Below are positions 1-64,000 of a stretch of DNA of 64,000 bases, one piece after another (position 1 is the first letter of the stretch; every line of letters begins with the position of its first letter). The notes under the pieces are model-generated. The model ran no database searches. It had not been told where the DNA came from and saw nothing but the letters and a program-made list of their open reading frames with translations. The DNA is taken from contig NZ_CP047588.1 in assembly GCF_011035165.1 (NCBI RefSeq), positions 550,350 to 614,349 of the forward strand, written 5' to 3'. The stretch comes from Buchnera aphidicola (Uroleucon sonchi). Its GTDB lineage: Bacteria > Pseudomonadota > Gammaproteobacteria > Enterobacterales > Enterobacteriaceae. The position numbers were made by a program, and so were the translations under genes.

Positions 1-416
1 TCATTAGCTAAATTTTCTAATATAACACGATTAGAAGAAGAAACTTGTAATAATGGTCTTGATTTATCACGTTTAGTGCGTACTAATTGTTTTTCAATAG
101 TCGTTTCTAAGTATATTACAATTCCACGTGCTGATAAAATATTGCGATTTTCTTTAAAATTTACTGATCCACCTCCTGTAGCAAGCACAATTCCTTTTTT
201 AGCAGTCAGTTCAGCTATAATTTTTTTTTCTCTTAAGCGAAAACCTTTTTCTCCTTCTACATCAAAAACCCAACTTATATCAGCTCCAGTGCGTTTTTCA
301 ATTTCTTGATCAGAATCAAAAAATTCCATATTTAGTTTTTGAGATAATTGACGACCAATAGTACTTTTTCCAGCACCCATAGGTCCAATTAGAAAAATAT
401 TTTTTTTGTCTGCCAT
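1..416 (-). CDS. aroK: Shikimate kinase I (3' end cut by window edge)
   Basis: Phosphorylates shikimate to shikimate 3-phosphate in the cytoplasmic chorismate pathway, which supplies aromatic amino acids. The frame reads leftward from ATG at 416 and stays open to base 1, so about 138 N-terminal residues are present of a family length near 173. The N-terminus [19 protein letters not shown] carries the Walker A P-loop at residues 11-19; the shikimate-binding DSD and the GGG motif of the TGGGSV segment follow. Identity to E. coli AroK is high throughout. The stretch upstream of the start has no clear ribosome binding site. An essential-amino-acid gene of this kind is expected in an aphid endosymbiont. 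Confidence 0.96.
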
Positions 417-716
417 ATTATTTTTAATTACTAAGATAATTCGTGAACAATGCCAGTTTTTAAAATATTTATGCTGGCGAGAAATAAATATATATTATAG
501 TAAAATATAGTAAGAAATAAATTATTTCAATAAAATATATTTTATCAGGATTAGTATAATTTGTTTTAATTTTATTAAAAAACAAATATCTTCATTTAAA
601 TACCTAAAACATTTTAAAAAATGTTATCATATTTTTTAAAAATAATTTTTTAATTAATACTTGACTCAGTTTAGATCTTTTGATTATTATTAAATAATAA
701 ATAAAAAAATGAAATC
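417..716. other. Intergenic spacer between aroK and tRNA-Ser
   Basis: About 300 bases of AT-rich sequence with no open frame resembling a known protein and no RNA gene that I can recognise. It should hold the divergent promoters of aroK (leftward) and tRNA-Ser (rightward), but no -35/-10 pair stands out from the AT background. Confidence 0.6.
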
Positions 717-801
717 GGTGAGGTGTCCGAGAGGCTGAAGGAGCACGTCTGGAAAGCGTGTATATGGAAACGTATCAAGGGTTCGAATCCCTTTCTCACC
801 A
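717..801 (+). tRNA. tRNA-Ser (anticodon GGA)
   Basis: A full class II tRNA cloverleaf nearly identical to E. coli tRNA-Ser(GGA): acceptor GGTGAGG pairs with TCTCACC, the anticodon loop is CTGGAAA, there is a long variable arm, and the T-loop is TTCGAATC. The 3' CCA is not encoded; the base after the acceptor stem is A, where the E. coli gene has G. It reads UCC/UCU serine codons. It is convergent with deoD, which ends 15 bases downstream. Confidence 0.95.
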
Positions 802-816
802 AAAACAATAAAATTC

Positions 817-1524
817 TTATAATAAAGTTGATTCTAAAGCTATTTTAATCATATCATGAAAACTAGATTCTCTTGATTCAGATGAAAGAGATTCTTTTTT
901 AATCATATGATCTGATACTGTACATATTGATAACGCTTTCACATGAAATTCAGCAGCTACCGAATATATTCCTGCTGTTTCCATATCTATTCCGATAATG
1001 TTATATTTCTTTAAAAGATTAAGCATTCCAATATCTTCATTATAAAAAGAATCAGTAGTAAAAAAATTTCCAATAGAAATTGAAATATTCATTTTTTTTG
1101 CAATTTTTGCTGTATTATAAATCATATCAAAATCCGCAATAGCAGCAAAATCATGATTATTAAATTTTATTCTATTAATTTTAGAATCAGTACATGCTCC
1201 CATACTAATCACGATGTCACGTAAATTTATATCATCTCGCACGGCCCCACAAGTTCCTATACGAATAATTTTTTTAACATTAAACTCAGTAATCAATTCT
1301 CGACTATAGAGAGAAGCAGATGGAATACCTATTCCATGACTCATTATTGATATTTTTTTATTTTTATATAATCCAGTATAAGCTAACATTAAACGTGTAT
1401 TATTAATTTGAACATATTTATTTAAATATTTTTCAGCAATATATTTTGCACGAACTGGATCTCCTGGCATAAGAACTATATCTGCAAAATCATTTTTTTT
1501 ACTAGTAATATGAGGTGTAGACAC
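817..1524 (-). CDS. deoD: Purine nucleoside phosphorylase DeoD-type
   Basis: Cleaves purine (deoxy)ribonucleosides with phosphate to the free base and (deoxy)ribose 1-phosphate; a homohexamer in the cytosol. At 235 residues it is about the usual length (E. coli 239). The N-terminal MSTPHITSKKNDFAD start and the phosphate-binding GDPVRAKYIAEKY segment are clear, MET-type substrate contacts appear in GIDMETAG, and the catalytic aspartate lies in VSDH near residue 205. It sits 44 bases downstream of deoB on the same strand, so the two are probably co-transcribed. Of the E. coli deoCABD operon, deoA and deoC are not next to them. DeoB-DeoD together can convert nucleosides into pentose 5-phosphate. 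Confidence 0.97.
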   Translation of the reverse strand: MSTPHITSKKNDFADIVLMPGDPVRAKYIAEKYLNKYVQINNTRLMLAYTGLYKNKKISIMSHGIGIPSASLYSRELITEFNVKKIIRIGTCGAVRDDINLRDIVISMGACTDSKINRIKFNNHDFAAIADFDMIYNTAKIAKKMNISISIGNFFTTDSFYNEDIGMLNLLKKYNIIGIDMETAGIYSVAAEFHVKALSICTVSDHMIKKESLSSESRESSFHDMIKIALESTLL

Positions 1525-1568
1525 TAATTGATTCCTTTTAAAAAAATAAAAAAGTATTAAATAAATAT

Positions 1569-2795
1569 TTAAATCATACTTTTACCATATGACATATTAG
1601 ACAATAAAAAATATTTTGCAATAGTTTGACCTATATCCGCAAAAGTTTTACGATGACCTAAAAATTTTTTTTCAAGATTTGGTGAATATATTAATATCGG
1701 CACATTTTCACGAGTATGATCAGTTCCATTCCAGGTTGGATCACATCCGTGATCTGCAGTTAAAATTAATATATCGTTTTCTTTTACTAGTTCAATAATT
1801 TTAGATAACTTTTTATCAAAAAATTCTAATCCTTTAGCATACCCAATAACGTCACGACGATGCCCCCAATTAGAATCAAAATCTACTAAATTTGTAAAAA
1901 CTAATGTATTATTTGTGGAGTTTTTTATTTCTTGAATAGTTTGATTACACAATTCATTTAAACCTGTAGATTTAATATTTTTACTAATTCCTACTCCAGA
2001 ATAAATATCTGATACTTTTCCAATTGCAATTACTTTGCCTTTTTTTTCATTAATAAGTTTTTGCATAACTGTAGTTGAAAAAGGTTTAATTGAAAAATCA
2101 CGTCTATTACCTGTACGTTGAAAATTTGATTGATTATCTCCAATAAATGGTCTTGCAATAACTCGTGCAATTTTATATTTTTTTTTATCTAAAAAATAAC
2201 GAATATTTTGACATAATTTATATAAATTAGATAAACCAAAAAAAATTTCATGACATGCGATTTGTAAAACAGAATCTGCAGAAGTATATATAATCGGTTT
2301 TTTAGTTCGAATATGCTCTTCTCCTAAATTTTGAATAATCTCAGTGCCTGATGCATGGCAATTACCTAAAATACCTGTTATATTATTTGAATTAACAATG
2401 TAATTTAAAATATCTTCAGGAAAACTATTGTTTTTTTTTACAAAATAAAACCAATCCTCTAAAACTGGAACTCCTGCTAGTTCCCAATGTCCTGAAGTAG
2501 TATCTTTTCCAGAAGAAATTTCACTAGCAAATCCATAACTGCCAAGGAGATGGACATTATCATTAAATCCTAATAATTTTTGTTTCGATGATGCTCTAGC
2601 AGCATGTGTAATACCTAATTTTATTAAATTTGGAATATATAAACCACCTTGTCTTTTAATATCATCTGCTTCTCCTAAAAAACACTTTTCTGCTATATGT
2701 CCAAATGTATTTGCTCCAACATCATTAAATTTATAAGCATCAGCACTAGAACCAATTCCCAAAGAATCTAAAACAATTAAAAAAATTCGTTTCAT
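1569..2795 (-). CDS. deoB: Phosphopentomutase
   Basis: Interconverts (deoxy)ribose 1-phosphate and 5-phosphate, linking DeoD to the pentose phosphate pool. The 408 residues match the family length (E. coli 407). It is an alkaline-phosphatase-superfamily metalloenzyme: the N-terminal metal-binding LDSLGIGSSADA, the SGKDTTSGHWE segment with the phosphorylated threonine, and the C-terminal metal ligands in DFDSNWGHRRD and TADHGCDPTW..TDHTREN are all present. It is the first gene of a probable deoB-deoD transcript. No frameshift or truncation is seen. Confidence 0.97.
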   Translation of the reverse strand: MKRIFLIVLDSLGIGSSADAYKFNDVGANTFGHIAEKCFLGEADDIKRQGGLYIPNLIKLGITHAARASSKQKLLGFNDNVHLLGSYGFASEISSGKDTTSGHWELAGVPVLEDWFYFVKKNNSFPEDILNYIVNSNNITGILGNCHASGTEIIQNLGEEHIRTKKPIIYTSADSVLQIACHEIFFGLSNLYKLCQNIRYFLDKKKYKIARVIARPFIGDNQSNFQRTGNRRDFSIKPFSTTVMQKLINEKKGKVIAIGKVSDIYSGVGISKNIKSTGLNELCNQTIQEIKNSTNNTLVFTNLVDFDSNWGHRRDVIGYAKGLEFFDKKLSKIIELVKENDILILTADHGCDPTWNGTDHTRENVPILIYSPNLEKKFLGHRKTFADIGQTIAKYFLLSNMSYGKSMI

Positions 2796-2854
2796 ATTAG
2801 AATTCCAAGAATGTATTATAAAATATAACTATTGAAAAATTTTTAAAATTATTT

Positions 2855-4447
2855 CTATTTTCGTACTTTATCGAAAATAATATCATTATGTTGATTCATA
2901 ACTATATTTAAATTTGCAACGCTAGGAGCTAAATATATTAAATAATTATTCGTATCATAAGCTAAATAAGAATTATATTTTTTTTTAAACTCATTAATAC
3001 TATAATGATTTTTGCAATTAATCCAACGAGCAAGAACAATATTAACTTTTTTATATATTGCATCTATATTATACTCAACTTTTAAACGTTCAATTACTAC
3101 ATCAAACTGTAATATTCCAATAGCACCTACAATACAATCATTATTTAGAATTGAACGAAATACTTGAATTGTTCCTTCTTCAGATAGTTCTATTAAACCT
3201 TTTTTTAATTGTTTTTGTTTCAAAGGATTTATTAAATAAATTTGACGAAATATTTCTGGAGCAAAAATTGGCATATCAATAAATTTAATATCTTCTCCTT
3301 CTGTAAATGTATCTCCAATTTTAATAGTTCCATGATTATGCAATCCTATGATATCACCAGGATAAGCTTCTTGAATTGATATTCTTTCTCCAGCTAAAAA
3401 AGAAAAAGCATCAGAAATAGTTATATATTTATTGATTCTTATATGTTTTAACTTTATTCCTTTTTTATATTTTCCTGAGACAATTCTCATAAAAGCCATT
3501 CTATCTCGATGCTTTAAATCCATATTAGCTTGTATTTTAAATACAAAACCAGTAAATTTTTTTTCTTGAGGATAAATAAAACGTTTATTACTTTTACGGT
3601 ATATAGGATACGGAGCCCAATTTATTAAAGCATTTAATATATGATCAATACCAAACTCTCCAAGTGCACTACCAAAAAAAATAGGAGTATCTATTGCTTG
3701 TAAAAATTTTTTATGATTATACTTAGCATATATGTATATAATTAATTCTAATTCTTTGTATATATGTTTACATATATCTAATCCAAGTGTTTTTTTTAAA
3801 ACAGGTACATTAGAAAAATCGATAAAATTTTTAAGAAAGTAAGATTTATTTTTTGAAAATTTATTTTTATAAAAATAAATTATTTTTTCATATATATGGT
3901 ATACCCCTTGAAAATCTTTTCCACAACTAATAGGCCAGGTAATAGGAATACAGTTGATTTTTAATTCATTTTCAATTTCGTCAAGTAATGATATTGGATC
4001 ACGACTATCACGATCTAATTTATTAATAAAAGTGATGATAGGAGTGTTATTAACACGCGTAACTTCTATAAGTTTTTTAGTTCTTTCTTCTATACCCTTA
4101 GCTGCATCAATTACAACTAAACAACAATCTACTGCAGTAAGAATACGATATGTATCTTCTGAAAAATCTTGATGACCTGGAGTATCTAATAGATTGATTA
4201 AAATATTTTTATATGTAAATTGCATAACAGAAGTAGTAACAGAAATACCACGTTTTTTTTCAATATTCATCCAATCTGATTTAGCATAATTTTGATTTCC
4301 TCTACCTTTAATGACCCCAGAAATATGAATTGCTTTTCCAAGTAATAGCATTTTTTCCGTAATAGTAGTCTTTCCAGCATCAGGGTGAGAAATAATGGCA
4401 AAAGTTCTTCTTTTAGTCAATTCATTGGTGTAATTTTTATCCAACAT
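2855..4447 (-). CDS. prfC: Peptide chain release factor 3
   Basis: GTPase that recycles RF1 and RF2 from the ribosome after termination. The P-loop SHPDAGKTT lies near residue 20, the G3 motif DTPGHQDF and the G4 motif NKLDR follow, and the C-terminal half matches the RF3-specific domains. I chose ATG at 4447 rather than the ATG at 4459: it gives the same distance to the conserved KRRTFAIISHPD as in E. coli, and a GAG lies seven bases before it. This gives 530 residues (E. coli 529). It stands alone between spacers; osmY, its E. coli neighbour, is not present. Confidence 0.96.
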   Translation of the reverse strand: MLDKNYTNELTKRRTFAIISHPDAGKTTITEKMLLLGKAIHISGVIKGRGNQNYAKSDWMNIEKKRGISVTTSVMQFTYKNILINLLDTPGHQDFSEDTYRILTAVDCCLVVIDAAKGIEERTKKLIEVTRVNNTPIITFINKLDRDSRDPISLLDEIENELKINCIPITWPISCGKDFQGVYHIYEKIIYFYKNKFSKNKSYFLKNFIDFSNVPVLKKTLGLDICKHIYKELELIIYIYAKYNHKKFLQAIDTPIFFGSALGEFGIDHILNALINWAPYPIYRKSNKRFIYPQEKKFTGFVFKIQANMDLKHRDRMAFMRIVSGKYKKGIKLKHIRINKYITISDAFSFLAGERISIQEAYPGDIIGLHNHGTIKIGDTFTEGEDIKFIDMPIFAPEIFRQIYLINPLKQKQLKKGLIELSEEGTIQVFRSILNNDCIVGAIGILQFDVVIERLKVEYNIDAIYKKVNIVLARWINCKNHYSINEFKKKYNSYLAYDTNNYLIYLAPSVANLNIVMNQHNDIIFDKVRK

Positions 4448-4696
4448 ATACATACTCATTTAAAACATTTAATCAAAAATTTATAATAATATTTATAAAA
4501 TATTACTTATTCATAATAAATATATAAGATTTTTATTAATTTAGTATAATTGCATTATAAAATGATGATATAAAAATTAAGAAAATAAAAATCAATATTT
4601 TTAAATACTTTAAAAATATTTATAATAATACTTTAAAGTGCTAGTATTTTATTCAATAACACAATTTTTTTTAAATATAACAATATCCTATATAAA

Positions 4697-5275
4697 TTAA
4701 TAAAATGAATGCGCTCCTCGTGTATGTTCCGTTTCATCAGATACTTTTTTTATTTCAGGAAACTTAGATAATAATTTTTTTTCTACTATTTCTTTTACAG
4801 TTGATCCTATCATTGAACAACCATTACAACCACCACTAAATCTAATTATAGCTGTTCCATATTTATCTAGTTTAATAAAATGAACTTGTCCTCCATGCAT
4901 TGCTAATTGAGAATTAATTTCTATACTTAAAAATTTTTGTATTTTTTCTGTTAATGAAGATGGTTTTATTTCATAATTAGTTTTTGCATAAGGAGCTTTA
5001 AAAGTTAATTGAGAACTAATTTGATCAGTGACTAAATTAATTTCTGAATCTTTCAAATAACTAATTAATTCTTTATTAATATAAACAAAAAATTTATTAT
5101 ATTTTAATTGAATATCTACTTGATCTTCAATTTCATCTTGATGCAAAAATGCGAGGCCACATTCTGCATTGTTTGTTCCTGGGTGTAATATAAAAACTCT
5201 TATTTGTGTGCCAATAGGTTCGCGAGATAAAAGAGATAAAAGATATTTTTGTGCATTTTCGGAAATAGTAATCAT
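4697..5275 (-). CDS. nfuA: Fe-S biogenesis protein NfuA
   Basis: Carries an Fe-S cluster and passes it to client proteins, mainly under stress. It has an N-terminal degenerate A-type domain (from [12 protein letters not shown], with [13 protein letters not shown]) and a C-terminal Nfu domain with the cluster-binding C-x2-C in GGCNGCSM. The ending [11 protein letters not shown] matches the E. coli end. I place the start at 5275, giving 192 residues (E. coli 191); the open frame extends six codons further up but that tail has no counterpart. With iscSU, hscBA, fdx and cyaY elsewhere in the window it completes a compact Fe-S assembly and delivery set. Confidence 0.95.
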
Positions 5276-5388
5276 GAGAATTATTTTAATCAATTTGAAA
5301 TAAATAATTTTACTAATTTATTAAAATAAACACAAGAAAATTTAAATTTAATATTATATATATCATTTTTACAAGAGTCTTTAAAAAA

Positions 5389-6159
5389 ATGACAAATCTT
5401 TATTGGGATACAATAGGAACAGGAAAAATTAATATAGTTTTTTTAAATGGATGGGGGATTAGCTCAAAAATTTGGTTTTTTATTATCAAAAAACTAAAAT
5501 ATGATTTTAAATTTTATTTAATTGATTTACCTGGATCAGGAAAAAATAACACTCTTATGCCAGAAAAAATAGATAAAATTATGAAAATATTATATAAAAT
5601 AATACCACAAAATGCGATATTGATCGGGTGGTCTATTGGAGGATTAATTGTTAATTATTTTGCATTATGTTACCCTAAACATAGTTTAGCGTTAATTAAT
5701 GTAGCATCGTCACCTTGTTTCATAGAAAAAAAAAACTGGCCTGGTATAAAAAAAAATGTAATAAATAAATTTTATTTTTATCTAAAAACAAAATACTATA
5801 AAACAATAAATAATTTTTTAAATATAGAACAAATTACTTCTAAACAATCTACTGAAGATATTAATATACTCAAAATAATTTTATCCTCTGAACCTCAACC
5901 TAATTTAGAATTATTAAATAATAATTTAGAAATGATGTTTTCATTTGATTTACGTGAAGATATCATGTGTTTAAAAATGCCTATATTAAGAATATATGGA
6001 GAATTAGATAATTTAATACCTAAAAAAATAGCATATATACTTGATAAAAAATGGCCTAGTACTCATTCAATAATTATAAAAAAATCTGCTCATGCCCCAT
6101 TTATTACACATAAAAATCAATTTTGTTCTATTTTATTAAATTTTACTAAATCTTTATAA
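5389..6159 (+). CDS. bioH: Pimeloyl-ACP methyl ester carboxylesterase
   Basis: Alpha/beta hydrolase that releases pimeloyl-ACP from its methyl ester, closing the fatty-acid-like stage of biotin synthesis. The length (256) equals E. coli BioH, and the catalytic triad falls at the same residue numbers: Ser82 in GWSIGG, Asp207 in YGELDN and His235 in SAHAPF. The oxyanion-side FLNGWG motif (E. coli LLHGWG) and the family segment NVASSPCF are also kept. The frame is intact with all key residues, so it looks functional. It is divergent from nfuA, as in E. coli. Its usual partner bioC is not in the window. Confidence 0.93.
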   Translation: MTNLYWDTIGTGKINIVFLNGWGISSKIWFFIIKKLKYDFKFYLIDLPGSGKNNTLMPEKIDKIMKILYKIIPQNAILIGWSIGGLIVNYFALCYPKHSLALINVASSPCFIEKKNWPGIKKNVINKFYFYLKTKYYKTINNFLNIEQITSKQSTEDINILKIILSSEPQPNLELLNNNLEMMFSFDLREDIMCLKMPILRIYGELDNLIPKKIAYILDKKWPSTHSIIIKKSAHAPFITHKNQFCSILLNFTKSL

Positions 6160-6168
6160 AGAATATAA

Positions 6169-6196
6169 AAAATAGCCCTAATATTAGGGCTATTTT
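6169..6196. terminator. Bidirectional hairpin between bioH and ssb
   Basis: Perfect 12-base inverted repeat (AAAATAGCCCTA / TAGGGCTATTTT) around a 4-base ATAT loop, with a GC-rich core unusual for this sequence. Its A/T flanks give a U tract when read from either strand, so it can end bioH (rightward) and ssb (leftward). Confidence 0.8.
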
Positions 6197-6227
6197 AAAA
6201 AATATTTTTATAATTGAATCAGTATAA

Positions 6228-6743
6228 TTAAAAAGGAATGTCATCATCAAAATCTATTTCTGCAGAATTATGAACAAGATCCGTTGTTGAGTTATGTGAG
6301 GTTAAACCTTTTTTAAAATCTACTTGATCTGTTTTTTTTATTTTTTCTTCAGAATGATTATTTTCTTGAGTTGATAAATTTTGTAAATGAATGTTTCGAC
6401 TACCTAACATTTGCATAGTACCACCAATATTTACAATAACCTCTGTAGTATAACGCTCAATGCCATTTTGATCTTGCCATTTTCTTGTTTGTAAAGCTCC
6501 TTCAATGTATATTTGAGAACCTTTTCGAAGATATTCTCCTGCAATTTCCGCTAATTTACCAAATAATACTATTCTATGCCATTCTGTTTTTTCTTTATTT
6601 TCTCCTGTATTTTTATCTTTCCAATTTTCTGAAGTCGCTAATGTCATATTAACTACTGCATTACCATTTGGCATATAACGCACTTCAGGATCTTGACCTA
6701 AATGCCCAATTAAAATAACTTTATTTACGCCTCGACTAGCCAT
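6228..6743 (-). CDS. ssb: Single-stranded DNA-binding protein
   Basis: Coats single-stranded DNA in replication and repair. The N-terminal OB-fold begins [25 protein letters not shown] and runs to about residue 112. A polar, low-complexity linker follows, and the protein ends with the acidic tip DDDIPF that recruits partner proteins. The 171 residues compare with 178 in E. coli; the linker is shorter and lacks the glycine/glutamine richness. It is divergent from dnaB. Confidence 0.98.
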
Positions 6744-7264
6744 AATATTAACTCCATTTTCTAAGCATGGTAATAATATATTTATATATTATTTTAAATT
6801 ATACATGTTAAAAATTTTATTTAATATGATCAAACGTATAAAGATGCTATATTATTTTTTAAACATCTGAACATGTATTAAGTATTTAAGTCTTATGAAT
6901 GCTAATCATTTATATATTAATAATATTAAAAATTTTATATTATTAAAACAATATTAATATTTTTTATTACAATGATTTTGTTTTATTTTAAGTTAATTTT
7001 TATTAAAAAATTTTGAATAAAGCTTAATATTTTAAATACATGACAACTTGATTAAAATTATATAACACAATAATCATGCATGATTTAATAACACAAAATA
7101 TTTTACTTAATGTATATTAAGTATATTTTTCAGTTATTCATTTTATGTCATAGAAATAAAATATAAAAATACAAAATATTTTGAAAATGACTAAAAGTAG
7201 ATTAGTCTATAGAACGTGTATTATTGCAATATTACGATATAATTTCATATAGATTCACTAAATA
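6744..7264. other. Intergenic region between divergent ssb and dnaB
   Basis: About 520 bases, strongly AT-rich, with no recognisable coding or RNA gene on either strand. It must contain the divergent promoters of ssb and dnaB. In E. coli ssb is divergent from uvrA instead, so part of this spacer may be what remains of lost genes, but I see no residual similarity. Confidence 0.6.
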
Positions 7265-8662
7265 ATGGTATATGCAATAAATATGACTAAAAATAAATTA
7301 TATTTCAATCAAATTAATAAATTTAAAATTCCACCACATTCTTTAGAAGCAGAACAATCAGTATTAGGTGGATTAATGCTAGATAATGAACAATGGGATA
7401 GTGTATCAGAACATGTAGTTGCTGATGATTTTTTTAGCAAACCTCATCAATTAATCTTTCAAGAAATGCAAAAACTTCTTGATTCAGGACATCCAATAGA
7501 TTTAATTACTCTTTCTGAATCTTTAGAGCAAAAAGGAAAATTAGAAAGCGTCGGTAGATTTTCTTATCTAGCAGAATTATCAAAAAATACACCTAGTACA
7601 GCTAATATTATTGCATATGCTGATATTGTTCGAGAACGAGCTATAGTAAGAGAAATGATATTAGTAGCTAACAAAATCGCTAATGCTGGATATGATACGC
7701 AAGGTAGGAAGAGTGAAGAATTATTAGATTATGCAGAATCTAGTGTTTTCAAAATTGCAGAAAAACGTTTTAAAAAAGACTCAGGACCCAAAAATATTGA
7801 ACAAATTCTCGATGAAACTATTACTAGTATTGAAAAATTATTTTTATCACCGCATGACGGGGTAACAGGAATTAATACTGGATATCAAGATTTAAATAAA
7901 AAAACATCGGGTCTTCAACGTTCTGAATTAATTATTATCGCGGCTAGACCATCTATGGGAAAAACAACATTTGCTATGAATTTATGTGAAAATGCTGCTA
8001 TGCTATATGATAAACCTGTATTAATATTCAGCTTAGAAATGCCTGGTGAACAAATTATGATGCGAATGCTGGCTTCTTTGTCACGTGTCAATCAAGCAAG
8101 AATTAGAACTGGACAATTAAACGATGAAGATTGGGCGCGAATATCTGGAACTATTAATATATTGCTTAAAAAAAAGAATATTTATATCGATGATTCTTCA
8201 GCACTAACACCTAGCGAAGTTCGTTCACGAGCTCGTCGTATTTATCGTGAACATAATGGATTAACTTTAATTATGGTTGATTATTTACAGTTAATGAGAG
8301 TGCCTTCACTATCTGAAAATCGTACTCTTGAAATTGCAGAAATATCTAGAACTTTAAAAGCATTAGCCAAAGAGTTACAAGTGCCAGTAATAGCATTATC
8401 ACAACTTAATCGTTCTTTAGAACAAAGATCAGATAAACGACCAGTGAATTCTGATTTACGTGAATCTGGTTCTTTAGAGCAAGATGCAGATTTAATAATG
8501 TTTATATATCGTGATGAAATTTACAATGAGAACAGTGATTTTAAGGGAATAGCTGAAATTATAATAGGAAAACAGAGAAATGGTCCTATTGGTACAATTC
8601 GTTTAACGTTTAATGGACATTGGTCTAGATTTGATAATTATTCAGGCCCTAAATATGATTAA
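7265..8662 (+). CDS. dnaB: Replicative DNA helicase
   Basis: Hexameric 5'-3' helicase at the replication fork. The N-terminal DnaG-interacting domain begins at PPHSLEAEQSVLGG. The RecA-like C-terminal domain has Walker A ARPSMGKTT near residue 230, Walker B in LIMVDYLQL, and the DRESGS/IEQDAD type segment DLRESGSLEQDADLIMF. It ends FDNYSGPKYD like E. coli. The N-terminal arm before PPHS is shorter and unrelated; ATG at 7283 is an equally good start because neither has a clear ribosome binding site. Length 465 against 471 in E. coli. Confidence 0.97.
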   Translation: MVYAINMTKNKLYFNQINKFKIPPHSLEAEQSVLGGLMLDNEQWDSVSEHVVADDFFSKPHQLIFQEMQKLLDSGHPIDLITLSESLEQKGKLESVGRFSYLAELSKNTPSTANIIAYADIVRERAIVREMILVANKIANAGYDTQGRKSEELLDYAESSVFKIAEKRFKKDSGPKNIEQILDETITSIEKLFLSPHDGVTGINTGYQDLNKKTSGLQRSELIIIAARPSMGKTTFAMNLCENAAMLYDKPVLIFSLEMPGEQIMMRMLASLSRVNQARIRTGQLNDEDWARISGTINILLKKKNIYIDDSSALTPSEVRSRARRIYREHNGLTLIMVDYLQLMRVPSLSENRTLEIAEISRTLKALAKELQVPVIALSQLNRSLEQRSDKRPVNSDLRESGSLEQDADLIMFIYRDEIYNENSDFKGIAEIIIGKQRNGPIGTIRLTFNGHWSRFDNYSGPKYD

Positions 8663-8901
8663 ATATTATATCTATTTTAAATAAATTAATCTTCATTAGT
8701 TTATCAATTTAAAAATCAATGATTAAATTACAAAAAATATTTTTTTAATTATTTCAATTTTTTAATTATATATAAAAAATCAATTTTTTATCAAAAATAT
8801 TTAAAAAATAAAATAATTAAAATAATATATTTTTTATACTAAAAATATGAGTGTTGTCACATCTTAAACATATTTTTTAAAAATTAACTATAAGATAAAA
8901 T

Positions 8902-9858
8902 ATGACTAAAAAAATAAATATTAAAATTGGAATCGTTATGGATTCTATTAAATCAATTAATCTTCAAAAAGATTCAAGTTTTGCTATCATATTAGAAGCT
9001 CAAAAAAGAAATCATATTATACATTATATGGAGCTAAATGATCTTTATTTAATAAAAGATATTCCATATGCGAGGAGCAGAATTATAGTAGTTAAAAAAA
9101 ATATAGAACAATGGTATCAATTTACTCAAGAACAGCATATTTCTTTAAGTGAATTAGATGTTATTCTAATGAGAAAAGATCCACCATTTAATACTGAATT
9201 TATTTATTCAACATACATTTTAGAACGTGCAGAAAAAATGGGTGTATTGGTGATTAATAAACCTCAAAGTTTGCGAGATTGTAATGAAAAAATGTTTATA
9301 TCATGGTTTCCTGAATTAACTACGAATACTTTAGTTACAAGAAACATTAATCAAATTCGTCAATTCTGGAAAAAAAATCAAGATATTATAATTAAACCAC
9401 TTGATGGCATGGGTGGTACTAATATTTTTCACATCAAAAAATATGATCCAAACTTCTCAGTTATTGCAGAAATAATGACTCATTATGAAACAAAATATTG
9501 TATGATACAAAATTATCTATCAGATATACAATTTGGAGATAAAAGAATTTTAATTATTAATGGCAAAGCTGTACCGTGGTGTTTGGCTAGAATTGCAAAA
9601 ACTGGAGAAACAAGAGCCAATTTAGCTGCTGGTGGAACAGGAAAAATACAACCTTTAAGTGATACAGACTGGAAAATTGCTAATATTGTATCTCCTGTTT
9701 TGAAAAAAAAAGGTTTAATTATTGTTGGTTTAGATGTTATAGGAGACAAATTAATAGAAATTAATGTGACAAGTCCAACTTGTATTTGTGAAATTGAATT
9801 AGCAAAAAATATCTCTATTACTAGTATGTTATTAGATTATATTGAACGGCATATATAA
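8902..9858 (+). CDS. gshB: Glutathione synthetase
   Basis: ATP-grasp ligase joining gamma-glutamylcysteine and glycine to glutathione. The 318 residues match the family (E. coli 316). Conserved segments in order: KIGIVMDSI at the N-terminus, LRKDPPF-type MRKDPPFNTEF, NKPQSLRDCNEK, the ATP-grasp loop PLDGMGGTNIF, and the metal-binding EINVTSPTC near the end. ruvX starts 16 bases downstream on the same strand, the same gene order as in E. coli, so the two are likely one transcript. Confidence 0.97.
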   Translation: MTKKINIKIGIVMDSIKSINLQKDSSFAIILEAQKRNHIIHYMELNDLYLIKDIPYARSRIIVVKKNIEQWYQFTQEQHISLSELDVILMRKDPPFNTEFIYSTYILERAEKMGVLVINKPQSLRDCNEKMFISWFPELTTNTLVTRNINQIRQFWKKNQDIIIKPLDGMGGTNIFHIKKYDPNFSVIAEIMTHYETKYCMIQNYLSDIQFGDKRILIINGKAVPWCLARIAKTGETRANLAAGGTGKIQPLSDTDWKIANIVSPVLKKKGLIIVGLDVIGDKLIEINVTSPTCICEIELAKNISITSMLLDYIERHI

Positions 9859-9874
9859 TATTAAAGATTATAAT

Positions 9875-10294
9875 ATGATAATACTTGCATTTGATTTTGG
9901 AATTAAAAAAATTGGAGTAGCTGTAGGAGAAAATATTATCAAAAAAGGAAGACCTTTAAAATTTTTACATGCTCACAACGGATATCCTAATTGGTATTCA
10001 GTGCAATCTTTAATAAATCTTTGGGAACCGAAATTAATTATTGTAGGTTTACCTTTAAATATAAATGGAACAAAACAAACGATAACTAACAAATCAGAAA
10101 AATTTGCTAATTTATTACAATCTAAATTTAATATTACTGTTAAAATGCATGATGAACGATTAACTACTGTAGAAGCTAAATCAATTATGTTTTATAAATA
10201 TGGTTTTAAATCTCTTAAAAAAATAGATAACATTCATTCTTATGCTGCTGTAATTATACTAGAAAGTTGGTTGAATCGAAATGTTAATAAATAA
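9875..10294 (+). CDS. ruvX: Holliday junction resolvase-like / pre-16S rRNA nuclease YqgF
   Basis: RNase H-fold protein needed for maturation of the 16S rRNA 5' end (YqgF/RuvX family). The start ATG at 9875 gives 139 residues (E. coli 138) beginning MIILAFDFGIKKIGVAVG, with the first catalytic aspartate in AFDFG. IVGLPLNING, KMHDERLTTVEA and the late HSYAAVIILESW follow the family. An upstream in-frame ATG at 9842 lies inside gshB and adds residues without counterparts, so I reject it. yggS, an E. coli neighbour, is absent before hemW. Confidence 0.95.
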   Translation: MIILAFDFGIKKIGVAVGENIIKKGRPLKFLHAHNGYPNWYSVQSLINLWEPKLIIVGLPLNINGTKQTITNKSEKFANLLQSKFNITVKMHDERLTTVEAKSIMFYKYGFKSLKKIDNIHSYAAVIILESWLNRNVNK

Positions 10295-10310
10295 ATATTT
10301 TATTAACATT
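10280..10310. terminator. Possible hairpin at the end of ruvX
   Basis: Inverted repeat of 11 bases (AATGTTAATAA / TTATTAACATT) overlapping the ruvX stop codon. The stem is almost all A-T, so it is a weak terminator candidate; the region runs into about 200 bases without genes before hemW. Confidence 0.35.
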
Positions 10311-10514
10311 TAATCTTATTAAGATTAATAAAAAATAATATATTTTATAAAATATAAATTTATAATTATATCATTTTATTAATCAAAATATTAATTTAGA
10401 TTAATATACTAAACGTTATATAAAAACATTTTCATAATAAATATATAAAATAGATTATATTTTTATAGTAGTATTATTAATAAATTTCATTTTTTCAAAA
10501 AGATAAATATTTTT

Positions 10515-11645
10515 ATGTTTAACTTACCATATATTAGTTTATATATTCACATTCCTTGGTGTATCAAAAAATGTGGATATTGCGATTTTTATTCATATGT
10601 CAGTAAAGAAAAAATTCCTGAAGAAAAATACATTGATCATGTATTAAAAGATTTTGAAATCGATGTATTAAAAGTTAATAATAGAAAAATTAATACAATT
10701 TTTATTGGAGGAGGAACTCCTAGTTTATTAAAAATCAGTTCTATTAAAAAATTATTATTAGGTATTAAAAAAAGATTTATCATTACTGATAATGTAGAAA
10801 TTACTATAGAAGCCAATCCTAAAATACTAGAATATCAAAACTTTATTTATTATAAAAATATTGGTATTAATCGTTTATCGTTAGGGATTCAAACATTTAA
10901 TTCGTATTTATTAAAAAAAATTGAACGCACTTATAATAAACAAGAAGCAATATCTGCTATTTTGGAAGCAAAAAAAAATTATTCAAATTTTAATTTAGAT
11001 TTAATGTATGGTTTGCCTGATCAAACATTAGCAGATTCATTATTAGATTTAAATATAGCTATTCAGTATAATCCATCGCATATATCATGGTATCAATTTA
11101 CAGTAGAACCTAATACTATATTTTATGCAAAAAATATATCCTTACCAAATGAACATTTAATTTTTCAAATGTTTATTGAAGGTGAAAAATTATTAAAAAA
11201 ATCAGGATATAAAAAATATGAAATATCTTCATATTCAAAAAATCATTATCAATGCAAACATAATTTGAATTATTGGAATTTTGGTGATTATATAGGTATT
11301 GGTTGTAGCGCTCATGGGAAAATTACTCAAAAAAATGGAAAAATTATAAGAACTATTAAACATAAAAATGTTAATCATTTTTTAAATGGTCACTATCTTC
11401 ATTCAATAAATATAGTATCTGAAAAAGAAAAAATTATTGAATATTTTATGAACCTTGCAAGATTATACAAGCCAGTTTTAAAAAAACATTTTAGTAAAAT
11501 GACTAATATTCATATAAATATGATAGAACAAAATATTCAAATAGCTAAAAAAGAAGGTTTTATAATTGATCATGTAAATTATTGGTATATAACTAAGAAA
11601 GGAAAACTGTTTTTAAATATATTACTAGAAATTTTTTTACATTAA
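10515..11645 (+). CDS. hemW: Heme chaperone HemW (radical SAM)
   Basis: Radical-SAM-fold protein of the HemW group, which binds heme and delivers it to membrane targets; once mis-named oxygen-independent coproporphyrinogen oxidase. The cluster motif is C-x3-C-x2-C at residues 16, 20 and 23, followed by DF. GGGTPS, EANP, LSLGIQTFN and the HemW-type HNLNYWNFGDYIGIGCSAHG are all present. The 376 residues match E. coli (378). It is convergent with trmB, only six bases apart. Heme synthesis genes hemC and hemD are further along the window. Confidence 0.94.
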   Translation: MFNLPYISLYIHIPWCIKKCGYCDFYSYVSKEKIPEEKYIDHVLKDFEIDVLKVNNRKINTIFIGGGTPSLLKISSIKKLLLGIKKRFIITDNVEITIEANPKILEYQNFIYYKNIGINRLSLGIQTFNSYLLKKIERTYNKQEAISAILEAKKNYSNFNLDLMYGLPDQTLADSLLDLNIAIQYNPSHISWYQFTVEPNTIFYAKNISLPNEHLIFQMFIEGEKLLKKSGYKKYEISSYSKNHYQCKHNLNYWNFGDYIGIGCSAHGKITQKNGKIIRTIKHKNVNHFLNGHYLHSINIVSEKEKIIEYFMNLARLYKPVLKKHFSKMTNIHINMIEQNIQIAKKEGFIIDHVNYWYITKKGKLFLNILLEIFLH

Positions 11646-11651
11646 ATATTA

Positions 11652-12368
11652 TTATATTGTTTGAAACATTAAATCAAAAACGTGATTACCTTTTAAACGA
11701 GCTTTATTTTCAAACTTGGTCATGATACGAAACGTAGAACGTACAGTGAAATCATTATTTTTAGATAAGTTACAATATTGATGAATATTTTTAATTTCAT
11801 TTAATATATCAAAAGCATATGATTCAGAATCAGTCGCAATCTGCAAGATACCATTTATTATTAATTTTGTTGCAACAATTTTTAAAAATTTTTTCTTTAA
11901 TAATCTTCTTTTATGATGGCGTTTTTTATCCCAAGGATCTGGAAAAAAAATTTGTACAACAGATAAAATATGATTTGGAATCATATATTTTATTACTTCA
12001 ATCGCATCATAATAAATAATTTTTAAATTTTTAATCTTATAAAGATATGCTAAATTTAAACATGATCCTATTCCAGATTTATATACTTCTATTCCTAAAA
12101 AATTTTTTTTAGGATAATTAATCGCATTATGGATTATATTCTCCCCTGAACCAAATCCAATTTCTAAAACTAATGGATCTTGAGAATTAAATATAGATTC
12201 TAAATTCAGTAAATTCATTTGAAAATCAATACCAATATGAGTCCAATATTTCTGAATTGCATTAATTTGGGAAATAGTAAGACGATTATTACGAGAAGCA
12301 AAACTATGAATTTCACGCATAAAAGTACCGTCTTTTTTATATTTTAGTGTGAAAATATTATTGTTCAT
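11652..12368 (-). CDS. trmB: tRNA (guanine-N7)-methyltransferase
   Basis: Makes m7G46 in tRNA variable loops using S-adenosylmethionine. Class I methyltransferase fold: the SAM-binding LEIGFGSGEN is near residue 92, FLGIEVYKSG is motif II, and the family signature FFPDPWDKKRHHKRRL is intact. It ends in KGNHVFDLMFQTI as in relatives. Length 238 against 239 in E. coli. It is divergent from mutY, as in E. coli. Confidence 0.96.
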   Translation of the reverse strand: MNNNIFTLKYKKDGTFMREIHSFASRNNRLTISQINAIQKYWTHIGIDFQMNLLNLESIFNSQDPLVLEIGFGSGENIIHNAINYPKKNFLGIEVYKSGIGSCLNLAYLYKIKNLKIIYYDAIEVIKYMIPNHILSVVQIFFPDPWDKKRHHKRRLLKKKFLKIVATKLIINGILQIATDSESYAFDILNEIKNIHQYCNLSKNNDFTVRSTFRIMTKFENKARLKGNHVFDLMFQTI

Positions 12369-12484
12369 AATTTATTTATTCTATGATATAAGTGGAGAAA
12401 TAATTTTATAGTTTTAATAAAAATATTCGAATATAATTATTTTTAAAATATTAAACATTTCTATATTATGGTATTAATAATATA

Positions 12485-13537
12485 ATGGCAAATTATTGTT
12501 TTTCTCAATTAATAATAAATTGGCACCATAATTATGGTCGAAAAAATTTACCATGGCAAAAAAATAAAACATTATATAAGATCTGGATATCTGAAATAAT
12601 GCTACAACAAACTACAGTAAAAACTGTTATTCCTTATTTTAAAAAATTTATATACTACTTTCCTAATATAAATACTCTTAGTACAAGTAAATTAGATAGC
12701 ATCTTATATTGCTGGAGTGGCCTTGGATATTATAATAGAGCAAAAAATATTTATAAATCAGCACAAATCATCACTACAGAATATAATGGAACCTTTCCAC
12801 ATGAATTTGTAAATGTTCTAAAATTACCAGGAATAGGTAGATCGACAGCAGGAGCTATTTTATCTTTATCATTAAATTTTTATTATCCTATATTGGATGG
12901 GAATGTTAAAAGAATTTTAATTCGTTATTATGGTATTATTAGTTCTTTAACAGATAAAATAATAGAAAAAAAATTATGGACAATAATTGAATTAATTACA
13001 CCAATACATAATACTGGGTCATTTAATCAAGGTATGATGGATTTGGGTGCATTAATTTGTACACGTACTAAACCAAAATGTGAATTTTGTCCATTAAACA
13101 AGAAATGTATTACAAACATTCAAAAACAATGGGATAAATATCCCATAAAAAAAATAAAAAAAATATATCCTCAAAAAACATCTTGGTTTATTATTATTAA
13201 ATATAAAAATTATTTTTGGTTAAAAAAAAATACTACATATAATATCTGGAAAAATCTTTTTTGTTTTCCAACATTTTATGATGAAAAAACATATTTAACT
13301 TGGTTACAAGAAACTAAAATAAATATTAATAATTATCAAAAAATGATATCATTCTATCATAAATTTAGTCATTTTATTTTATATATTCAACCAGTATTAA
13401 TTCAATTATCTAATATTTCAAATTTTTGTCAATATGATAAACAAGGTATGTGGTATAATATAAAAAACCCTCAACATATCGGTCTATCTAAACCAGTTCA
13501 AAAAATACTTGATATGTTCAAACAAGATTCTTATTAA
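12485..13537 (+). CDS. mutY: Adenine DNA glycosylase
   Basis: Removes adenine mispaired with 8-oxoguanine. The HhH-GPD domain has the catalytic glutamate in WISEIMLQQT, the helix-hairpin-helix LPGIGRSTAGAIL and the catalytic aspartate in PILDGNVKRIL. A [4Fe-4S] loop C-x6-C-x2-C-x5-C follows (ICTRTKPKCEFCPLNKKC), and a C-terminal MutT-like domain from about residue 230 recognises the oxidised base. Length 350 equals the E. coli size. yggX lies 15 bases downstream, probably in one transcript. Confidence 0.96.
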   Translation: MANYCFSQLIINWHHNYGRKNLPWQKNKTLYKIWISEIMLQQTTVKTVIPYFKKFIYYFPNINTLSTSKLDSILYCWSGLGYYNRAKNIYKSAQIITTEYNGTFPHEFVNVLKLPGIGRSTAGAILSLSLNFYYPILDGNVKRILIRYYGIISSLTDKIIEKKLWTIIELITPIHNTGSFNQGMMDLGALICTRTKPKCEFCPLNKKCITNIQKQWDKYPIKKIKKIYPQKTSWFIIIKYKNYFWLKKNTTYNIWKNLFCFPTFYDEKTYLTWLQETKININNYQKMISFYHKFSHFILYIQPVLIQLSNISNFCQYDKQGMWYNIKNPQHIGLSKPVQKILDMFKQDSY

Positions 13538-13552
13538 AATAGGATTATTAAT

Positions 13553-13795
13553 ATGATTAATCGAATAATTTTTTGTGAATTTTTAAAAAAAAAATCTCAA
13601 GGACAAGATTATCAAATATATCCTGGGAAATTAGGAGAAAAAATATACAATCATATTTCACAAGAAGCATGGGAACAATGGATGAAAAAACAAACTATTT
13701 TAATTAATGAAAATAAATTAAATACATCTAATTACAAAGATCGTCAAATTATTGAAAATAATATGAAATTATTTTTATTTAAAAAAATAAAATAA
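13553..13795 (+). CDS. yggX: Probable Fe(2+)-trafficking protein YggX
   Basis: Small protein that protects Fe-S enzymes against oxidative damage and is proposed to handle iron. The 80 residues (E. coli 91) start MINRIIFCEFL with the family cysteine, then GQDYQIYPGKLGEKIYNHIS and EAWEQWMKKQTILINENKLN. The C-terminus is about ten residues shorter than in E. coli. It follows mutY as in E. coli, pairing two oxidative-damage defences. Confidence 0.95.
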   Translation: MINRIIFCEFLKKKSQGQDYQIYPGKLGEKIYNHISQEAWEQWMKKQTILINENKLNTSNYKDRQIIENNMKLFLFKKIK

Positions 13796-13879
13796 ATTAT
13801 TAAATATTGTATAATATTTAATTTATTAAATAATATTAGATTAATATATATACTATTTAACTTATGAAAAAATTATACA

Positions 13880-14668
13880 GTGCTTATATTTGATTCCGGT
13901 ATTGGTGGTTTATCTATATTAAAAACTATTAAAATGATTTTTCCTAATATTCATTATATTTACATATTAGATAATGAAGTATTTCCTTATGGAAATAAAA
14001 CCGAACATTTTATTATTCACAGAATTATTACAATAATTAAAAAGATTAAAAAAATTTATCCTATTAATATAGTATTAATTGCTTGCAATACAGTTAGTAC
14101 TGTGGCTTTATCATTTTTAAAAAAAACATTTAACTTTCCTATTATTGGTATATTTCCTGATATAAACGCTGCAGAAAAAATAACAAAAAATCATATTATC
14201 GGTTTAATCGCAACGAAAAAAACTATACAGTCATCATATACTCAAAAATTAGTATATGAAAAATCCTTTAATAATGCTATCAAAATAATTAGTACCAATC
14301 AATTAGCTTTAATAGCTGAAAAAAAAATTAGAAAAATAGCATTTTCAAAATTAGATTTAAAAAAAATTTTAACACCTTGGCTTAACTTATCTATTAAACC
14401 TGATACAATTATATTAGGATGTACACATTTTACTTTTTTAAAAAAAGAAATTAAGGAATCTTTACATTTAAGTTCATCAATTAATTTTATTGATTCAAGA
14501 CAAAAAATGCTGTTTGCTCTTCAAAATTATTTACATAAATTAAAGAATCATCAAAATATTCAACAAAATATTTTCTTATATTCTAAAAATGATCAATACT
14601 TAAAACAATTATTATTTTTTTTAAAAAAGTATCAATTTAATAAAATTGCATATATTAATTTAAATTAA
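13880..14668 (+). CDS. murI: Glutamate racemase
   Basis: Makes D-glutamate for peptidoglycan. Both catalytic cysteines are present (IACNTVST and GCTHFTF) and the N-terminal aspartate motif DSGIGG is kept. The frame opens at GTG 13880, giving MLIFDSGIGG, which is a very short lead into the first strand. No in-frame ATG exists: upstream codons read K-N-Y-T and then a stop at 13865. An ATG at 13864 is one base out of frame, and shortening its six-A tract by one base would give MKNYTVLIFDSGIGG, a natural N-terminus. The true start is therefore unsure. The 3' end overlaps the sbcB stop by four bases. Confidence 0.9.
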   Translation: MLIFDSGIGGLSILKTIKMIFPNIHYIYILDNEVFPYGNKTEHFIIHRIITIIKKIKKIYPINIVLIACNTVSTVALSFLKKTFNFPIIGIFPDINAAEKITKNHIIGLIATKKTIQSSYTQKLVYEKSFNNAIKIISTNQLALIAEKKIRKIAFSKLDLKKILTPWLNLSIKPDTIILGCTHFTFLKKEIKESLHLSSSINFIDSRQKMLFALQNYLHKLKNHQNIQQNIFLYSKNDQYLKQLLFFLKKYQFNKIAYINLN

Positions 14669-16110
14669 TTTAAATTAATTGTTTCATATAACAATCTTTT
14701 TCTTTTTTGAATGGAGTAATTTAATAATTTTTGTAACAAAATTATATTTTTAAAATTATGACTATTTTCTTGAAACAAGAATGCAATTTGATTATGATAT
14801 TTTTCTAAATATATTAAATTAAACATTTCTGTACAATGTTTCAGCCATATTGTTTTTTCATGTTGATTTAATGTATAAAAGAAATTACGAGCACGATAAC
14901 GAAATAATAAAGTCTGTAAACGATTATCGTAAAAATGGTAATTGATGTTTTTTAAAAATATTGCTTTAGTATTTCTAATGATTTCTATAAGTTTTTTATC
15001 ATGAAAATTAAAAAAAGCATCATATATTTGCAAATCAACATTATGAGATTTAATTATATTATTTTGTTTAAAAAAAATTTTTGTAACATTTAAAACATAG
15101 AAATTATTTTTCTTAATTAAATGAATATTTTTTTTATATACAGAAGCATTAATATTTAATCGATGATAATCTTCTATTCGCATTGTTTGTATTGGAGCTA
15201 AAATAGGACAACGATTTAAATTTAAAGATACAATTCCTAAATTAAATAAATCTTTTATACAAGAATCATTATTGATAGATTGTTGTTTAAAAAAATTAAT
15301 AATTTTTTGAGTATCTTTTAATAAATCTATTGCAATTAATGTATTTTTATTATTTTTACAATATGTTATAGGTAGTATAATGCTTAAATAATAATTAGTA
15401 ATAGAAAAATAATTAGAAACATAAACAATTGGTTTAAATGCTTTAAAATCAATCAATTTTTGTAATTCATGTTTTTTCCGCATTTTAAAAAAAAAATTAA
15501 ATAATTTCGGTTCTTTTTCTTTTACAAGTTTAGTAATTGCAATTGTGGCATAAACATCTGATATAGCATCATGTACATTTTCATGTATAATATTATTAGC
15601 TTTTGTTATATCTGATAGTTTAAAACTAATACGACCCAATGTATTTTTTAACCATTTTATGCTATTTGGGCGAAATGCATAACACGCCTTTAATAAATGT
15701 AAGACATCCCAACGAGAATTACTGTTTTTCCAACTCCATTCATAAGAATCAAAAAAATTTCTATAAAAAATATTTCGTGTAATTTCGTCATCAAAATGAA
15801 TATTGTTATAGCCAATAATACAAGTATTAGGTATGTTAAAAATATTATATATTCTTTTAGCAAAAAGACATTCATTTATTCCGTGCTGATGTGCATATTG
15901 GGGAGTAATATAAGTCATTAAAACAGCACTAGGATCTGGTAAATAATCATCTGATGGAATACAGTAAAAACACTGAGGTGTATCAATAATATTAAATTCC
16001 ATATCAGTTCTAACGCATGCGAATTGAGCTGGTTTATCTAAAGCAGTATGTTTGCCGAAAGTTTCATAATCATAGAATAAATAAGTAGATGTATTATTTT
16101 TATATTGCAT
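14665..16110 (-). CDS. sbcB: Exodeoxyribonuclease I
   Basis: 3'-5' single-strand DNA exonuclease of the DnaQ/DEDDh fold. The first acidic pair is in FYDYETFG near residue 15 and the second in IGYNNIHFDDE; NVHDAISDVYAT holds the histidine-aspartate pair. The C-terminal exonuclease-I-specific and SH3-like regions follow to 481 residues (E. coli 475). Convergent and four bases overlapping with murI. Retention of this repair nuclease in a genome that has shed many recombination genes is notable but usual for this lineage. Confidence 0.94.
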   Translation of the reverse strand: MQYKNNTSTYLFYDYETFGKHTALDKPAQFACVRTDMEFNIIDTPQCFYCIPSDDYLPDPSAVLMTYITPQYAHQHGINECLFAKRIYNIFNIPNTCIIGYNNIHFDDEITRNIFYRNFFDSYEWSWKNSNSRWDVLHLLKACYAFRPNSIKWLKNTLGRISFKLSDITKANNIIHENVHDAISDVYATIAITKLVKEKEPKLFNFFFKMRKKHELQKLIDFKAFKPIVYVSNYFSITNYYLSIILPITYCKNNKNTLIAIDLLKDTQKIINFFKQQSINNDSCIKDLFNLGIVSLNLNRCPILAPIQTMRIEDYHRLNINASVYKKNIHLIKKNNFYVLNVTKIFFKQNNIIKSHNVDLQIYDAFFNFHDKKLIEIIRNTKAIFLKNINYHFYDNRLQTLLFRYRARNFFYTLNQHEKTIWLKHCTEMFNLIYLEKYHNQIAFLFQENSHNFKNIILLQKLLNYSIQKRKRLLYETINLN

Positions 16111-16163
16111 AATTTTTTTATTTTAATAAAATAATTGAACATAAATATAAAAAGGCTTTAATC

Positions 16164-16472
16164 ATGTCAAGTCAAACAAAGTCATTTAAAAATGTACTAG
16201 AATTTGTGCATAAATTTAGAAGAAAAAATAAAATTAAAAGAGAAATTTGTGATCTTGAAAAAAAAATTAGAGATAATCAAAAAAGAATATTACTATTAAA
16301 CAATTTAAATCAATATATTACTAGTGATATGAATTACGAAGAAATTCAAAAGATAATTTTAATAATGAAAAATGATTATGAAGATAGAGTAGATGATTAT
16401 ATTGTTAAAAGTGCAGAATTATATAAAGAAAAGAGAAACTTATCAAAAGAATTAAAATTAATTGTTAATTAA
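16164..16472 (+). CDS. tmaR: PTS system regulator TmaR
   Basis: Counterpart of E. coli YeeX/TmaR, which gathers the PTS enzyme EI at the cell pole and so tunes sugar uptake. All-helical coiled-coil protein of 102 residues (E. coli 109). Near-identical stretches are FRRKNK at 18-23, [10 protein letters not shown] at 32-41 and [10 protein letters not shown] at 71-80. Tyr72, the residue whose phosphorylation is reported to control localisation in E. coli, is conserved. It lies next to sbcB, and yeeX is close to sbcB in E. coli too. A PTS permease gene (mtlA) is retained in this window. Confidence 0.92.
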
Positions 16473-16483
16473 CAATTAATTTT
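16454..16483. terminator. 30-bp perfect palindrome at tmaR end / before tRNA-Asn
   Basis: Fifteen-base arms AAAATTAATTGTTAA and TTAACAATTAATTTT abut with no spacer. The repeat covers the tmaR stop codon and ends one base from the tRNA-Asn 3' side, so it can act as a terminator for both convergent units. The stem is AT-rich, so its strength is uncertain. Confidence 0.5.
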
Positions 16484-16484
16484 G

Positions 16485-16557
16485 CTCCTCCGACTGGATT
16501 CGAACCAGTGACATACGGATTAACAGTCCGCCGTTCTACCAACTGAACTACAGAGGA
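16485..16557 (-). tRNA. tRNA-Asn (anticodon GTT)
   Basis: On the minus strand the sequence begins TCCTCTGTAGTTCAG, has anticodon stem-loop GGACTGTTAATCC with GTT, and ends CGGAGGA plus discriminator G. It is almost identical to E. coli tRNA-Asn. CCA is not encoded. Confidence 0.96.
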
Positions 16558-16697
16558 ATATAAATATATATATCAAAATTTTTTATATCTGTCAAATATA
16601 TGTAAAAAAATATTTTTTTTAAAAAAAATATAAAATATTTAAAAGAATTATAGATTATTATAAAAAATTGATCTATTATTAAAGATAATAAATATAT

Positions 16698-16770
16698 GGC
16701 CCTTTAGCTCAGTGGTAAGAGCAGGCGACTCATAATCGCTTGGTCGCTGGTTCAAATCCAGCAAGGGCCA
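16698..16770 (+). tRNA. tRNA-Ile2 (CAT anticodon, lysidine-modified)
   Basis: The cloverleaf starts GGCCCTTTAGCTCAG and ends AAGGGCC plus A; the anticodon loop is ACTCATAAT with CAT. The body matches E. coli ileX/ileY, not either methionine tRNA, so after lysidine modification of C34 by TilS it should read AUA. AUA is a very frequent codon here, so this tRNA is heavily used. CCA is not encoded. Confidence 0.9.
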
Positions 16771-16895
16771 AAAAAAATAATTAATTTCTTCTAAAATTTT
16801 TTATCTAAAAATCATACTAATTTTAATATCAATTGAAATAATTAATATACAAAATTCTATTCTAAATTTTTACGATTTATTAGGATGTAATTTTT

Positions 16896-17540
16896 ATGCA
16901 CTGGAAAAAAGAATTTATTGATTTTTCTTTTAAAAAAAAAGCATTACAATTTGGAACTTTTAAATTAAAATCAGGACGAACTAGTCCTTATTTTTTTAAT
17001 TCAGGTTTACTATCTACAGGAAAAGATATTACAAAAATTGGTTTATTTTATGCTCATTCTATTATGAATTCAAAAATAGATTTTGATATGTTATTTGGTC
17101 CTGCATATAAAGGTATTCCTATTGTCGTAGCAACAACAATTGCATTAAAAAATCATTATAACTTAAATGTTTCATATGCATTTAATCGAAAAGAGAAAAA
17201 AAAATATGGAGAAAAAGGAAATTTAATAGGAACAGATATATACAGAAAAAACATTATTATTTTAGATGATGTGATTACATCAGGAACTGCAATACATCAT
17301 TCTATGAAAATTATAGAAGAACAACAAGCAAATATTGCTGCAATTTTTGTTCTTTTAGATAGACAAGAAAAAGGACAAAGAAATTTATCTACTATTCGTC
17401 ACATATCAAATAATAATAGTTATAAAATTATTTCGATTATTACTATTGAAGATTTAATTGCTTATTTATTAGAAGATTCAAAATTAAATAAACATATTCC
17501 TGATTTAATCAAATACTGTAAAAAATATGGCATACAATAA
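16896..17540 (+). CDS. pyrE: Orotate phosphoribosyltransferase
   Basis: Joins orotate and PRPP to orotidine 5'-phosphate in pyrimidine synthesis. The 214 residues match E. coli (213). LKSGRTSPYFFNSG near the N-terminus binds orotate; FGPAYKGIP and the mobile loop FNRKEKKKYGEKG follow; the PRPP-binding motif is IILDDVITSGTA. It is convergent with dut, which is near pyrE in E. coli also. Confidence 0.97.
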   Translation: MHWKKEFIDFSFKKKALQFGTFKLKSGRTSPYFFNSGLLSTGKDITKIGLFYAHSIMNSKIDFDMLFGPAYKGIPIVVATTIALKNHYNLNVSYAFNRKEKKKYGEKGNLIGTDIYRKNIIILDDVITSGTAIHHSMKIIEEQQANIAAIFVLLDRQEKGQRNLSTIRHISNNNSYKIISIITIEDLIAYLLEDSKLNKHIPDLIKYCKKYGIQ

Positions 17541-17554
17541 ATATTATGCAATTT

Positions 17555-18007
17555 TTAAGATAAACCTGAATGACCAAAACCTTTTTGTGCACGTTCAGTG
17601 AGATGAAAATCTTTAACTAAAGAAAAATGAGGTCTAATAATAGGCACAAATACTATTTGAGCCACTCTAGCATCTGGATAAATATAAAAATTTTTTTGAC
17701 TTCGATTCCATATAGATATCATTAATTCACCTTGATAATCTGAATCAATTAAACCAACTAAATTACCTAATACAATGCCTTTTTTATGACCTAATCCAGA
17801 TCGTGGTAAAATTAATGCTGTAATATTTGGATTAGCAATATAAATTGCTATTCCAGTTGGAATTAATATTGTATTTTGCGATTTTAATTTAATTTTTTCT
17901 TTTAAGCATGCTCTTAGATCTAAACCAGATGATCCTATAGTTGAATAATTAGGTAAAAAATTTTTTTTTATATGATTACTCAAAATTTTGATTTCAATTT
18001 TATTCAT
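17555..18007 (-). CDS. dut: dUTP pyrophosphatase
   Basis: Hydrolyses dUTP to dUMP, keeping uracil out of DNA. The five trimeric dUTPase motifs are in order: [38 protein letters not shown] with the catalytic aspartate, [10 protein letters not shown] and the C-terminal GFGHSG. Length 150 (E. coli 151). It lies 39 bases downstream of cysQ on the same strand. Confidence 0.97.
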
Positions 18008-18046
18008 AGTAATGATTAATTTAAAGTTAATGGTATATGATACATA

Positions 18047-18799
18047 TCACAACGAAGATGCAAAAAAACCGGGATTAATTAAAGAATTACGATCGGATAA
18101 TGAATAATTTAAAGTTTTTTGATTAGTTAATGTAATAATTTTACCACCAGCTGCAACTAAAATAGCATGACCTGCAGCAGTATCCCAAATATAAGTATTT
18201 CCAAATCTTGGATAAATTTGAGCTTTACCTTCAGCAATTAAGCAAAATTTTAATGATGAACCTAATTTTTTTATTCTATAATTTTTAATGGTTGATAAAT
18301 AATGGCTCAATTCTTTATCAATATGCGATCGACTAGTCAAAAATAATGGTATATTTGATTTTATAACTTTAATTTTTTGTTTTAAACCTAATTGATTTTC
18401 TTTCCATGCATGATGTTTATATGCAGAATATAATACATCTAACGCTGGAACATATATTACACCTAATATAGGAATACCATTATTAATTAAACTAATATTT
18501 ACTGTAAATTCGCCATTTTTTTTTAAAAATTCTTTTGTACCATCTAACGGATCAATTAACCAATAATTCTTCCAATGCTTGCAAATTTTAAAATCATAAT
18601 TGTCTTCTTCAGAGATAATTGGAATATCAGGAGTTATTAACAATAGTCCTTTTTTAATTATATTATTAATTAAACGATCAATATGAGTAACAGGTGTGTT
18701 ATTAGACTTATAAGTAACATTTATAGATTCGTGAGAATTATAAAAGTGCATCATTGAATGACCAGCTTGACGTGCTAATTGACAAATTTTATCTAACAT
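18047..18799 (-). CDS. cysQ: 3'(2'),5'-bisphosphate nucleotidase CysQ
   Basis: Inositol-monophosphatase-fold enzyme removing the 3'-phosphate from PAP, the by-product of sulfate reduction. The metal-binding set is intact: SEEDNYD, the WLIDPLDGTKEF motif near residue 85, and WDTAAGHAIL near residue 208. The start MLDKICQLARQAG aligns with E. coli, and the 250 residues compare with 246. Its retention fits a symbiont that makes cysteine from sulfate, but the cys reductive genes are not in the window. Confidence 0.95.
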   Translation of the reverse strand: MLDKICQLARQAGHSMMHFYNSHESINVTYKSNNTPVTHIDRLINNIIKKGLLLITPDIPIISEEDNYDFKICKHWKNYWLIDPLDGTKEFLKKNGEFTVNISLINNGIPILGVIYVPALDVLYSAYKHHAWKENQLGLKQKIKVIKSNIPLFLTSRSHIDKELSHYLSTIKNYRIKKLGSSLKFCLIAEGKAQIYPRFGNTYIWDTAAGHAILVAAGGKIITLTNQKTLNYSLSDRNSLINPGFFASSL

Positions 18800-18850
18800 T
18801 TTATACCATATATGTATGAATATCGTATTAAGAGTAATTATAAAAAATTA

Positions 18851-19300
18851 TTATTTTGAAACAATATTTACAGTAAAATCAATACAAACTTTTTTATGCG
18901 GTTGAAAAATTACTCGATGTGAACCAACTTTACGTAATAAACCATGAGGTAAACGAATTTCTTTTTTGTTTATTTTAAAACCTAATAATATGATTTCTTT
19001 GACAATGTTTCTAACCCCAACAGAACCAAATATTTTTCCAGCTTTTCCAACTTTTGATTTAATAGTAATTGAATTAATTTGTTTAATTTTTTCAGCTCGC
19101 TCTTGTGCTGTAAGTATTTTATTAATATTTTCTTGCTCTAATGCAAGACGTTGAGCTTCAAAAGATTTAATATTTTTTTTATTTGCTAAAATGGCCTTAC
19201 CAGTAGGAATTAAAAAATTTCTTGCGTAACCAGATTTAACATTAACGATTTTACCAGAATCACCTAATTTATGAATTTTTGATAAAAGAATGATTTCCAT
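18851..19300 (-). CDS. rplI: 50S ribosomal protein L9
   Basis: Ribosomal protein with an N-terminal globular domain (MEIILLSKIHKLGDSGKIVNVKSGYARNFLIP is the family signature region), a long connecting helix at about residues 41-74, and a C-terminal domain. Length 149 equals E. coli. Last gene of the rpsF-rpsR-rplI cluster. Confidence 0.98.
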   Translation of the reverse strand: MEIILLSKIHKLGDSGKIVNVKSGYARNFLIPTGKAILANKKNIKSFEAQRLALEQENINKILTAQERAEKIKQINSITIKSKVGKAGKIFGSVGVRNIVKEIILLGFKINKKEIRLPHGLLRKVGSHRVIFQPHKKVCIDFTVNIVSK

Positions 19301-19349
19301 AATCTATTTCTCTATAATTAATTAATTATTCTTTATTTTATATAATATT

Positions 19350-19577
<228 letters not shown>

Positions 19578-19650
19578 TTATCTTTCCTTAAAGTATTTAA
19601 AATACTATGTAGATTAAGTAAAAAATCAAATTATATTTTTATAAGAATGA

Positions 19651-19995
19651 TCATATTTTTTTTTCTTTTTTTTCATCTTGTATCTTTAATATTGGTGATA
19701 ATTCACATACTGCTTTTTTTACACATATAATCATATTTCTAAGAATAACTTTATTAAAACGAAATTCTGTTTCTAAACTACTAATAGTTTTAGGAATAAC
19801 TTCTATATTCATTAAAATATAATGTGCTTTATTTAATTTATGAATTGAATAAGATAATTGACGTCTACCCCAATCTTCTAGACGATGTATAACTCCATTA
19901 TCTGATTCAATAATTTGTTTATATTTTTCATTCAGTAGCGGTATTTTATCGCTGTGATCAGGATGAACTATAAATATAATTTCATAATGACGCAT
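19651..19995 (-). CDS. rpsF: 30S ribosomal protein S6
   Basis: Binds S18 and 16S rRNA in the platform. [32 protein letters not shown] and [10 protein letters not shown] match the family. The 114 residues end in [13 protein letters not shown] charge; the acidic, glutamate-rich tail of the 131-residue E. coli form is gone. First gene of rpsF-rpsR-rplI, with AAAGGATC as ribosome binding site. Confidence 0.97.
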
Positions 19996-20047
19996 GAATA
20001 TTTGATCCTTTGGATAATCTAGCTTTCTATAAAATATTTTTATAATT

Positions 20048-20064
20048 CTTGTTACGAAAACAAG
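20048..20064 (-). promoter_or_regulatory. Hairpin in the rpsF leader (candidate)
   Basis: On the minus strand CTTGTT and AACAAG pair around a TTCGT loop, 53 bases upstream of the rpsF start. In E. coli the rpsF leader is bound by S6-S18 for feedback control; whether this stem is that element is only a guess, since the known CCG bulge was not identified. Confidence 0.25.
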
Positions 20065-20151
20065 GAAGGTCTTTATAATTTAAAAAATTTATCATTTTAT
20101 ATATTATTGTAGTTTATAAGAAAAATCAATAAAATTTAATTGTCTTAAAAA

Positions 20152-22353
20152 TTATGAAAAAGATTTATATAAAGATAATTCTATTTTTCTTTCTATTAAA
20201 TTTACAGAAACTACCTGTACTTGTAAAACATCACCAAGACGATAAATATTTTTATGAGCTTTCCCAATTAATTTTAATCTTAATGAATCAAAATAATAAT
20301 AATCATCTTTTAAAGAAGTAATATGAACTAATCCATCAATAAAAAATTTATTTAAACGAACATAAAATCCAAATGAAGTAACATTAGAAATAACACCTTT
20401 TAATATACATCCAATTTTTTGGTGCATAAATTCACATTTTAACCAATCAAAAACATCTCTATTAGCTATGTCTGCACGTCTTTCAGCCATTGAACAATGC
20501 ATTCCTATTTCTCTCATTTCATGAGTAGTATACAAATAATTTTTAGAAATATTATCTTTTTTATGAATAATATTTTTTTTATTTTGTAATAATAAATATT
20601 TAATAATTCTATGTACTATTAAATCAGGATAACGTCGAATAGGTGAAGTAAAATGAACATAACTAGATAAATCTAAACCAAAATGACCACAATGGTCAGG
20701 AGAATATATAGCCTGTGTCATAGAACGCAGTAAAATTGTTTGAATAATATCATATTGAGAATGATTAGAAATGGTTTTTAATAAATTAGAGTAATGACTA
20801 GATTGTGGAATATCTCCTCCTAATAATGTTAAACCCATCTCATGGAGAAATAAACGTAATCGAACAACATTATCTTTTTTTGGAGAAGCATGATTGCGAA
20901 ATAAAACAGGATGTGCGTATTTTTTAATAAAAAAAGATGAAGCTATATTAGCTAATATCATACATGATTCAATAAATTTATGCGCATCATTTCTAATATT
21001 TTCACATATTTTTTTAATTCTCAAATTAGAATCTAAAATAAACTTGGGTTCTATATTATTAAAATCAATACCTTTTTTAGATATTTTATTTTTATTAAAA
21101 ATTTTTTGCAAATCAAATAAATTTTGAATATATTTAAAAGATTTTTGATATTTATTTTTTAAAAATATATCACCATTCCAAAGTTGAGAAACTTCACTAT
21201 ACGTGAATCTACCATGAGAGCAGATAACTGCTTCATAATGTTTGTAACTCATTAATTCACCTTTATCAGATAAATTCATTTCGCAAATTACACATAAACG
21301 ATCAACTTGAGGATTTAAAGAACATAAATCTGTAGAAATTTTTTCTGGTAACATAGGTATAACTAATGAAGGGAAATATATAGATGTACCTCGTGATAAT
21401 GCTTCTTTATCTATAGCTGTATTTGATTTAACATAAAAACTTACATCTGAAATAGCTACTAATAAACTCCAATTTTCTTCTGTATTATTTTTTTTTTTAC
21501 AAAACACAGCATCATCAAAATCATGAGCATCTTCATCATCAATAGTAATAAAATGTAAATGTCTTAAATCAATACGATTTTTAATATCATATTCAACCGA
21601 TTTATTATTAATTTCATATAATTCACTTTTGACTGCTTGAGACCATAAAAAAGGAATGGAATGTGTACGTAAGGCTATATCTATAGCTAAATTGGTACTC
21701 ATTTTTTTCCCAAGAACTTCTGTTATATATCCTTGTACTTTAATATTTCTTCCAGATTGATATAGTAATTTAACAGAAACAATCGATCCTATAGAAATTT
21801 TTTCTTTTAAATCTGAAATAATAAAAATTTTAAAATTAAAACGAGTATCATCAGGTATAACGAAACTAATTTTTTTATGAATATAATATCGACCAATAAT
21901 TAATAAATTATTTGGTTTTAATAATTTTAAAAATTTTGCTGAATTGCGTTTTTTTTTATCAGACAACATAATATAAGCAAGAATAATATCACCATGAATA
22001 CAATATTTCATTTGATCAGATGACAAAAAAAGATCATCTTTTAATATATCTGTTCTTAAAAATCCATAACCATCTCTATGTCCTATGACTGTTCCTTGAA
22101 TGACTTTACAATGCTGAGGAACTGTATAAAAACGTTTTTTAACATGTATTACTTGACCGTCTTGTTCCATTAATTTTAATCTATGATGTAATGCTTTTTT
22201 ATTATTTTGATTATTAATACATAATTTTTTTTCTATTTTTTTTTGACTCATTAAGTTTTTATATTTTTTTAATAAAAATATAATAGCTTCTCGACTTGGG
22301 ATAGAATTCTTGTGTTTTCTTTCTTCTTTTTTTTGGTAGGAATCGACTACCAT
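20152..22353 (-). CDS. rnr: Ribonuclease R
   Basis: Processive 3'-5' exoribonuclease that degrades structured RNA. In order: N-terminal helix-turn-helix (IPSREAIIFLL), cold-shock domains (GTVIGHRDGYGFL), the RNB catalytic domain with its acidic cluster in TIDDEDAHDFDDAV, and a C-terminal S1 domain (GVISNVTSFGFYVRL). I start at ATG 22353 because GGAGA lies seven bases before it; the frame extends 16 codons upstream without counterpart. It ends at 733 residues right after S1, so the lysine-rich C-terminal tail of the 813-residue E. coli enzyme is absent. Confidence 0.96.
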   Translation of the reverse strand: MVVDSYQKKEERKHKNSIPSREAIIFLLKKYKNLMSQKKIEKKLCINNQNNKKALHHRLKLMEQDGQVIHVKKRFYTVPQHCKVIQGTVIGHRDGYGFLRTDILKDDLFLSSDQMKYCIHGDIILAYIMLSDKKKRNSAKFLKLLKPNNLLIIGRYYIHKKISFVIPDDTRFNFKIFIISDLKEKISIGSIVSVKLLYQSGRNIKVQGYITEVLGKKMSTNLAIDIALRTHSIPFLWSQAVKSELYEINNKSVEYDIKNRIDLRHLHFITIDDEDAHDFDDAVFCKKKNNTEENWSLLVAISDVSFYVKSNTAIDKEALSRGTSIYFPSLVIPMLPEKISTDLCSLNPQVDRLCVICEMNLSDKGELMSYKHYEAVICSHGRFTYSEVSQLWNGDIFLKNKYQKSFKYIQNLFDLQKIFNKNKISKKGIDFNNIEPKFILDSNLRIKKICENIRNDAHKFIESCMILANIASSFFIKKYAHPVLFRNHASPKKDNVVRLRLFLHEMGLTLLGGDIPQSSHYSNLLKTISNHSQYDIIQTILLRSMTQAIYSPDHCGHFGLDLSSYVHFTSPIRRYPDLIVHRIIKYLLLQNKKNIIHKKDNISKNYLYTTHEMREIGMHCSMAERRADIANRDVFDWLKCEFMHQKIGCILKGVISNVTSFGFYVRLNKFFIDGLVHITSLKDDYYYFDSLRLKLIGKAHKNIYRLGDVLQVQVVSVNLIERKIELSLYKSFS

Positions 22354-22421
22354 ATTTACTTCTCCATATATCTTTATTTGATAATAAATATGATGATACA
22401 TTATAATAAATAATACATGTA

Positions 22422-23747
<1,326 letters not shown>

Positions 23748-23793
23748 TTATCTATACCTATTAAAATTTAAATTTTTTACTATGTTTGAAGTA

Positions 23794-24723
23794 TTAATCT
23801 AACATCTTAATAATTTTTTTCATATATTGAAAAAAATTACTATTTGAATCAATTAACATAATACTTTCATGATTTTTAAAACTATTTTCATAAGCACGTA
23901 AACTTCGAATAAAGAAATAAAAATCTGGTTCTTTACTAAAATTATTTGCAAATAATTTTATTACTGCTGCCTCACCTTCTCCTTTAATAATTAAAGCCTC
24001 TTTTTGTGCTTTAGCTAATATATTAGATACTTTATAATCAGCTGTAGCACGTATCTTTTCTGCTTGTTCTTGTCCTTGAGAACGTTGACTACGTGCTACT
24101 GCTTCTCTTTCAGCTCTCATTCGATTATATATCGCCTCTGAAACTTCAACAGGTAAATTAATCTGTTTAATACGTACGTCTACTACTTGAATGCCTAATG
24201 CATTCATACTATTAATATTAATTAAATCTGTTTTTTTTGAATTAATTGTACCTTTATTTAATTGATTTAAAACATCTGTAGTCAACTTTCCTCGCGAATC
24301 TGTAACAATTTCTTGAACATTTAAACGACCAATTTCGGAACGTAATCGATCACTAAATTTTCTTTTTAATAATACTTCAGCTTGGATAACGTCTCCTCCA
24401 CCAGTAGTAAGATAATATCGACTAAAATTATTAATGCGCCATTTTATATATGAATCAACAATTAAATCTTTTTTTTCTTTAGTAACAAAACGATCTGCTT
24501 GATTATCCATTGTATGAATCCGAACATCTAGCATTTTAACTTTATCTAAAAATGGTAATTTAAAATGTAATCCGGGATTATATACAACTGTTTTTTGTTT
24601 ATTATTACGGATAACTTTTCCAAATTGCAAAACAATTCCACGTTCTCCTTCTTTAACAATAAAAAGAGAAGAAGATAATAAAAAAATAAAAATACTTGAT
24701 AAAAAAATAACAACTTTATTCAT
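23794..24723 (-). CDS. hflC: Modulator of FtsH protease HflC
   Basis: Membrane-anchored SPFH/stomatin protein that forms a cage with HflK around the FtsH protease. One transmembrane segment at about residues 4-20 follows MNKVV; then KEGERGIVLQFGKV starts the SPFH domain and INLPVEVSEAIYNRMRAEREAVA is near-identical to E. coli. I start at ATG 24723, which matches E. coli; it overlaps the hflK end by eight bases. The 309 residues are shorter than E. coli (334): the loop between helices near residue 165-190 is trimmed. Confidence 0.95.
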   Translation of the reverse strand: MNKVVIFLSSIFIFLLSSSLFIVKEGERGIVLQFGKVIRNNKQKTVVYNPGLHFKLPFLDKVKMLDVRIHTMDNQADRFVTKEKKDLIVDSYIKWRINNFSRYYLTTGGGDVIQAEVLLKRKFSDRLRSEIGRLNVQEIVTDSRGKLTTDVLNQLNKGTINSKKTDLININSMNALGIQVVDVRIKQINLPVEVSEAIYNRMRAEREAVARSQRSQGQEQAEKIRATADYKVSNILAKAQKEALIIKGEGEAAVIKLFANNFSKEPDFYFFIRSLRAYENSFKNHESIMLIDSNSNFFQYMKKIIKMLD

Positions 24724-25933
24724 ATTTATTCTTTTCCATATTTTTAAAATCACTTCGAACAGAATTAACACGACGCTCTTCTAAAATGTTCTCAGAAGCT
24801 GATGAAGAAAAAGAACTCTTATTATTAATATATTTTTTATTTTTTAAAATATTTTTTTTCTTTAAATGAACATTATTAATTGAATTCATGATAGAAAAAA
24901 AATTGTCTAAAGATACAAAAAATGCTGAATTGTCTTGTTTATCAATAAATATTTTTTTATTATTTTTAAATAATCGTTCCATAGATTCTATGTAAAGACG
25001 TTTTAATGTTATTTTCTTTGATAATAGATATTCAGGTAAAATTTTATTAAATTGAGCGACTTCACCTTGAGCTTTAAGAATTATACTAGAAGAATATGCT
25101 TTTGCTTCTTCTAATATTCTTTGTGCTTGTCCATTAGCCTTTGGTTGCACTTCATTAGAATATGCTTCAGCTTCACGTATATATTGTTCACGATTTTCAC
25201 GAGCAGCAATTGCATCATCAAAAGCAGCTTTAACTTCTTCAGGAGGTCTAGCTGTTTGAAAATTTACATCTAATATTGTAATACCCATATTATATGGCTT
25301 AATGATTGCTTCAATTTCTTGTTGAGTGTCGCTTCTCACTAAAGTACGCCCTTCTGTTAATACTCTATCCATAGTCGAATGTCCAATAACACCTCTTAAT
25401 GCGCTATCTGTTGCTTGACGTAAACTATCATCAGGATAAGCATTAGAAAATAGATAATTAATAGGATTTGTAACTTTATATTGCACATTCATTTCTACAC
25501 GTACTACATTTTCATCCGCAGTTAACATGATACCCGAAGTAGCTAACTCTCTTACAGTTTCTACATTAATTACTTTAACTTCATTAAAAAAAACTGGTTT
25601 CCAATTTAATCCGGGTTCTACTAAATGACTAAATTTTCCAAACCTAGTCACTACACCACGTTCCGCTTCTTTAATTGTATAAAAACCACTAAGAAACCAA
25701 ATAAATAAACTAATTAATATTATTGTAAAAAAAGGATTAATTATCTTTTTTGATGAGTTTTGTGAATTAGTATTATAATTAATAATATTTTTAAAACGAT
25801 ATAGAATTTTTTTTACATCTAATAAAGTTTTTTTGTCTTCATTTTTTTTTCCTGAATAATTTTTATTATTACTATTTTTTTTCCCCCATGGATCTAATTC
25901 AGGTTGATTATTATTTGGTTTATTCCAAACCAT
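24716..25933 (-). CDS. hflK: Modulator of FtsH protease HflK
   Basis: Partner of HflC. A cytoplasmic Asn-rich leader (MVWNKPNNNQ..DPWG) precedes a transmembrane segment near residues 72-90; GFYTIKEAERGVVTRFGKFSHLVEPGLNWKP begins the SPFH domain and ARPPEEVKAAFDDAIAARENR its coiled-coil. GAGG lies six bases before ATG 25933, which decides that start over one four codons upstream. It has 405 residues. hfq and hflX, which stand between miaA and hflK in E. coli, are missing; the gap to miaA is about 130 bases. Confidence 0.95.
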   Translation of the reverse strand: MVWNKPNNNQPELDPWGKKNSNNKNYSGKKNEDKKTLLDVKKILYRFKNIINYNTNSQNSSKKIINPFFTIILISLFIWFLSGFYTIKEAERGVVTRFGKFSHLVEPGLNWKPVFFNEVKVINVETVRELATSGIMLTADENVVRVEMNVQYKVTNPINYLFSNAYPDDSLRQATDSALRGVIGHSTMDRVLTEGRTLVRSDTQQEIEAIIKPYNMGITILDVNFQTARPPEEVKAAFDDAIAARENREQYIREAEAYSNEVQPKANGQAQRILEEAKAYSSSIILKAQGEVAQFNKILPEYLLSKKITLKRLYIESMERLFKNNKKIFIDKQDNSAFFVSLDNFFSIMNSINNVHLKKKNILKNKKYINNKSSFSSSASENILEERRVNSVRSDFKNMEKNKYE

Positions 25934-26063
25934 TTTATACCTCATTTAATTAGTTTGATTATCATTATATAAAATCATGAAATAACACATTTATATATTT
26001 AAATAATCAATTATACATTTTTCAAAAAAGTATTATTAAATTTATTTTAATATTATTTTTATT

Positions 26064-27008
26064 TTAAAAAATTCTTAACATTTTTTCTAATAAGATTTTA
26101 GGATTAGAATTACATAATGTTTGATCAACATTTTCCCACTTTTTTAACCATGTTAATTGATTTTTAGCAAGCGTTCTGGTTGCATACACTATTTGGTTAA
26201 ACATCTCCTTATAGTTAAATTGATATTCAAGATACTGCCACATTTGACGATATCCAATACATCGAATAGATGATAAATTTATATGTAAATCACCTCGAAA
26301 AAAAAGTAGCTCAACTTCCTTTTGAAAACCCATAATTAACATGTTTTTTATACGTCTTTCAATTTGATAATTTAACCATTCTCTGCTAGGAGGTAATACT
26401 GAAAATTGAAAAATATTATATGGTAATTTATTCAAATGGCTATTTTTAAGTTCTGTTAAAGTTTTTCCAGTAAGATAAAAAATTTCTAATGCTCTCAGTG
26501 TTCTCTGAAGATCATTTTTATGAATGCGTTTTGCTGAAATTGGATCAATTAATGTTAATTTATTATGTAAAAAAAATTTTTTCTGATTATTTTCTAATAA
26601 ATATTTACGAAGTTTAGTATTTGATGATGGTAAACTAGATAGCCCATGTAATAAAACATGATAATAAAACATTGTACCGCCAACCAGCAGCGGTGTTTTT
26701 CCTAATTTAATTATATAATTGATTTCTTTTAAAGCATCCTGACGAAATTCTGCAGCTGAATAATTTTCACTAGGATCTTTAATATTTAGTAAACGATAAG
26801 TATGAGTAGATAAATCATGAATATTTGGTTTATCTGTTCCAATATCCATGCCGCGATAAATTGCTGCAGAATCGACACTAATTAATTCTATTGGTAAGTA
26901 TTTTTTAAGATATACCGCTAATGTACTTTTACCGCATGCTGTCGGTCCCATCAAAAAAATAACAATAGGCTTTTTACTCTGTAAAGAATTTATATTTTTA
27001 ATATACAT
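26064..27008 (-). CDS. miaA: tRNA dimethylallyltransferase
   Basis: Adds the dimethylallyl group to A37 of tRNAs reading U-starting codons. P-loop LMGPTACGKST near residue 20; SVDSAAIYRGMDIGTDKP, GGTMFYYHVLLHG and RCIGYRQMWQYL are conserved. Length 314 (E. coli 316). In E. coli mutL lies directly upstream; here that side is a 1.1 kb gap. Confidence 0.96.
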   Translation of the reverse strand: MYIKNINSLQSKKPIVIFLMGPTACGKSTLAVYLKKYLPIELISVDSAAIYRGMDIGTDKPNIHDLSTHTYRLLNIKDPSENYSAAEFRQDALKEINYIIKLGKTPLLVGGTMFYYHVLLHGLSSLPSSNTKLRKYLLENNQKKFFLHNKLTLIDPISAKRIHKNDLQRTLRALEIFYLTGKTLTELKNSHLNKLPYNIFQFSVLPPSREWLNYQIERRIKNMLIMGFQKEVELLFFRGDLHINLSSIRCIGYRQMWQYLEYQFNYKEMFNQIVYATRTLAKNQLTWLKKWENVDQTLCNSNPKILLEKMLRIF

Positions 27009-28100
27009 AATGCTTTATTAATATTAAGTTTTTATAATAAAAATTAGTTTCAAGAATTTCTTAATAAAAAAATTATAAGAATATTCTATATTTATAATAG
27101 ACTGAAATGTTGCGAAATGTTTATATATCTGATTTTTTAAATTCTATAAATACATTATATTTTTAATAAAAATAGAAATTTTTTCAAATTACATATTATT
27201 TTTTTAATATTTAATTTTATAAAATTTTTATAAAATATTTATATTAAGATTAGATGATATATATGTAAAATTTCAAAATATCATTTCATTTTATTTAAAT
27301 ATTATCTATTTTTTAGTTTTATTTAGAAATTTATTATAATAATACTGTTTTGATGAAAAAAATAATTAGTCAAAGCATTCTAAAAAATTATTAAACTGTA
27401 TAATTTATAATAAATAATAATTTTAAATAGAAAAATATATTTTTAAAATAGATCATGATTTTAAAATATCAAACTTGTGATATTTTGTATTGATATATAT
27501 AATTTTTTTAATTATAATATTATGTAATATATTTGATATTTTATTATAAAATATACATCTATAAATCATTTTAAATACAATATTCAGTTTTCATATTAAT
27601 ACAATTCTATTAAAAGAAATTTAAATATTATTCTAAATTGATGAAATATTAATTAAATAATATTAAAAACGTTATGTATTATAATTTTCATAAATAAAAA
27701 ATATGAAAAAATAAATTTTTTACAGATACACTTATATTTAATGCACTTATATTTATACGTAATAAATAAAATGCATTTTTAACTCATTATATTCTCAAAT
27801 ATAATCTTTTTTAAATAGATAGTTAAGTGTCTTTATTGATTTTAAACTTAATATAATATTAAAAAAATTTTTTTATTAACTCAGCAATAAAACTATAAAA
27901 AAATATTAATTTTTTTATATTTTCAAAAATATTTAAAATAATAAATCGTATTTTTTTAGAATGCTTCAAAATATGATCAAGAAATAATTAATTAAAAAAA
28001 TTAATTTTTTCAAATTAACATTTATATCATAATTTATTTGATTTATCATGCATAAATAAATCTTACTAAACACTCTAAATATAAAAAATTATAAATACGT
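27009..28100. other. 1.1 kb gene-free spacer (possible site of lost mutL)
   Basis: Very AT-rich, with stops frequent in all frames; I see no protein similarity, tRNA or strong hairpin. It is the largest such gap in the window. In E. coli the gene directly upstream of miaA is mutL, so this may be a fully decayed mutL locus, but I could not find any of the MutL ATPase motifs on either strand. Confidence 0.55.
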
Positions 28101-29261
28101 TTATTGCATTTCTTGAATTATTTCATAATATGATTTTTTAATACAATATATTGCTTCTTTATTTAACTTAAAATTACAAATATGCATTAACGTTTTTTCT
28201 ATACCTTTTTCTTTAATTAAAGATGCAAGTTTCATAGATTCTAAATCATTACAATTAAAATAATGACATGCTGCAGCAACGCCTTTTGATAAATTAGCAT
28301 ATGGTAATTTATATTCTATACTACCTAAAATAGGTTTAATTAGACGTTCTTCTGACCCTAATTTTTGTAATGGATTACGGCCAATTCGTTCTAGACGATC
28401 TGATAAAAAATTATTTTCAAAACGAAGAAAAATTTTTTTAATATAATTTAAATGGTCATGTTTATCAAAAAAATATCGTTTTATTAAAACAGATCCACTT
28501 TCTTCCATAGCATTTTTAACAATCATTCGTATTTTTGGATTTTGAATAGCCTCTTTTATTGTTTTATACTGTTTAATTAATCCAAGATAGGATGCAATAG
28601 CATGTCCTGTGTTCAAAGTTAACAATTTTCGCTCAATAAATGGATTTAAATCATGACTTAATTTCATATCAAGTATTTTAGGAATAATACCTTTGAATTG
28701 ATTTGCATTTACAATCCATTCTTTGAATTCTTCAGCAATTACCAATAAATTAGATTGATTATGATTAGATGAAGGTATGATTGTATCAATACTGCAATCT
28801 ACAAATCCTATATATTGATTTAAATAATTATGATATTTATTAGGTAATATTTTTAATACTGCTTCTTTCAAAAAAGAGCTAGCTTTAATTTTATTTTCAC
28901 AAGCAATAATATTCAGTGTCTTTAAAGAGCCTCTTTTAATTTTTAATATAATTCCTTTGGTAATAATGATCGCAATACTATTTAATGCATTTACACCAAC
29001 AGCAGTAGTAATTAAATCAACTGCGCTAATTTGTTCAAAAATTTTTTCATCTTTACAATTAATAGCAGAAATTTTTTTTATATCAGTAATTTTGTGTAAA
29101 TTAATACCTACAGTTTTAACGGAATATTGTTTATAATAATTAATTAAATTAATTATATCTTGATTTAAGTCTGCAAAAATAATATCAAATCCAGATTCTG
29201 ATAATGTTTTTCCAATAAAACCACGTCCAATATTCCCAGCTCCAAAATGAAGTGCTTTCAT
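28101..29261 (-). CDS. mtlD: Mannitol-1-phosphate 5-dehydrogenase
   Basis: Oxidises mannitol 1-phosphate, the product of MtlA, to fructose 6-phosphate with NAD+. N-terminal Rossmann motif HFGAGNIGRGFIG (E. coli identical layout) and the C-terminal dehydrogenase domain with LLTLNTGHAIASYLG. Length 386 (E. coli 382). It is 47 bases downstream of mtlA on the same strand, the E. coli operon order. The regulator mtlR is not present downstream. Confidence 0.97.
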   Translation of the reverse strand: MKALHFGAGNIGRGFIGKTLSESGFDIIFADLNQDIINLINYYKQYSVKTVGINLHKITDIKKISAINCKDEKIFEQISAVDLITTAVGVNALNSIAIIITKGIILKIKRGSLKTLNIIACENKIKASSFLKEAVLKILPNKYHNYLNQYIGFVDCSIDTIIPSSNHNQSNLLVIAEEFKEWIVNANQFKGIIPKILDMKLSHDLNPFIERKLLTLNTGHAIASYLGLIKQYKTIKEAIQNPKIRMIVKNAMEESGSVLIKRYFFDKHDHLNYIKKIFLRFENNFLSDRLERIGRNPLQKLGSEERLIKPILGSIEYKLPYANLSKGVAAACHYFNCNDLESMKLASLIKEKGIEKTLMHICNFKLNKEAIYCIKKSYYEIIQEMQ

Positions 29262-29307
29262 AAAATAGATTTAATTAAATGTTGTATTATAAATTAAAAA
29301 AATGAAT

Positions 29308-31191
29308 TTATTTCATATTTAAAAGTGACAAAACTTCACTTTTACTATTAGTAGTAGATAATTTTTTAATCGTTTCTTTATTATCTAACGCATTAGTAAT
29401 ATTACTTACTACAGTAATATGTTCGTTATTTTTAGCTGCAATACCAATAACAAGATAAGCAATATCATCAATTTCGTCTCCAAATCGAACTCCCTTAGGA
29501 AATTGACAAAAAATTATACCTGTTTTTAAAACAGAATCTTTTGATTCAATAGTTCCATGGGGTAAGGCTATTGATTCACCAAGCCAAGTAGACGATAGCT
29601 TTTCTCTATCGAGCATTGATTGAATATAATCAGATTTCACGTAACCTTGTTCAACTAAATTTTGACCAATAATATTAATAGCTTCTTCTTTATTATGAGC
29701 ATTTTGATTTAGTAATATATTACTTTCAGTTAATTGAAATAAGTCTAATGATTCTTTTTTATTATTATTTTTTAAAAGATTAGTAGAATCAAGATTCATG
29801 GAATTTTGTGCTAATTTTTCTATTAAATTATCATAAAAATTATCATTAAGAAAGTTTTTTAAAGATATATGATGTGCATATGGGGCGTATTTTTGAGCTC
29901 TAGGTGTTAAATTTTTATGTGTAATTACTAAATCTGTTTTTTTAGGTAATAAATTAATAGCTGTATTAACCACAGAAATATGATGCAAATTAGCTTTTTT
30001 GATTTTCTTACGTAAAATACTAGCACCTAATGCACTTGATCCCATTCCAGCATCGCACGCAACAATAATAGTTTTAATAATATTTGAATCAAAATTATTA
30101 TTTGAATTATTAATTAAGACTTTTGAATCATTAATATTTTGATGATTTTGAAAATTTTTATTATCATGATTTATTTTATACTGAAATTTTAATAATAAAG
30201 CAGCGCTTATAAAAGAAACTAAAAAAGCACAAAATACAGATATCATATTAGTCAAATAACAACCTTTAGGAGTCATGGCTAAAATAGATAAAATAGAACC
30301 TGGTGATGCTGTTGAAATTAATCCACCCTGTAAAAAAACTAATATAAAAATACTACACATACTACCTAATATTAAAGAAATTATCAATTTAGGTTGCATT
30401 AAAACATAAGGAAAATAAATTTCATGAACTCCTCCTAAAAATTCAATAATTGCAGCTCCTCCTGCAGATTTAGATAAATGTCCTTTTCCAAATAATAACC
30501 ACGCGATTAATATACCTAAACCTGGACCTGGATTTGATTCAATTAAAAAAAAGATAGAAATATGTTTTTCTGATGCTTCTTGTATGCCTAAAGGTGAAAA
30601 AATTCCATGATTAATAGCATTATTTAAAAAAAATATTTTAGCAGGCTCAATAATAATAGCTGTCAGAGGTAATAAATGATAATACATAATCATTTTAATT
30701 AAATATTCTAAAACATGAGATAACCATACAATCAATGGTCCAATAATTAAAAATGAAATAACTGATAACAATAATCCTAATATAGCAATAGAAAAATTAT
30801 TAACTAGCATTTCAAAACCATATTTAATTTTATTGTTGATTTTTGTATCAATATATTTTATAATCCAACCACTCATAGGACCAACAATCATACCCCCTAA
30901 TAACATAGGAATATCAGCGCTGGCAATAACTCCGATAGTAGTAATAGATCCAATTAACCCTCCTCTCTTTCCTGCAACTAAACTACCCCCAGTATATCCA
31001 ATTAATATAGGTAAAAGATAGAAAATTATTGGTCTAATTAATTGCTCTAAACTTTTATTAGGCTGCCATCCTAATGGAATAAACAAAGCGCTCATTATTC
31101 CCCATACAATAAAAATACTTATATTAGGCATAATCATATTACTTAAAAATTGACCAAAATTTTGTATTTTTAATTTAATTGATATTAACAT
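29308..31191 (-). CDS. mtlA: PTS mannitol-specific EIICBA component
   Basis: Imports mannitol and phosphorylates it. Residues 1 to about 335 form the membrane EIIC domain with several transmembrane helices and the loop [13 protein letters not shown] and [12 protein letters not shown] polar linker leads to EIIB with the phosphocysteine in [12 protein letters not shown], and EIIA at the C-terminus has the phosphohistidine in [12 protein letters not shown]. All three domains look intact. I start at ATG 31191 (627 residues; E. coli 637); a GTG at 31200 is also in frame. EI and HPr are outside the window. Confidence 0.96.
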
Positions 31192-31353
31192 AGTCAACAC
31201 TCATATTTCTATTATATTACTATAACATTAAAATATTTTTGAAATATTACACAATAATAATATTATATTATTATGCACTCTAAAAACATATTTAACCAAT
31301 TTTATATACTACATAGTGATGTTTGATTTTTAAATATCTTTAATAATTCATTT

Positions 31354-33006
31354 TTATCTGTGAAAAAATTTATAAAAATCAATTAATCCTTGAGTAGAAG
31401 AATCATAATTATTATCAATATGTATATTATTTTTTAAAGAATGATAAATATTTTTAGATAGTTCTTTACCAATTTCCACTCCCCATTGATCAAAGCTAAA
31501 AATATTTAATATATAACCTTGTACAAAAATTTTATGCTCATATAACGCAATTAAAGCTCCTAAATTATAAGGAGTAATTTTTCTTATTAATATTGAATTA
31601 GTAGGCTTGTTGCCTTCACATATTTTAAAAGGCAAAATTTTATTAATTTCTTGTTGGTGTTTTTTAGATAGTATTAAATCTTGCAAAACAACATCATGTG
31701 ATTTACCAAAAGCTAATGCTTGTGTTTGAGCTAAAAAATTAGATATTAATTTGATATGATGGTCTCCTAAATCATTATGCGATAAAATCGGAGCGATAAA
31801 ATCACAAGGAATTAATTTAGTACCTTGATGTATTAATTGATAAAATGCATGTTGACCATTAGTCCCAGGTTCTCCCCAAATAATAGGTCCGGTTTGATAA
31901 AATATTTTTTCACCATTTCTATTAATAGATTTTCCATTAGATTCCATATTAGATTGTTGCAAATATGCTGCAAAACGATGCATATATTGATCATAAGGTA
32001 ATATTGCTTCTGTTTCTGATCCAAAAAAATTACTATACCAAATACTAAGTAAAGCTAATAATACTGGAATATTTTTATAATAACTAGTATTATAAAAATG
32101 ATTATCCATAGCATGCGCGCCATCTAAAAATTTTTCAAAATTATTAAATCCAATTGACAATATAATCGACAAACCTGCGGCAGACCATAATGAAAAACGT
32201 CCTCCTACCCAATCCCAAAATTTAAAAATATTATTGATATGAATACCAAAATTTAAAGCATTTTGAATATTAACAGATAAAGCAAAAAAATGTTTATCTA
32301 AAGTATGTAAATCTTTTGCGTAATTTAAAAACCATTTTTTTGCACTTATTGCATTAGTTAGAGTTTCATCAGTAGTAAAAGTTTTAGAAGCTATTAAAAA
32401 AATAGTTTTTTCTGGATTAATGTTTTTTAAAACTTTTAACAGATGACTACTATCTATATTAGAAACATAATGAATATTTAAGTGATTCTTATATGGATAT
32501 AATGCTTCATTTACCATATATGGACCTAAATCTGATCCGCCAATTCCAATATTTACCACATCTGAAATTGATTGACCTGTATACCCTTTCCAATGACCGT
32601 TAATGATATCTTGTGAAAAATATTTCATTTTTTTTAATAAAATATTTATTTCTGACATAATATTGTAATTATTAATTATAATAGGATAATTATTCCTGTT
32701 GCGTAATGCTATATGTAAAACTGATCGATTTTCTGTTTGATTTATTTTAGCTCCAGAAAACATGAGTTTTATTGCAGATCTTAAATCAGTTTCTTGAGCT
32801 AAATTAATTAATTGCTTTATTGTTTCATCAGTAATACGATTTTTTGAAAAATCAACTAAGATTTCTTTTTCAAATAAAATTGAAAATTTTTTAAATCGAT
32901 CAGTATCATTTAAAAACAGTTCTTTTAAATGTAAATTTTTTATTTTCTTAAAGTGGTTTTGTAAATTTTTATATGATTGAGTATGATTTAAATTAATATT
33001 TTTCAT
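31354..33006 (-). CDS. pgi: Glucose-6-phosphate isomerase
   Basis: Interconverts glucose 6-phosphate and fructose 6-phosphate. Signature segments: [12 protein letters not shown], the catalytic [12 protein letters not shown] region, [17 protein letters not shown] with the catalytic histidine, and [12 protein letters not shown] near the end. I start at ATG 33006 (MKNINLN, 550 residues; E. coli 549); the frame extends 11 codons further up. It precedes mtlA on the same strand, placing fructose 6-phosphate use next to mannitol uptake, an arrangement not found in E. coli. Confidence 0.97.
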
Positions 33007-33280
33007 TAAAGATTTCAGCTCTCTTAAAATATAACTCATCTGATTTGCATACTTTATATTTACTTAAAATAATTATTTTTTAAAAATTTAATGTTCAATA
33101 ATGTTATACATTTATTTTTAATAATAATATACTTATACTTTTAAAGTATTGTATATTATATATTAATAGATAAAAATTATTTCGATAAACATTAGAAATA
33201 ATTATAAAATTATTCATGCTAAAATAATATAATTAATAAGCTCTTTCATTATAAGAACAATATTTACGAAAGTAATAATA

Positions 33281-33832
33281 ATGAAAAATAATCAAAATTA
33301 TTTAATTTGGATTGATTTAGAGATGACAGGTCTAAATCCTAAAAAACATCGTATTATTGAAATTGCTACATTAATTACAGATAACTATTTAAATGTCGTT
33401 GCAGAAGGACCAGTAATTTCAATATATCAAAAAGAAAAATATATTCTATGTATGGATCAATGGAATATTATGACACATACAGAAAATGGATTAATAAAAC
33501 GTATAAAAAGTAGTGTCTATAATGAAGCTATGGCAGAACATAAAACTATAACATTCTTAAAAAAATGGGTACCTATGAAATCATCTCCGATGTGCGGTAA
33601 CAGTATAACTCAAGATAGACGATTTTTATTTCAATATATGCCTAAATTAGAAAGTTATTTTCATTATAGAAATATTGATGTTAGTACTCTTAAAGAACTA
33701 TTTTATCGTTGGAATCCTGTAATTCTAAAAAATTTTAAAAAACAAAATACACATAGAGCGTTAGAAGATATTCGTGAATCTGTTTTAGAATTAAACTTTT
33801 ATAAAAATTATTTTTTCAAAAAGAAAGCTTGA
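33281..33832 (+). CDS. orn: Oligoribonuclease
   Basis: DEDDh 3'-5' exoribonuclease that finishes RNA decay by cutting di- to pentaribonucleotides. The acidic pair is in WIDLEMTGL near residue 12, the third in [10 protein letters not shown], and the final histidine-aspartate in [10 protein letters not shown]. Length 183 (E. coli 181). A tRNA-Gly gene follows in the same direction, as in E. coli. It is one of the few RNases here together with rnr. Confidence 0.97.
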
Positions 33833-33870
33833 AAAATATATTTTATAAATATAAAATAAAATTTATTATT

Positions 33871-33946
33871 GCGGGAATAGCTCAGCTGGTAGAGCACAAC
33901 CTTGCCAAGGTTGGGGTCGCGAGTTCGAATCTCGTTTCCCGCTCCA
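33871..33946 (+). tRNA. tRNA-Gly (anticodon GCC), CCA encoded
   Basis: Acceptor GCGGGAA pairs with TTCCCGC, anticodon loop CTTGCCAAG holds GCC, T-loop is TTCGAAT, discriminator T, and CCA is part of the gene. It lies between orn and amiB; in E. coli glyVXY is also next to orn. Confidence 0.97.
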
Positions 33947-34062
33947 AAATATATTAATTATATAACATATTTAATAAAATATATAATTAATAAAATACGA
34001 ATATTAATTGCAATTGCAAATAAAAAAAAAACAATAAAAAATAATTAATTAAGGAATATTCA

Positions 34063-34930
34063 ATGATTTTTTATTATTATTTTAAGTGGATAGTATTGTT
34101 TACTTTTTTACTTGCATGTGAAAATCAACACAAAAAATTTTTTGAAAAAGAAGATCTAAAAAAAATCCACTATTTTTTTTTGAACATACACATTTAATAA
34201 AAAAAAAATACCAAATAAAACAAATATAAAAAAATTACAAAAAATTGAAATTATTATAGATGCTGGGCATGGCGGGCAAGATCCTGGAGCTATTGGTCAT
34301 AAAGGATTGCAAGAAAAAACAATAAATATTGCAATTGCATTAAAAATTAAAAAATTATTAAATCATGATCAAAGATTTCATGCAATATTAACACGTACAA
34401 AAGATATTTATCTTTCAATCAAGAAACGTAAAGAATTTTTTAAAAAACATTATGCAAATCTATTAATATCTATTCATGCGGATTCTTCTAAAAAAAAATC
34501 AGCTTCTGGAGCATCAATATGGATAATTTCAAAAAATAGAATGCATCGCGAAATTAATAATTATTTAATAAAACCATCAATAATATTTTTCCCTAAAAAA
34601 ATTGAAAATATTCTGAAAAAACATCAAAACGATATATTTTTGAAAAAAACAATATTAGATTTACAATCTAATGATTTTAAAGATATTGAATTAAAAATAG
34701 CTCGCAATATATTACGAGAGCTCAAAAAAAAGATTAAACTACATAAACAATCTCCAAACTATGCTAGTTTAGGGATATTAAGTTCTATTAATATACCGTC
34801 AATATTAATAGAAACAGGTTTTATTACTAATATTTCAGAAGAAAAAAAATTAAGCACAAAAATTTATCAAAATAAAATTTCAAAAGCTATTTATTTAGCT
34901 ATCAAACATTACTTTAATAATTTAAACTGA
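34063..34930 (+). CDS. amiB: N-acetylmuramoyl-L-alanine amidase AmiB, two homopolymer frameshifts
   Basis: Zinc amidase that cuts septal peptidoglycan at cell separation. The amidase domain is open and well kept: IDAGHGGQDPGA (first zinc histidine, codon 34268), LQEKTINIAIA (zinc glutamate), ISIHAD (zinc histidine) and ILIETGFITN (catalytic glutamate). But that frame has no start codon before IDAGHGG and is closed by a stop at 34181. An ATG at 34063 opens another frame with a hydrophobic signal segment ending LLAC, lipobox-like. One extra T in the 9-T run at 34173-34181 and one extra A in the 10-A run at 34199-34208 would join both into one protein of about 289 residues. The AMIN domain of E. 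coli AmiB is missing. It may be decaying, or rescued by polymerase slippage. Confidence 0.85.
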
Positions 34931-34970
34931 AATATAATATAATTATTCTATAAATGTGATATATAATTAT

Positions 34971-35003
34971 TAAGCATCTTTAATTAACCATAAAAGATGC
35001 TTA
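34971..35003. terminator. Bidirectional hairpin between amiB and rpmE
   Basis: Eleven-base arms TAAGCATCTTT and AAAGATGCTTA around an 11-base loop, with A/T flanks on both sides. It lies between two convergent genes and can end both. Confidence 0.65.
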
Positions 35004-35038
35004 TATTTTAAACAATAACTTTATTTTTAAATTCTTTC

Positions 35039-35239
35039 TTATAACTTAAAACGTTTTTTAAATCTTTCAACACGACCTCCTGTATCAACAATTCTTTGCT
35101 TTCCTGTATAAAAAGGATGACATTTTGCACATATATCTAAATGAAAATTATGATCAATAGTAGAAAAAATTTCAATTATATTACCGCAAGAACAAGTAGC
35201 AGTAACTTTAGTATAATTAGGATGAATTTTTTTTTTCAT
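35039..35239 (-). CDS. rpmE: 50S ribosomal protein L31
   Basis: Zinc-type L31: the four cysteines are in ATCSCGN and [15 protein letters not shown] and [11 protein letters not shown] match the family. I start at ATG 35239 (MKKKIHPNY, 66 residues; E. coli 70) since the three codons upstream have no counterpart. In E. coli it is divergent from priA; here priA and cytR are missing and the next gene is a short ftsN. Confidence 0.96.
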
Positions 35240-35387
35240 ATAACGCATTCCCGTAATTAATTATAAATATCTATCTTAATCTTTATTATCATTTATAATA
35301 GTTTTAACTTTTTTAGTATAAACATTAATAATATTTCACAAAAAATTATTAATCTATTCGTGATGTAAATTATATGTAGATCAGATA

Positions 35388-35633
35388 ATGTATAAAATCA
35401 AAAAAAAAAGTCATGCGATAAATTTTAAGAAAAATAAAACATACAATAGAAAACGATATATATATATAACTACATGTATATTTATTTTTTTTATTTTATT
35501 AAGCATTATTAATATTTATAGTGTTTCTAAAAAAATAAATCCTAAACATATAATAATCAATCAAAATCATGAATTATTACCTGAAAAACCGAAAAATAAA
35601 TGGAGATACGTTCAGACATTAGAAAATTTATAA
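35388..35633 (+). CDS. ftsN: Minimal cell-division protein FtsN (SPOR domain absent)
   Basis: An 81-residue protein at the ftsN position, just before hslV. A lysine-rich cytoplasmic part (1-24) is followed by one transmembrane helix at about 25-45, then a short periplasmic stretch ending LPEKPKNKWRYVQTLENL. This aligns with E. coli LPPKPEERWRYIKELESR, the essential peptide that activates septal peptidoglycan synthesis; Trp72, Tyr74 and Leu78 correspond to the E. coli residues Trp83, Tyr85 and Leu89 that matter there. The stop follows right after it. The Gln-rich linker and the C-terminal SPOR domain of the 319-residue E. coli protein have no trace in the 204 bases before hslV. Identification rests on this motif, topology and position. 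Confidence 0.8.
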   Translation: MYKIKKKSHAINFKKNKTYNRKRYIYITTCIFIFFILLSIINIYSVSKKINPKHIIINQNHELLPEKPKNKWRYVQTLENL

Positions 35634-35704
35634 AAATATTAATGTCATAATAGTATTATTCATTATTAAAATTATTTAGACTAAAACTTAAATAATATAT
35701 CATA

Positions 35705-35730
35705 TTGAAAAGTAATTTTAAAAATCTATT
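35705..35730 (+). promoter_or_regulatory. Candidate heat-shock (sigma-32) promoter of hslVU
   Basis: TTGAAA at 35705-35710, then a CTATT-containing element near 35724-35730 after about 12-13 bases. The -35 part fits the sigma-32 pattern, the -10 part fits only loosely, and AT richness makes chance matches likely. It is about 110 bases upstream of the hslV start. Confidence 0.3.
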
Positions 35731-35837
35731 AAGTAAGCATATACTATTTTGATTAAATAGTTAATCATATATATTATAAATAAGATATTTTTTATAAAGA
35801 ATATAAGAAATAAAATATTATTTAAAGAGGTTTTCTT

Positions 35838-36368
35838 GTGACTACAATATTAAGTGTAAGATTAAAAAATAAAGTAGTAATTGGAGGTGATGGACAAGCA
35901 ACTTTAGGCAATACAATTATGAAAAGTAATGTAAAAAAAATTAGGTCATTATATCATGACCAAGTAATTGCAGGTTTTGCAGGAGGAACTGCAGATGCAT
36001 TTACTTTATTTGAAATGTTCGAAAAAAAATTAGCCATGTATCAAGGTCAATTACAACGTGCTGCTATTGAATTAGCGAAAGATTGGCGATCAGATAGAAT
36101 GTTACGCAAATTAGAAGCATTATTAGCGGTTGCTGATAAAGATACTTCATTAATTATCACAGGAAATGGAGATGTTATACAACCTGAAGATGATTTAATA
36201 GCTATAGGATCCGGAGGATCTTATGCGCAATCTTCTGCTAAGGCATTAATAGATAATACAAATTTAAATGCGCATGAAATTGTAGAAAAATCATTACATA
36301 TCGCTGCTAATATTTGTATATATACAAATCATATATTTACTATAAAAGAACTATTTTCAGAAAAATAA
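35838..36368 (+). CDS. hslV: ATP-dependent protease subunit HslV
   Basis: Threonine protease subunit of the HslVU (ClpYQ) complex. It starts at GTG with AAAGAGG eight bases upstream; removal of Met exposes the catalytic Thr of [40 protein letters not shown] and [13 protein letters not shown] are near-identical to E. coli, and length 176 is the same. hslU follows after 13 bases, one operon. Confidence 0.97.
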
Positions 36369-36381
36369 GGAATTAATCTTT

Positions 36382-37713
36382 ATGTCTGACATGACTCCTT
36401 CTCAAATTGTTTCTGAACTTGATAAATTTATAATTGGTCAAGAAAAAGCAAAAAGAGCGGTATCTATTGCATTAAGAAATCGTTGGCGTCGGATGCAATT
36501 AAACAATGAACTACGTCACGAAATCACTCCTAAAAATATTTTAATGATTGGTCCAACCGGAGTAGGTAAAACAGAAATAGCAAGGCGTTTAGCTAAATTA
36601 GCTCATTCTCCTTTTATTAAAGTTGAGGCTACGAAATTTACCGAAGTTGGGTATGTTGGAAAAGAAGTTGATTCAATTATTCGTGATTTAACTGATGCAG
36701 CAATCAAAATGATTCGTATTAAAAATATTGAAAATAATAAAATCCGTGTTGAGGAAGTAGTAGAAGAAAAAATATTAGATGTTCTTGTTCCAAGGCCAGA
36801 TAAAACTTGCACAGAAAACGAAAAAAATGAAAGTTTTTCAAAAACTATTCAAATATTTCGAAAAAAATTAAGAGAAGGTTTATTGGACGAAAAAGAAATA
36901 GAAATTAATTTATTATCTACTACTATGGGAATTGAAATTATGGCTCCTCCAGGTATGGAAGAGTTAACTAATCAATTACAATCTCTATTTCAAAATTTAA
37001 GTGGGAACAAAAAAAATAGAAGACGTCTGAAAATTAAAGATGCAAGAGTATTATTGACAGAAGAAGAAGCTACAAAGTTAATTAATCAAGAAGAAATTAA
37101 AAAAGAAGCTATTAATGCAGTAGAACAAAATGGTATTGTATTTATTGATGAAATTGATAAAATTTGTAAAAGAGGAGAGTCTTCTGGACCAGATATTTCG
37201 CGAGAAGGAGTTCAAAGAGATTTATTGCCTTTAGTTGAGGGGTGTACAGTATCCACTAAATATGGAATGGTCAAAACAGATCATATTTTATTTATCGCTT
37301 CTGGCGCCTTTCAAACTTCTACTCCATCAGATTTAATTCCAGAATTACAAGGACGTTTACCTATTAAAGTAGAATTACAAGCATTGACTGTTGATGATTT
37401 TGAGAAAATTTTAACTGAACCTAGAGCATCTATTACTGCGCAATATAAAGCTCTTATGACAACAGAAGGTGTTGATATTAATTTTACAAAAGAAGGGATA
37501 AGAAATATTGCAGAAACAGCTTGGAAAGTTAATGAATCTATGGAAAATATTGGAGCTCGCAGATTGCATACTATATTAGAAAAATTAATGGAAGATATAT
37601 CATTTAATGCAAGTGAAAACAAGGGTAAAAAAATTAAAATTAATGCACAATATGTCAGTCAACATTTAGATCAATTAGTATCTAATGAAGATTTAAGTCG
37701 TTTCATTTTATAA
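36382..37713 (+). CDS. hslU: ATP-dependent protease ATPase subunit HslU
   Basis: AAA+ unfoldase that feeds HslV. Walker [10 protein letters not shown] near residue 60, pore motif [10 protein letters not shown] near 90, the inserted I-domain at about 115-235, Walker [11 protein letters not shown], and the C-terminal tail LSRFIL that docks into HslV. Length 443 equals E. coli. Co-transcribed with hslV. Confidence 0.98.
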
Positions 37714-37805
37714 TTTTGTACAATTTTTATGTAATTTCATATATTCTAAAAATATATAAATATTTTTTTATATAAAAAACAATTTTAAATTAATTTTAAG
37801 CTTGC

Positions 37806-37836
37806 TATTGAAAAAAAAAAATAAAACCTTACTATA
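37806..37836 (+). promoter_or_regulatory. Candidate sigma-32 promoter of ibpA with 11-A spacer tract
   Basis: A -35-like TATTGAAA (37806-37813) runs into a tract of eleven A (37811-37821), followed by a -10-like CCTTACTATA (37827-37836). The distance from TTGAAA to CCTTA is 13 bases. In the pea aphid symbiont a one-base deletion in the A tract of this same promoter abolishes ibpA heat induction and changes host heat tolerance, so the tract length matters. Identification as the promoter is by position and pattern. Confidence 0.6.
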
Positions 37837-37932
37837 AGGTAATAAGATATTGTAATTTTCTTATTAGTAAATATTTTAGAAAATATTAATATTTCAATTT
37901 TTATAGTTCAAATATTTTTAAGGAGCTTATTA

Positions 37933-38424
37933 ATGTCTTATCGTTCACTTTCATTTATTCCTAATTTTAATGATCATAATATTTTTTCAAATCGATTTAA
38001 TCAAATCGACAAAATGTTTAGCACATTAACAGGAGAAAAACCTATTTCTGATACACCAAAATATAATTTATATCAAATTAATGAAACTGAATATCAATTA
38101 ATACTTAGTGTACCAGGTTTTACAGAAGAAGAGTTAGATATCTCTGTTCATAATAGCCAGTTATCTATTCAAGGTAAAAAACAAATTCAAAATAAACACA
38201 AAAATGAAAAAAATCAAGAACATAATCATTGTTTGCATCAAGGTATAATATTTAACAATTTTTCTTTAAATTTCAATTTAGAACATAAAATTAAAGTCAA
38301 AAAAGCTGAATTATCTTTAGGTTTATTAAAATTACATTTTGAATGCAATATTCCTGAAGAAGAAAAACCAAAAAAAATTACTATTAATATTGCTCAAAAT
38401 ACAAAAACAATTAATCAAAAATAA
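37933..38424 (+). CDS. ibpA: Small heat shock protein IbpA
   Basis: Hsp20-family holdase that keeps unfolded proteins from irreversible aggregation. An alpha-crystallin domain runs from about residue 42 to 150: YQLILSVPGFTEEELDISVHNSQLSIQGKK, then LHQGIIFNNFSLNF and a late GLLKLHFE in place of the usual GVL motif. Length 163 against 137 in E. coli; the N-terminal arm and a charged Asn/Lys-rich insert near 80-95 account for it. AAGGAG seven bases before the ATG is a strong ribosome binding site. Only one sHSP gene is seen (E. coli has ibpA and ibpB). Confidence 0.95.
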   Translation: MSYRSLSFIPNFNDHNIFSNRFNQIDKMFSTLTGEKPISDTPKYNLYQINETEYQLILSVPGFTEEELDISVHNSQLSIQGKKQIQNKHKNEKNQEHNHCLHQGIIFNNFSLNFNLEHKIKVKKAELSLGLLKLHFECNIPEEEKPKKITINIAQNTKTINQK

Positions 38425-38467
38425 CATTTAAAATATATAAAAATTTTCATGTATTTTTTTAATATCA

Positions 38468-38512
38468 ACAATCATTGTATTTAATCAAATAAAGTGCAAT
38501 GATTGTATTTTT
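38468..38512 (+). terminator. Terminator after ibpA
   Basis: Ten-base arms ACAATCATTG and CAATGATTGT around a 19-base loop, directly followed by ATTTTT. It lies between ibpA and fpr on the same strand. Confidence 0.6.
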
Positions 38513-38537
38513 AATAAAAAATAATTGAGAACAGATA

Positions 38538-39296
38538 ATGAATCCATGGATTATTGCTAATGTTTTAGCGGTTAAAAAATGGACTAACAACTTATTTAGT
38601 CTAATTTTAAATGCTGATATTGAACCTTTTCAAGCTGGACAATTTAACAAATTGTCTATATATAATCATACTAGCACTAACTATTGTAGAATCCAAAGAG
38701 CGTACTCATATGTTAATTCACCTCAAGAAAAGAATATAGAAATTTATATCGTTCGTGTTAAAGATGGGAAAATGAGTAATATATTATACAATCTAAAAAA
38801 TGGTGACAATATTTTTATTAAAAAAAAGTCATTTGGTTTTTTTATTATTGATGAAATACCAAGTTGTGATAATTTATGGATGTTTGCTACTGGAACTGCT
38901 ATAGGGCCTTATTGTTCCATTTTAAAGACCGGTAAAAATATTGATAGATTTAATAATATTATTTTAATACATGCAGTACGATATCAATATGAATTAACGT
39001 ATTTACCATTAATGAAAGAACTGCAAAAGAAATATAACGGAAAACTTAAAATTCAAACTATCACCAGTCAAGAAAAAAATAATCATTCTTTAACAGGAAG
39101 AATTCCTTTATTATTAAAAAATAATATTTTGGAACAACATATCGGTTTAACAATAGACTCTCATACTTCACATGTGATGTTATGTGGTAATCCATTTATG
39201 ATTAAAGATACATGTGAATTTTTAAAAAATAATAGAAATATGAAAAAACATTTACGTCGTAGACAAGGTCATATTACTTTAGAACATTATTGGTAA
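38538..39296 (+). CDS. fpr: Ferredoxin/flavodoxin-NADP+ reductase
   Basis: FAD enzyme passing electrons from NADPH to flavodoxin or ferredoxin. FAD-binding RAYSYVNSP near residue 55, [11 protein letters not shown], the NADP-binding [12 protein letters not shown] near 115, [21 protein letters not shown], and the C-terminal GHITLEHYW with terminal tryptophan. Length 252 (E. coli 248). The window also holds a ferredoxin gene (fdx) that is a possible partner. Confidence 0.96.
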
Positions 39297-40063
39297 TATT
39301 TTTATATTTTTATTACAAGATTTAACAAATATATTATGATTTTGTTAATATAATATTTATAGTCAAAATAATTAATTTATTTAACTCTATTAACATCTTA
39401 ACAAATCAAATAATAAAAAAATAATTTAATATAGTATTATATTTGTATTAATAAAATAGTTTTATGATTAATTGTCATATAAAATTAGAATAAACGATTT
39501 ATTCTGTACTTTTATAAAAATAATTAAAAATTTTAAAAAATATAAACATATTTACTATTTCAATCTACAATAATTAATTTATACATTATTAAAGAATAAA
39601 AAATATTTCTTTTTTCAAATTAAGTTATATATATTATAAAATAATAAAATCATGAAATTTTTATAATAAAATGCAATTTACTAGTATTTATTTTGAATAT
39701 ATTTATTATTTTTTTAAAAATATATTCCATAAAATTCATTGTTAAAGTTGCAGAATATATTTATAGTATATCTACTCATCTCTCATCTCATTAATATTTC
39801 ATATAATATTCTATAATAAAAATTTATTATTTTGTATCTATCTATATATTATTTTTTTATTTATAATTATCCATTCCAATCAAAATATAATCTATATAAA
39901 TTACTATTTAAATATAGTATATATTGTTGTTGATATTTTGAAAAAAAATTAATATTCGAAATAATTTTTATTTTTTAATTAAATTTTTAATAAAATACTA
40001 TATAAATTTTTAAATATTTTATATCTATTTTTTTGAATTGTATGAATAAATGAATAGAAACAT
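39297..40063. other. Gene-free spacer between fpr and coaD
   Basis: About 770 bases, extremely AT-rich, with no recognisable gene on either strand, no tRNA and no strong inverted repeat. It may be decayed sequence, but nothing in it identifies the lost gene. Confidence 0.55.
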
Positions 40064-40561
40064 ATGAATAAAACTGCAATTTATCCAGGAACATTTGATC
40101 CAATTACCTATGGTCATTTAGACATTATAATACGTGCAACAAAAATATTTGATAATATAATTATTGCTATCTCTAAAAATAAAGAAAAAAAACCTATTTT
40201 TAACTTAAAAGAACGTATTCAATTAACTAAAAAAGCAACATTGCATATTAAAAATATAAAAAAAGTACTTGGTTTTAACGATTTATTAGCTAATTTAGCT
40301 AAAATAGAAAAATCTAATATTTTAATTCGAGGTGTTCGAACAATATTTGATTTTGATTATGAAATAAAATTAGCAGAAATAAATAAACAAATTTATCCTG
40401 AATTAGATAGTATATTTTTATTATCATCTAAGGAAGTATCATTTATATCTTCATCATTTGTTAAAGAAATTGCAAAATATAATGGTAATGTCAAACCGTA
40501 TCTACCTAAAGAAGTTTATACCGCATTATTGAAAAAACTACATAAAAAATATCTCTCATAA
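40064..40561 (+). CDS. coaD: Phosphopantetheine adenylyltransferase
   Basis: Adds AMP to 4'-phosphopantetheine in coenzyme A synthesis. The nucleotidyltransferase motif is YPGTFDPITYGHLDII with the catalytic histidine near residue 18; ILIRGVRTIFDFDYE and SFISSSFVKEIAKY are family segments. Length 165 (E. coli 159). It ends at a strong convergent hairpin. Confidence 0.97.
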   Translation: MNKTAIYPGTFDPITYGHLDIIIRATKIFDNIIIAISKNKEKKPIFNLKERIQLTKKATLHIKNIKKVLGFNDLLANLAKIEKSNILIRGVRTIFDFDYEIKLAEINKQIYPELDSIFLLSSKEVSFISSSFVKEIAKYNGNVKPYLPKEVYTALLKKLHKKYLS

Positions 40562-40582
40562 GTTCATCATAATTCATTAAAC

Positions 40583-40615
40583 TAAAATGGTAGGATGTAT
40601 AATCCTACCATTTTA
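40583..40615. terminator. Strong bidirectional terminator after coaD
   Basis: Perfect 14-base arms TAAAATGGTAGGAT and ATCCTACCATTTTA around a 5-base loop; one of the most stable hairpins in the window. It lies between coaD and the convergent orphan gene, with A/T flanks in both directions. Confidence 0.85.
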
Positions 40616-40637
40616 AAATAGAAAAAATTTTATGTTT

Positions 40638-42220
40638 TTATATTATAAAATATGAATATTTCATAATTGGTTCATGATTTGGAGTAATTATTATAGTTGC
40701 ACGTACGCCACAAGATTTATATTTTGTTTTTATCGGCTGATTATTTTGAACATCTAAGTCAGCTACATGAGTAGCAACTAACTTAATTGAACCATCATTT
40801 AAATAATGAATATTATAAGTATTTTTTGAATTACTAAATTTATATTGATTAATTTCTGGATGTTCAGATACAAATTGCAAATATGCTTGACGTAAAAATT
40901 TTTCATTTGCATAAGTAGAAATTAATATTTGATTGTCAATATTAGGTATAATATTTTTAAAATCTTGCATCATTTTTTTATATGAATCAATAGGAATAAT
41001 ATGATCATTGATCATTATAATAAATGGATGTGTATCAATCATAAAACTTTCTTCTAACTTATGCGATAACTTTAAATATGCATATTTTTCTTGAAATTTT
41101 TGAATTGTAAATAAAATATTATGCAGAGAATGTAATTGATCTGACACTTTCCATTTATATTCATGAAAAAAATCATTATAATAAGATTTTTGAATACTTT
41201 CATTCATTCTATTTTTAAAATTACTATCTTTTTGTAAAATTTTTTTTCTTTTTTCTAGATCAAAGTTTTCATCAAATCTATCTAATGGATAATAATCATT
41301 TATATTTTTATTATTCGATTTAGTAATAATAGTATTCGCAAGATCAGGAAATGAACTCTGATATTGAAAATGAGTAGGATTCTCATTTGATTGATTAATA
41401 ATTTTTATTTTACCTGTATATCTAACGTGTTCAATAATCGATTTTATAAAAACTTTAGAAGATTCAATGGTTTTTTTAAGATTTTTTATATATACAGATA
41501 AAGGCATTAAAGATGTATTTTTTTTATGTTTTTTTGCTTGATAATTATTAAATGGATAAAGAAAATATTTTAAAATTACATTATCAAATAAATTAATAGA
41601 TTTTTCTTTAATTATTTGATAAGCATTGACTACCTGATTTTTTGCTTTATTAAAAAAATTGTTATTTTTATTTGCAATGTTTAAATGTGAAAATTTATTA
41701 TGAAATGATTTTATTTTTTGAGCAAATTGACTTAATGCAAATTGACTTAATTCAAATTGATTTAAAATTTTTTTTTCATAATTACTTTTTGATCATCTTC
41801 TTGAAGAATTTGTTTATAATAATTTTTACTTATTATATTCATATAACTGTCGATATTTTTATGTGTTTTTTCTATTGTATCAATTTTTTGTTTAGTATGA
41901 TTTTCTTCTTCTATTATTTCACGTGCTATATTTTCTATGTTATATTTTTTTAAGATATTTTTTTCTAATTCTTTTTTTATTATACTTAATAATATTAAAG
42001 ATTCCGCAAATGAATTTTCTAAATGATTTATTTTTTTTTGATTCTTTAAAATCATAATATTATCTTCAATACTCAAATCATTTTCAGAATAATTATTAAT
42101 TTTTTTTAACTGATTTATATTTTTTTTTAATTTTAACATAGTTTTTACAGTATCTTTGTAAATTTCTATGTCATTATATTTTGTATTAATTATATTTGTA
42201 GATGACAAATTAGATAACAT
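40638..42220 (-). CDS. Lineage-specific orphan protein, split by a 9-A frameshift
   Basis: I do not recognise the family. Two open frames, 42220-41762 (152 residues) and 41507-40638 (289 residues from its first ATG), are parts of one: the second frame stays open upstream to 41795, past the end of the first. They meet at a run of nine A (minus strand, 41768-41776); one extra A would give a continuous protein of 527 residues. AAGGA stands nine bases before the ATG at 42220. The N-terminal third is rich in Lys, Ile, Asn and Glu and looks helical, coiled-coil-like; the C-terminal 120 residues look mixed alpha/beta, with a TYNIHYLNDGSIKLVATHVA segment. Buchnera genomes carry lineage-restricted genes at this place between coaD and rsmJ. 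Function unknown. Confidence 0.7.
41723..41767. repeat. 15-bp tandem repeat, three copies, inside the orphan gene
   Basis: CAAATTGACTTAATG, CAAATTGACTTAATT and CAAATTGATTTAAAA stand head to tail. On the minus strand they encode the repeated peptide LSQFA in LNQFELSQFALSQFA, just after the 9-A frameshift site. The unit keeps the reading frame, so it could expand or contract without disrupting the protein. Confidence 0.85.
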
Positions 42221-42368
42221 AATATTTTCCTTGTTATTAATTAATTTTAATATATTTTATAGAATTATTTTATTCAATTAAAACATATAAAAAAAATTAT
42301 TAATTTACATTTTAATTATTTTTTCTTAAAAGTCAATTATTAATTTACAAATCTAAATAGATAAAAAT

Positions 42369-43112
42369 ATGAAAATATATTTAAATTTTGAATGCTATGA
42401 TAAAAGAATACTACATATAATTAAATTATTTAAATTAGAACATGATCCGAATTCTTCTATTGGATTATTAGCTACTCATGACTCATTAGAATTATATAAT
42501 CGAAACAATATTTATCAAAAATCTATTAAAGTTGATTTTAATTCAAAAAAAAATAATTATCGATGTTTAAATTTTAAAAAAAAACATGAAGCTTTATATA
42601 AAGTAGTAGGGATGAAACAATCGTATACACCTTTTATATTAGATTTAACTGCAGGATTAGGAAATGATGCTTTTATATTTTCTTTTTTAGGTTGTCAGGT
42701 TTTAATGATAGAACGTAATCCAGTAATTGCAGCATTATTAACAGATGGTTTATACAGAGCATATAAAAATATTAAAATAGGTTTTTGGTTAAAAAAAAGA
42801 TTGCATTTAATTATCAATGATAGTATGAATATTTTGAAATCTTCTATTTTTAAACCAGATATTATTTATATAGATCCTATGTATCCTATTGTTAAAAATA
42901 AATCTTTACCAAAAAAAAATATGCAAATATTAAGATTTTTAATTGGTCATCATGATGATGATTATGAATATATTTTATACATGTCTAAAAAATTAGCAAA
43001 AAATCGGATTATTGTAAAAAGACCATCTTATGCTCAGCCTTTATCAAAAGATAAAATTAATTTTTTTATTAAAACTAAACATCATCGTTTTGATATATAT
43101 TTACCTTTTTAA
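42369..43112 (+). CDS. rsmJ: 16S rRNA (guanine-N2-)-methyltransferase RsmJ
   Basis: Methylates G1516 of 16S rRNA with S-adenosylmethionine (formerly yhiQ). The SAM motif is LDLTAGLGNDAFIFSFLGC near residue 90; IERNPVIAALLTDGL and the catalytic YIDPMYP follow. It ends FDIYLPF as in E. coli. Length 247 (E. coli 250). Confidence 0.94.
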   Translation: MKIYLNFECYDKRILHIIKLFKLEHDPNSSIGLLATHDSLELYNRNNIYQKSIKVDFNSKKNNYRCLNFKKKHEALYKVVGMKQSYTPFILDLTAGLGNDAFIFSFLGCQVLMIERNPVIAALLTDGLYRAYKNIKIGFWLKKRLHLIINDSMNILKSSIFKPDIIYIDPMYPIVKNKSLPKKNMQILRFLIGHHDDDYEYILYMSKKLAKNRIIVKRPSYAQPLSKDKINFFIKTKHHRFDIYLPF

Positions 43113-43120
43113 ATAAATTG

Positions 43121-43147
43121 AGAGTACATAATTTATATGTACTCTCT
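43121..43147. terminator. Bidirectional hairpin between rsmJ and pitA
   Basis: Perfect 10-base arms GAGAGTACAT and ATGTACTCTC around a 7-base AATTTAT loop, between two convergent genes. The flanking T tract is modest. Confidence 0.6.
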
Positions 43148-43198
43148 AGATATTTATAATGTTTCATGATAGATATTAGATATATACATAAAAATATT

Positions 43199-44650
43199 TT
43201 ATATTACTGATAATGTAACCCAATATAATAACCCTGATAATAAAATTGAAACAGGTAGAGTTAACAACCATGCCAAACCAATATGTTTAATTGTATTTAA
43301 TTGAATTCCATTACCATCAATTAACATCGTACCTGCTACAGAAGACGATAGAATATGTGTTGTAGAAACTGGTATACCTGTGTAACTTGCAATGCCAATA
43401 GAAACGGAAGTAGTAATTTGAGCAGACATAGCTTGAGCATATGTCATTCTTTTTTTTCCTATTTTTTCACCAATAGTTATAACTATTCTTTTCCATCCTA
43501 TCATAGTGCCTATAGATAAAGATAAAGCAATAATTAATATGATCCAAGTTGGGGCATATTCAATTGTTTTAAGTATTATTTTTTGATTTTTAATTAAAAA
43601 ATATTGATCTTTTAAATCTGTTATTTCAGAAGAATTTTTAGTTTGATCAATTGTATTCGCAATAATTAATAATACATGACGTAATTGAAATCTTTGTTTA
43701 ACATTTAACATATTATAATCTAATATGTTTTTTAATAATAATTTAGTACTAATAATATTTTTAATAATTAATTGATTTAGTTTTTTTTGATGATATTGTG
43801 TACTTAATGTATTAATTTTTTTTTGAAAATAATATTTTTCTAAATTTTCCAATGCATTTTTTGTAGCAATAATGTCATTTTTATCAGCATGTAAATCAAC
43901 TAAAAAAGTAGATGGAGCAATACCAATTAACACAAGCATAATTAATCCAATACCCTTTTGTCCGTCATTAGCTCCATGTGCATAACTGACCCCAATTGAA
44001 GATAAAATTAATGCTATTTTAATTAAAAATGGAGGCTTTGTTTTACCGTCTATTTTTTCTCTCTCTAAAGGAGTCATATGAATTCGATAAAATCTTGTAT
44101 TATTATTTAAATAATATCTTAATAAAAAAATTAAACTACCAGCTATAATCAATCCAATAATAGGTGATAAAATTAATGATATAACTACACTAATAATTTT
44201 AGGCAAATTGAAGGCATATAATAAAGATGCATGTACAATCATTGCATGTGTTAAACCGACTCCAATAATTGCCCCAATTAATGCATGTGAACTAGAAGCA
44301 GGCAAACAAAAATACCAAGTTAATAAATTCCAAATTATTGCAGCTAATAAGATTGAAAAAATCATATAAAGAGAATTGGTGGATGTAGTGTTAAATACTA
44401 AATCATTAGGTAATAAATGAACAATTGCATAAGCAACAGTTAAACCTCCAAATAACACACCTAGAAAATTAAATACTCCAGACATAATTACAGCAATACG
44501 TGCAGACATTGCTCGTGTATATATTAATGTTGATACTGAATTTGCTGTATCATGAAAACCATTAATAGCTTCATAAAATAAAACAAAAAATAAAGCTAAA
44601 AAAATTAATAAATTATGATTCATAATAAAACAAAAAAATAAATCTAGCAT
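43199..44650 (-). CDS. pitA: Low-affinity inorganic phosphate transporter PitA
   Basis: Proton-coupled phosphate (metal-phosphate) permease of the PiT family. The two repeated signature motifs are present: FYEAINGFHDTANSVSTLIYTRAM in the N-terminal half and SYAHGANDGQKGIGLIM in the middle, with SSSHALIGAIIG and PVSTTHILSSS as the paired repeats. Multiple transmembrane helices flank a long hydrophilic loop at about residues 255-360. Length 483 (E. coli 499). It is a likely route for phosphate in this reduced cell; no pst genes are in the window. Confidence 0.94.
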   Translation of the reverse strand: MLDLFFCFIMNHNLLIFLALFFVLFYEAINGFHDTANSVSTLIYTRAMSARIAVIMSGVFNFLGVLFGGLTVAYAIVHLLPNDLVFNTTSTNSLYMIFSILLAAIIWNLLTWYFCLPASSSHALIGAIIGVGLTHAMIVHASLLYAFNLPKIISVVISLILSPIIGLIIAGSLIFLLRYYLNNNTRFYRIHMTPLEREKIDGKTKPPFLIKIALILSSIGVSYAHGANDGQKGIGLIMLVLIGIAPSTFLVDLHADKNDIIATKNALENLEKYYFQKKINTLSTQYHQKKLNQLIIKNIISTKLLLKNILDYNMLNVKQRFQLRHVLLIIANTIDQTKNSSEITDLKDQYFLIKNQKIILKTIEYAPTWIILIIALSLSIGTMIGWKRIVITIGEKIGKKRMTYAQAMSAQITTSVSIGIASYTGIPVSTTHILSSSVAGTMLIDGNGIQLNTIKHIGLAWLLTLPVSILLSGLLYWVTLSVI

Positions 44651-44732
44651 AATTTTTAAGCCATTTTAAATAAATGTAACAAACATTTTAGTATCTAAAA
44701 AAAATATATTTTAGAAAAGAAAAATATATATT

Positions 44733-45950
44733 TTAATAATTATTTTTCTTTAATTGAAAAGATAAAAATACTCCAAGACATAACATTATTATAATAAAAC
44801 TAGAAATACCAGGCCATTTCATATAAAACCAAAAGAATCCACCGAATGTACCAAACATACTAGAACCAAGATAATAAAAAAATAAATATAACGATGTAGC
44901 TTGAATTTTAGAAATATTACTATATGATCCAATCCAACTGCTAGCAGTAGAATGAGATGCAAAAAAACCACCAGAAAATATTATTAGACCAAAAAGAATT
45001 ATAAATAATTCGTTAAACTGTGTAATAAATACACCTATAATCATTAATAATAATGAAACAATAAGAATATTATTCTTATCATATTTATTCATTAAAATAC
45101 CTGCTTTAGGAGAGCTATACACTCCTGTCAAATAAAGAATAGATACTAATCCTATACTAGATTGACAAAGAAAAAATGGCTCTAAAATTAAACGATAACC
45201 AATATAATTAAAAATCGTGACAAAACTACCCATCAGTATGAATCCGATTAAAAATAAAATAAATAATCCCGGATTTTTTAATTGATAATAAAAATGGTTT
45301 AAAAATTTAGGAAAGTTAATAGATGCAGATAAAAAATTTTTAGAAGGAGGTAGAAAATATAAAAAAGATAAAGAAGATATTAAAGCAATACAACCAATAA
45401 TCATCAAAGCAATATTCCACGAAAATTGTTCTGATAACATACTACTTAATACTCTTCCTGAACAACCTCCTATAGTATTTCCGCTAATATATAAACCCAT
45501 ACATAACGATAAAGAATTAGGATGAATTTCTTCACTAATATATGTCATAGCAACTGCAACTACACCACTTAATGCTAAACCAGTTAATGAACGTAATAAA
45601 ACAATACTCATCCAACTATTCATCATCGAACAAATAATTGTTAATATAGCTGCTGTCAATAAAGAAGCTGACATAATTAGTTTTCTACCAATTACATCTG
45701 ATACTAAACCAGTAAATAACATTCCTAAAGACATTGTAATAGTTGCTGAAGATAACGATAAACTGCTTTCTGCAGGAGTTAGAGAAAATTGTTTAGAAAA
45801 CACTGGTAATATTGATTGTACACAATATAAAATAGAAAAAGTGGCAAAACCACCTGAAAAAAGAGCCAGAATAACTTGATTAAATTCTTTTGTATTCTTT
45901 TTTATATATTCTTTTTTTAAAGATTCTTTTTTATTTTTTAATAAAATCAA
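44733..45950 (-). CDS. ynfM: MFS transporter YnfM-like
   Basis: Twelve-helix major facilitator superfamily permease, 405 residues (E. coli YnfM 417). The MFS loop motif appears as GLVSDVIGRKLIM after helix 2, and SGNTIGGCSGRVLSS resembles the family. Substrate unknown; the E. coli relative is grouped with arabinose/drug-efflux-type MFS carriers. Few transporters remain in genomes of this kind, so a kept MFS gene may serve host-symbiont exchange, which is inference. Confidence 0.85.
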   Translation of the reverse strand: MILLKNKKESLKKEYIKKNTKEFNQVILALFSGGFATFSILYCVQSILPVFSKQFSLTPAESSLSLSSATITMSLGMLFTGLVSDVIGRKLIMSASLLTAAILTIICSMMNSWMSIVLLRSLTGLALSGVVAVAMTYISEEIHPNSLSLCMGLYISGNTIGGCSGRVLSSMLSEQFSWNIALMIIGCIALISSLSFLYFLPPSKNFLSASINFPKFLNHFYYQLKNPGLFILFLIGFILMGSFVTIFNYIGYRLILEPFFLCQSSIGLVSILYLTGVYSSPKAGILMNKYDKNNILIVSLLLMIIGVFITQFNELFIILFGLIIFSGGFFASHSTASSWIGSYSNISKIQATSLYLFFYYLGSSMFGTFGGFFWFYMKWPGISSFIIIMLCLGVFLSFQLKKNNY

Positions 45951-45981
45951 AATATAGCCTCATTTTTAATAATAAATAATT

Positions 45982-46830
45982 TTATATATATATGAAACCA
46001 TCATAAATATGACTTGCAGGTCCTATCATATATAAAGGATATCCAACACCTTGCCATTTTATAATTAAATTTCCACCTAATAATCTCACTTTAACTGTAT
46101 TTGATAAATCATTTTTTATTATACCTACTGCTACAGCAGCACAAGCTCCGCTTCCACAAGCATAAGTTTCACCTACATCACGTTCATATACTCTATATTT
46201 AATATACTTTTTATTAACAATTTCCATAAAACCTACATTAATTTTTGATAAAAATAGAGGATTACTTTCAATTTGTTTTCCAATAATATTTACAGGAGCA
46301 TGTTGTATGTTTTGTACTTTTAAAATACAATGTGGATTACCAATAGATACAAGGCTGCAAGTTAAATTTAACAAATTTATTGAAAAATTTTTTTGTAAAA
46401 TATTTTTAGATATATTAAAATGTGTTAATTTAAAAACAGGTTCTTGCATATTCACTTGAACTAAATTATTAGATAAAAATTCAATAATCAAATTTCCTGT
46501 TTTAGTGCTAACAGAGATTTTTTTTTTATTAGTTAAATTTTTTAATAATAAAAAATATCCAACACATCGTGCACCATTTCCACATTGTTCAACTTCATTT
46601 CCATTGGAATTAAAAATTCGATAATGAAAATCAAATAAAGGGTTATATGATTTTTCTATAATTAACAATTGATCAAAACCAATGCCAGTATGCCGATGAG
46701 AAAATTTTTTTATTAATGTTGATGATAAAATAAAATTTTCTTTAATACAATTAATAACCATAAAATCATTACCTAATCCATGCATTTTAGAAAAATTTAT
46801 TTTTTTTTTATTTTGATAATATAAATTCAT
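45982..46830 (-). CDS. dapF: Diaminopimelate epimerase
   Basis: Converts LL- to meso-diaminopimelate for lysine and peptidoglycan. The two catalytic cysteines are in EQCGNGARC and [21 protein letters not shown] near the N-terminus and the ending YDGFIYI match E. coli. Length 282 (E. coli 274), the extra being a short Asn/Lys-rich N-terminal lead [10 protein letters not shown]. It is divergent from cyaY, as in the E. coli cyaA-cyaY-dapF area. Confidence 0.96.
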
Positions 46831-46964
46831 TTTTTTTCCAATAATAAAAATTAATTTTTAAGATAATATATAAAATATAACATGATATCTATTATATAAA
46901 TTTGATTATTTTATAATATATAATTTAATATGTTATATATTAATTAATGAAAGGTACTGTAAAA

Positions 46965-47291
46965 ATGAAAAAAACAAACATTTTGAAAGAAAATAATTTT
47001 TATTTTTTAGTAAACAAGTTATTTTTTCAGATTGAAGATAATTTAAAATTATATGAAAATGAAATGGATTTAGATTATACGATTCAAGATTATGTAATGA
47101 CTATTAGCTTTTCAAAAAATAATTTAATTATTATTAATAAACAAGAGATATTAAGACAAGTTTGGTTAGCTACAACAATCAATGGATATCATTTTAATTA
47201 TATTAATAATCAATGGATATGTAACCGTACTAATAAAAATTTTTGGGAAATATTTGAAAATGCTTTTTTTATACAATCTAAAAAAATGTAA
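46965..47291 (+). CDS. cyaY: Iron-sulfur cluster assembly protein CyaY (frataxin)
   Basis: Frataxin homologue that binds iron and modulates IscS. The C-terminal half is near-identical to E. coli in pattern: [39 protein letters not shown]. The acidic ridge in the first helix is thinner than in E. coli, since many Asp/Glu are Asn/Lys. I start at ATG 46965, with AAAGG ten bases upstream; an ATG at 46947 is in frame too. This gives 108 residues (E. coli 106). Confidence 0.93.
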
Positions 47292-47413
47292 TACTTATAA
47301 AAAATAAATCATAATCTTTGTATATAAAATTTATAAAAATATAAAATTATTTTTATGTTATAAAAAGATATTTATTTATACAATTTAAAATGTATCTAAA
47401 TATGAATAGTAAT

Positions 47414-48358
47414 ATGCAAAATAAAACTTTAAGAATTGCAACTAGAAAAAGCCCTTTAGCTTTAGAACAAACTAAATATGTACAAAAAAAAATATTATCT
47501 TTATGTCCAGAAATTAATATTAAATTAGTCCCTATTGTTACCCATGGAGACAATATTTTAAATAAGTCTCTCTCAAAAATAGGAGGTAAAGGTTTATTTA
47601 TTAAAGAATTAGAATATGCTCTTCTTGAAGATAAAGCAGATATTGCCATTCATTCAATGAAAGACCTGCCTGTCAATATTACAAAAGAACTATGCTTAGT
47701 TAGTATATGCAAAAGAGGTAATGCTTTAGATGCATTAGTATCTAATAATTATCAATCAATTAATCAATTACCTAAAGGAGCAATAGTCGGTACTTCTAGC
47801 TTAAGGAGACAATCTCAATTAATTACATATCGTCCAGACTTAATTGTATCTCCTTTACGAGGTAATATAGAAACTAGAATAGCTAAATTAGATAAAGGAC
47901 AATATGATGCCATTATCCTTGCTACTGAAGGTTTAAATAGATTAAGATTAAAAAATAGAATCGCTCAAGTTATACCTGCGGAATTATCTCTCCCTTCATG
48001 CGGTCAAGGAGCGATTGGTATTCAGTCTCGATTACATGATAAAAAATTTTTATTTTTTTTATCACAATTAAATCATAAAAATACTGTTATTGAAATTAAT
48101 ACAGAAAGAGCATTTTGTAGAAAACTTGAATCAGGTTGTCAAATTCCAATTGGTAGTTATGCGATTTTAAAAAAAAATAAAATTTGGTTAAGAGGATTAA
48201 TAGGCTCACCTAATGGTGAAATCGTATTGAGAGGTGAAAGAATAGGATGGTATAATACGGGAGAAAAAATGGGACATTCACTCGCTAATGAATTGCTAGA
48301 TAATGGAGCCAAAAATATTTTGAATAATATTTATAACAATAATTCTTTATATATATGA
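47414..48358 (+). CDS. hemC: Porphobilinogen deaminase
   Basis: Builds hydroxymethylbilane from four porphobilinogens. [21 protein letters not shown] with the catalytic aspartate in [36 protein letters not shown], and the cofactor-binding cysteine in [15 protein letters not shown] are present. ATG at 47414 gives 314 residues, in line with E. coli (313); in-frame ATGs at 47390 and 47402 are possible. It overlaps hemD by four bases (ATGA), indicating coupled translation. Confidence 0.96.
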
Positions 48359-49155
48359 AAATATTGGTTATGCGACCTTCTCCATCAGGAGAGGAATTAG
48401 TTAATAATTTAAATAAATTGAATATACAATCTTGGCATTTTTCTTTTTTTAATTTTTTACCTAGTTTAAGTAAAAATAGCTTACTGAAAAGACAAATTAA
48501 ATTATATGAATCAGATATTATTCTTGTATTTTCTAAAATGTCTATTTATTATACAAACTTATATTTAAAAAAAAATAATTTACAATGGCCTAATCATGTT
48601 AAATATTACGCTATCGGTCAAAATACAGCTGATTTGTTAAGTAAATACGTAAAAACAATTTTCTTTCCTAAAAAAGAAGAAAATAGTGAAGAATTATTAA
48701 ATATTTTATATCAAAATATAACTAAAAAAGATAAAATTATTTTATTGCAAGGAGAGAATGGACGAAATTTTATTCAAAAAAAATTAACAATTCAAGGTTT
48801 TAATATTTATTTAATTGAATGTTATAAAAGAGTTTTAAAAAGTTTTGATAGTGCAAAAGAAATAAAAAAATGGCATCAATATAATATAAATACATTTATT
48901 ATCACTAATTCTTTAACATTACAACAATTAAATAAAATTATTTTCAAACACAATCAAGAGAAATGGTTACTAACATGTATAATATTTGTTTTAGGTAAAA
49001 GATTATTTGCATTAGCTAAAAAATTAGGTTGGAAAAAAATAATAGTTTTACCTTATGCTAATAATGATTTTTTATTAAAAATTATTCAAAATCTTCAAAA
49101 AAATCAAAAAAATCAATTAATTTGTTGGTCGGCGAAAGAGGATTTGAACCTCTGA
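48355..49155 (+). CDS. hemD: Uroporphyrinogen-III synthase
   Basis: Closes hydroxymethylbilane to uroporphyrinogen III. The family is poorly conserved; [43 protein letters not shown] and TNSLTLQQL give the match, and the overlap with hemC supports it. At 266 residues it is about 20 longer than E. coli (246): the frame runs on past the usual end (near KIIQNLQ) and stops at a TGA inside the antisense tRNA-Pro gene, overlapping it by 30 bases. Confidence 0.92.
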
Positions 49156-49202
49156 CCTACTGGTCCCAAACCAGTTGCGCTACCAAGCTGCGCTATTCGC
49201 CG
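49126..49202 (-). tRNA. tRNA-Pro (anticodon TGG), CCA encoded
   Basis: Minus strand: CGGCGAATAGCGCAGC start, anticodon loop TTTGGGA with TGG, ending TTCGCCG-A-CCA. Very close to E. coli proM. The 3' 30 bases overlap the end of hemD on the opposite strand. Confidence 0.96.
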
Positions 49203-49211
49203 TATTTTTTT

Positions 49212-49288
49212 TGGGGTGGCTAATGGGATTTGAACCCATGACCACTGGAATCACAATCCAGAGCTCTACCAACTGAGCTATAGCCACC
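49212..49288 (-). tRNA. tRNA-His (anticodon GTG), CCA encoded
   Basis: Minus strand: GGTGGCTATAGCTCAG with the extra 5' G, anticodon loop ATTGTGATT, ending TAGCCACC-CCA. Matches E. coli hisR. It sits between tRNA-Arg and tRNA-Pro as in E. coli argX-hisR-leuT-proM, but leuT is gone. Confidence 0.97.
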
Positions 49289-49333
49289 AAATATTTTTAA
49301 TAAGTATATTTTTTTTATAAAAAATAAAAACAG

Positions 49334-49407
49334 TGCGCTCGACAGGATTTGAACCTGACACCTCTACCTTCGGAAGATAGTGCTCTATCCAGATGAGCTA
49401 CGAGCGC
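49334..49407 (-). tRNA. tRNA-Arg (anticodon CCG)
   Basis: Minus strand: GCGCTCGTAGCTCATC start, anticodon loop TTCCGAA with CCG, ending CGAGCGC-A. Counterpart of E. coli argX. CCA is not encoded, unlike the two tRNAs downstream. CGG codons should be very rare here. Confidence 0.95.
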
Positions 49408-49598
49408 ATAGATAACAATATAATTAGATTTTAGAGTCAATCATCTTTATTGTCCAGTTTTTTTTATAAAAATTTTTATTTTATTTGCATAAATAGTTAT
49501 TTATTCTTGTATTTAAGTTTATAATAAAAAATATAAAAAAAATTAACAAAATATTTTATTTTAAAAATATAATAAATGTGCATTCAATTCATTAAAAT

Positions 49599-50858
49599 TT
49601 ATGAACGCTTCATCATATCAAAAAATTCATCATTAGTTTTAGTCATCGAAAGTTTATTTAGTAAAAATTCCATTGCATCTATTTCGCTCATAGGATGAAT
49701 AATTTTTCTTAAAATCCACATTTTTTGCAGCTCATCTGGTAAAGTTAATAATTCTTCTTTTCTAGTTCCTGATCGATTATAATCAATTGCTGGAAAAACA
49801 CGTTTTTCCGCAATTTTTCTAGACAAAGGAAGTTCCATATTACCTGTACCTTTGAATTCTTCATAAATTACTTCATCCATCTTAGAACCAGTATCTATTA
49901 GTGCAGTTGCAATAATGGTTAAACTTCCTCCTTCTTCCACATTACGTGCAGCACCAAAAAATCTTTTTGGACGATGTAAAGCGTTGGCATCTACTCCTCC
50001 TGTTAAAACTTTTCCAGATGCAGGCACAACAGTATTATAAGCACGTGCTAAACGAGTAATAGAATCAAGTAAAATAATTACATCTTTTTTATGTTCTACT
50101 AATCTTTTAGCTTTTTCAATGACCATTTCCGCTACTTGTACATGTCTAGACGCTGGTTCATCAAAAGTAGATGCCACTACTTCGCCTTTAACTAATCTCT
50201 GCATTTCAGTAACTTCTTCTGGTCTTTCGTCAATAAGCAAAACCATTAAGACGCAATCTGGATGGTTATATGCAATACTTTGAGCAATATTTTGTAATAA
50301 TATTGTTTTCCCTGCTTTCGGAGGAGCAACAATTAATCCTCTTTGCCCTCTTCCAATTGGTGAAGCTAAATCTAAAACTCTTGCTGTTAAATCTTCAGTT
50401 GATCCGTTGCCACGCTCCATTCTTAATCTAGAATTAGCATGTAATGGTGTTAGATTTTCAAATAATATTTTGCTTCTTGCATTTTCTGGTTTATCATAAT
50501 TCACTTCATTGACTTTAAGTAAAGCGAAATATCTTTCTCCTTCTTTAGGTGGTCTAATTTTTCCAGAAATAGTATCACCGGTGCGTAAATTAAATCTACG
50601 TATTTGACTTGGTGAAACATAAATATCATCAGGACCAGCTAAATAAGAACTATCTGCAGAACGCAAAAATCCGAATCCATCTTGAAGTATTTCTAAAACA
50701 CCATCTCCAAATATATCTTCTCCACTTTTTGCATGTTGTTTAAGAATAGCAAAAATAATATCTTGTTTACGCATACGCGCTAAATTTTCTAACCCCATTT
50801 TTTCACCAAGAATAATTAATTCAGAAACTGGCATATTTTTAAGTGCAGTAAGGTTCAT
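49599..50858 (-). CDS. rho: Transcription termination factor Rho
   Basis: Hexameric RNA helicase that ends transcription. N-terminal helical and RNA-binding OB-fold domain ([23 protein letters not shown]), Walker [12 protein letters not shown] near residue 180, Walker [17 protein letters not shown], and the Q/R-loop region [20 protein letters not shown]. Length 419 equals E. coli with very high identity. trxA precedes it, as in E. coli. Confidence 0.98.
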
Positions 50859-50985
50859 AATGGTGGGTTCTTAGTAAAATCGGGGTAAATCTTAGAAATA
50901 AAAAAATTTATGATATAAATTTAAAGTCTATAGAAAAATTTAAAAAGAAATTAAATTTTTTTTAATATATTTATTTTATATGACA

Positions 50986-51324
50986 TTATGTTGTAGACAT
51001 TTTTTTTATATGTTCATCTAAAAATTCTTTAAGTTGTATTTTAGAAATTGCACCAATTTTAGTAGCTAAAACTTCACTTTTATAAAATAACAATAGTGTA
51101 GGGATACTTCTAATTGAATATGTTGGAGCAATATTAGAATATTTTTCAATATTTACTTTTCCAATAGAAATACTGGAATACTCTATTGCTATTTCTTCTA
51201 AAATAGGAGCTAAAATTTTACAGGGATTACACCATGGAGCCCAAAAATCAACTAAAAAAAAATTTTTTGATTGTAAGACTTGTTCTGTAAAATTATGTTC
51301 CGTGAGTTCAATTATTGTATTCAT
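50986..51324 (-). CDS. trxA: Thioredoxin 1 with CNPC active site
   Basis: Small disulfide reductase. Fold landmarks are intact: FFLVDFWAPWC, the cis-proline segment RSIPTLLLF and the late GAISKIQLKEFLDEHI. The active site reads Cys32-Asn33-Pro34-Cys35 instead of the usual CGPC; the codon is AAT. The Gly33 change should alter redox potential or partner choice, but both cysteines are present and the protein looks functional. Length 112 (E. coli 109). Confidence 0.95.
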   Translation of the reverse strand: MNTIIELTEHNFTEQVLQSKNFFLVDFWAPWCNPCKILAPILEEIAIEYSSISIGKVNIEKYSNIAPTYSIRSIPTLLLFYKSEVLATKIGAISKIQLKEFLDEHIKKMSTT

Positions 51325-51489
51325 ATAAGTATTTTACTCGATAATAAAAAATTATTTGATTAATATAATTTACAATTTTATAATAAGAATTATATTCTAT
51401 CATTGTTCATAACTTTTTTAAAACTAAATTTAAAAAATTTATTTATAATAATTTTATTTATTGATTTTATTTATTATGTTACATTATTT

Positions 51490-53499
51490 TTATTTTGCAA
51501 TTATTTTTTTTAAATTCAATATTCTATATTTGCTCTTTTCTATTTGATCAATAGATGTATTTAAAACACATTTCTGATCCCATTTTAAATCTTCATGAGG
51601 TAATTCAAATAAAAATCTACTGGGCAACATATCCATTTTTTGTCCATATTTTTGATATGTTTGTGAGTAAGTAAAAAACAATTGTTTTTTTGCTCTTGTG
51701 ATTCCAACATAGGTTAATCGTCTTTCTTCTTCTAGATTATTTTTATCAATACTTTTTTGATTTGGAAGAATTCCTTCACACATGCCTATAATAAACACTG
51801 AAGAAAATTCTAATCCTTTAGAAGCATGTAAAGTCATTAATTGCACTTGATTATTTTTTTTATCTTTTGTATTTTGATTTGTCAAGTCACGAATAGTCAT
51901 TCGTTCAACAATTTGTGATAAATTCATAGGTTTTTCGAATATATTTCCTTCAATCATATTTTGAAACCATTTTGATAAAGTATGAATGTTATTTATGCTA
52001 TTTTCAATTTTATTCGATTCTTTAAACGTTTTAAAGATCCATTTTTCATAATGAGTATCATTGATAATATAATCAATAATATTATATTCTTTTAAAAAAG
52101 ATTTTTTAGTAAATTTTTTAATTTTTAAAATAAATTTTTTTATTTTGTTAATAGTATTTTGTGCTAAAAAACTATTAATTTCTAAATTTTCACTAACTTG
52201 AAAAAGGCTTTGTTTTGTTTCGTTGGCTTTGTCTTCTAATTTTTTTAGTGTAATTTTACCAATTTTACGTGAAGGAATATTTATAATTCGCATAAATGAA
52301 TCGTTATCATTATTATTAATAATCAGTCGTAAATAACTCAATAGATATTTGATTTCAGGACGGAAAAAAAACGATGATTTTTCAGAAATATAGTATGGAA
52401 TATTTTTTTTTATTAAAATTTTTTCAAGAATACGAGATTGATAATTATTTCTATATAAAATAGCATAATCTTCATATTTTGTATTATTTTTAATATTTTG
52501 TGTTATCATTGTTTCAACAATTTTTTCAGCTTCTTGTTCTTCATTTCTCCCTGTTAGAACCTTGATATAATTACCATACTGTAATTGAGAAAACAATTTT
52601 TTTTCTAAAAAATGGGTGTTATTGGCAATTAGACAATTAGCGATGTTTAGTATTCTTCCTGAAGATCGATAATTATGTTCCATTTTTATAATTTCTAAAT
52701 TTGGAAAGTCTTGTATAAGCGAATTGATATTTTTTGGATTGGCGCCTCTCCAGGTATAAATAGATTGGTCATCATCTCCAACTAATGTAAAATTTTTATT
52801 AGATTGAGTCAGTATTTTAATTAATTCATATTGACTATTATTCGTGTCTTGATATTCATCAACTAATAAGTAAGTAATTTTTTTTTGCCAACGATTTTGT
52901 ACAATTGTATTATTTTTTAATAATAGTGTAGGTATACAAATTAAATCATCAAAATCTAATATATTTGCTTCAGAAAGGTAATTATTATATTTTTCATAAA
53001 CATATGCAAAAAAATTTTCTTCATGAGATAATGTTGATTTATATACTTGTTCAGGTGTTAAAAATTTATTTTTCCAATGCGAAATCATAAATATAATTTT
53101 TTTTAATGATTTTATATTATTTTTAATTTCTTGTTGACATATTTTTTTTATTAAATGCACCTGATCTTTTTCATCAAACAGAGTAAAATTACTTTTTAAA
53201 TTTAATTCTTGAATTTCTTTTTTAATAATTTTTAATCCTAAAGAATGAAATGTAGAAACAATAATCTGATTGATCTTTAAATAATTTAAATGTTTTGATA
53301 AACGAACTCTCATTTCATCAGCAGCTTTATTAGTAAAAGTAATTGCTGCAATATTATGAGGTTGATATTGACCACAATTAATTAAGTAAATAATTTTATT
53401 AATAATAACTTTTGTTTTTCCAGATCCTGCCCCTGCTAATATTAAACAGGGACCATTTATATATTTAATAGCTCTTTTTTGTATAATATTTAAGCACAT
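51490..53499 (-). CDS. rep: ATP-dependent DNA helicase Rep
   Basis: UvrD/Rep-type 3'-5' helicase that helps forks pass obstacles. Walker A LAGAGSGKTKV near residue 25, motif Ia TFTNKAADEM, motif II DEYQDTN, motif III VGDDDQSIYTWRGA, motif V TLHASKGLEF and motif VI EEERRLTYVGITRAK are all present. Length 669 (E. coli 673). It lies between ilvC and trxA as in E. coli. Confidence 0.97.
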   Translation of the reverse strand: MCLNIIQKRAIKYINGPCLILAGAGSGKTKVIINKIIYLINCGQYQPHNIAAITFTNKAADEMRVRLSKHLNYLKINQIIVSTFHSLGLKIIKKEIQELNLKSNFTLFDEKDQVHLIKKICQQEIKNNIKSLKKIIFMISHWKNKFLTPEQVYKSTLSHEENFFAYVYEKYNNYLSEANILDFDDLICIPTLLLKNNTIVQNRWQKKITYLLVDEYQDTNNSQYELIKILTQSNKNFTLVGDDDQSIYTWRGANPKNINSLIQDFPNLEIIKMEHNYRSSGRILNIANCLIANNTHFLEKKLFSQLQYGNYIKVLTGRNEEQEAEKIVETMITQNIKNNTKYEDYAILYRNNYQSRILEKILIKKNIPYYISEKSSFFFRPEIKYLLSYLRLIINNNDNDSFMRIINIPSRKIGKITLKKLEDKANETKQSLFQVSENLEINSFLAQNTINKIKKFILKIKKFTKKSFLKEYNIIDYIINDTHYEKWIFKTFKESNKIENSINNIHTLSKWFQNMIEGNIFEKPMNLSQIVERMTIRDLTNQNTKDKKNNQVQLMTLHASKGLEFSSVFIIGMCEGILPNQKSIDKNNLEEERRLTYVGITRAKKQLFFTYSQTYQKYGQKMDMLPSRFLFELPHEDLKWDQKCVLNTSIDQIEKSKYRILNLKKIIAK

Positions 53500-53552
53500 A
53501 TAAAATAGTAAAGTTGATTTAATAAATATGTTGCAATAATTTTAAAAATTTT

Positions 53553-55025
53553 TTATTTTGCAACTGCAATTTCTTTCATTTTTGTCATATAACTTCTTAA
53601 CTTACGTCCAACAATTTCTATAGGATGATTACGAATCATTTCATTAATTTGATATAATTCAATATTATTAATTTTTTCATTTAAAAATTCTGAACCAAGA
53701 TCAGATGCATTAATTTTGGACATAAATGTTTTTAAAATTGGATACGCTGACGCAGAAAAAAGATAATTACCATATTCTGCAGTATCAGAAATTACTTTAT
53801 TCATTTCATATAATTTTTTTCTTGCAATAGTATTAGCTATTAATGGTAGTTCATGCAAAGATTCATAATATGCTGATTCTTCAATAATACCTGAATTAAG
53901 CATGGTTTCAAAAGATAATTCAATTCCAGCTTTTAATATAGCAACCATTAATATACCATGATCATAATATTCTTGTTCTGGTATTTTTTTATTATATATA
54001 GGAGCTTGTTCAAATGCTGTATTTTTGGTTTCTTTTCTCCATTTTAATAATTTTGCATCATTATTTTTCCAATCTTTCATCATTTCACTAGAAAAGTCTC
54101 CTGAAATAATATCATTCATATGTTTTTGAAATAATGATGAGCATATTTCTTTAATTTCTTCAGAAAGTTGATAAGCTCGTATTTTAGATGCATTAGACAA
54201 TCGATCCATCATTAAGGTGATACCACCATGTTTTAAAGATTCTGTGATAACTTCCCATCCATATTGTATTAGTTTGGATGAATATGCAGCATCGTATTTA
54301 TTTGCAATTAATTTTTCATAACATAATAATGAAGCAGTTTGTAGCATACCGCATAAAATAGTTTGTTCTCCCATTAAATCTGATTTAACTTCAGCTACAA
54401 AAGATGATTCAAGTACTCCTGCTCGATGTGATCCAATAGAAAAAGCCCATGCTTTTGCGATATCTAAACCGATCTGATGGATATCATTTTCATTATGTAC
54501 AGCAATTAATGTAGGTACACCAAAACCTCTTATGTATTCTTCTCGAACTTCAGTTCCAGGGCATTTAGGAGCTACCATGATAACAGTAATATCTTTTCTA
54601 ATTTTTTCTCCAAATTCTACAATATTAAATCCATGTGAATAACCTAAACAAGAATTTTTTTTCATTAATTCTTGTAAAATTTTCACGACGTTATGATGTT
54701 CTTTATCAGGAGTTAAATTAATAACTAAATCAGCATTGGGTATTAATGATTCATAATCATCTACTTTAAAATTATTTTTTTTTGCATTAATCCAAGATTG
54801 ATTTTTACTTAGAATACTATTTTTTTTTAGTGCAAAGGAAATGTTTAATCCAGCATCTCTCATATTCAGTCCTTGATTTAAACCTTGAGCTCCACAACCT
54901 ACAATCACTATATTTTTATTTTTTAAAATATTATTTTTATTATTAAATTCTTGTTGATTCATAAAACGACATTGTTTTATTTGATTAATTTTTTGACTAA
55001 AATTTAATTTATTAAAATAATTCAT
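53553..55025 (-). CDS. ilvC: Ketol-acid reductoisomerase (class II)
   Basis: Second common step of isoleucine and valine synthesis. NADPH-binding [18 protein letters not shown] near residue 45; the metal ligands Asp and Glu are in [21 protein letters not shown] near 212-228; the duplicated C-terminal helical domain makes it class II. Length 490 (E. coli 491). ilvD is 31 bases upstream on the same strand, a tighter pairing than in E. coli, where ilvC is a separate unit. Branched-chain amino acids are among those supplied to the aphid. Confidence 0.98.
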
Positions 55026-55056
55026 TATTACAATTCCTATTGATCAAAGAATATAT

Positions 55057-56910
55057 CTAAATATTAGATAACTTTTTGTAATCTCTTACAGCTCCTTTAT
55101 CAGCACTAGTACAAAAAAAAGCATATGTTTTTAAAGCTGCAGATACGTATCTTTTCCGATTTTTTGGTTTATAAGCTAAACATCCGTGTAATTTTTCTTG
55201 GATCATACGATGAGATAATTCTTTTTTTGTCACATCTAAATGAATGGTTCTATTTAAAATATTAATATGAATTATATCGTTGTTTTTAACTAAAGCAATG
55301 ACACCTTGATTTGCTGCTTCAGGTGAAATATGACCTATAGATAATCCCGATGTACCTCCTGAGAATCGACCATCAGTAATTAATGCGCATTTTTTTTCTA
55401 ATTTCATAGATTTTAAATATGTAGTTGGATATAACATTTCCTGCATTCCTGGACCTCCTTTAGGTCCTTCATAACGAATAACAATTACATCTCCAGGAAT
55501 TATCTCATTATTTAAAATAGCATTGACAGCATCTTCTTGGCTTTCATAAACTTTAGCAGTTCCTGAAAAAATATAATTACTTTTGTTTATTCCAGCTGTT
55601 TTGATAATACAACCATTTTTAGCTAAATTTCCATATAAAATTGCTAATCCTCCATCTTGACTATAAGCATAGTTACAAGATCGAATACAACCATTTTTAC
55701 GATCATAATCTAAATTATCCCATCTAAAATCTTGAGAATATGGTTTAATTGTACGTACACCTCCTGGTCCAGCTTTAAACATATTAATTATATCAGAATT
55801 GTTTGTTGAAAAAATATCATATTGATTTAATATATCTTCTAAATTTAATTGTAAAATATGTTTTGTATTTTTATTTAATAAATTGGCATTATTTAATTCC
55901 TTTAAAATTGCCATTACTCCTCCTGCACGATGAACATCTTCAACATGATATTTCGTAGTACTTGGAGATACTTTACAAATATGAGGAATTTTTTTAGAGA
56001 GAACGTCAATATCTGACATTTTAAAATTTATTTTTGCTTCTTGAGCTGCCGCTAATAGATGCAAAATAGTATTCGTTGATCCTCCCATTGCAATATCTAA
56101 CATCATTGCATTCTGAAAAGATGCTAGATTAGCAATATTTCTAGGTAAAACATTATCATTATCATTTTTATAATATTCTTCAGTGATTTTCACGATAATT
56201 TTTGCAGATTGAATAAATAAATTTTTACGATCAATATGAGTCGCTAATAGGGTTCCATTTCCTGGCAAAGACAAACCTAGCGCTTCCGTTAAACAATTCA
56301 TAGAATTTGCTGTAAACATACCTGAACAAGAGCCACATGTAGGACAAGCAGACATTTCAATATTTTTAATTATATTACTTGATTCATATTTATTTCCTCC
56401 ATGTATGATAGCATCAACTAAATCTACTTTGATTATTTGATCATTTTTTTTAATTTTCCCTGCTTCCATGGGTCCACCTGATACAAAAATTGATGGTATA
56501 TTTAGTCTTAATGATGCCATAAGCATTCCTGGAGTTATTTTGTCACAATTGGAGATGCAAATCATTGCATCAGCACAATGAGCGTTAATAACATATTCTA
56601 TTGAATCTGCAATCAATTCACGTGATGGCAAAGAATATAACATGCCTGAATGTCCCATAGCTATTCCATCATCGATTGCAATCGTATTAAATTCTTTTGC
56701 GACACCTCCACATTTTTGAATTTCATTAGAAATTAATTTTCCTACTTCTTGTAAATGAATATGGCCTGGAACAAATTGAGAAAATGAATTTACTATTGCA
56801 ATAATTGGTTTTTTAAAATCTTCATCAGTCATGCCTGTTGCTCTCCATAATGATCTTGCTCCAGACATGTTTCTACCATGAGTAGTTTTAAAAGAACGGT
56901 ATTGAATCAT
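55057..56910 (-). CDS. ilvD: Dihydroxy-acid dehydratase
   Basis: Fe-S dehydratase after IlvC in isoleucine/valine synthesis. Cluster cysteines are in [11 protein letters not shown] and in [34 protein letters not shown] and [20 protein letters not shown] are signatures. Length 617 (E. coli 616). Its cluster depends on the isc genes downstream. Likely co-transcribed with ilvC. Confidence 0.98.
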
Positions 56911-57157
56911 TTTAGAAGAACTCCAAAAAACAAGATAATCTTAAAAAAATATTTTATTTCAATTTATTATAATTATTTTTAAATTATAATCTTTTGAAAA
57001 TTAATTAATTCGATATTATTGTTTTTAAATGAAAATAAAAAGAGGAATTATATTTTTGATATAATGAAAAATGTGATGTTAATATTTTTTAAATACATTT
57101 AATTCGTTTAAAAAAATTAAAATGATTATTAAAAATTTTTAATACGTGAGATTATTT

Positions 57158-57230
57158 CAGGGGCGGAAGGATTTGAACCTACAACTTTCGGTTTTGGAGA
57201 CCGATGCTCTACCAATTGAACTACGCCCCT
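57158..57230 (-). tRNA. tRNA-Trp (anticodon CCA)
   Basis: Minus strand: AGGGGCGTAGTTCAATTGG start, anticodon loop CTCCAAAA with CCA, ending CGCCCCT plus discriminator G. Near-identical to E. coli trpT. The 3' CCA is not encoded. Confidence 0.96.
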
Positions 57231-57397
57231 AATAATTTTAAAATTATTTAAAAATATTATATTCTGAATGTTAATAAAAGTCTAGTATCTTATTAAAGAT
57301 ATTTAAAAATAACAGATTTAAAGTAATTTTTAAATCTAATATTTTTATAAAATGATAGAATATAAATTTTAAATTTTATTAAAGGCAGATATTTTAT

Positions 57398-58612
57398 ATG
57401 AAACTTCCAGTATATTTAGATTATGCTGCAACTACTCCGGTAGAGTATCAAGTTGCAAAAAAAATGATGAATTACTTAACAATAGATGGAACATTTGGAA
57501 ATGCTGCATCACGTTCTCATAAATTTGGTTGGCATGCTGAAGAAGCAGTAGATATTGCTCGTAATCAAATAGCAGAATTAATTTCAGCAGATGCTCGTGA
57601 AATTATTTTTACCTCTGGAGCTACAGAATCAAATAATTTAGCAATAAAAGGTATAGCTTTTTTTCATAAAAAAAAAGGTCAGCATATAATTACAAGTAAA
57701 ACAGAGCACAAATCAGTTTTAGATTCTTGTAGATATCTTGAAAGTAAAGGATTCAATGTTACTTATTTAACACCAAAAAACAATGGTATTATTGATTTAA
57801 ATGATTTAAAAAATAGTATTCAAAAAGATACTATACTTGTTTCTATAATGCATGTAAATAATGAAATTGGTATTATACAAGATATTAATAGCATCTCAAA
57901 AATTTGTAAAAATTACAATATTTTTTTTCATGTAGATGCAACTCAGAGTATAGGAAAAATTCCTATTAATTTAAATAAAATTAATATAGATTTAATGTCT
58001 TTTTCTGCTCATAAAGTTTATGGACCAAAAGGAATTGGAGGTTTGTATGTACGTCGTAAACCTCGTGTTCGATTATTACCTTTAATACATGGAGGAGGTC
58101 ATGAGAGAGGTATGCGTTCAGGTACGCTTGCAGTACATCAAATTGTAGGGATGGGTGAAGCATTTATGCTAGCAAAGCAGAAAATACATGATGATTTTGT
58201 TTATACAATAAAATTAAGAAATTTACTTTGGAATGGTATTAAAAACATTGAAGAAGTATATTTAAATAGTGATTTACAGCAAGGAGTGCCACATATATTA
58301 AATGTAAGTTTTAATTATGTTGAAGGTGAATCATTAATTATGGCCCTTAAAGATTTAGCTATTTCTTCAGGATCAGCTTGCACATCTGCCAGTTTAGAAC
58401 CTTCTTATGTATTAAAATCTTTAGGAATCAAAGATGAATTAGCTCATAGTTCTATTCGATTTTCAATAGGTCGATTTACAACACAAGAAGATATAATACA
58501 TACAATTAAATTAGTACATAATTCTATTTATAAATTACGGGAACTTTCTCCTTTGTGGGAAATGTTTAAGTCAGGAGTTGATTTAAATAGTATAGAATGG
58601 GATCATAGTTAA
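57398..58612 (+). CDS. iscS: Cysteine desulfurase IscS
   Basis: PLP enzyme that takes sulfur from cysteine for Fe-S clusters and tRNA thiolation. The PLP lysine is in [12 protein letters not shown] and the sulfur-carrying cysteine in [17 protein letters not shown]. Length 404 is exactly that of E. coli IscS. The E. coli regulator iscR is absent upstream. First gene of iscS-iscU-hscB-hscA-fdx. Confidence 0.98.
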
Positions 58613-58639
58613 ATTTTATTAATATAAAGGTAAAATTAT

Positions 58640-59026
58640 ATGGCTTATAGTAAAAAAGTAATGGATCATTATGAAAATCCAAGAAATGTCGGTTCTTTTT
58701 CTAGTTCTGACGCTAATGTCGGTAGTGGTTTAGTTGGCGCTCCTGCTTGTGGTGATGTGATGAAATTGCAAATTAAAGTAAACAAAAAAGGTATTATAGA
58801 AGATGCGTGCTTTAAAACATATGGTTGTGGATCTGCTATAGCATCAAGCTCATTAGTTACAGAATGGGTAAAAGGTAAATCTATTATTGAAGCTGAATCA
58901 ATTCGAAATACAACTATAGTAGAAGAATTAGAATTGCCACCAGTAAAAATTCATTGTTCTATTTTAGCCGAAGATGCAATTAAAGCTGCTATTGCTGATT
59001 ACAAAAGTAAAAAATCTTTAAAATGA
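58640..59026 (+). CDS. iscU: Fe-S cluster assembly scaffold IscU
   Basis: Scaffold on which clusters are built. The three cluster cysteines are in APACGDVMKL, KTYGCGSAIASSS and KIHCSILAEDA; LPPVK before the last is the HscA recognition motif. Length 128 equals E. coli. iscA, which follows iscU in E. coli, is missing and a hairpin stands there instead. Confidence 0.98.
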   Translation: MAYSKKVMDHYENPRNVGSFSSSDANVGSGLVGAPACGDVMKLQIKVNKKGIIEDACFKTYGCGSAIASSSLVTEWVKGKSIIEAESIRNTTIVEELELPPVKIHCSILAEDAIKAAIADYKSKKSLK

Positions 59027-59040
59027 TTATATTTAATTAC

Positions 59041-59068
59041 ATGTTGAAAGAATATTTTCTTTCAACAT
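59041..59068. repeat. Inverted repeat between iscU and hscB
   Basis: Ten-base arms ATGTTGAAAG and CTTTCAACAT around an 8-base AATATTTT loop, followed by ATGATTATT with no strong T tract. It lies inside the operon, at the place iscA occupies in E. coli. It may tune expression or mRNA stability between iscSU and the chaperone genes. Confidence 0.6.
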
Positions 59069-59106
59069 ATGATTATTATAATAATATATTTTAATATAGG
59101 TGAAAT

Positions 59107-59628
59107 ATGGATTATTTTACATTATTTAATTTACCAAAAAAATTTGAAATTAATCAGAAATTATTATTTGACAATTTTTATGCATTACAATCAAAATTTC
59201 ATCCTGATTTATTTATTAATTATACATCTTTAAAAAAAGAAATAATTTTAAAAAAATCAATAGAACTTAATTTAGGTTATAAAACATTAAAAGATTTTTT
59301 AAGTAGAGCAATGTATTTGCTTTCTTTATATGGATATAAAATAAATACAGAAAGCGTTTTATTAAATCAAAATCGTTTTTTAGTAAAATATTTTGCTTTA
59401 TATGAAGAAATTGATAATTTAAAAAAAAATAGTTTTAATATAAAAAACTGGAATTGTGTTTTAGATAAAGTAGATAAAAAAATTATGTTTTGTAAAAAAA
59501 ATATTGAACTGGAATTTAAAGAAGAGAATTATGAAAAAATTGTTATTATAATAGAAAAATTACTATTTTTAAAAAAAATAAAATTAAGTTTAAAAAAAGA
59601 ACGTAATTTATTTTTAAGACAAAAATAA
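59107..59628 (+). CDS. hscB: Fe-S co-chaperone HscB
   Basis: J-domain co-chaperone that brings IscU to HscA. The N-terminal J-domain starts MDYFTLFNLPKKFEI and has the essential HPD in SKFHPDLF near residue 33. The C-terminal helical domain binds IscU and is highly lysine-rich and diverged. Length 173 (E. coli 171). AGGTGAA just before the ATG is the ribosome binding site. Confidence 0.94.
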   Translation: MDYFTLFNLPKKFEINQKLLFDNFYALQSKFHPDLFINYTSLKKEIILKKSIELNLGYKTLKDFLSRAMYLLSLYGYKINTESVLLNQNRFLVKYFALYEEIDNLKKNSFNIKNWNCVLDKVDKKIMFCKKNIELEFKEENYEKIVIIIEKLLFLKKIKLSLKKERNLFLRQK

Positions 59629-59643
59629 TTAAGGTATGTGTAT

Positions 59644-61470
59644 ATGGTTTGTTTGAAAAAAAAACATGAAAAAAAATTATTATTAGGTATTGATCTTGGA
59701 ACTACTTATTCATTAGTAGCTACAGTAATCAATAATAATGCAACGTTATTACTAGACGATAAAAAACGCTATTTATTACCATCTATTGTAAATTATAAAA
59801 AAAATTCCATTACAGTAGGTTGGGATGCGATAAAAGATACTGTTCAAGATCCTACTAATACTATCAGCTCTGTCAAGCGTTTACTTGGTCGTTCTTTAAG
59901 TTTTATTAAAAATAATTTTCCTATTTTACCATATTTAATTGAAGAAAATGAAAAAAAAGGTATTTTTTTTCGTACTGATTCAGGTTGTATTACTCCTGTT
60001 GATGTTTCTAGTGAGATATTAAAAAGTTTAAAAGAAAGAGCTATTTTTTTATTTAATCAAGAAATACATGCAAGTGTTATTACAGTTCCAGCGTATTTTA
60101 ATGATATTCAAAAAAAAGAAACCCAAAGAGCAGCTATTTTAGCAAAAATAAATTTAATAAAATTATTAAATGAACCGACAGCGGCAGCGTTTGCATATAA
60201 TTTACAGATACAGAAAAAAGAAATTATTTTTGTTTATGATTTAGGTGGTGGTACTTTTGATATTTCTATATTAAAGTTACATAAAGGAATGTTTGAAGTA
60301 TTAGCATCTAGTGGTGATACTCATTTAGGTGGTGATGACTTTGATTATGTATTAGCAAATTATATTTATAAAAAGTCAAATTTATTAAATAAATACAATA
60401 TTATTTTGCAATCTAAATTATTAAAAATTGCTAAATTAACAAAAATTAAATTAACAGAATACAAAAAAGTTAAAGTAAATTTTTTAAATTGGGAAGGATA
60501 TATTACACGAGATGAATTTAATTCAATTATTTTATCTTTTGTACAAAAAACATTATTCATTTGTTCTGATCTTTTAGAAGAAATTAATTTATCTATTGAA
60601 AAAATAGCAGAAGTAATAATGGTAGGAGGATCAACTCGTGTTCCATTGGTACATGATCAAGTTGCTCATTTTTTTAAAAAAAAATTATTAAACGATATTA
60701 ATCCAGATCAAGTTGTAGCAATTGGTGCAGCATTACATGCTAATATGTTGATTAATAATAATATTAAAAATAAAATAATTTTATTAGATGTTATACCTCT
60801 TTCATTAGGTATTGAAGTAATGGGAGGTTTTGTTGAAAAGATCATATTACGCAATACTACTCTTCCTGTTATAAAAACAAAAGAATTTACAACATATAAA
60901 GATAATCAAACATCTATTTTGATACACGTGGTTCAAGGTGAAAGAGAATTAGTAAAAGATTGTATTTCATTATCTCGTTTTGTTTTAAAAAATATCATAC
61001 CTCAAAAAGCTGGTTTAGTTCGTATTTCTGTGACATTTCAAGTTAATACAGATGGATTAATTAATATTTCTGTTTTAGATAAAAATAGTAATCAAGAAAA
61101 AAAAGTACAAATTAATAATACTGTATTAACAAAAATTGATACTACCAAAATAATAAAAAATTCTTTAAAACATTTGAAAGATGATTATTACTTAAGAGTA
61201 AAAGAAGAAAAAAAAATGGAATCTTTACGTGTGTTAAATATTGTCAATAACGCTTTAATAAAGTATCAACATTCAATACCTTTTGAAGAATTGAAAAAAA
61301 TAAAATTTTTTCAAGAAAAATTAAAAGAATCTATTGAAAAAGATGATTTTTTTGCTATTAAAGAAAATTTAAAAAAATTAGATGCAGCTAGTATAAATTT
61401 TTTTTCATTGCAATTAAAAAATACTATTCGTTGTTCATCTATCAAAAATATTTTAAAAGAGGATGTATAA
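59644..61470 (+). CDS. hscA: Fe-S assembly Hsp70 chaperone HscA
   Basis: Specialised Hsp70 that acts on IscU. ATPase domain: GIDLGTTYSLVA (usual Asn is Tyr here), LLNEPTAAAFAYN, FVYDLGGGTFDISIL, VMVGGSTRVPLV. Substrate domain follows from about residue 385 (LLDVIPLSLGIEVMGG). ATG at 59644 lies nine bases after AAGG and is preferred over a GTG at 59638; this gives 608 residues (E. coli 616). fdx begins directly after the stop. Confidence 0.95.
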   Translation: MVCLKKKHEKKLLLGIDLGTTYSLVATVINNNATLLLDDKKRYLLPSIVNYKKNSITVGWDAIKDTVQDPTNTISSVKRLLGRSLSFIKNNFPILPYLIEENEKKGIFFRTDSGCITPVDVSSEILKSLKERAIFLFNQEIHASVITVPAYFNDIQKKETQRAAILAKINLIKLLNEPTAAAFAYNLQIQKKEIIFVYDLGGGTFDISILKLHKGMFEVLASSGDTHLGGDDFDYVLANYIYKKSNLLNKYNIILQSKLLKIAKLTKIKLTEYKKVKVNFLNWEGYITRDEFNSIILSFVQKTLFICSDLLEEINLSIEKIAEVIMVGGSTRVPLVHDQVAHFFKKKLLNDINPDQVVAIGAALHANMLINNNIKNKIILLDVIPLSLGIEVMGGFVEKIILRNTTLPVIKTKEFTTYKDNQTSILIHVVQGERELVKDCISLSRFVLKNIIPQKAGLVRISVTFQVNTDGLINISVLDKNSNQEKKVQINNTVLTKIDTTKIIKNSLKHLKDDYYLRVKEEKKMESLRVLNIVNNALIKYQHSIPFEELKKIKFFQEKLKESIEKDDFFAIKENLKKLDAASINFFSLQLKNTIRCSSIKNILKEDV

Positions 61471-61809
61471 ATGCCTATTGTTTTATTTTTACCGCATAAA
61501 ATTATTTTACCAACAGGTGCTAAATTGCAAGCAAATAAGGGAGAAACAATATTAAATGTTGCTTTAAGAAATAATATTAAATTAGAGCATGCATGTGAAC
61601 AATCATGCGCATGCAGCACTTGTCATTGTATTATCAGAAAAGGGTTTGCATCTGTATTAGGTTGGTCTGAAAAAGAAGAAGATATTTTAGATAAAGCTTG
61701 GGGCCTCGAATCTGAAAGTCGTTTAAGCTGCCAAGCTATTATTGGAGATGTAGATATTGAAGTAGAAATTCCTTTATATAATTTAAATTATACTACAGAG
61801 AAATATTAG
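61471..61809 (+). CDS. fdx: [2Fe-2S] ferredoxin Fdx
   Basis: Electron donor for Fe-S cluster assembly. The cluster cysteines are in [14 protein letters not shown] and in RLSCQAI. Length 112 (E. coli 111). Its ATG follows the hscA stop with no gap, and its stop overlaps the stop of der on the other strand by four bases. iscX is absent. Confidence 0.97.
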
Positions 61810-63158
61810 TTAGTATTTTTTTTTATATAAGGATTTACATTTTCTTTAAATTGTATTTGAATGGGAGCGCCTTTTATTCTTAAAATATTATAAAATAAAT
61901 TCATTAAATATTTTTTATATGATGAAGATAAATATTTTACTCGATTACCATGTATAATAATTGTTAGTGGATTAGAACTTCCTAAATGGGCATATTTTAA
62001 TTTTATTTGTTGTCCTTTTATCATTGGTGGTTGGTGTTTTTTAGTTGCCATATGCATAATTTTTGTTAATTTAGATGTACTAATTTTTATTTGAGATGCT
62101 TGGTATGATTCATAGATAGAATTAAATATTTCAAAAATTCCTTGATTATTTAAAGCAGATATAAAATGTATTCTTAAAAAATGAAAAAATTTAATTTGTT
62201 GCTCAATAATTTTGTGTATTTTTTTTTTCTCTATTGCATTTAATAAATCACATTTATTGATAATAATTATAATACCTTTTCCAGTATTAATAATAAAATT
62301 AGCTAATGATAAATCGCGATGACATATTTTAACATTTGCATCTATTATTAATAATACGACATTTGATTGTTCAATCGTTTGAAACGTCTTAATAATTGAA
62401 AATTTTTCAATAATATTAGTTCGACGTTTGTTTTTAGATACTCCTGCTGTATCAATTAAAAGATAATTTTTATTATTATACTTTATTTCTGTAGATATGC
62501 TGTCTCTTGTTGTGCCTGCTATATAAGACGTAATCATTCTTTTTTTATTTAAAATCTTATTAATTAGAGTAGATTTCCCTACATTTGGTTTACCAATAAA
62601 AGCTATTTTTATTGGTAATTTTTTTATTATTTCATTATTAAATTGTTGTTTTTGAAATGTTTTTTCTATCCATGGAATTAAATATTTATTCTTTAAAGTA
62701 TCTATTCCTCGATTATGAATAGCAGAAATTTGCTGAATATTTTTAAATCCTAACATATAGAATTCATTTATATGCGGAATACTATTTGCTCCATCAATTT
62801 TATTAATAACTAAAATAGTTTTTTTATGATATTTTCTTATTTTTTTTGCAATATCATTTTCTTGAGGCATTAATCCAGCATGAGCGTCTACAATAAATAA
62901 AATTAAATTTGATTCTTGTATTGCTTTTAATGTTTGTTTGTATGCTTCTATTTCTATTTCATTTGATTGTATGTCAAATCCTGCTGTGTCAATCAAGATT
63001 GCTTTAGTATTGTATTTTAATACAATAGAACCATATTGCCTATCTCTGGTAATTCCTTGATGGTTAGATACTAATGCGTTTTTTGTTTTTGTTAATATGT
63101 TAAATATAGTAGATTTTCCAACATTCGTACGACCAATTAGTACAATCATAGGTATCAT
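61806..63158 (-). CDS. der: GTPase Der (EngA)
   Basis: Tandem GTPase needed for 50S assembly. First G domain: P-loop GRTNVGKST near residue 8, DTAGFDI, NKID. Second: [24 protein letters not shown]-terminal KH-like domain ([16 protein letters not shown]) follows. ATG at 63158 aligns with the E. coli MVPVVALVG start and gives 450 residues (E. coli 490); the acidic linker between the G domains and the basic C-terminal tail are shorter. bamB, between yfgM and der in E. coli, is missing. Confidence 0.96.
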
Positions 63159-63216
63159 TTTAATTATATACTCTTGTTTAAAAATTATTTTTAAAAATAT
63201 GATATTTTTGCATTTA

Positions 63217-63810
63217 TTAATCTTCATCTTTTATATTATGTATTTTCATATTAATAATTTCTTTAGATGCATTAGAATTCTCTATTAATAACGCTTTTTC
63301 CCAAGATTTAATTGCGGCTTGTTTATTATTGATATTCATAAATGCATCACCTTTCATATTTTCAATAATATTATCCCAATTATGATTTTGAATTTCTTGA
63401 AGTATTTTAATTGCTTGTTGATTTTCATTTTGTTCTATTTTTATTTTTGCTGTATTTAACTTTAAAATAATGTTTAGATTTTCTTCTTGAGTATATTTGA
63501 GACTATTATTTAATACAATCAATGCTTCGTTTAATTTATTATACAAAATATATTGTTTTGACAAAAACAAAGCAGTTAAAGTTCCATAAATATTATGGTT
63601 TTCTATAATAAAATTTTCTGCTTTATTTAAACTTTGAATATTTTTTATATTGATATTTTTTATAATTTTTTCATATTTTATAGCAATAGGGTATTCTTTT
63701 TGATCGAGTTTTTTATTAGAAATAAATATTTTCCAACAAAATATTATTAGACCAATAATAAAAATAAAAGCAATAACTGAGGTAACATTTTTTTTTGATA
63801 TATTCAACAT
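63217..63810 (-). CDS. yfgM: YfgM family protein (ancillary SecYEG translocon subunit)
   Basis: Inner-membrane protein with one N-terminal transmembrane helix (about residues 11-28) and a periplasmic TPR-like domain; in E. coli it interacts with the Sec translocon and PpiD. AENFIIENHNIYGTLTALFLSKQY and KGDAFMNINNKQAAIKSWEKAL match E. coli segments. I choose ATG 63810, with GAGAG six bases upstream; the frame continues 44 codons above without similarity. This gives 197 residues (E. coli 206). Overall identity is low but position next to der supports the call. Confidence 0.87.
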   Translation of the reverse strand: MLNISKKNVTSVIAFIFIIGLIIFCWKIFISNKKLDQKEYPIAIKYEKIIKNINIKNIQSLNKAENFIIENHNIYGTLTALFLSKQYILYNKLNEALIVLNNSLKYTQEENLNIILKLNTAKIKIEQNENQQAIKILQEIQNHNWDNIIENMKGDAFMNINNKQAAIKSWEKALLIENSNASKEIINMKIHNIKDED

Positions 63811-63931
63811 TTTTCTCTCGATTAATTTTGATTTTTGTAATTTTATACAATAAATGCAAGTACGGTGTTTTATAAAAGAAATATTATATCTAATTTTGTA
63901 CAAAATATTAACATATAAAAAAGTTATACAC

Positions 63932-64000
63932 ATGAAAAACACAAATTATACACAATTAATTCACATGATAACTTCTTTTATAATCAATGATAAAGAGCAC
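63932..64000 (+). CDS. Possible start of an unidentified gene (cut by window edge)
   Basis: An ATG at 63932 opens a frame of 23 codons to the window end (MKNTNYTQLIHMITSFII and onward) with no stop. It is divergent from yfgM. The peptide is too short and too plain to identify, and could be chance in AT-rich DNA. Confidence 0.3.
   Translation, partial: MKNTNYTQLIHMITSFIINDKEH

Follow-up and report, generated by a model that had tools for sequence, protein, structure and literature searches.

Does Buchnera aphidicola (Uroleucon sonchi) still encode a working FtsN? In a 2023 review, Buchnera has a score of 0% for both ftsN and ftsQ, and the conclusion drawn is that it encodes no homologue of FtsN (PMC10591338). 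The window analyzed here is a stretch of 64,000 nucleotides forming the terminal part of a single 614,349-base contig, whose length, AT content, and genes agree with Buchnera aphidicola. It contains an open reading frame (ORF) that an earlier note on this DNA had read as an 81-residue FtsN. The ORF is present as described, starting with ATG and ending in KWRYVQTLENL directly before TAA (Table 1), and the observation of a minimal FtsN ORF is confirmed.

An 81-codon ftsN lies upstream of hslV

In the window, ftsN is flanked by hslV on the same strand and, on the opposite strand, by a gene that we take from its sequence to be rpmE. In E. coli K-12, ftsN (b3933) is likewise directly upstream of hslV-hslU. 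Residues 75–93 of E. coli FtsN, read from NC_000913, are LPPKPEERWRYIKELESRQ and carry W83, Y85, and L89. The C-terminal end of the window ORF is LPEKPKNKWRYVQTLENL, in which the counterparts of these three residues are all present, in agreement with the proposed alignment to the essential E. coli peptide. The stop codon falls three residues past the position of L89.

Table 1. Features of the ftsN region, in window coordinates
Feature	Position	Strand	Basis or remark
ftsN cut to 81 codons plus stop	35388..35633	+	ORF, profile match, orthologue alignment
Lys-rich cytoplasmic tail, aa 1–24, A-rich	35388..35459	+	Boundary by eye
Membrane anchor, aa 25–46	35460..35525	+	Hydrophobic stretch read from sequences
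E peptide, aa 64–81 (E. coli FtsN 75–92)	35577..35630	+	W72=W83, Y74=Y85, L78=L89
hslV, conserved neighbor downstream of ftsN	35838..36368	+	
rpmE (presumed), neighbor upstream of ftsN	35039..35248	-	Named by sequence
amiB catalytic-domain open frame, 248 aa	34187..34930	+	Amidase_3 profile 1–173; motifs intact
amiB signal-peptide-like ORF, different frame	34064..34198	+	Broken off at T9 run

The NCBIfam FtsN model NF008179 aligned residues 59–79 of the ORF with profile positions 68–90 (E 0.12), scoring 11.8 bits against a curated cut-off of 525. A Pfam scan of the ORF returned DUF1980 alone (E 0.007), a homologous-protein search returned one near-copy, and 79 of 99 genomes contained a match to the ORF at E≤1. 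As these single-sequence matches are too weak, the identification rests on a profile, on synteny, and on relatives. We built an FtsN profile from 14 same-genus ORFs and used it at a threshold of E≤0.01. It matched 227 of 295 family genomes and 32 of 36 genomes of the same genus, counting G017, where the match covers profile positions 1–28 alone because the stretch reads N. Among the free-living matches listed, all lie inside open frames of about 230–400 aa and most end at profile position 81–82, which corresponds to the E peptide. In 17 of 20 stretches, mostly from free-living relatives, the frame of the motif continues for 167–256 residues past it; the remaining three gave no motif-pattern match and were left uncounted. 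The profile agreement exceeds chance and, judged by these lines of sequence evidence, the window ORF is an FtsN orthologue.

SPOR is lost while the amidase domain is complete

No SPOR match was found in the genome of the window (614 kb) at E≤10, as had been claimed, nor in any of the 36 same-genus genomes at E≤0.01; the E. coli control was positive in both cases. This genome-wide profile search led us to reject a SPOR protein encoded elsewhere in the window's genome. A longer ftsN elsewhere, which the earlier note had set against its own reading, was likewise rejected, the sole other profile match (E≤0.01) being weak and containing four stops.

The loss of SPOR had also been related to a poor state of the neighboring amiB, and this part did not hold. 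The amidase domain is complete and retains the motifs DAGHGG, GLQE, SIHAD, and ETGF, which we presume to be catalytic; the damage concerns the frame that joins the signal-peptide-like start to the domain. Because domain and motifs are complete, the catalytic part of amiB is not dead, merely trimmed and frame-broken at one T9 run. The trimming extends to AMIN, for which amiB at 34064–34930 has no room and which gave no match in a scan of the 207-aa amiB ORF alone. Since Amidase_3 is complete and occurs in 33 of the 36 genomes of the genus, amidase decay was rejected as the explanation of SPOR loss.

The C-terminal peptide is under amino acid constraint

All 31 readable orthologues from the genus share the position of the stop codon. 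In the alignment of their last 63 codons, the counterparts of W83, Y85, and L89 and the new C-terminal Leu are invariant (31/31), so the loss or drift of the WRY motif in relatives that had been considered as a refutation is not observed. One Pro is also invariant over these codons (30/30 same-genus ftsN sequences). When 15 disjoint pairs were pooled, the last 20 codons gave a pN/pS of 0.233 and the anchor and linker one of 0.689; the cross-strain comparison that the earlier note had called for thus identifies the last 20 residues as the constrained part. None of 2000 random sets of 20 columns gave a pN/pS this low, and the C-terminal 20-codon window has the lowest value among all contiguous windows. 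When all pairs were used, the values were 0.361 for the last 20 codons and 0.943 for the rest. As pS is as high in the last 20 codons (0.339) as in the rest (0.306), the constraint acts on amino acids. Profile, constraint, and missing SPOR together bear out the proposed reduction of FtsN to anchor plus essential peptide.

Of the 31 orthologues, 13 have a conserved ATGTAY start in frame with an open reading frame behind it; in the other 18 this start was not found, lies in another frame, or runs into a stop. The frame is open across at least the last 63 codons, from anchor to peptide, in all 31. Since the conserved ATG is unusable in those 18, expression of FtsN there needs slippage or another start. 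The RNA polymerase of Buchnera slips on A/T runs (PMC5574713), and such slippage may rescue the ftsN reading frame.

FtsQ, FtsB, and FtsL are reduced in the genus

For E. coli, an inhibitory network has been proposed that consists of FtsQ R196/R213, FtsB E56/E69/R70, and FtsL E88; modelling, simulation, and mutants place FtsN W83, Y85, and L89 at the interface between FtsL AWI and the FtsI neck (PMC10390529). The FtsL E88K substitution lowers FtsN dependence (PMC7733951).

FtsQ was above the cut-off in none of the 36 same-genus genomes, with one chance-level match, and BLASTP in genome stretches found it in 0/30 same-genus compared to 19/19 free-living genomes. FtsB, in ungapped E. coli numbering, ends before residue 69 in 15 of 28 same-genus genomes and at 70–79 in the other 13, none of which carries E69 or R70. 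From the start of its motif to the stop, FtsL spans 18–29 residues in the genus versus mostly 41–56 in other genomes, G156 being an exception outside the genus with 25. The FtsL AWI/CCD segment was examined in 35 same-genus genomes (G005, which lacks an FtsI match, was omitted). In 33 of them its sequence is WRNLI[IL]EK and in G026 it is WRELMIEK; G008 lacks the segment. Wherever the segment is present (34 genomes), Lys occupies the position of E88 (E. coli numbering), where 21/21 free-living relatives have Glu. Other reduced genera mostly have Glu as well, with the exceptions of G331 (Arg), G053 (Leu), G132 (Ser), G174 (Gln), G156 (Asp), and G254 and G123 (Lys).

The AWI segment and the anchor of FtsL share one open frame in 15 of these 34 genomes; in the other 19, including the genome of the window, the open frame is too short to join them. 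In genomes inspected base by base, the break falls at an A-rich tract. At G000:C1:235254-235465, outside the window, ftsL is split at poly(A), with the anchor and coiled coil in one frame and the motif NEWRNLIIEKNALSNH in another. Preservation of the motif despite the frame break argues that slippage products of ftsL are in use. In-frame TGA codons, which may reflect reassigned TGA or pseudogenes, were seen in ftsL of G156 (G156:C1:254430-254666) and, in G189, in the two genes of the FtsW/RodA family (G189:C1:66969-68003 and 347500-348564).

Changes at other activation sites

We compared sites known to activate division in E. coli FtsW and FtsA between 30 same-genus and 19 free-living genomes. 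FtsW M269 is Ile in 23 and Met in 7 same-genus genomes and Met in 19/19 free-living ones, and E289 is changed in 30/30 (free-living: Glu in 17, Ala in 2). In FtsA, G50 and R286 are changed in 30/30 same-genus genomes and unchanged in 19/19 free-living ones, Y139 is changed in 30/30 (free-living: Tyr in 18, Val in 1), and E124 and I143 are unchanged in 30/30. Counts for FtsI and FtsB concern same-genus genomes, without a free-living baseline: FtsI R167 is unchanged in the 10 genomes examined, and FtsB E56, readable in 24, is Glu in 19, Asp in 3, Asn in G016, and Arg in G026. With FtsI R167, FtsA E124 and I143, and mostly FtsB E56 retained, a change at all E. coli activation sites was rejected.

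As a null expectation, we took the columns invariant among free-living relatives and asked which fraction is changed in all same-genus rows. This gave 5/149 for FtsW, 24/220 for FtsA (G50 and R286 included), and 1/14 for FtsL, the single FtsL column being E88, at which 28 of 35 rows are aligned. The FtsL E88 change stands out against this null, and the FtsA changes are suggestive only. Glu to Lys and Met to Ile are also types of change favored by AT bias. FtsA positions 277–299 hold a cluster of residues invariant in free-living relatives and replaced in 30/30 same-genus genomes, a region that we assume to have a role in FtsA self-interaction.

The state of ftsN is linked with that of the FtsL motif within the genus

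Among the 36 same-genus genomes, WRNLI[IL]EK is kept in all 32 that bear ftsN (partial in G017); these and the following figures are plain genome counts that ignore relatedness. The interval before hslV contains no ftsN-like ORF in G005, G008, and G026. G005 has neither an FtsW nor a transpeptidase match. G008 keeps FtsW and FtsI, its FtsL AWI segment is missing, and its FtsB ends at residue 44. G026 also keeps FtsW and FtsI, and its FtsL AWI carries N83E. Thus, the FtsL motif is missing or altered in both clear ftsN losses that retain FtsW. G026 also has Arg at FtsB E56, a position where substitution bypasses FtsN in E. coli. In G009, AWI is intact, and ftsN, hslV, and the amidase were all not found; this genome is a counterexample to co-loss if its ftsN is truly lost. 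Within the genus, the state of ftsN is, by these counts, linked with that of FtsL.

Outside the genus, no FtsN match was found in any of ten reduced genomes without an FtsW match (G040, G045, G050, G056, G104, G107, G126, G133, G137, and G164). Eight genomes have FtsW without an FtsN match (G041, G161, G127, G118, G123, G150, G156, and G158). FtsL too was without a match in G041 and G161, FtsL is broken in G127, and AWI is changed in G123. G118 lost both the W/Y motif and AWI, and its congener G331 retains FtsN and a near-intact AWI. Against this pattern, G156 and G158 retain AWI without an FtsN match, and an FtsN match occurs in G174, G355, and G204 although FtsL R82 and N83 are changed there. 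With exceptions both ways outside the genus, a coupling of FtsN presence to an intact FtsL motif everywhere was rejected.

Short FtsN occurs in other reduced lineages

In 17 further reduced genomes, FtsN has no more than 61 residues beyond the E motif, and in one more it has 88. Between the E motif and the stop there are 2 residues in G162, 3 in G112, G223, and G328, 4 in G331, 11 in G174, 13 in G355 and G222, 16 in G053, 19 in G189, 20 in G254, 23 in G292, 25 in G234 and G168, 33 in G191, 54 in G121, 61 in G152, and 88 in G132. Eight of these 18 genomes (G112, G174, G191, G222, G254, G328, G355, and G152) have a SPOR match somewhere, so that FtsN can lose its SPOR domain without all SPOR proteins disappearing. 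In G152, where ftsN ends 61 residues beyond the E motif, a broken SPOR containing a stop lies just past that cut (G152:C1:82919-83110); truncation may still be under way there. Long FtsN (at least 140 residues past the motif) is present in seven genomes of 0.6–1.6 Mb (G042, G048, G103, G111, G129, G140, and G153).

The state of FtsN was mapped onto a tree of 56 HslV rows, of which 29 have a full and 27 a truncated FtsN. The truncated set contains 12 of the 31 rows from the genus; G191, G254, and G152, in which no HslV was found, were left out. The state changes 7 times (6–8 over bootstraps), and at least 5 changes are forced by well-supported branches; as HslV is short and its bootstrap unsettled, this count is rough. 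The tree does not separate gain from loss of long FtsN, although regain of a SPOR domain is unlikely. FtsN truncation is, on these comparisons, repeated in other reduced lineages.

Discussion

We consider it likely that FtsN in this genus is a working protein consisting of an anchor and the E peptide, which would act through FtsL AWI/FtsI on a responder whose inhibition seems to have been dismantled. The periplasm-tethered peptide would dock on the activation (AWI) face of FtsL and on the FtsI neck, and the docked peptide would hold FtsWI in the active state. The loop of SPOR-amidase recruitment would have been given up, and contact with FtsA was probably abandoned as well. The inhibitory side of the responder looks dismantled in the genus, with FtsQ not found, FtsB without E69/R70, and FtsL E88 replaced with Lys; such an easily activated FtsL could make a short FtsN enough. 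Points against this reading are the 18 of 31 orthologues whose conserved ATG is unusable, G009 should its ftsN truly be lost, the exceptions outside the genus, and the E. coli activation sites that are retained.

Other explanations of the ORF must be weighed against this one. It could be a decaying remnant of ftsN whose erasure is incomplete, as the broken or unfound N-terminal start in 18 of 31 relatives and the absence of ftsN from G005, G008, and G026 might suggest. However, the constraint on the ORF disfavors decay, the stop being shared and the W, Y, and L invariant (31/31) with a pN/pS of 0.23 in the peptide, and the frame from anchor to peptide being open in 31/31; we hold decay to be very unlikely. 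The peptide could also be retained solely to activate the bifunctional synthase PBP1b and not FtsWI, since PBP1b is a binding partner of EFtsN in vitro and is activated by it (PMC7939390, PMC8998562). Yet 10 of the 36 same-genus genomes have one transpeptidase match and no PBP1b, and the ftsN motif is kept in all 10, which leaves this possibility little chance of being right. Finally, selection on the C-terminal codons could reflect a regulatory element of hslV or an RNA structure, with the protein unused. Beyond the position of ftsN just upstream of hslV, we found no support for such an overlapping element, and the pS values (0.339 in the last 20 codons, 0.306 in the rest) contradict it, so that it seems extremely improbable.

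The reading of a working FtsN made of anchor and E peptide can be extended, tentatively and with somewhat less than an even chance in our estimation, to a superfission divisome that arose by natural evolution. In it, the brake formed by FtsQ, FtsB E69-R70, and FtsL E88 would have been removed and the accelerator running from FtsN through FtsL AWI and FtsI to FtsW kept. The peptide would be lost if its FtsL target fails or if FtsB gains a bypass-type change (E56R, as in G026), and FtsL and FtsN would be produced via poly(A) slippage in many genomes.

Nature appears to have repeated the classic laboratory dissection of FtsN: evolution repeatedly stripped the protein of nearly all but the portion deemed essential by E. 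coli genetics, and sites restraining FtsWI in E. coli were also changed in one genus. These observations bear on the open questions of the smallest sufficient divisome and the true role of FtsN. They offer natural minimal sets for reconstitution (FtsWI, short FtsL, short FtsB, short FtsN, and no detected FtsQ) and allow the E-peptide-to-AWI model to be tested by comparing symbiont genomes. The ORF also corrects the review table that scores Buchnera ftsN as absent (PMC10591338). In the available text of the literature on Buchnera FtsN, FtsL, FtsB, and FtsQ, on truncated FtsN of endosymbionts, and on superfission in Buchnera, we found no description of the ORF or of FtsL Lys88.

With full-length E. 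coli FtsN, the symbiont protein shares the site before hslV, a bitopic anchor, and the W83/Y85/L89 residues of the E peptide. Unlike it, it has neither the Gln-rich linker nor SPOR, and ends in ENL where E. coli FtsN has ESRQ. In E. coli, a cytoplasmic FtsN motif around Asp5 binds FtsA, and no clear counterpart was seen by eye in the symbiont tail.

In Serratia symbiotica SCc and STs, FtsN has been described as shrunken to a small N-terminal part; the same account cites E. coli FtsN 1–119 as sufficient and considers most such diminutions common in other small genomes (PMC5013485). Shrinkage of FtsN in symbionts is therefore partly already published, and trimming of the responder is the new part. 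As in S. symbiotica, FtsN is trimmed here to its N-terminal part, but the cut lies at the equivalent of residue 92 and is fixed in 31/31 readable same-genus genomes. The peptide constraint and the changes in FtsL, FtsB, and FtsQ found here were not met in the available part of that account (PMC5013485). With the superfission ftsL* (E88K) strains of E. coli, the symbiont has in common Lys at FtsL 88 (PMC7733951, PMC10390529), whereas its Lys88, known here from genes, is natural and stands alongside an undetected FtsQ and shortened FtsL and FtsB.
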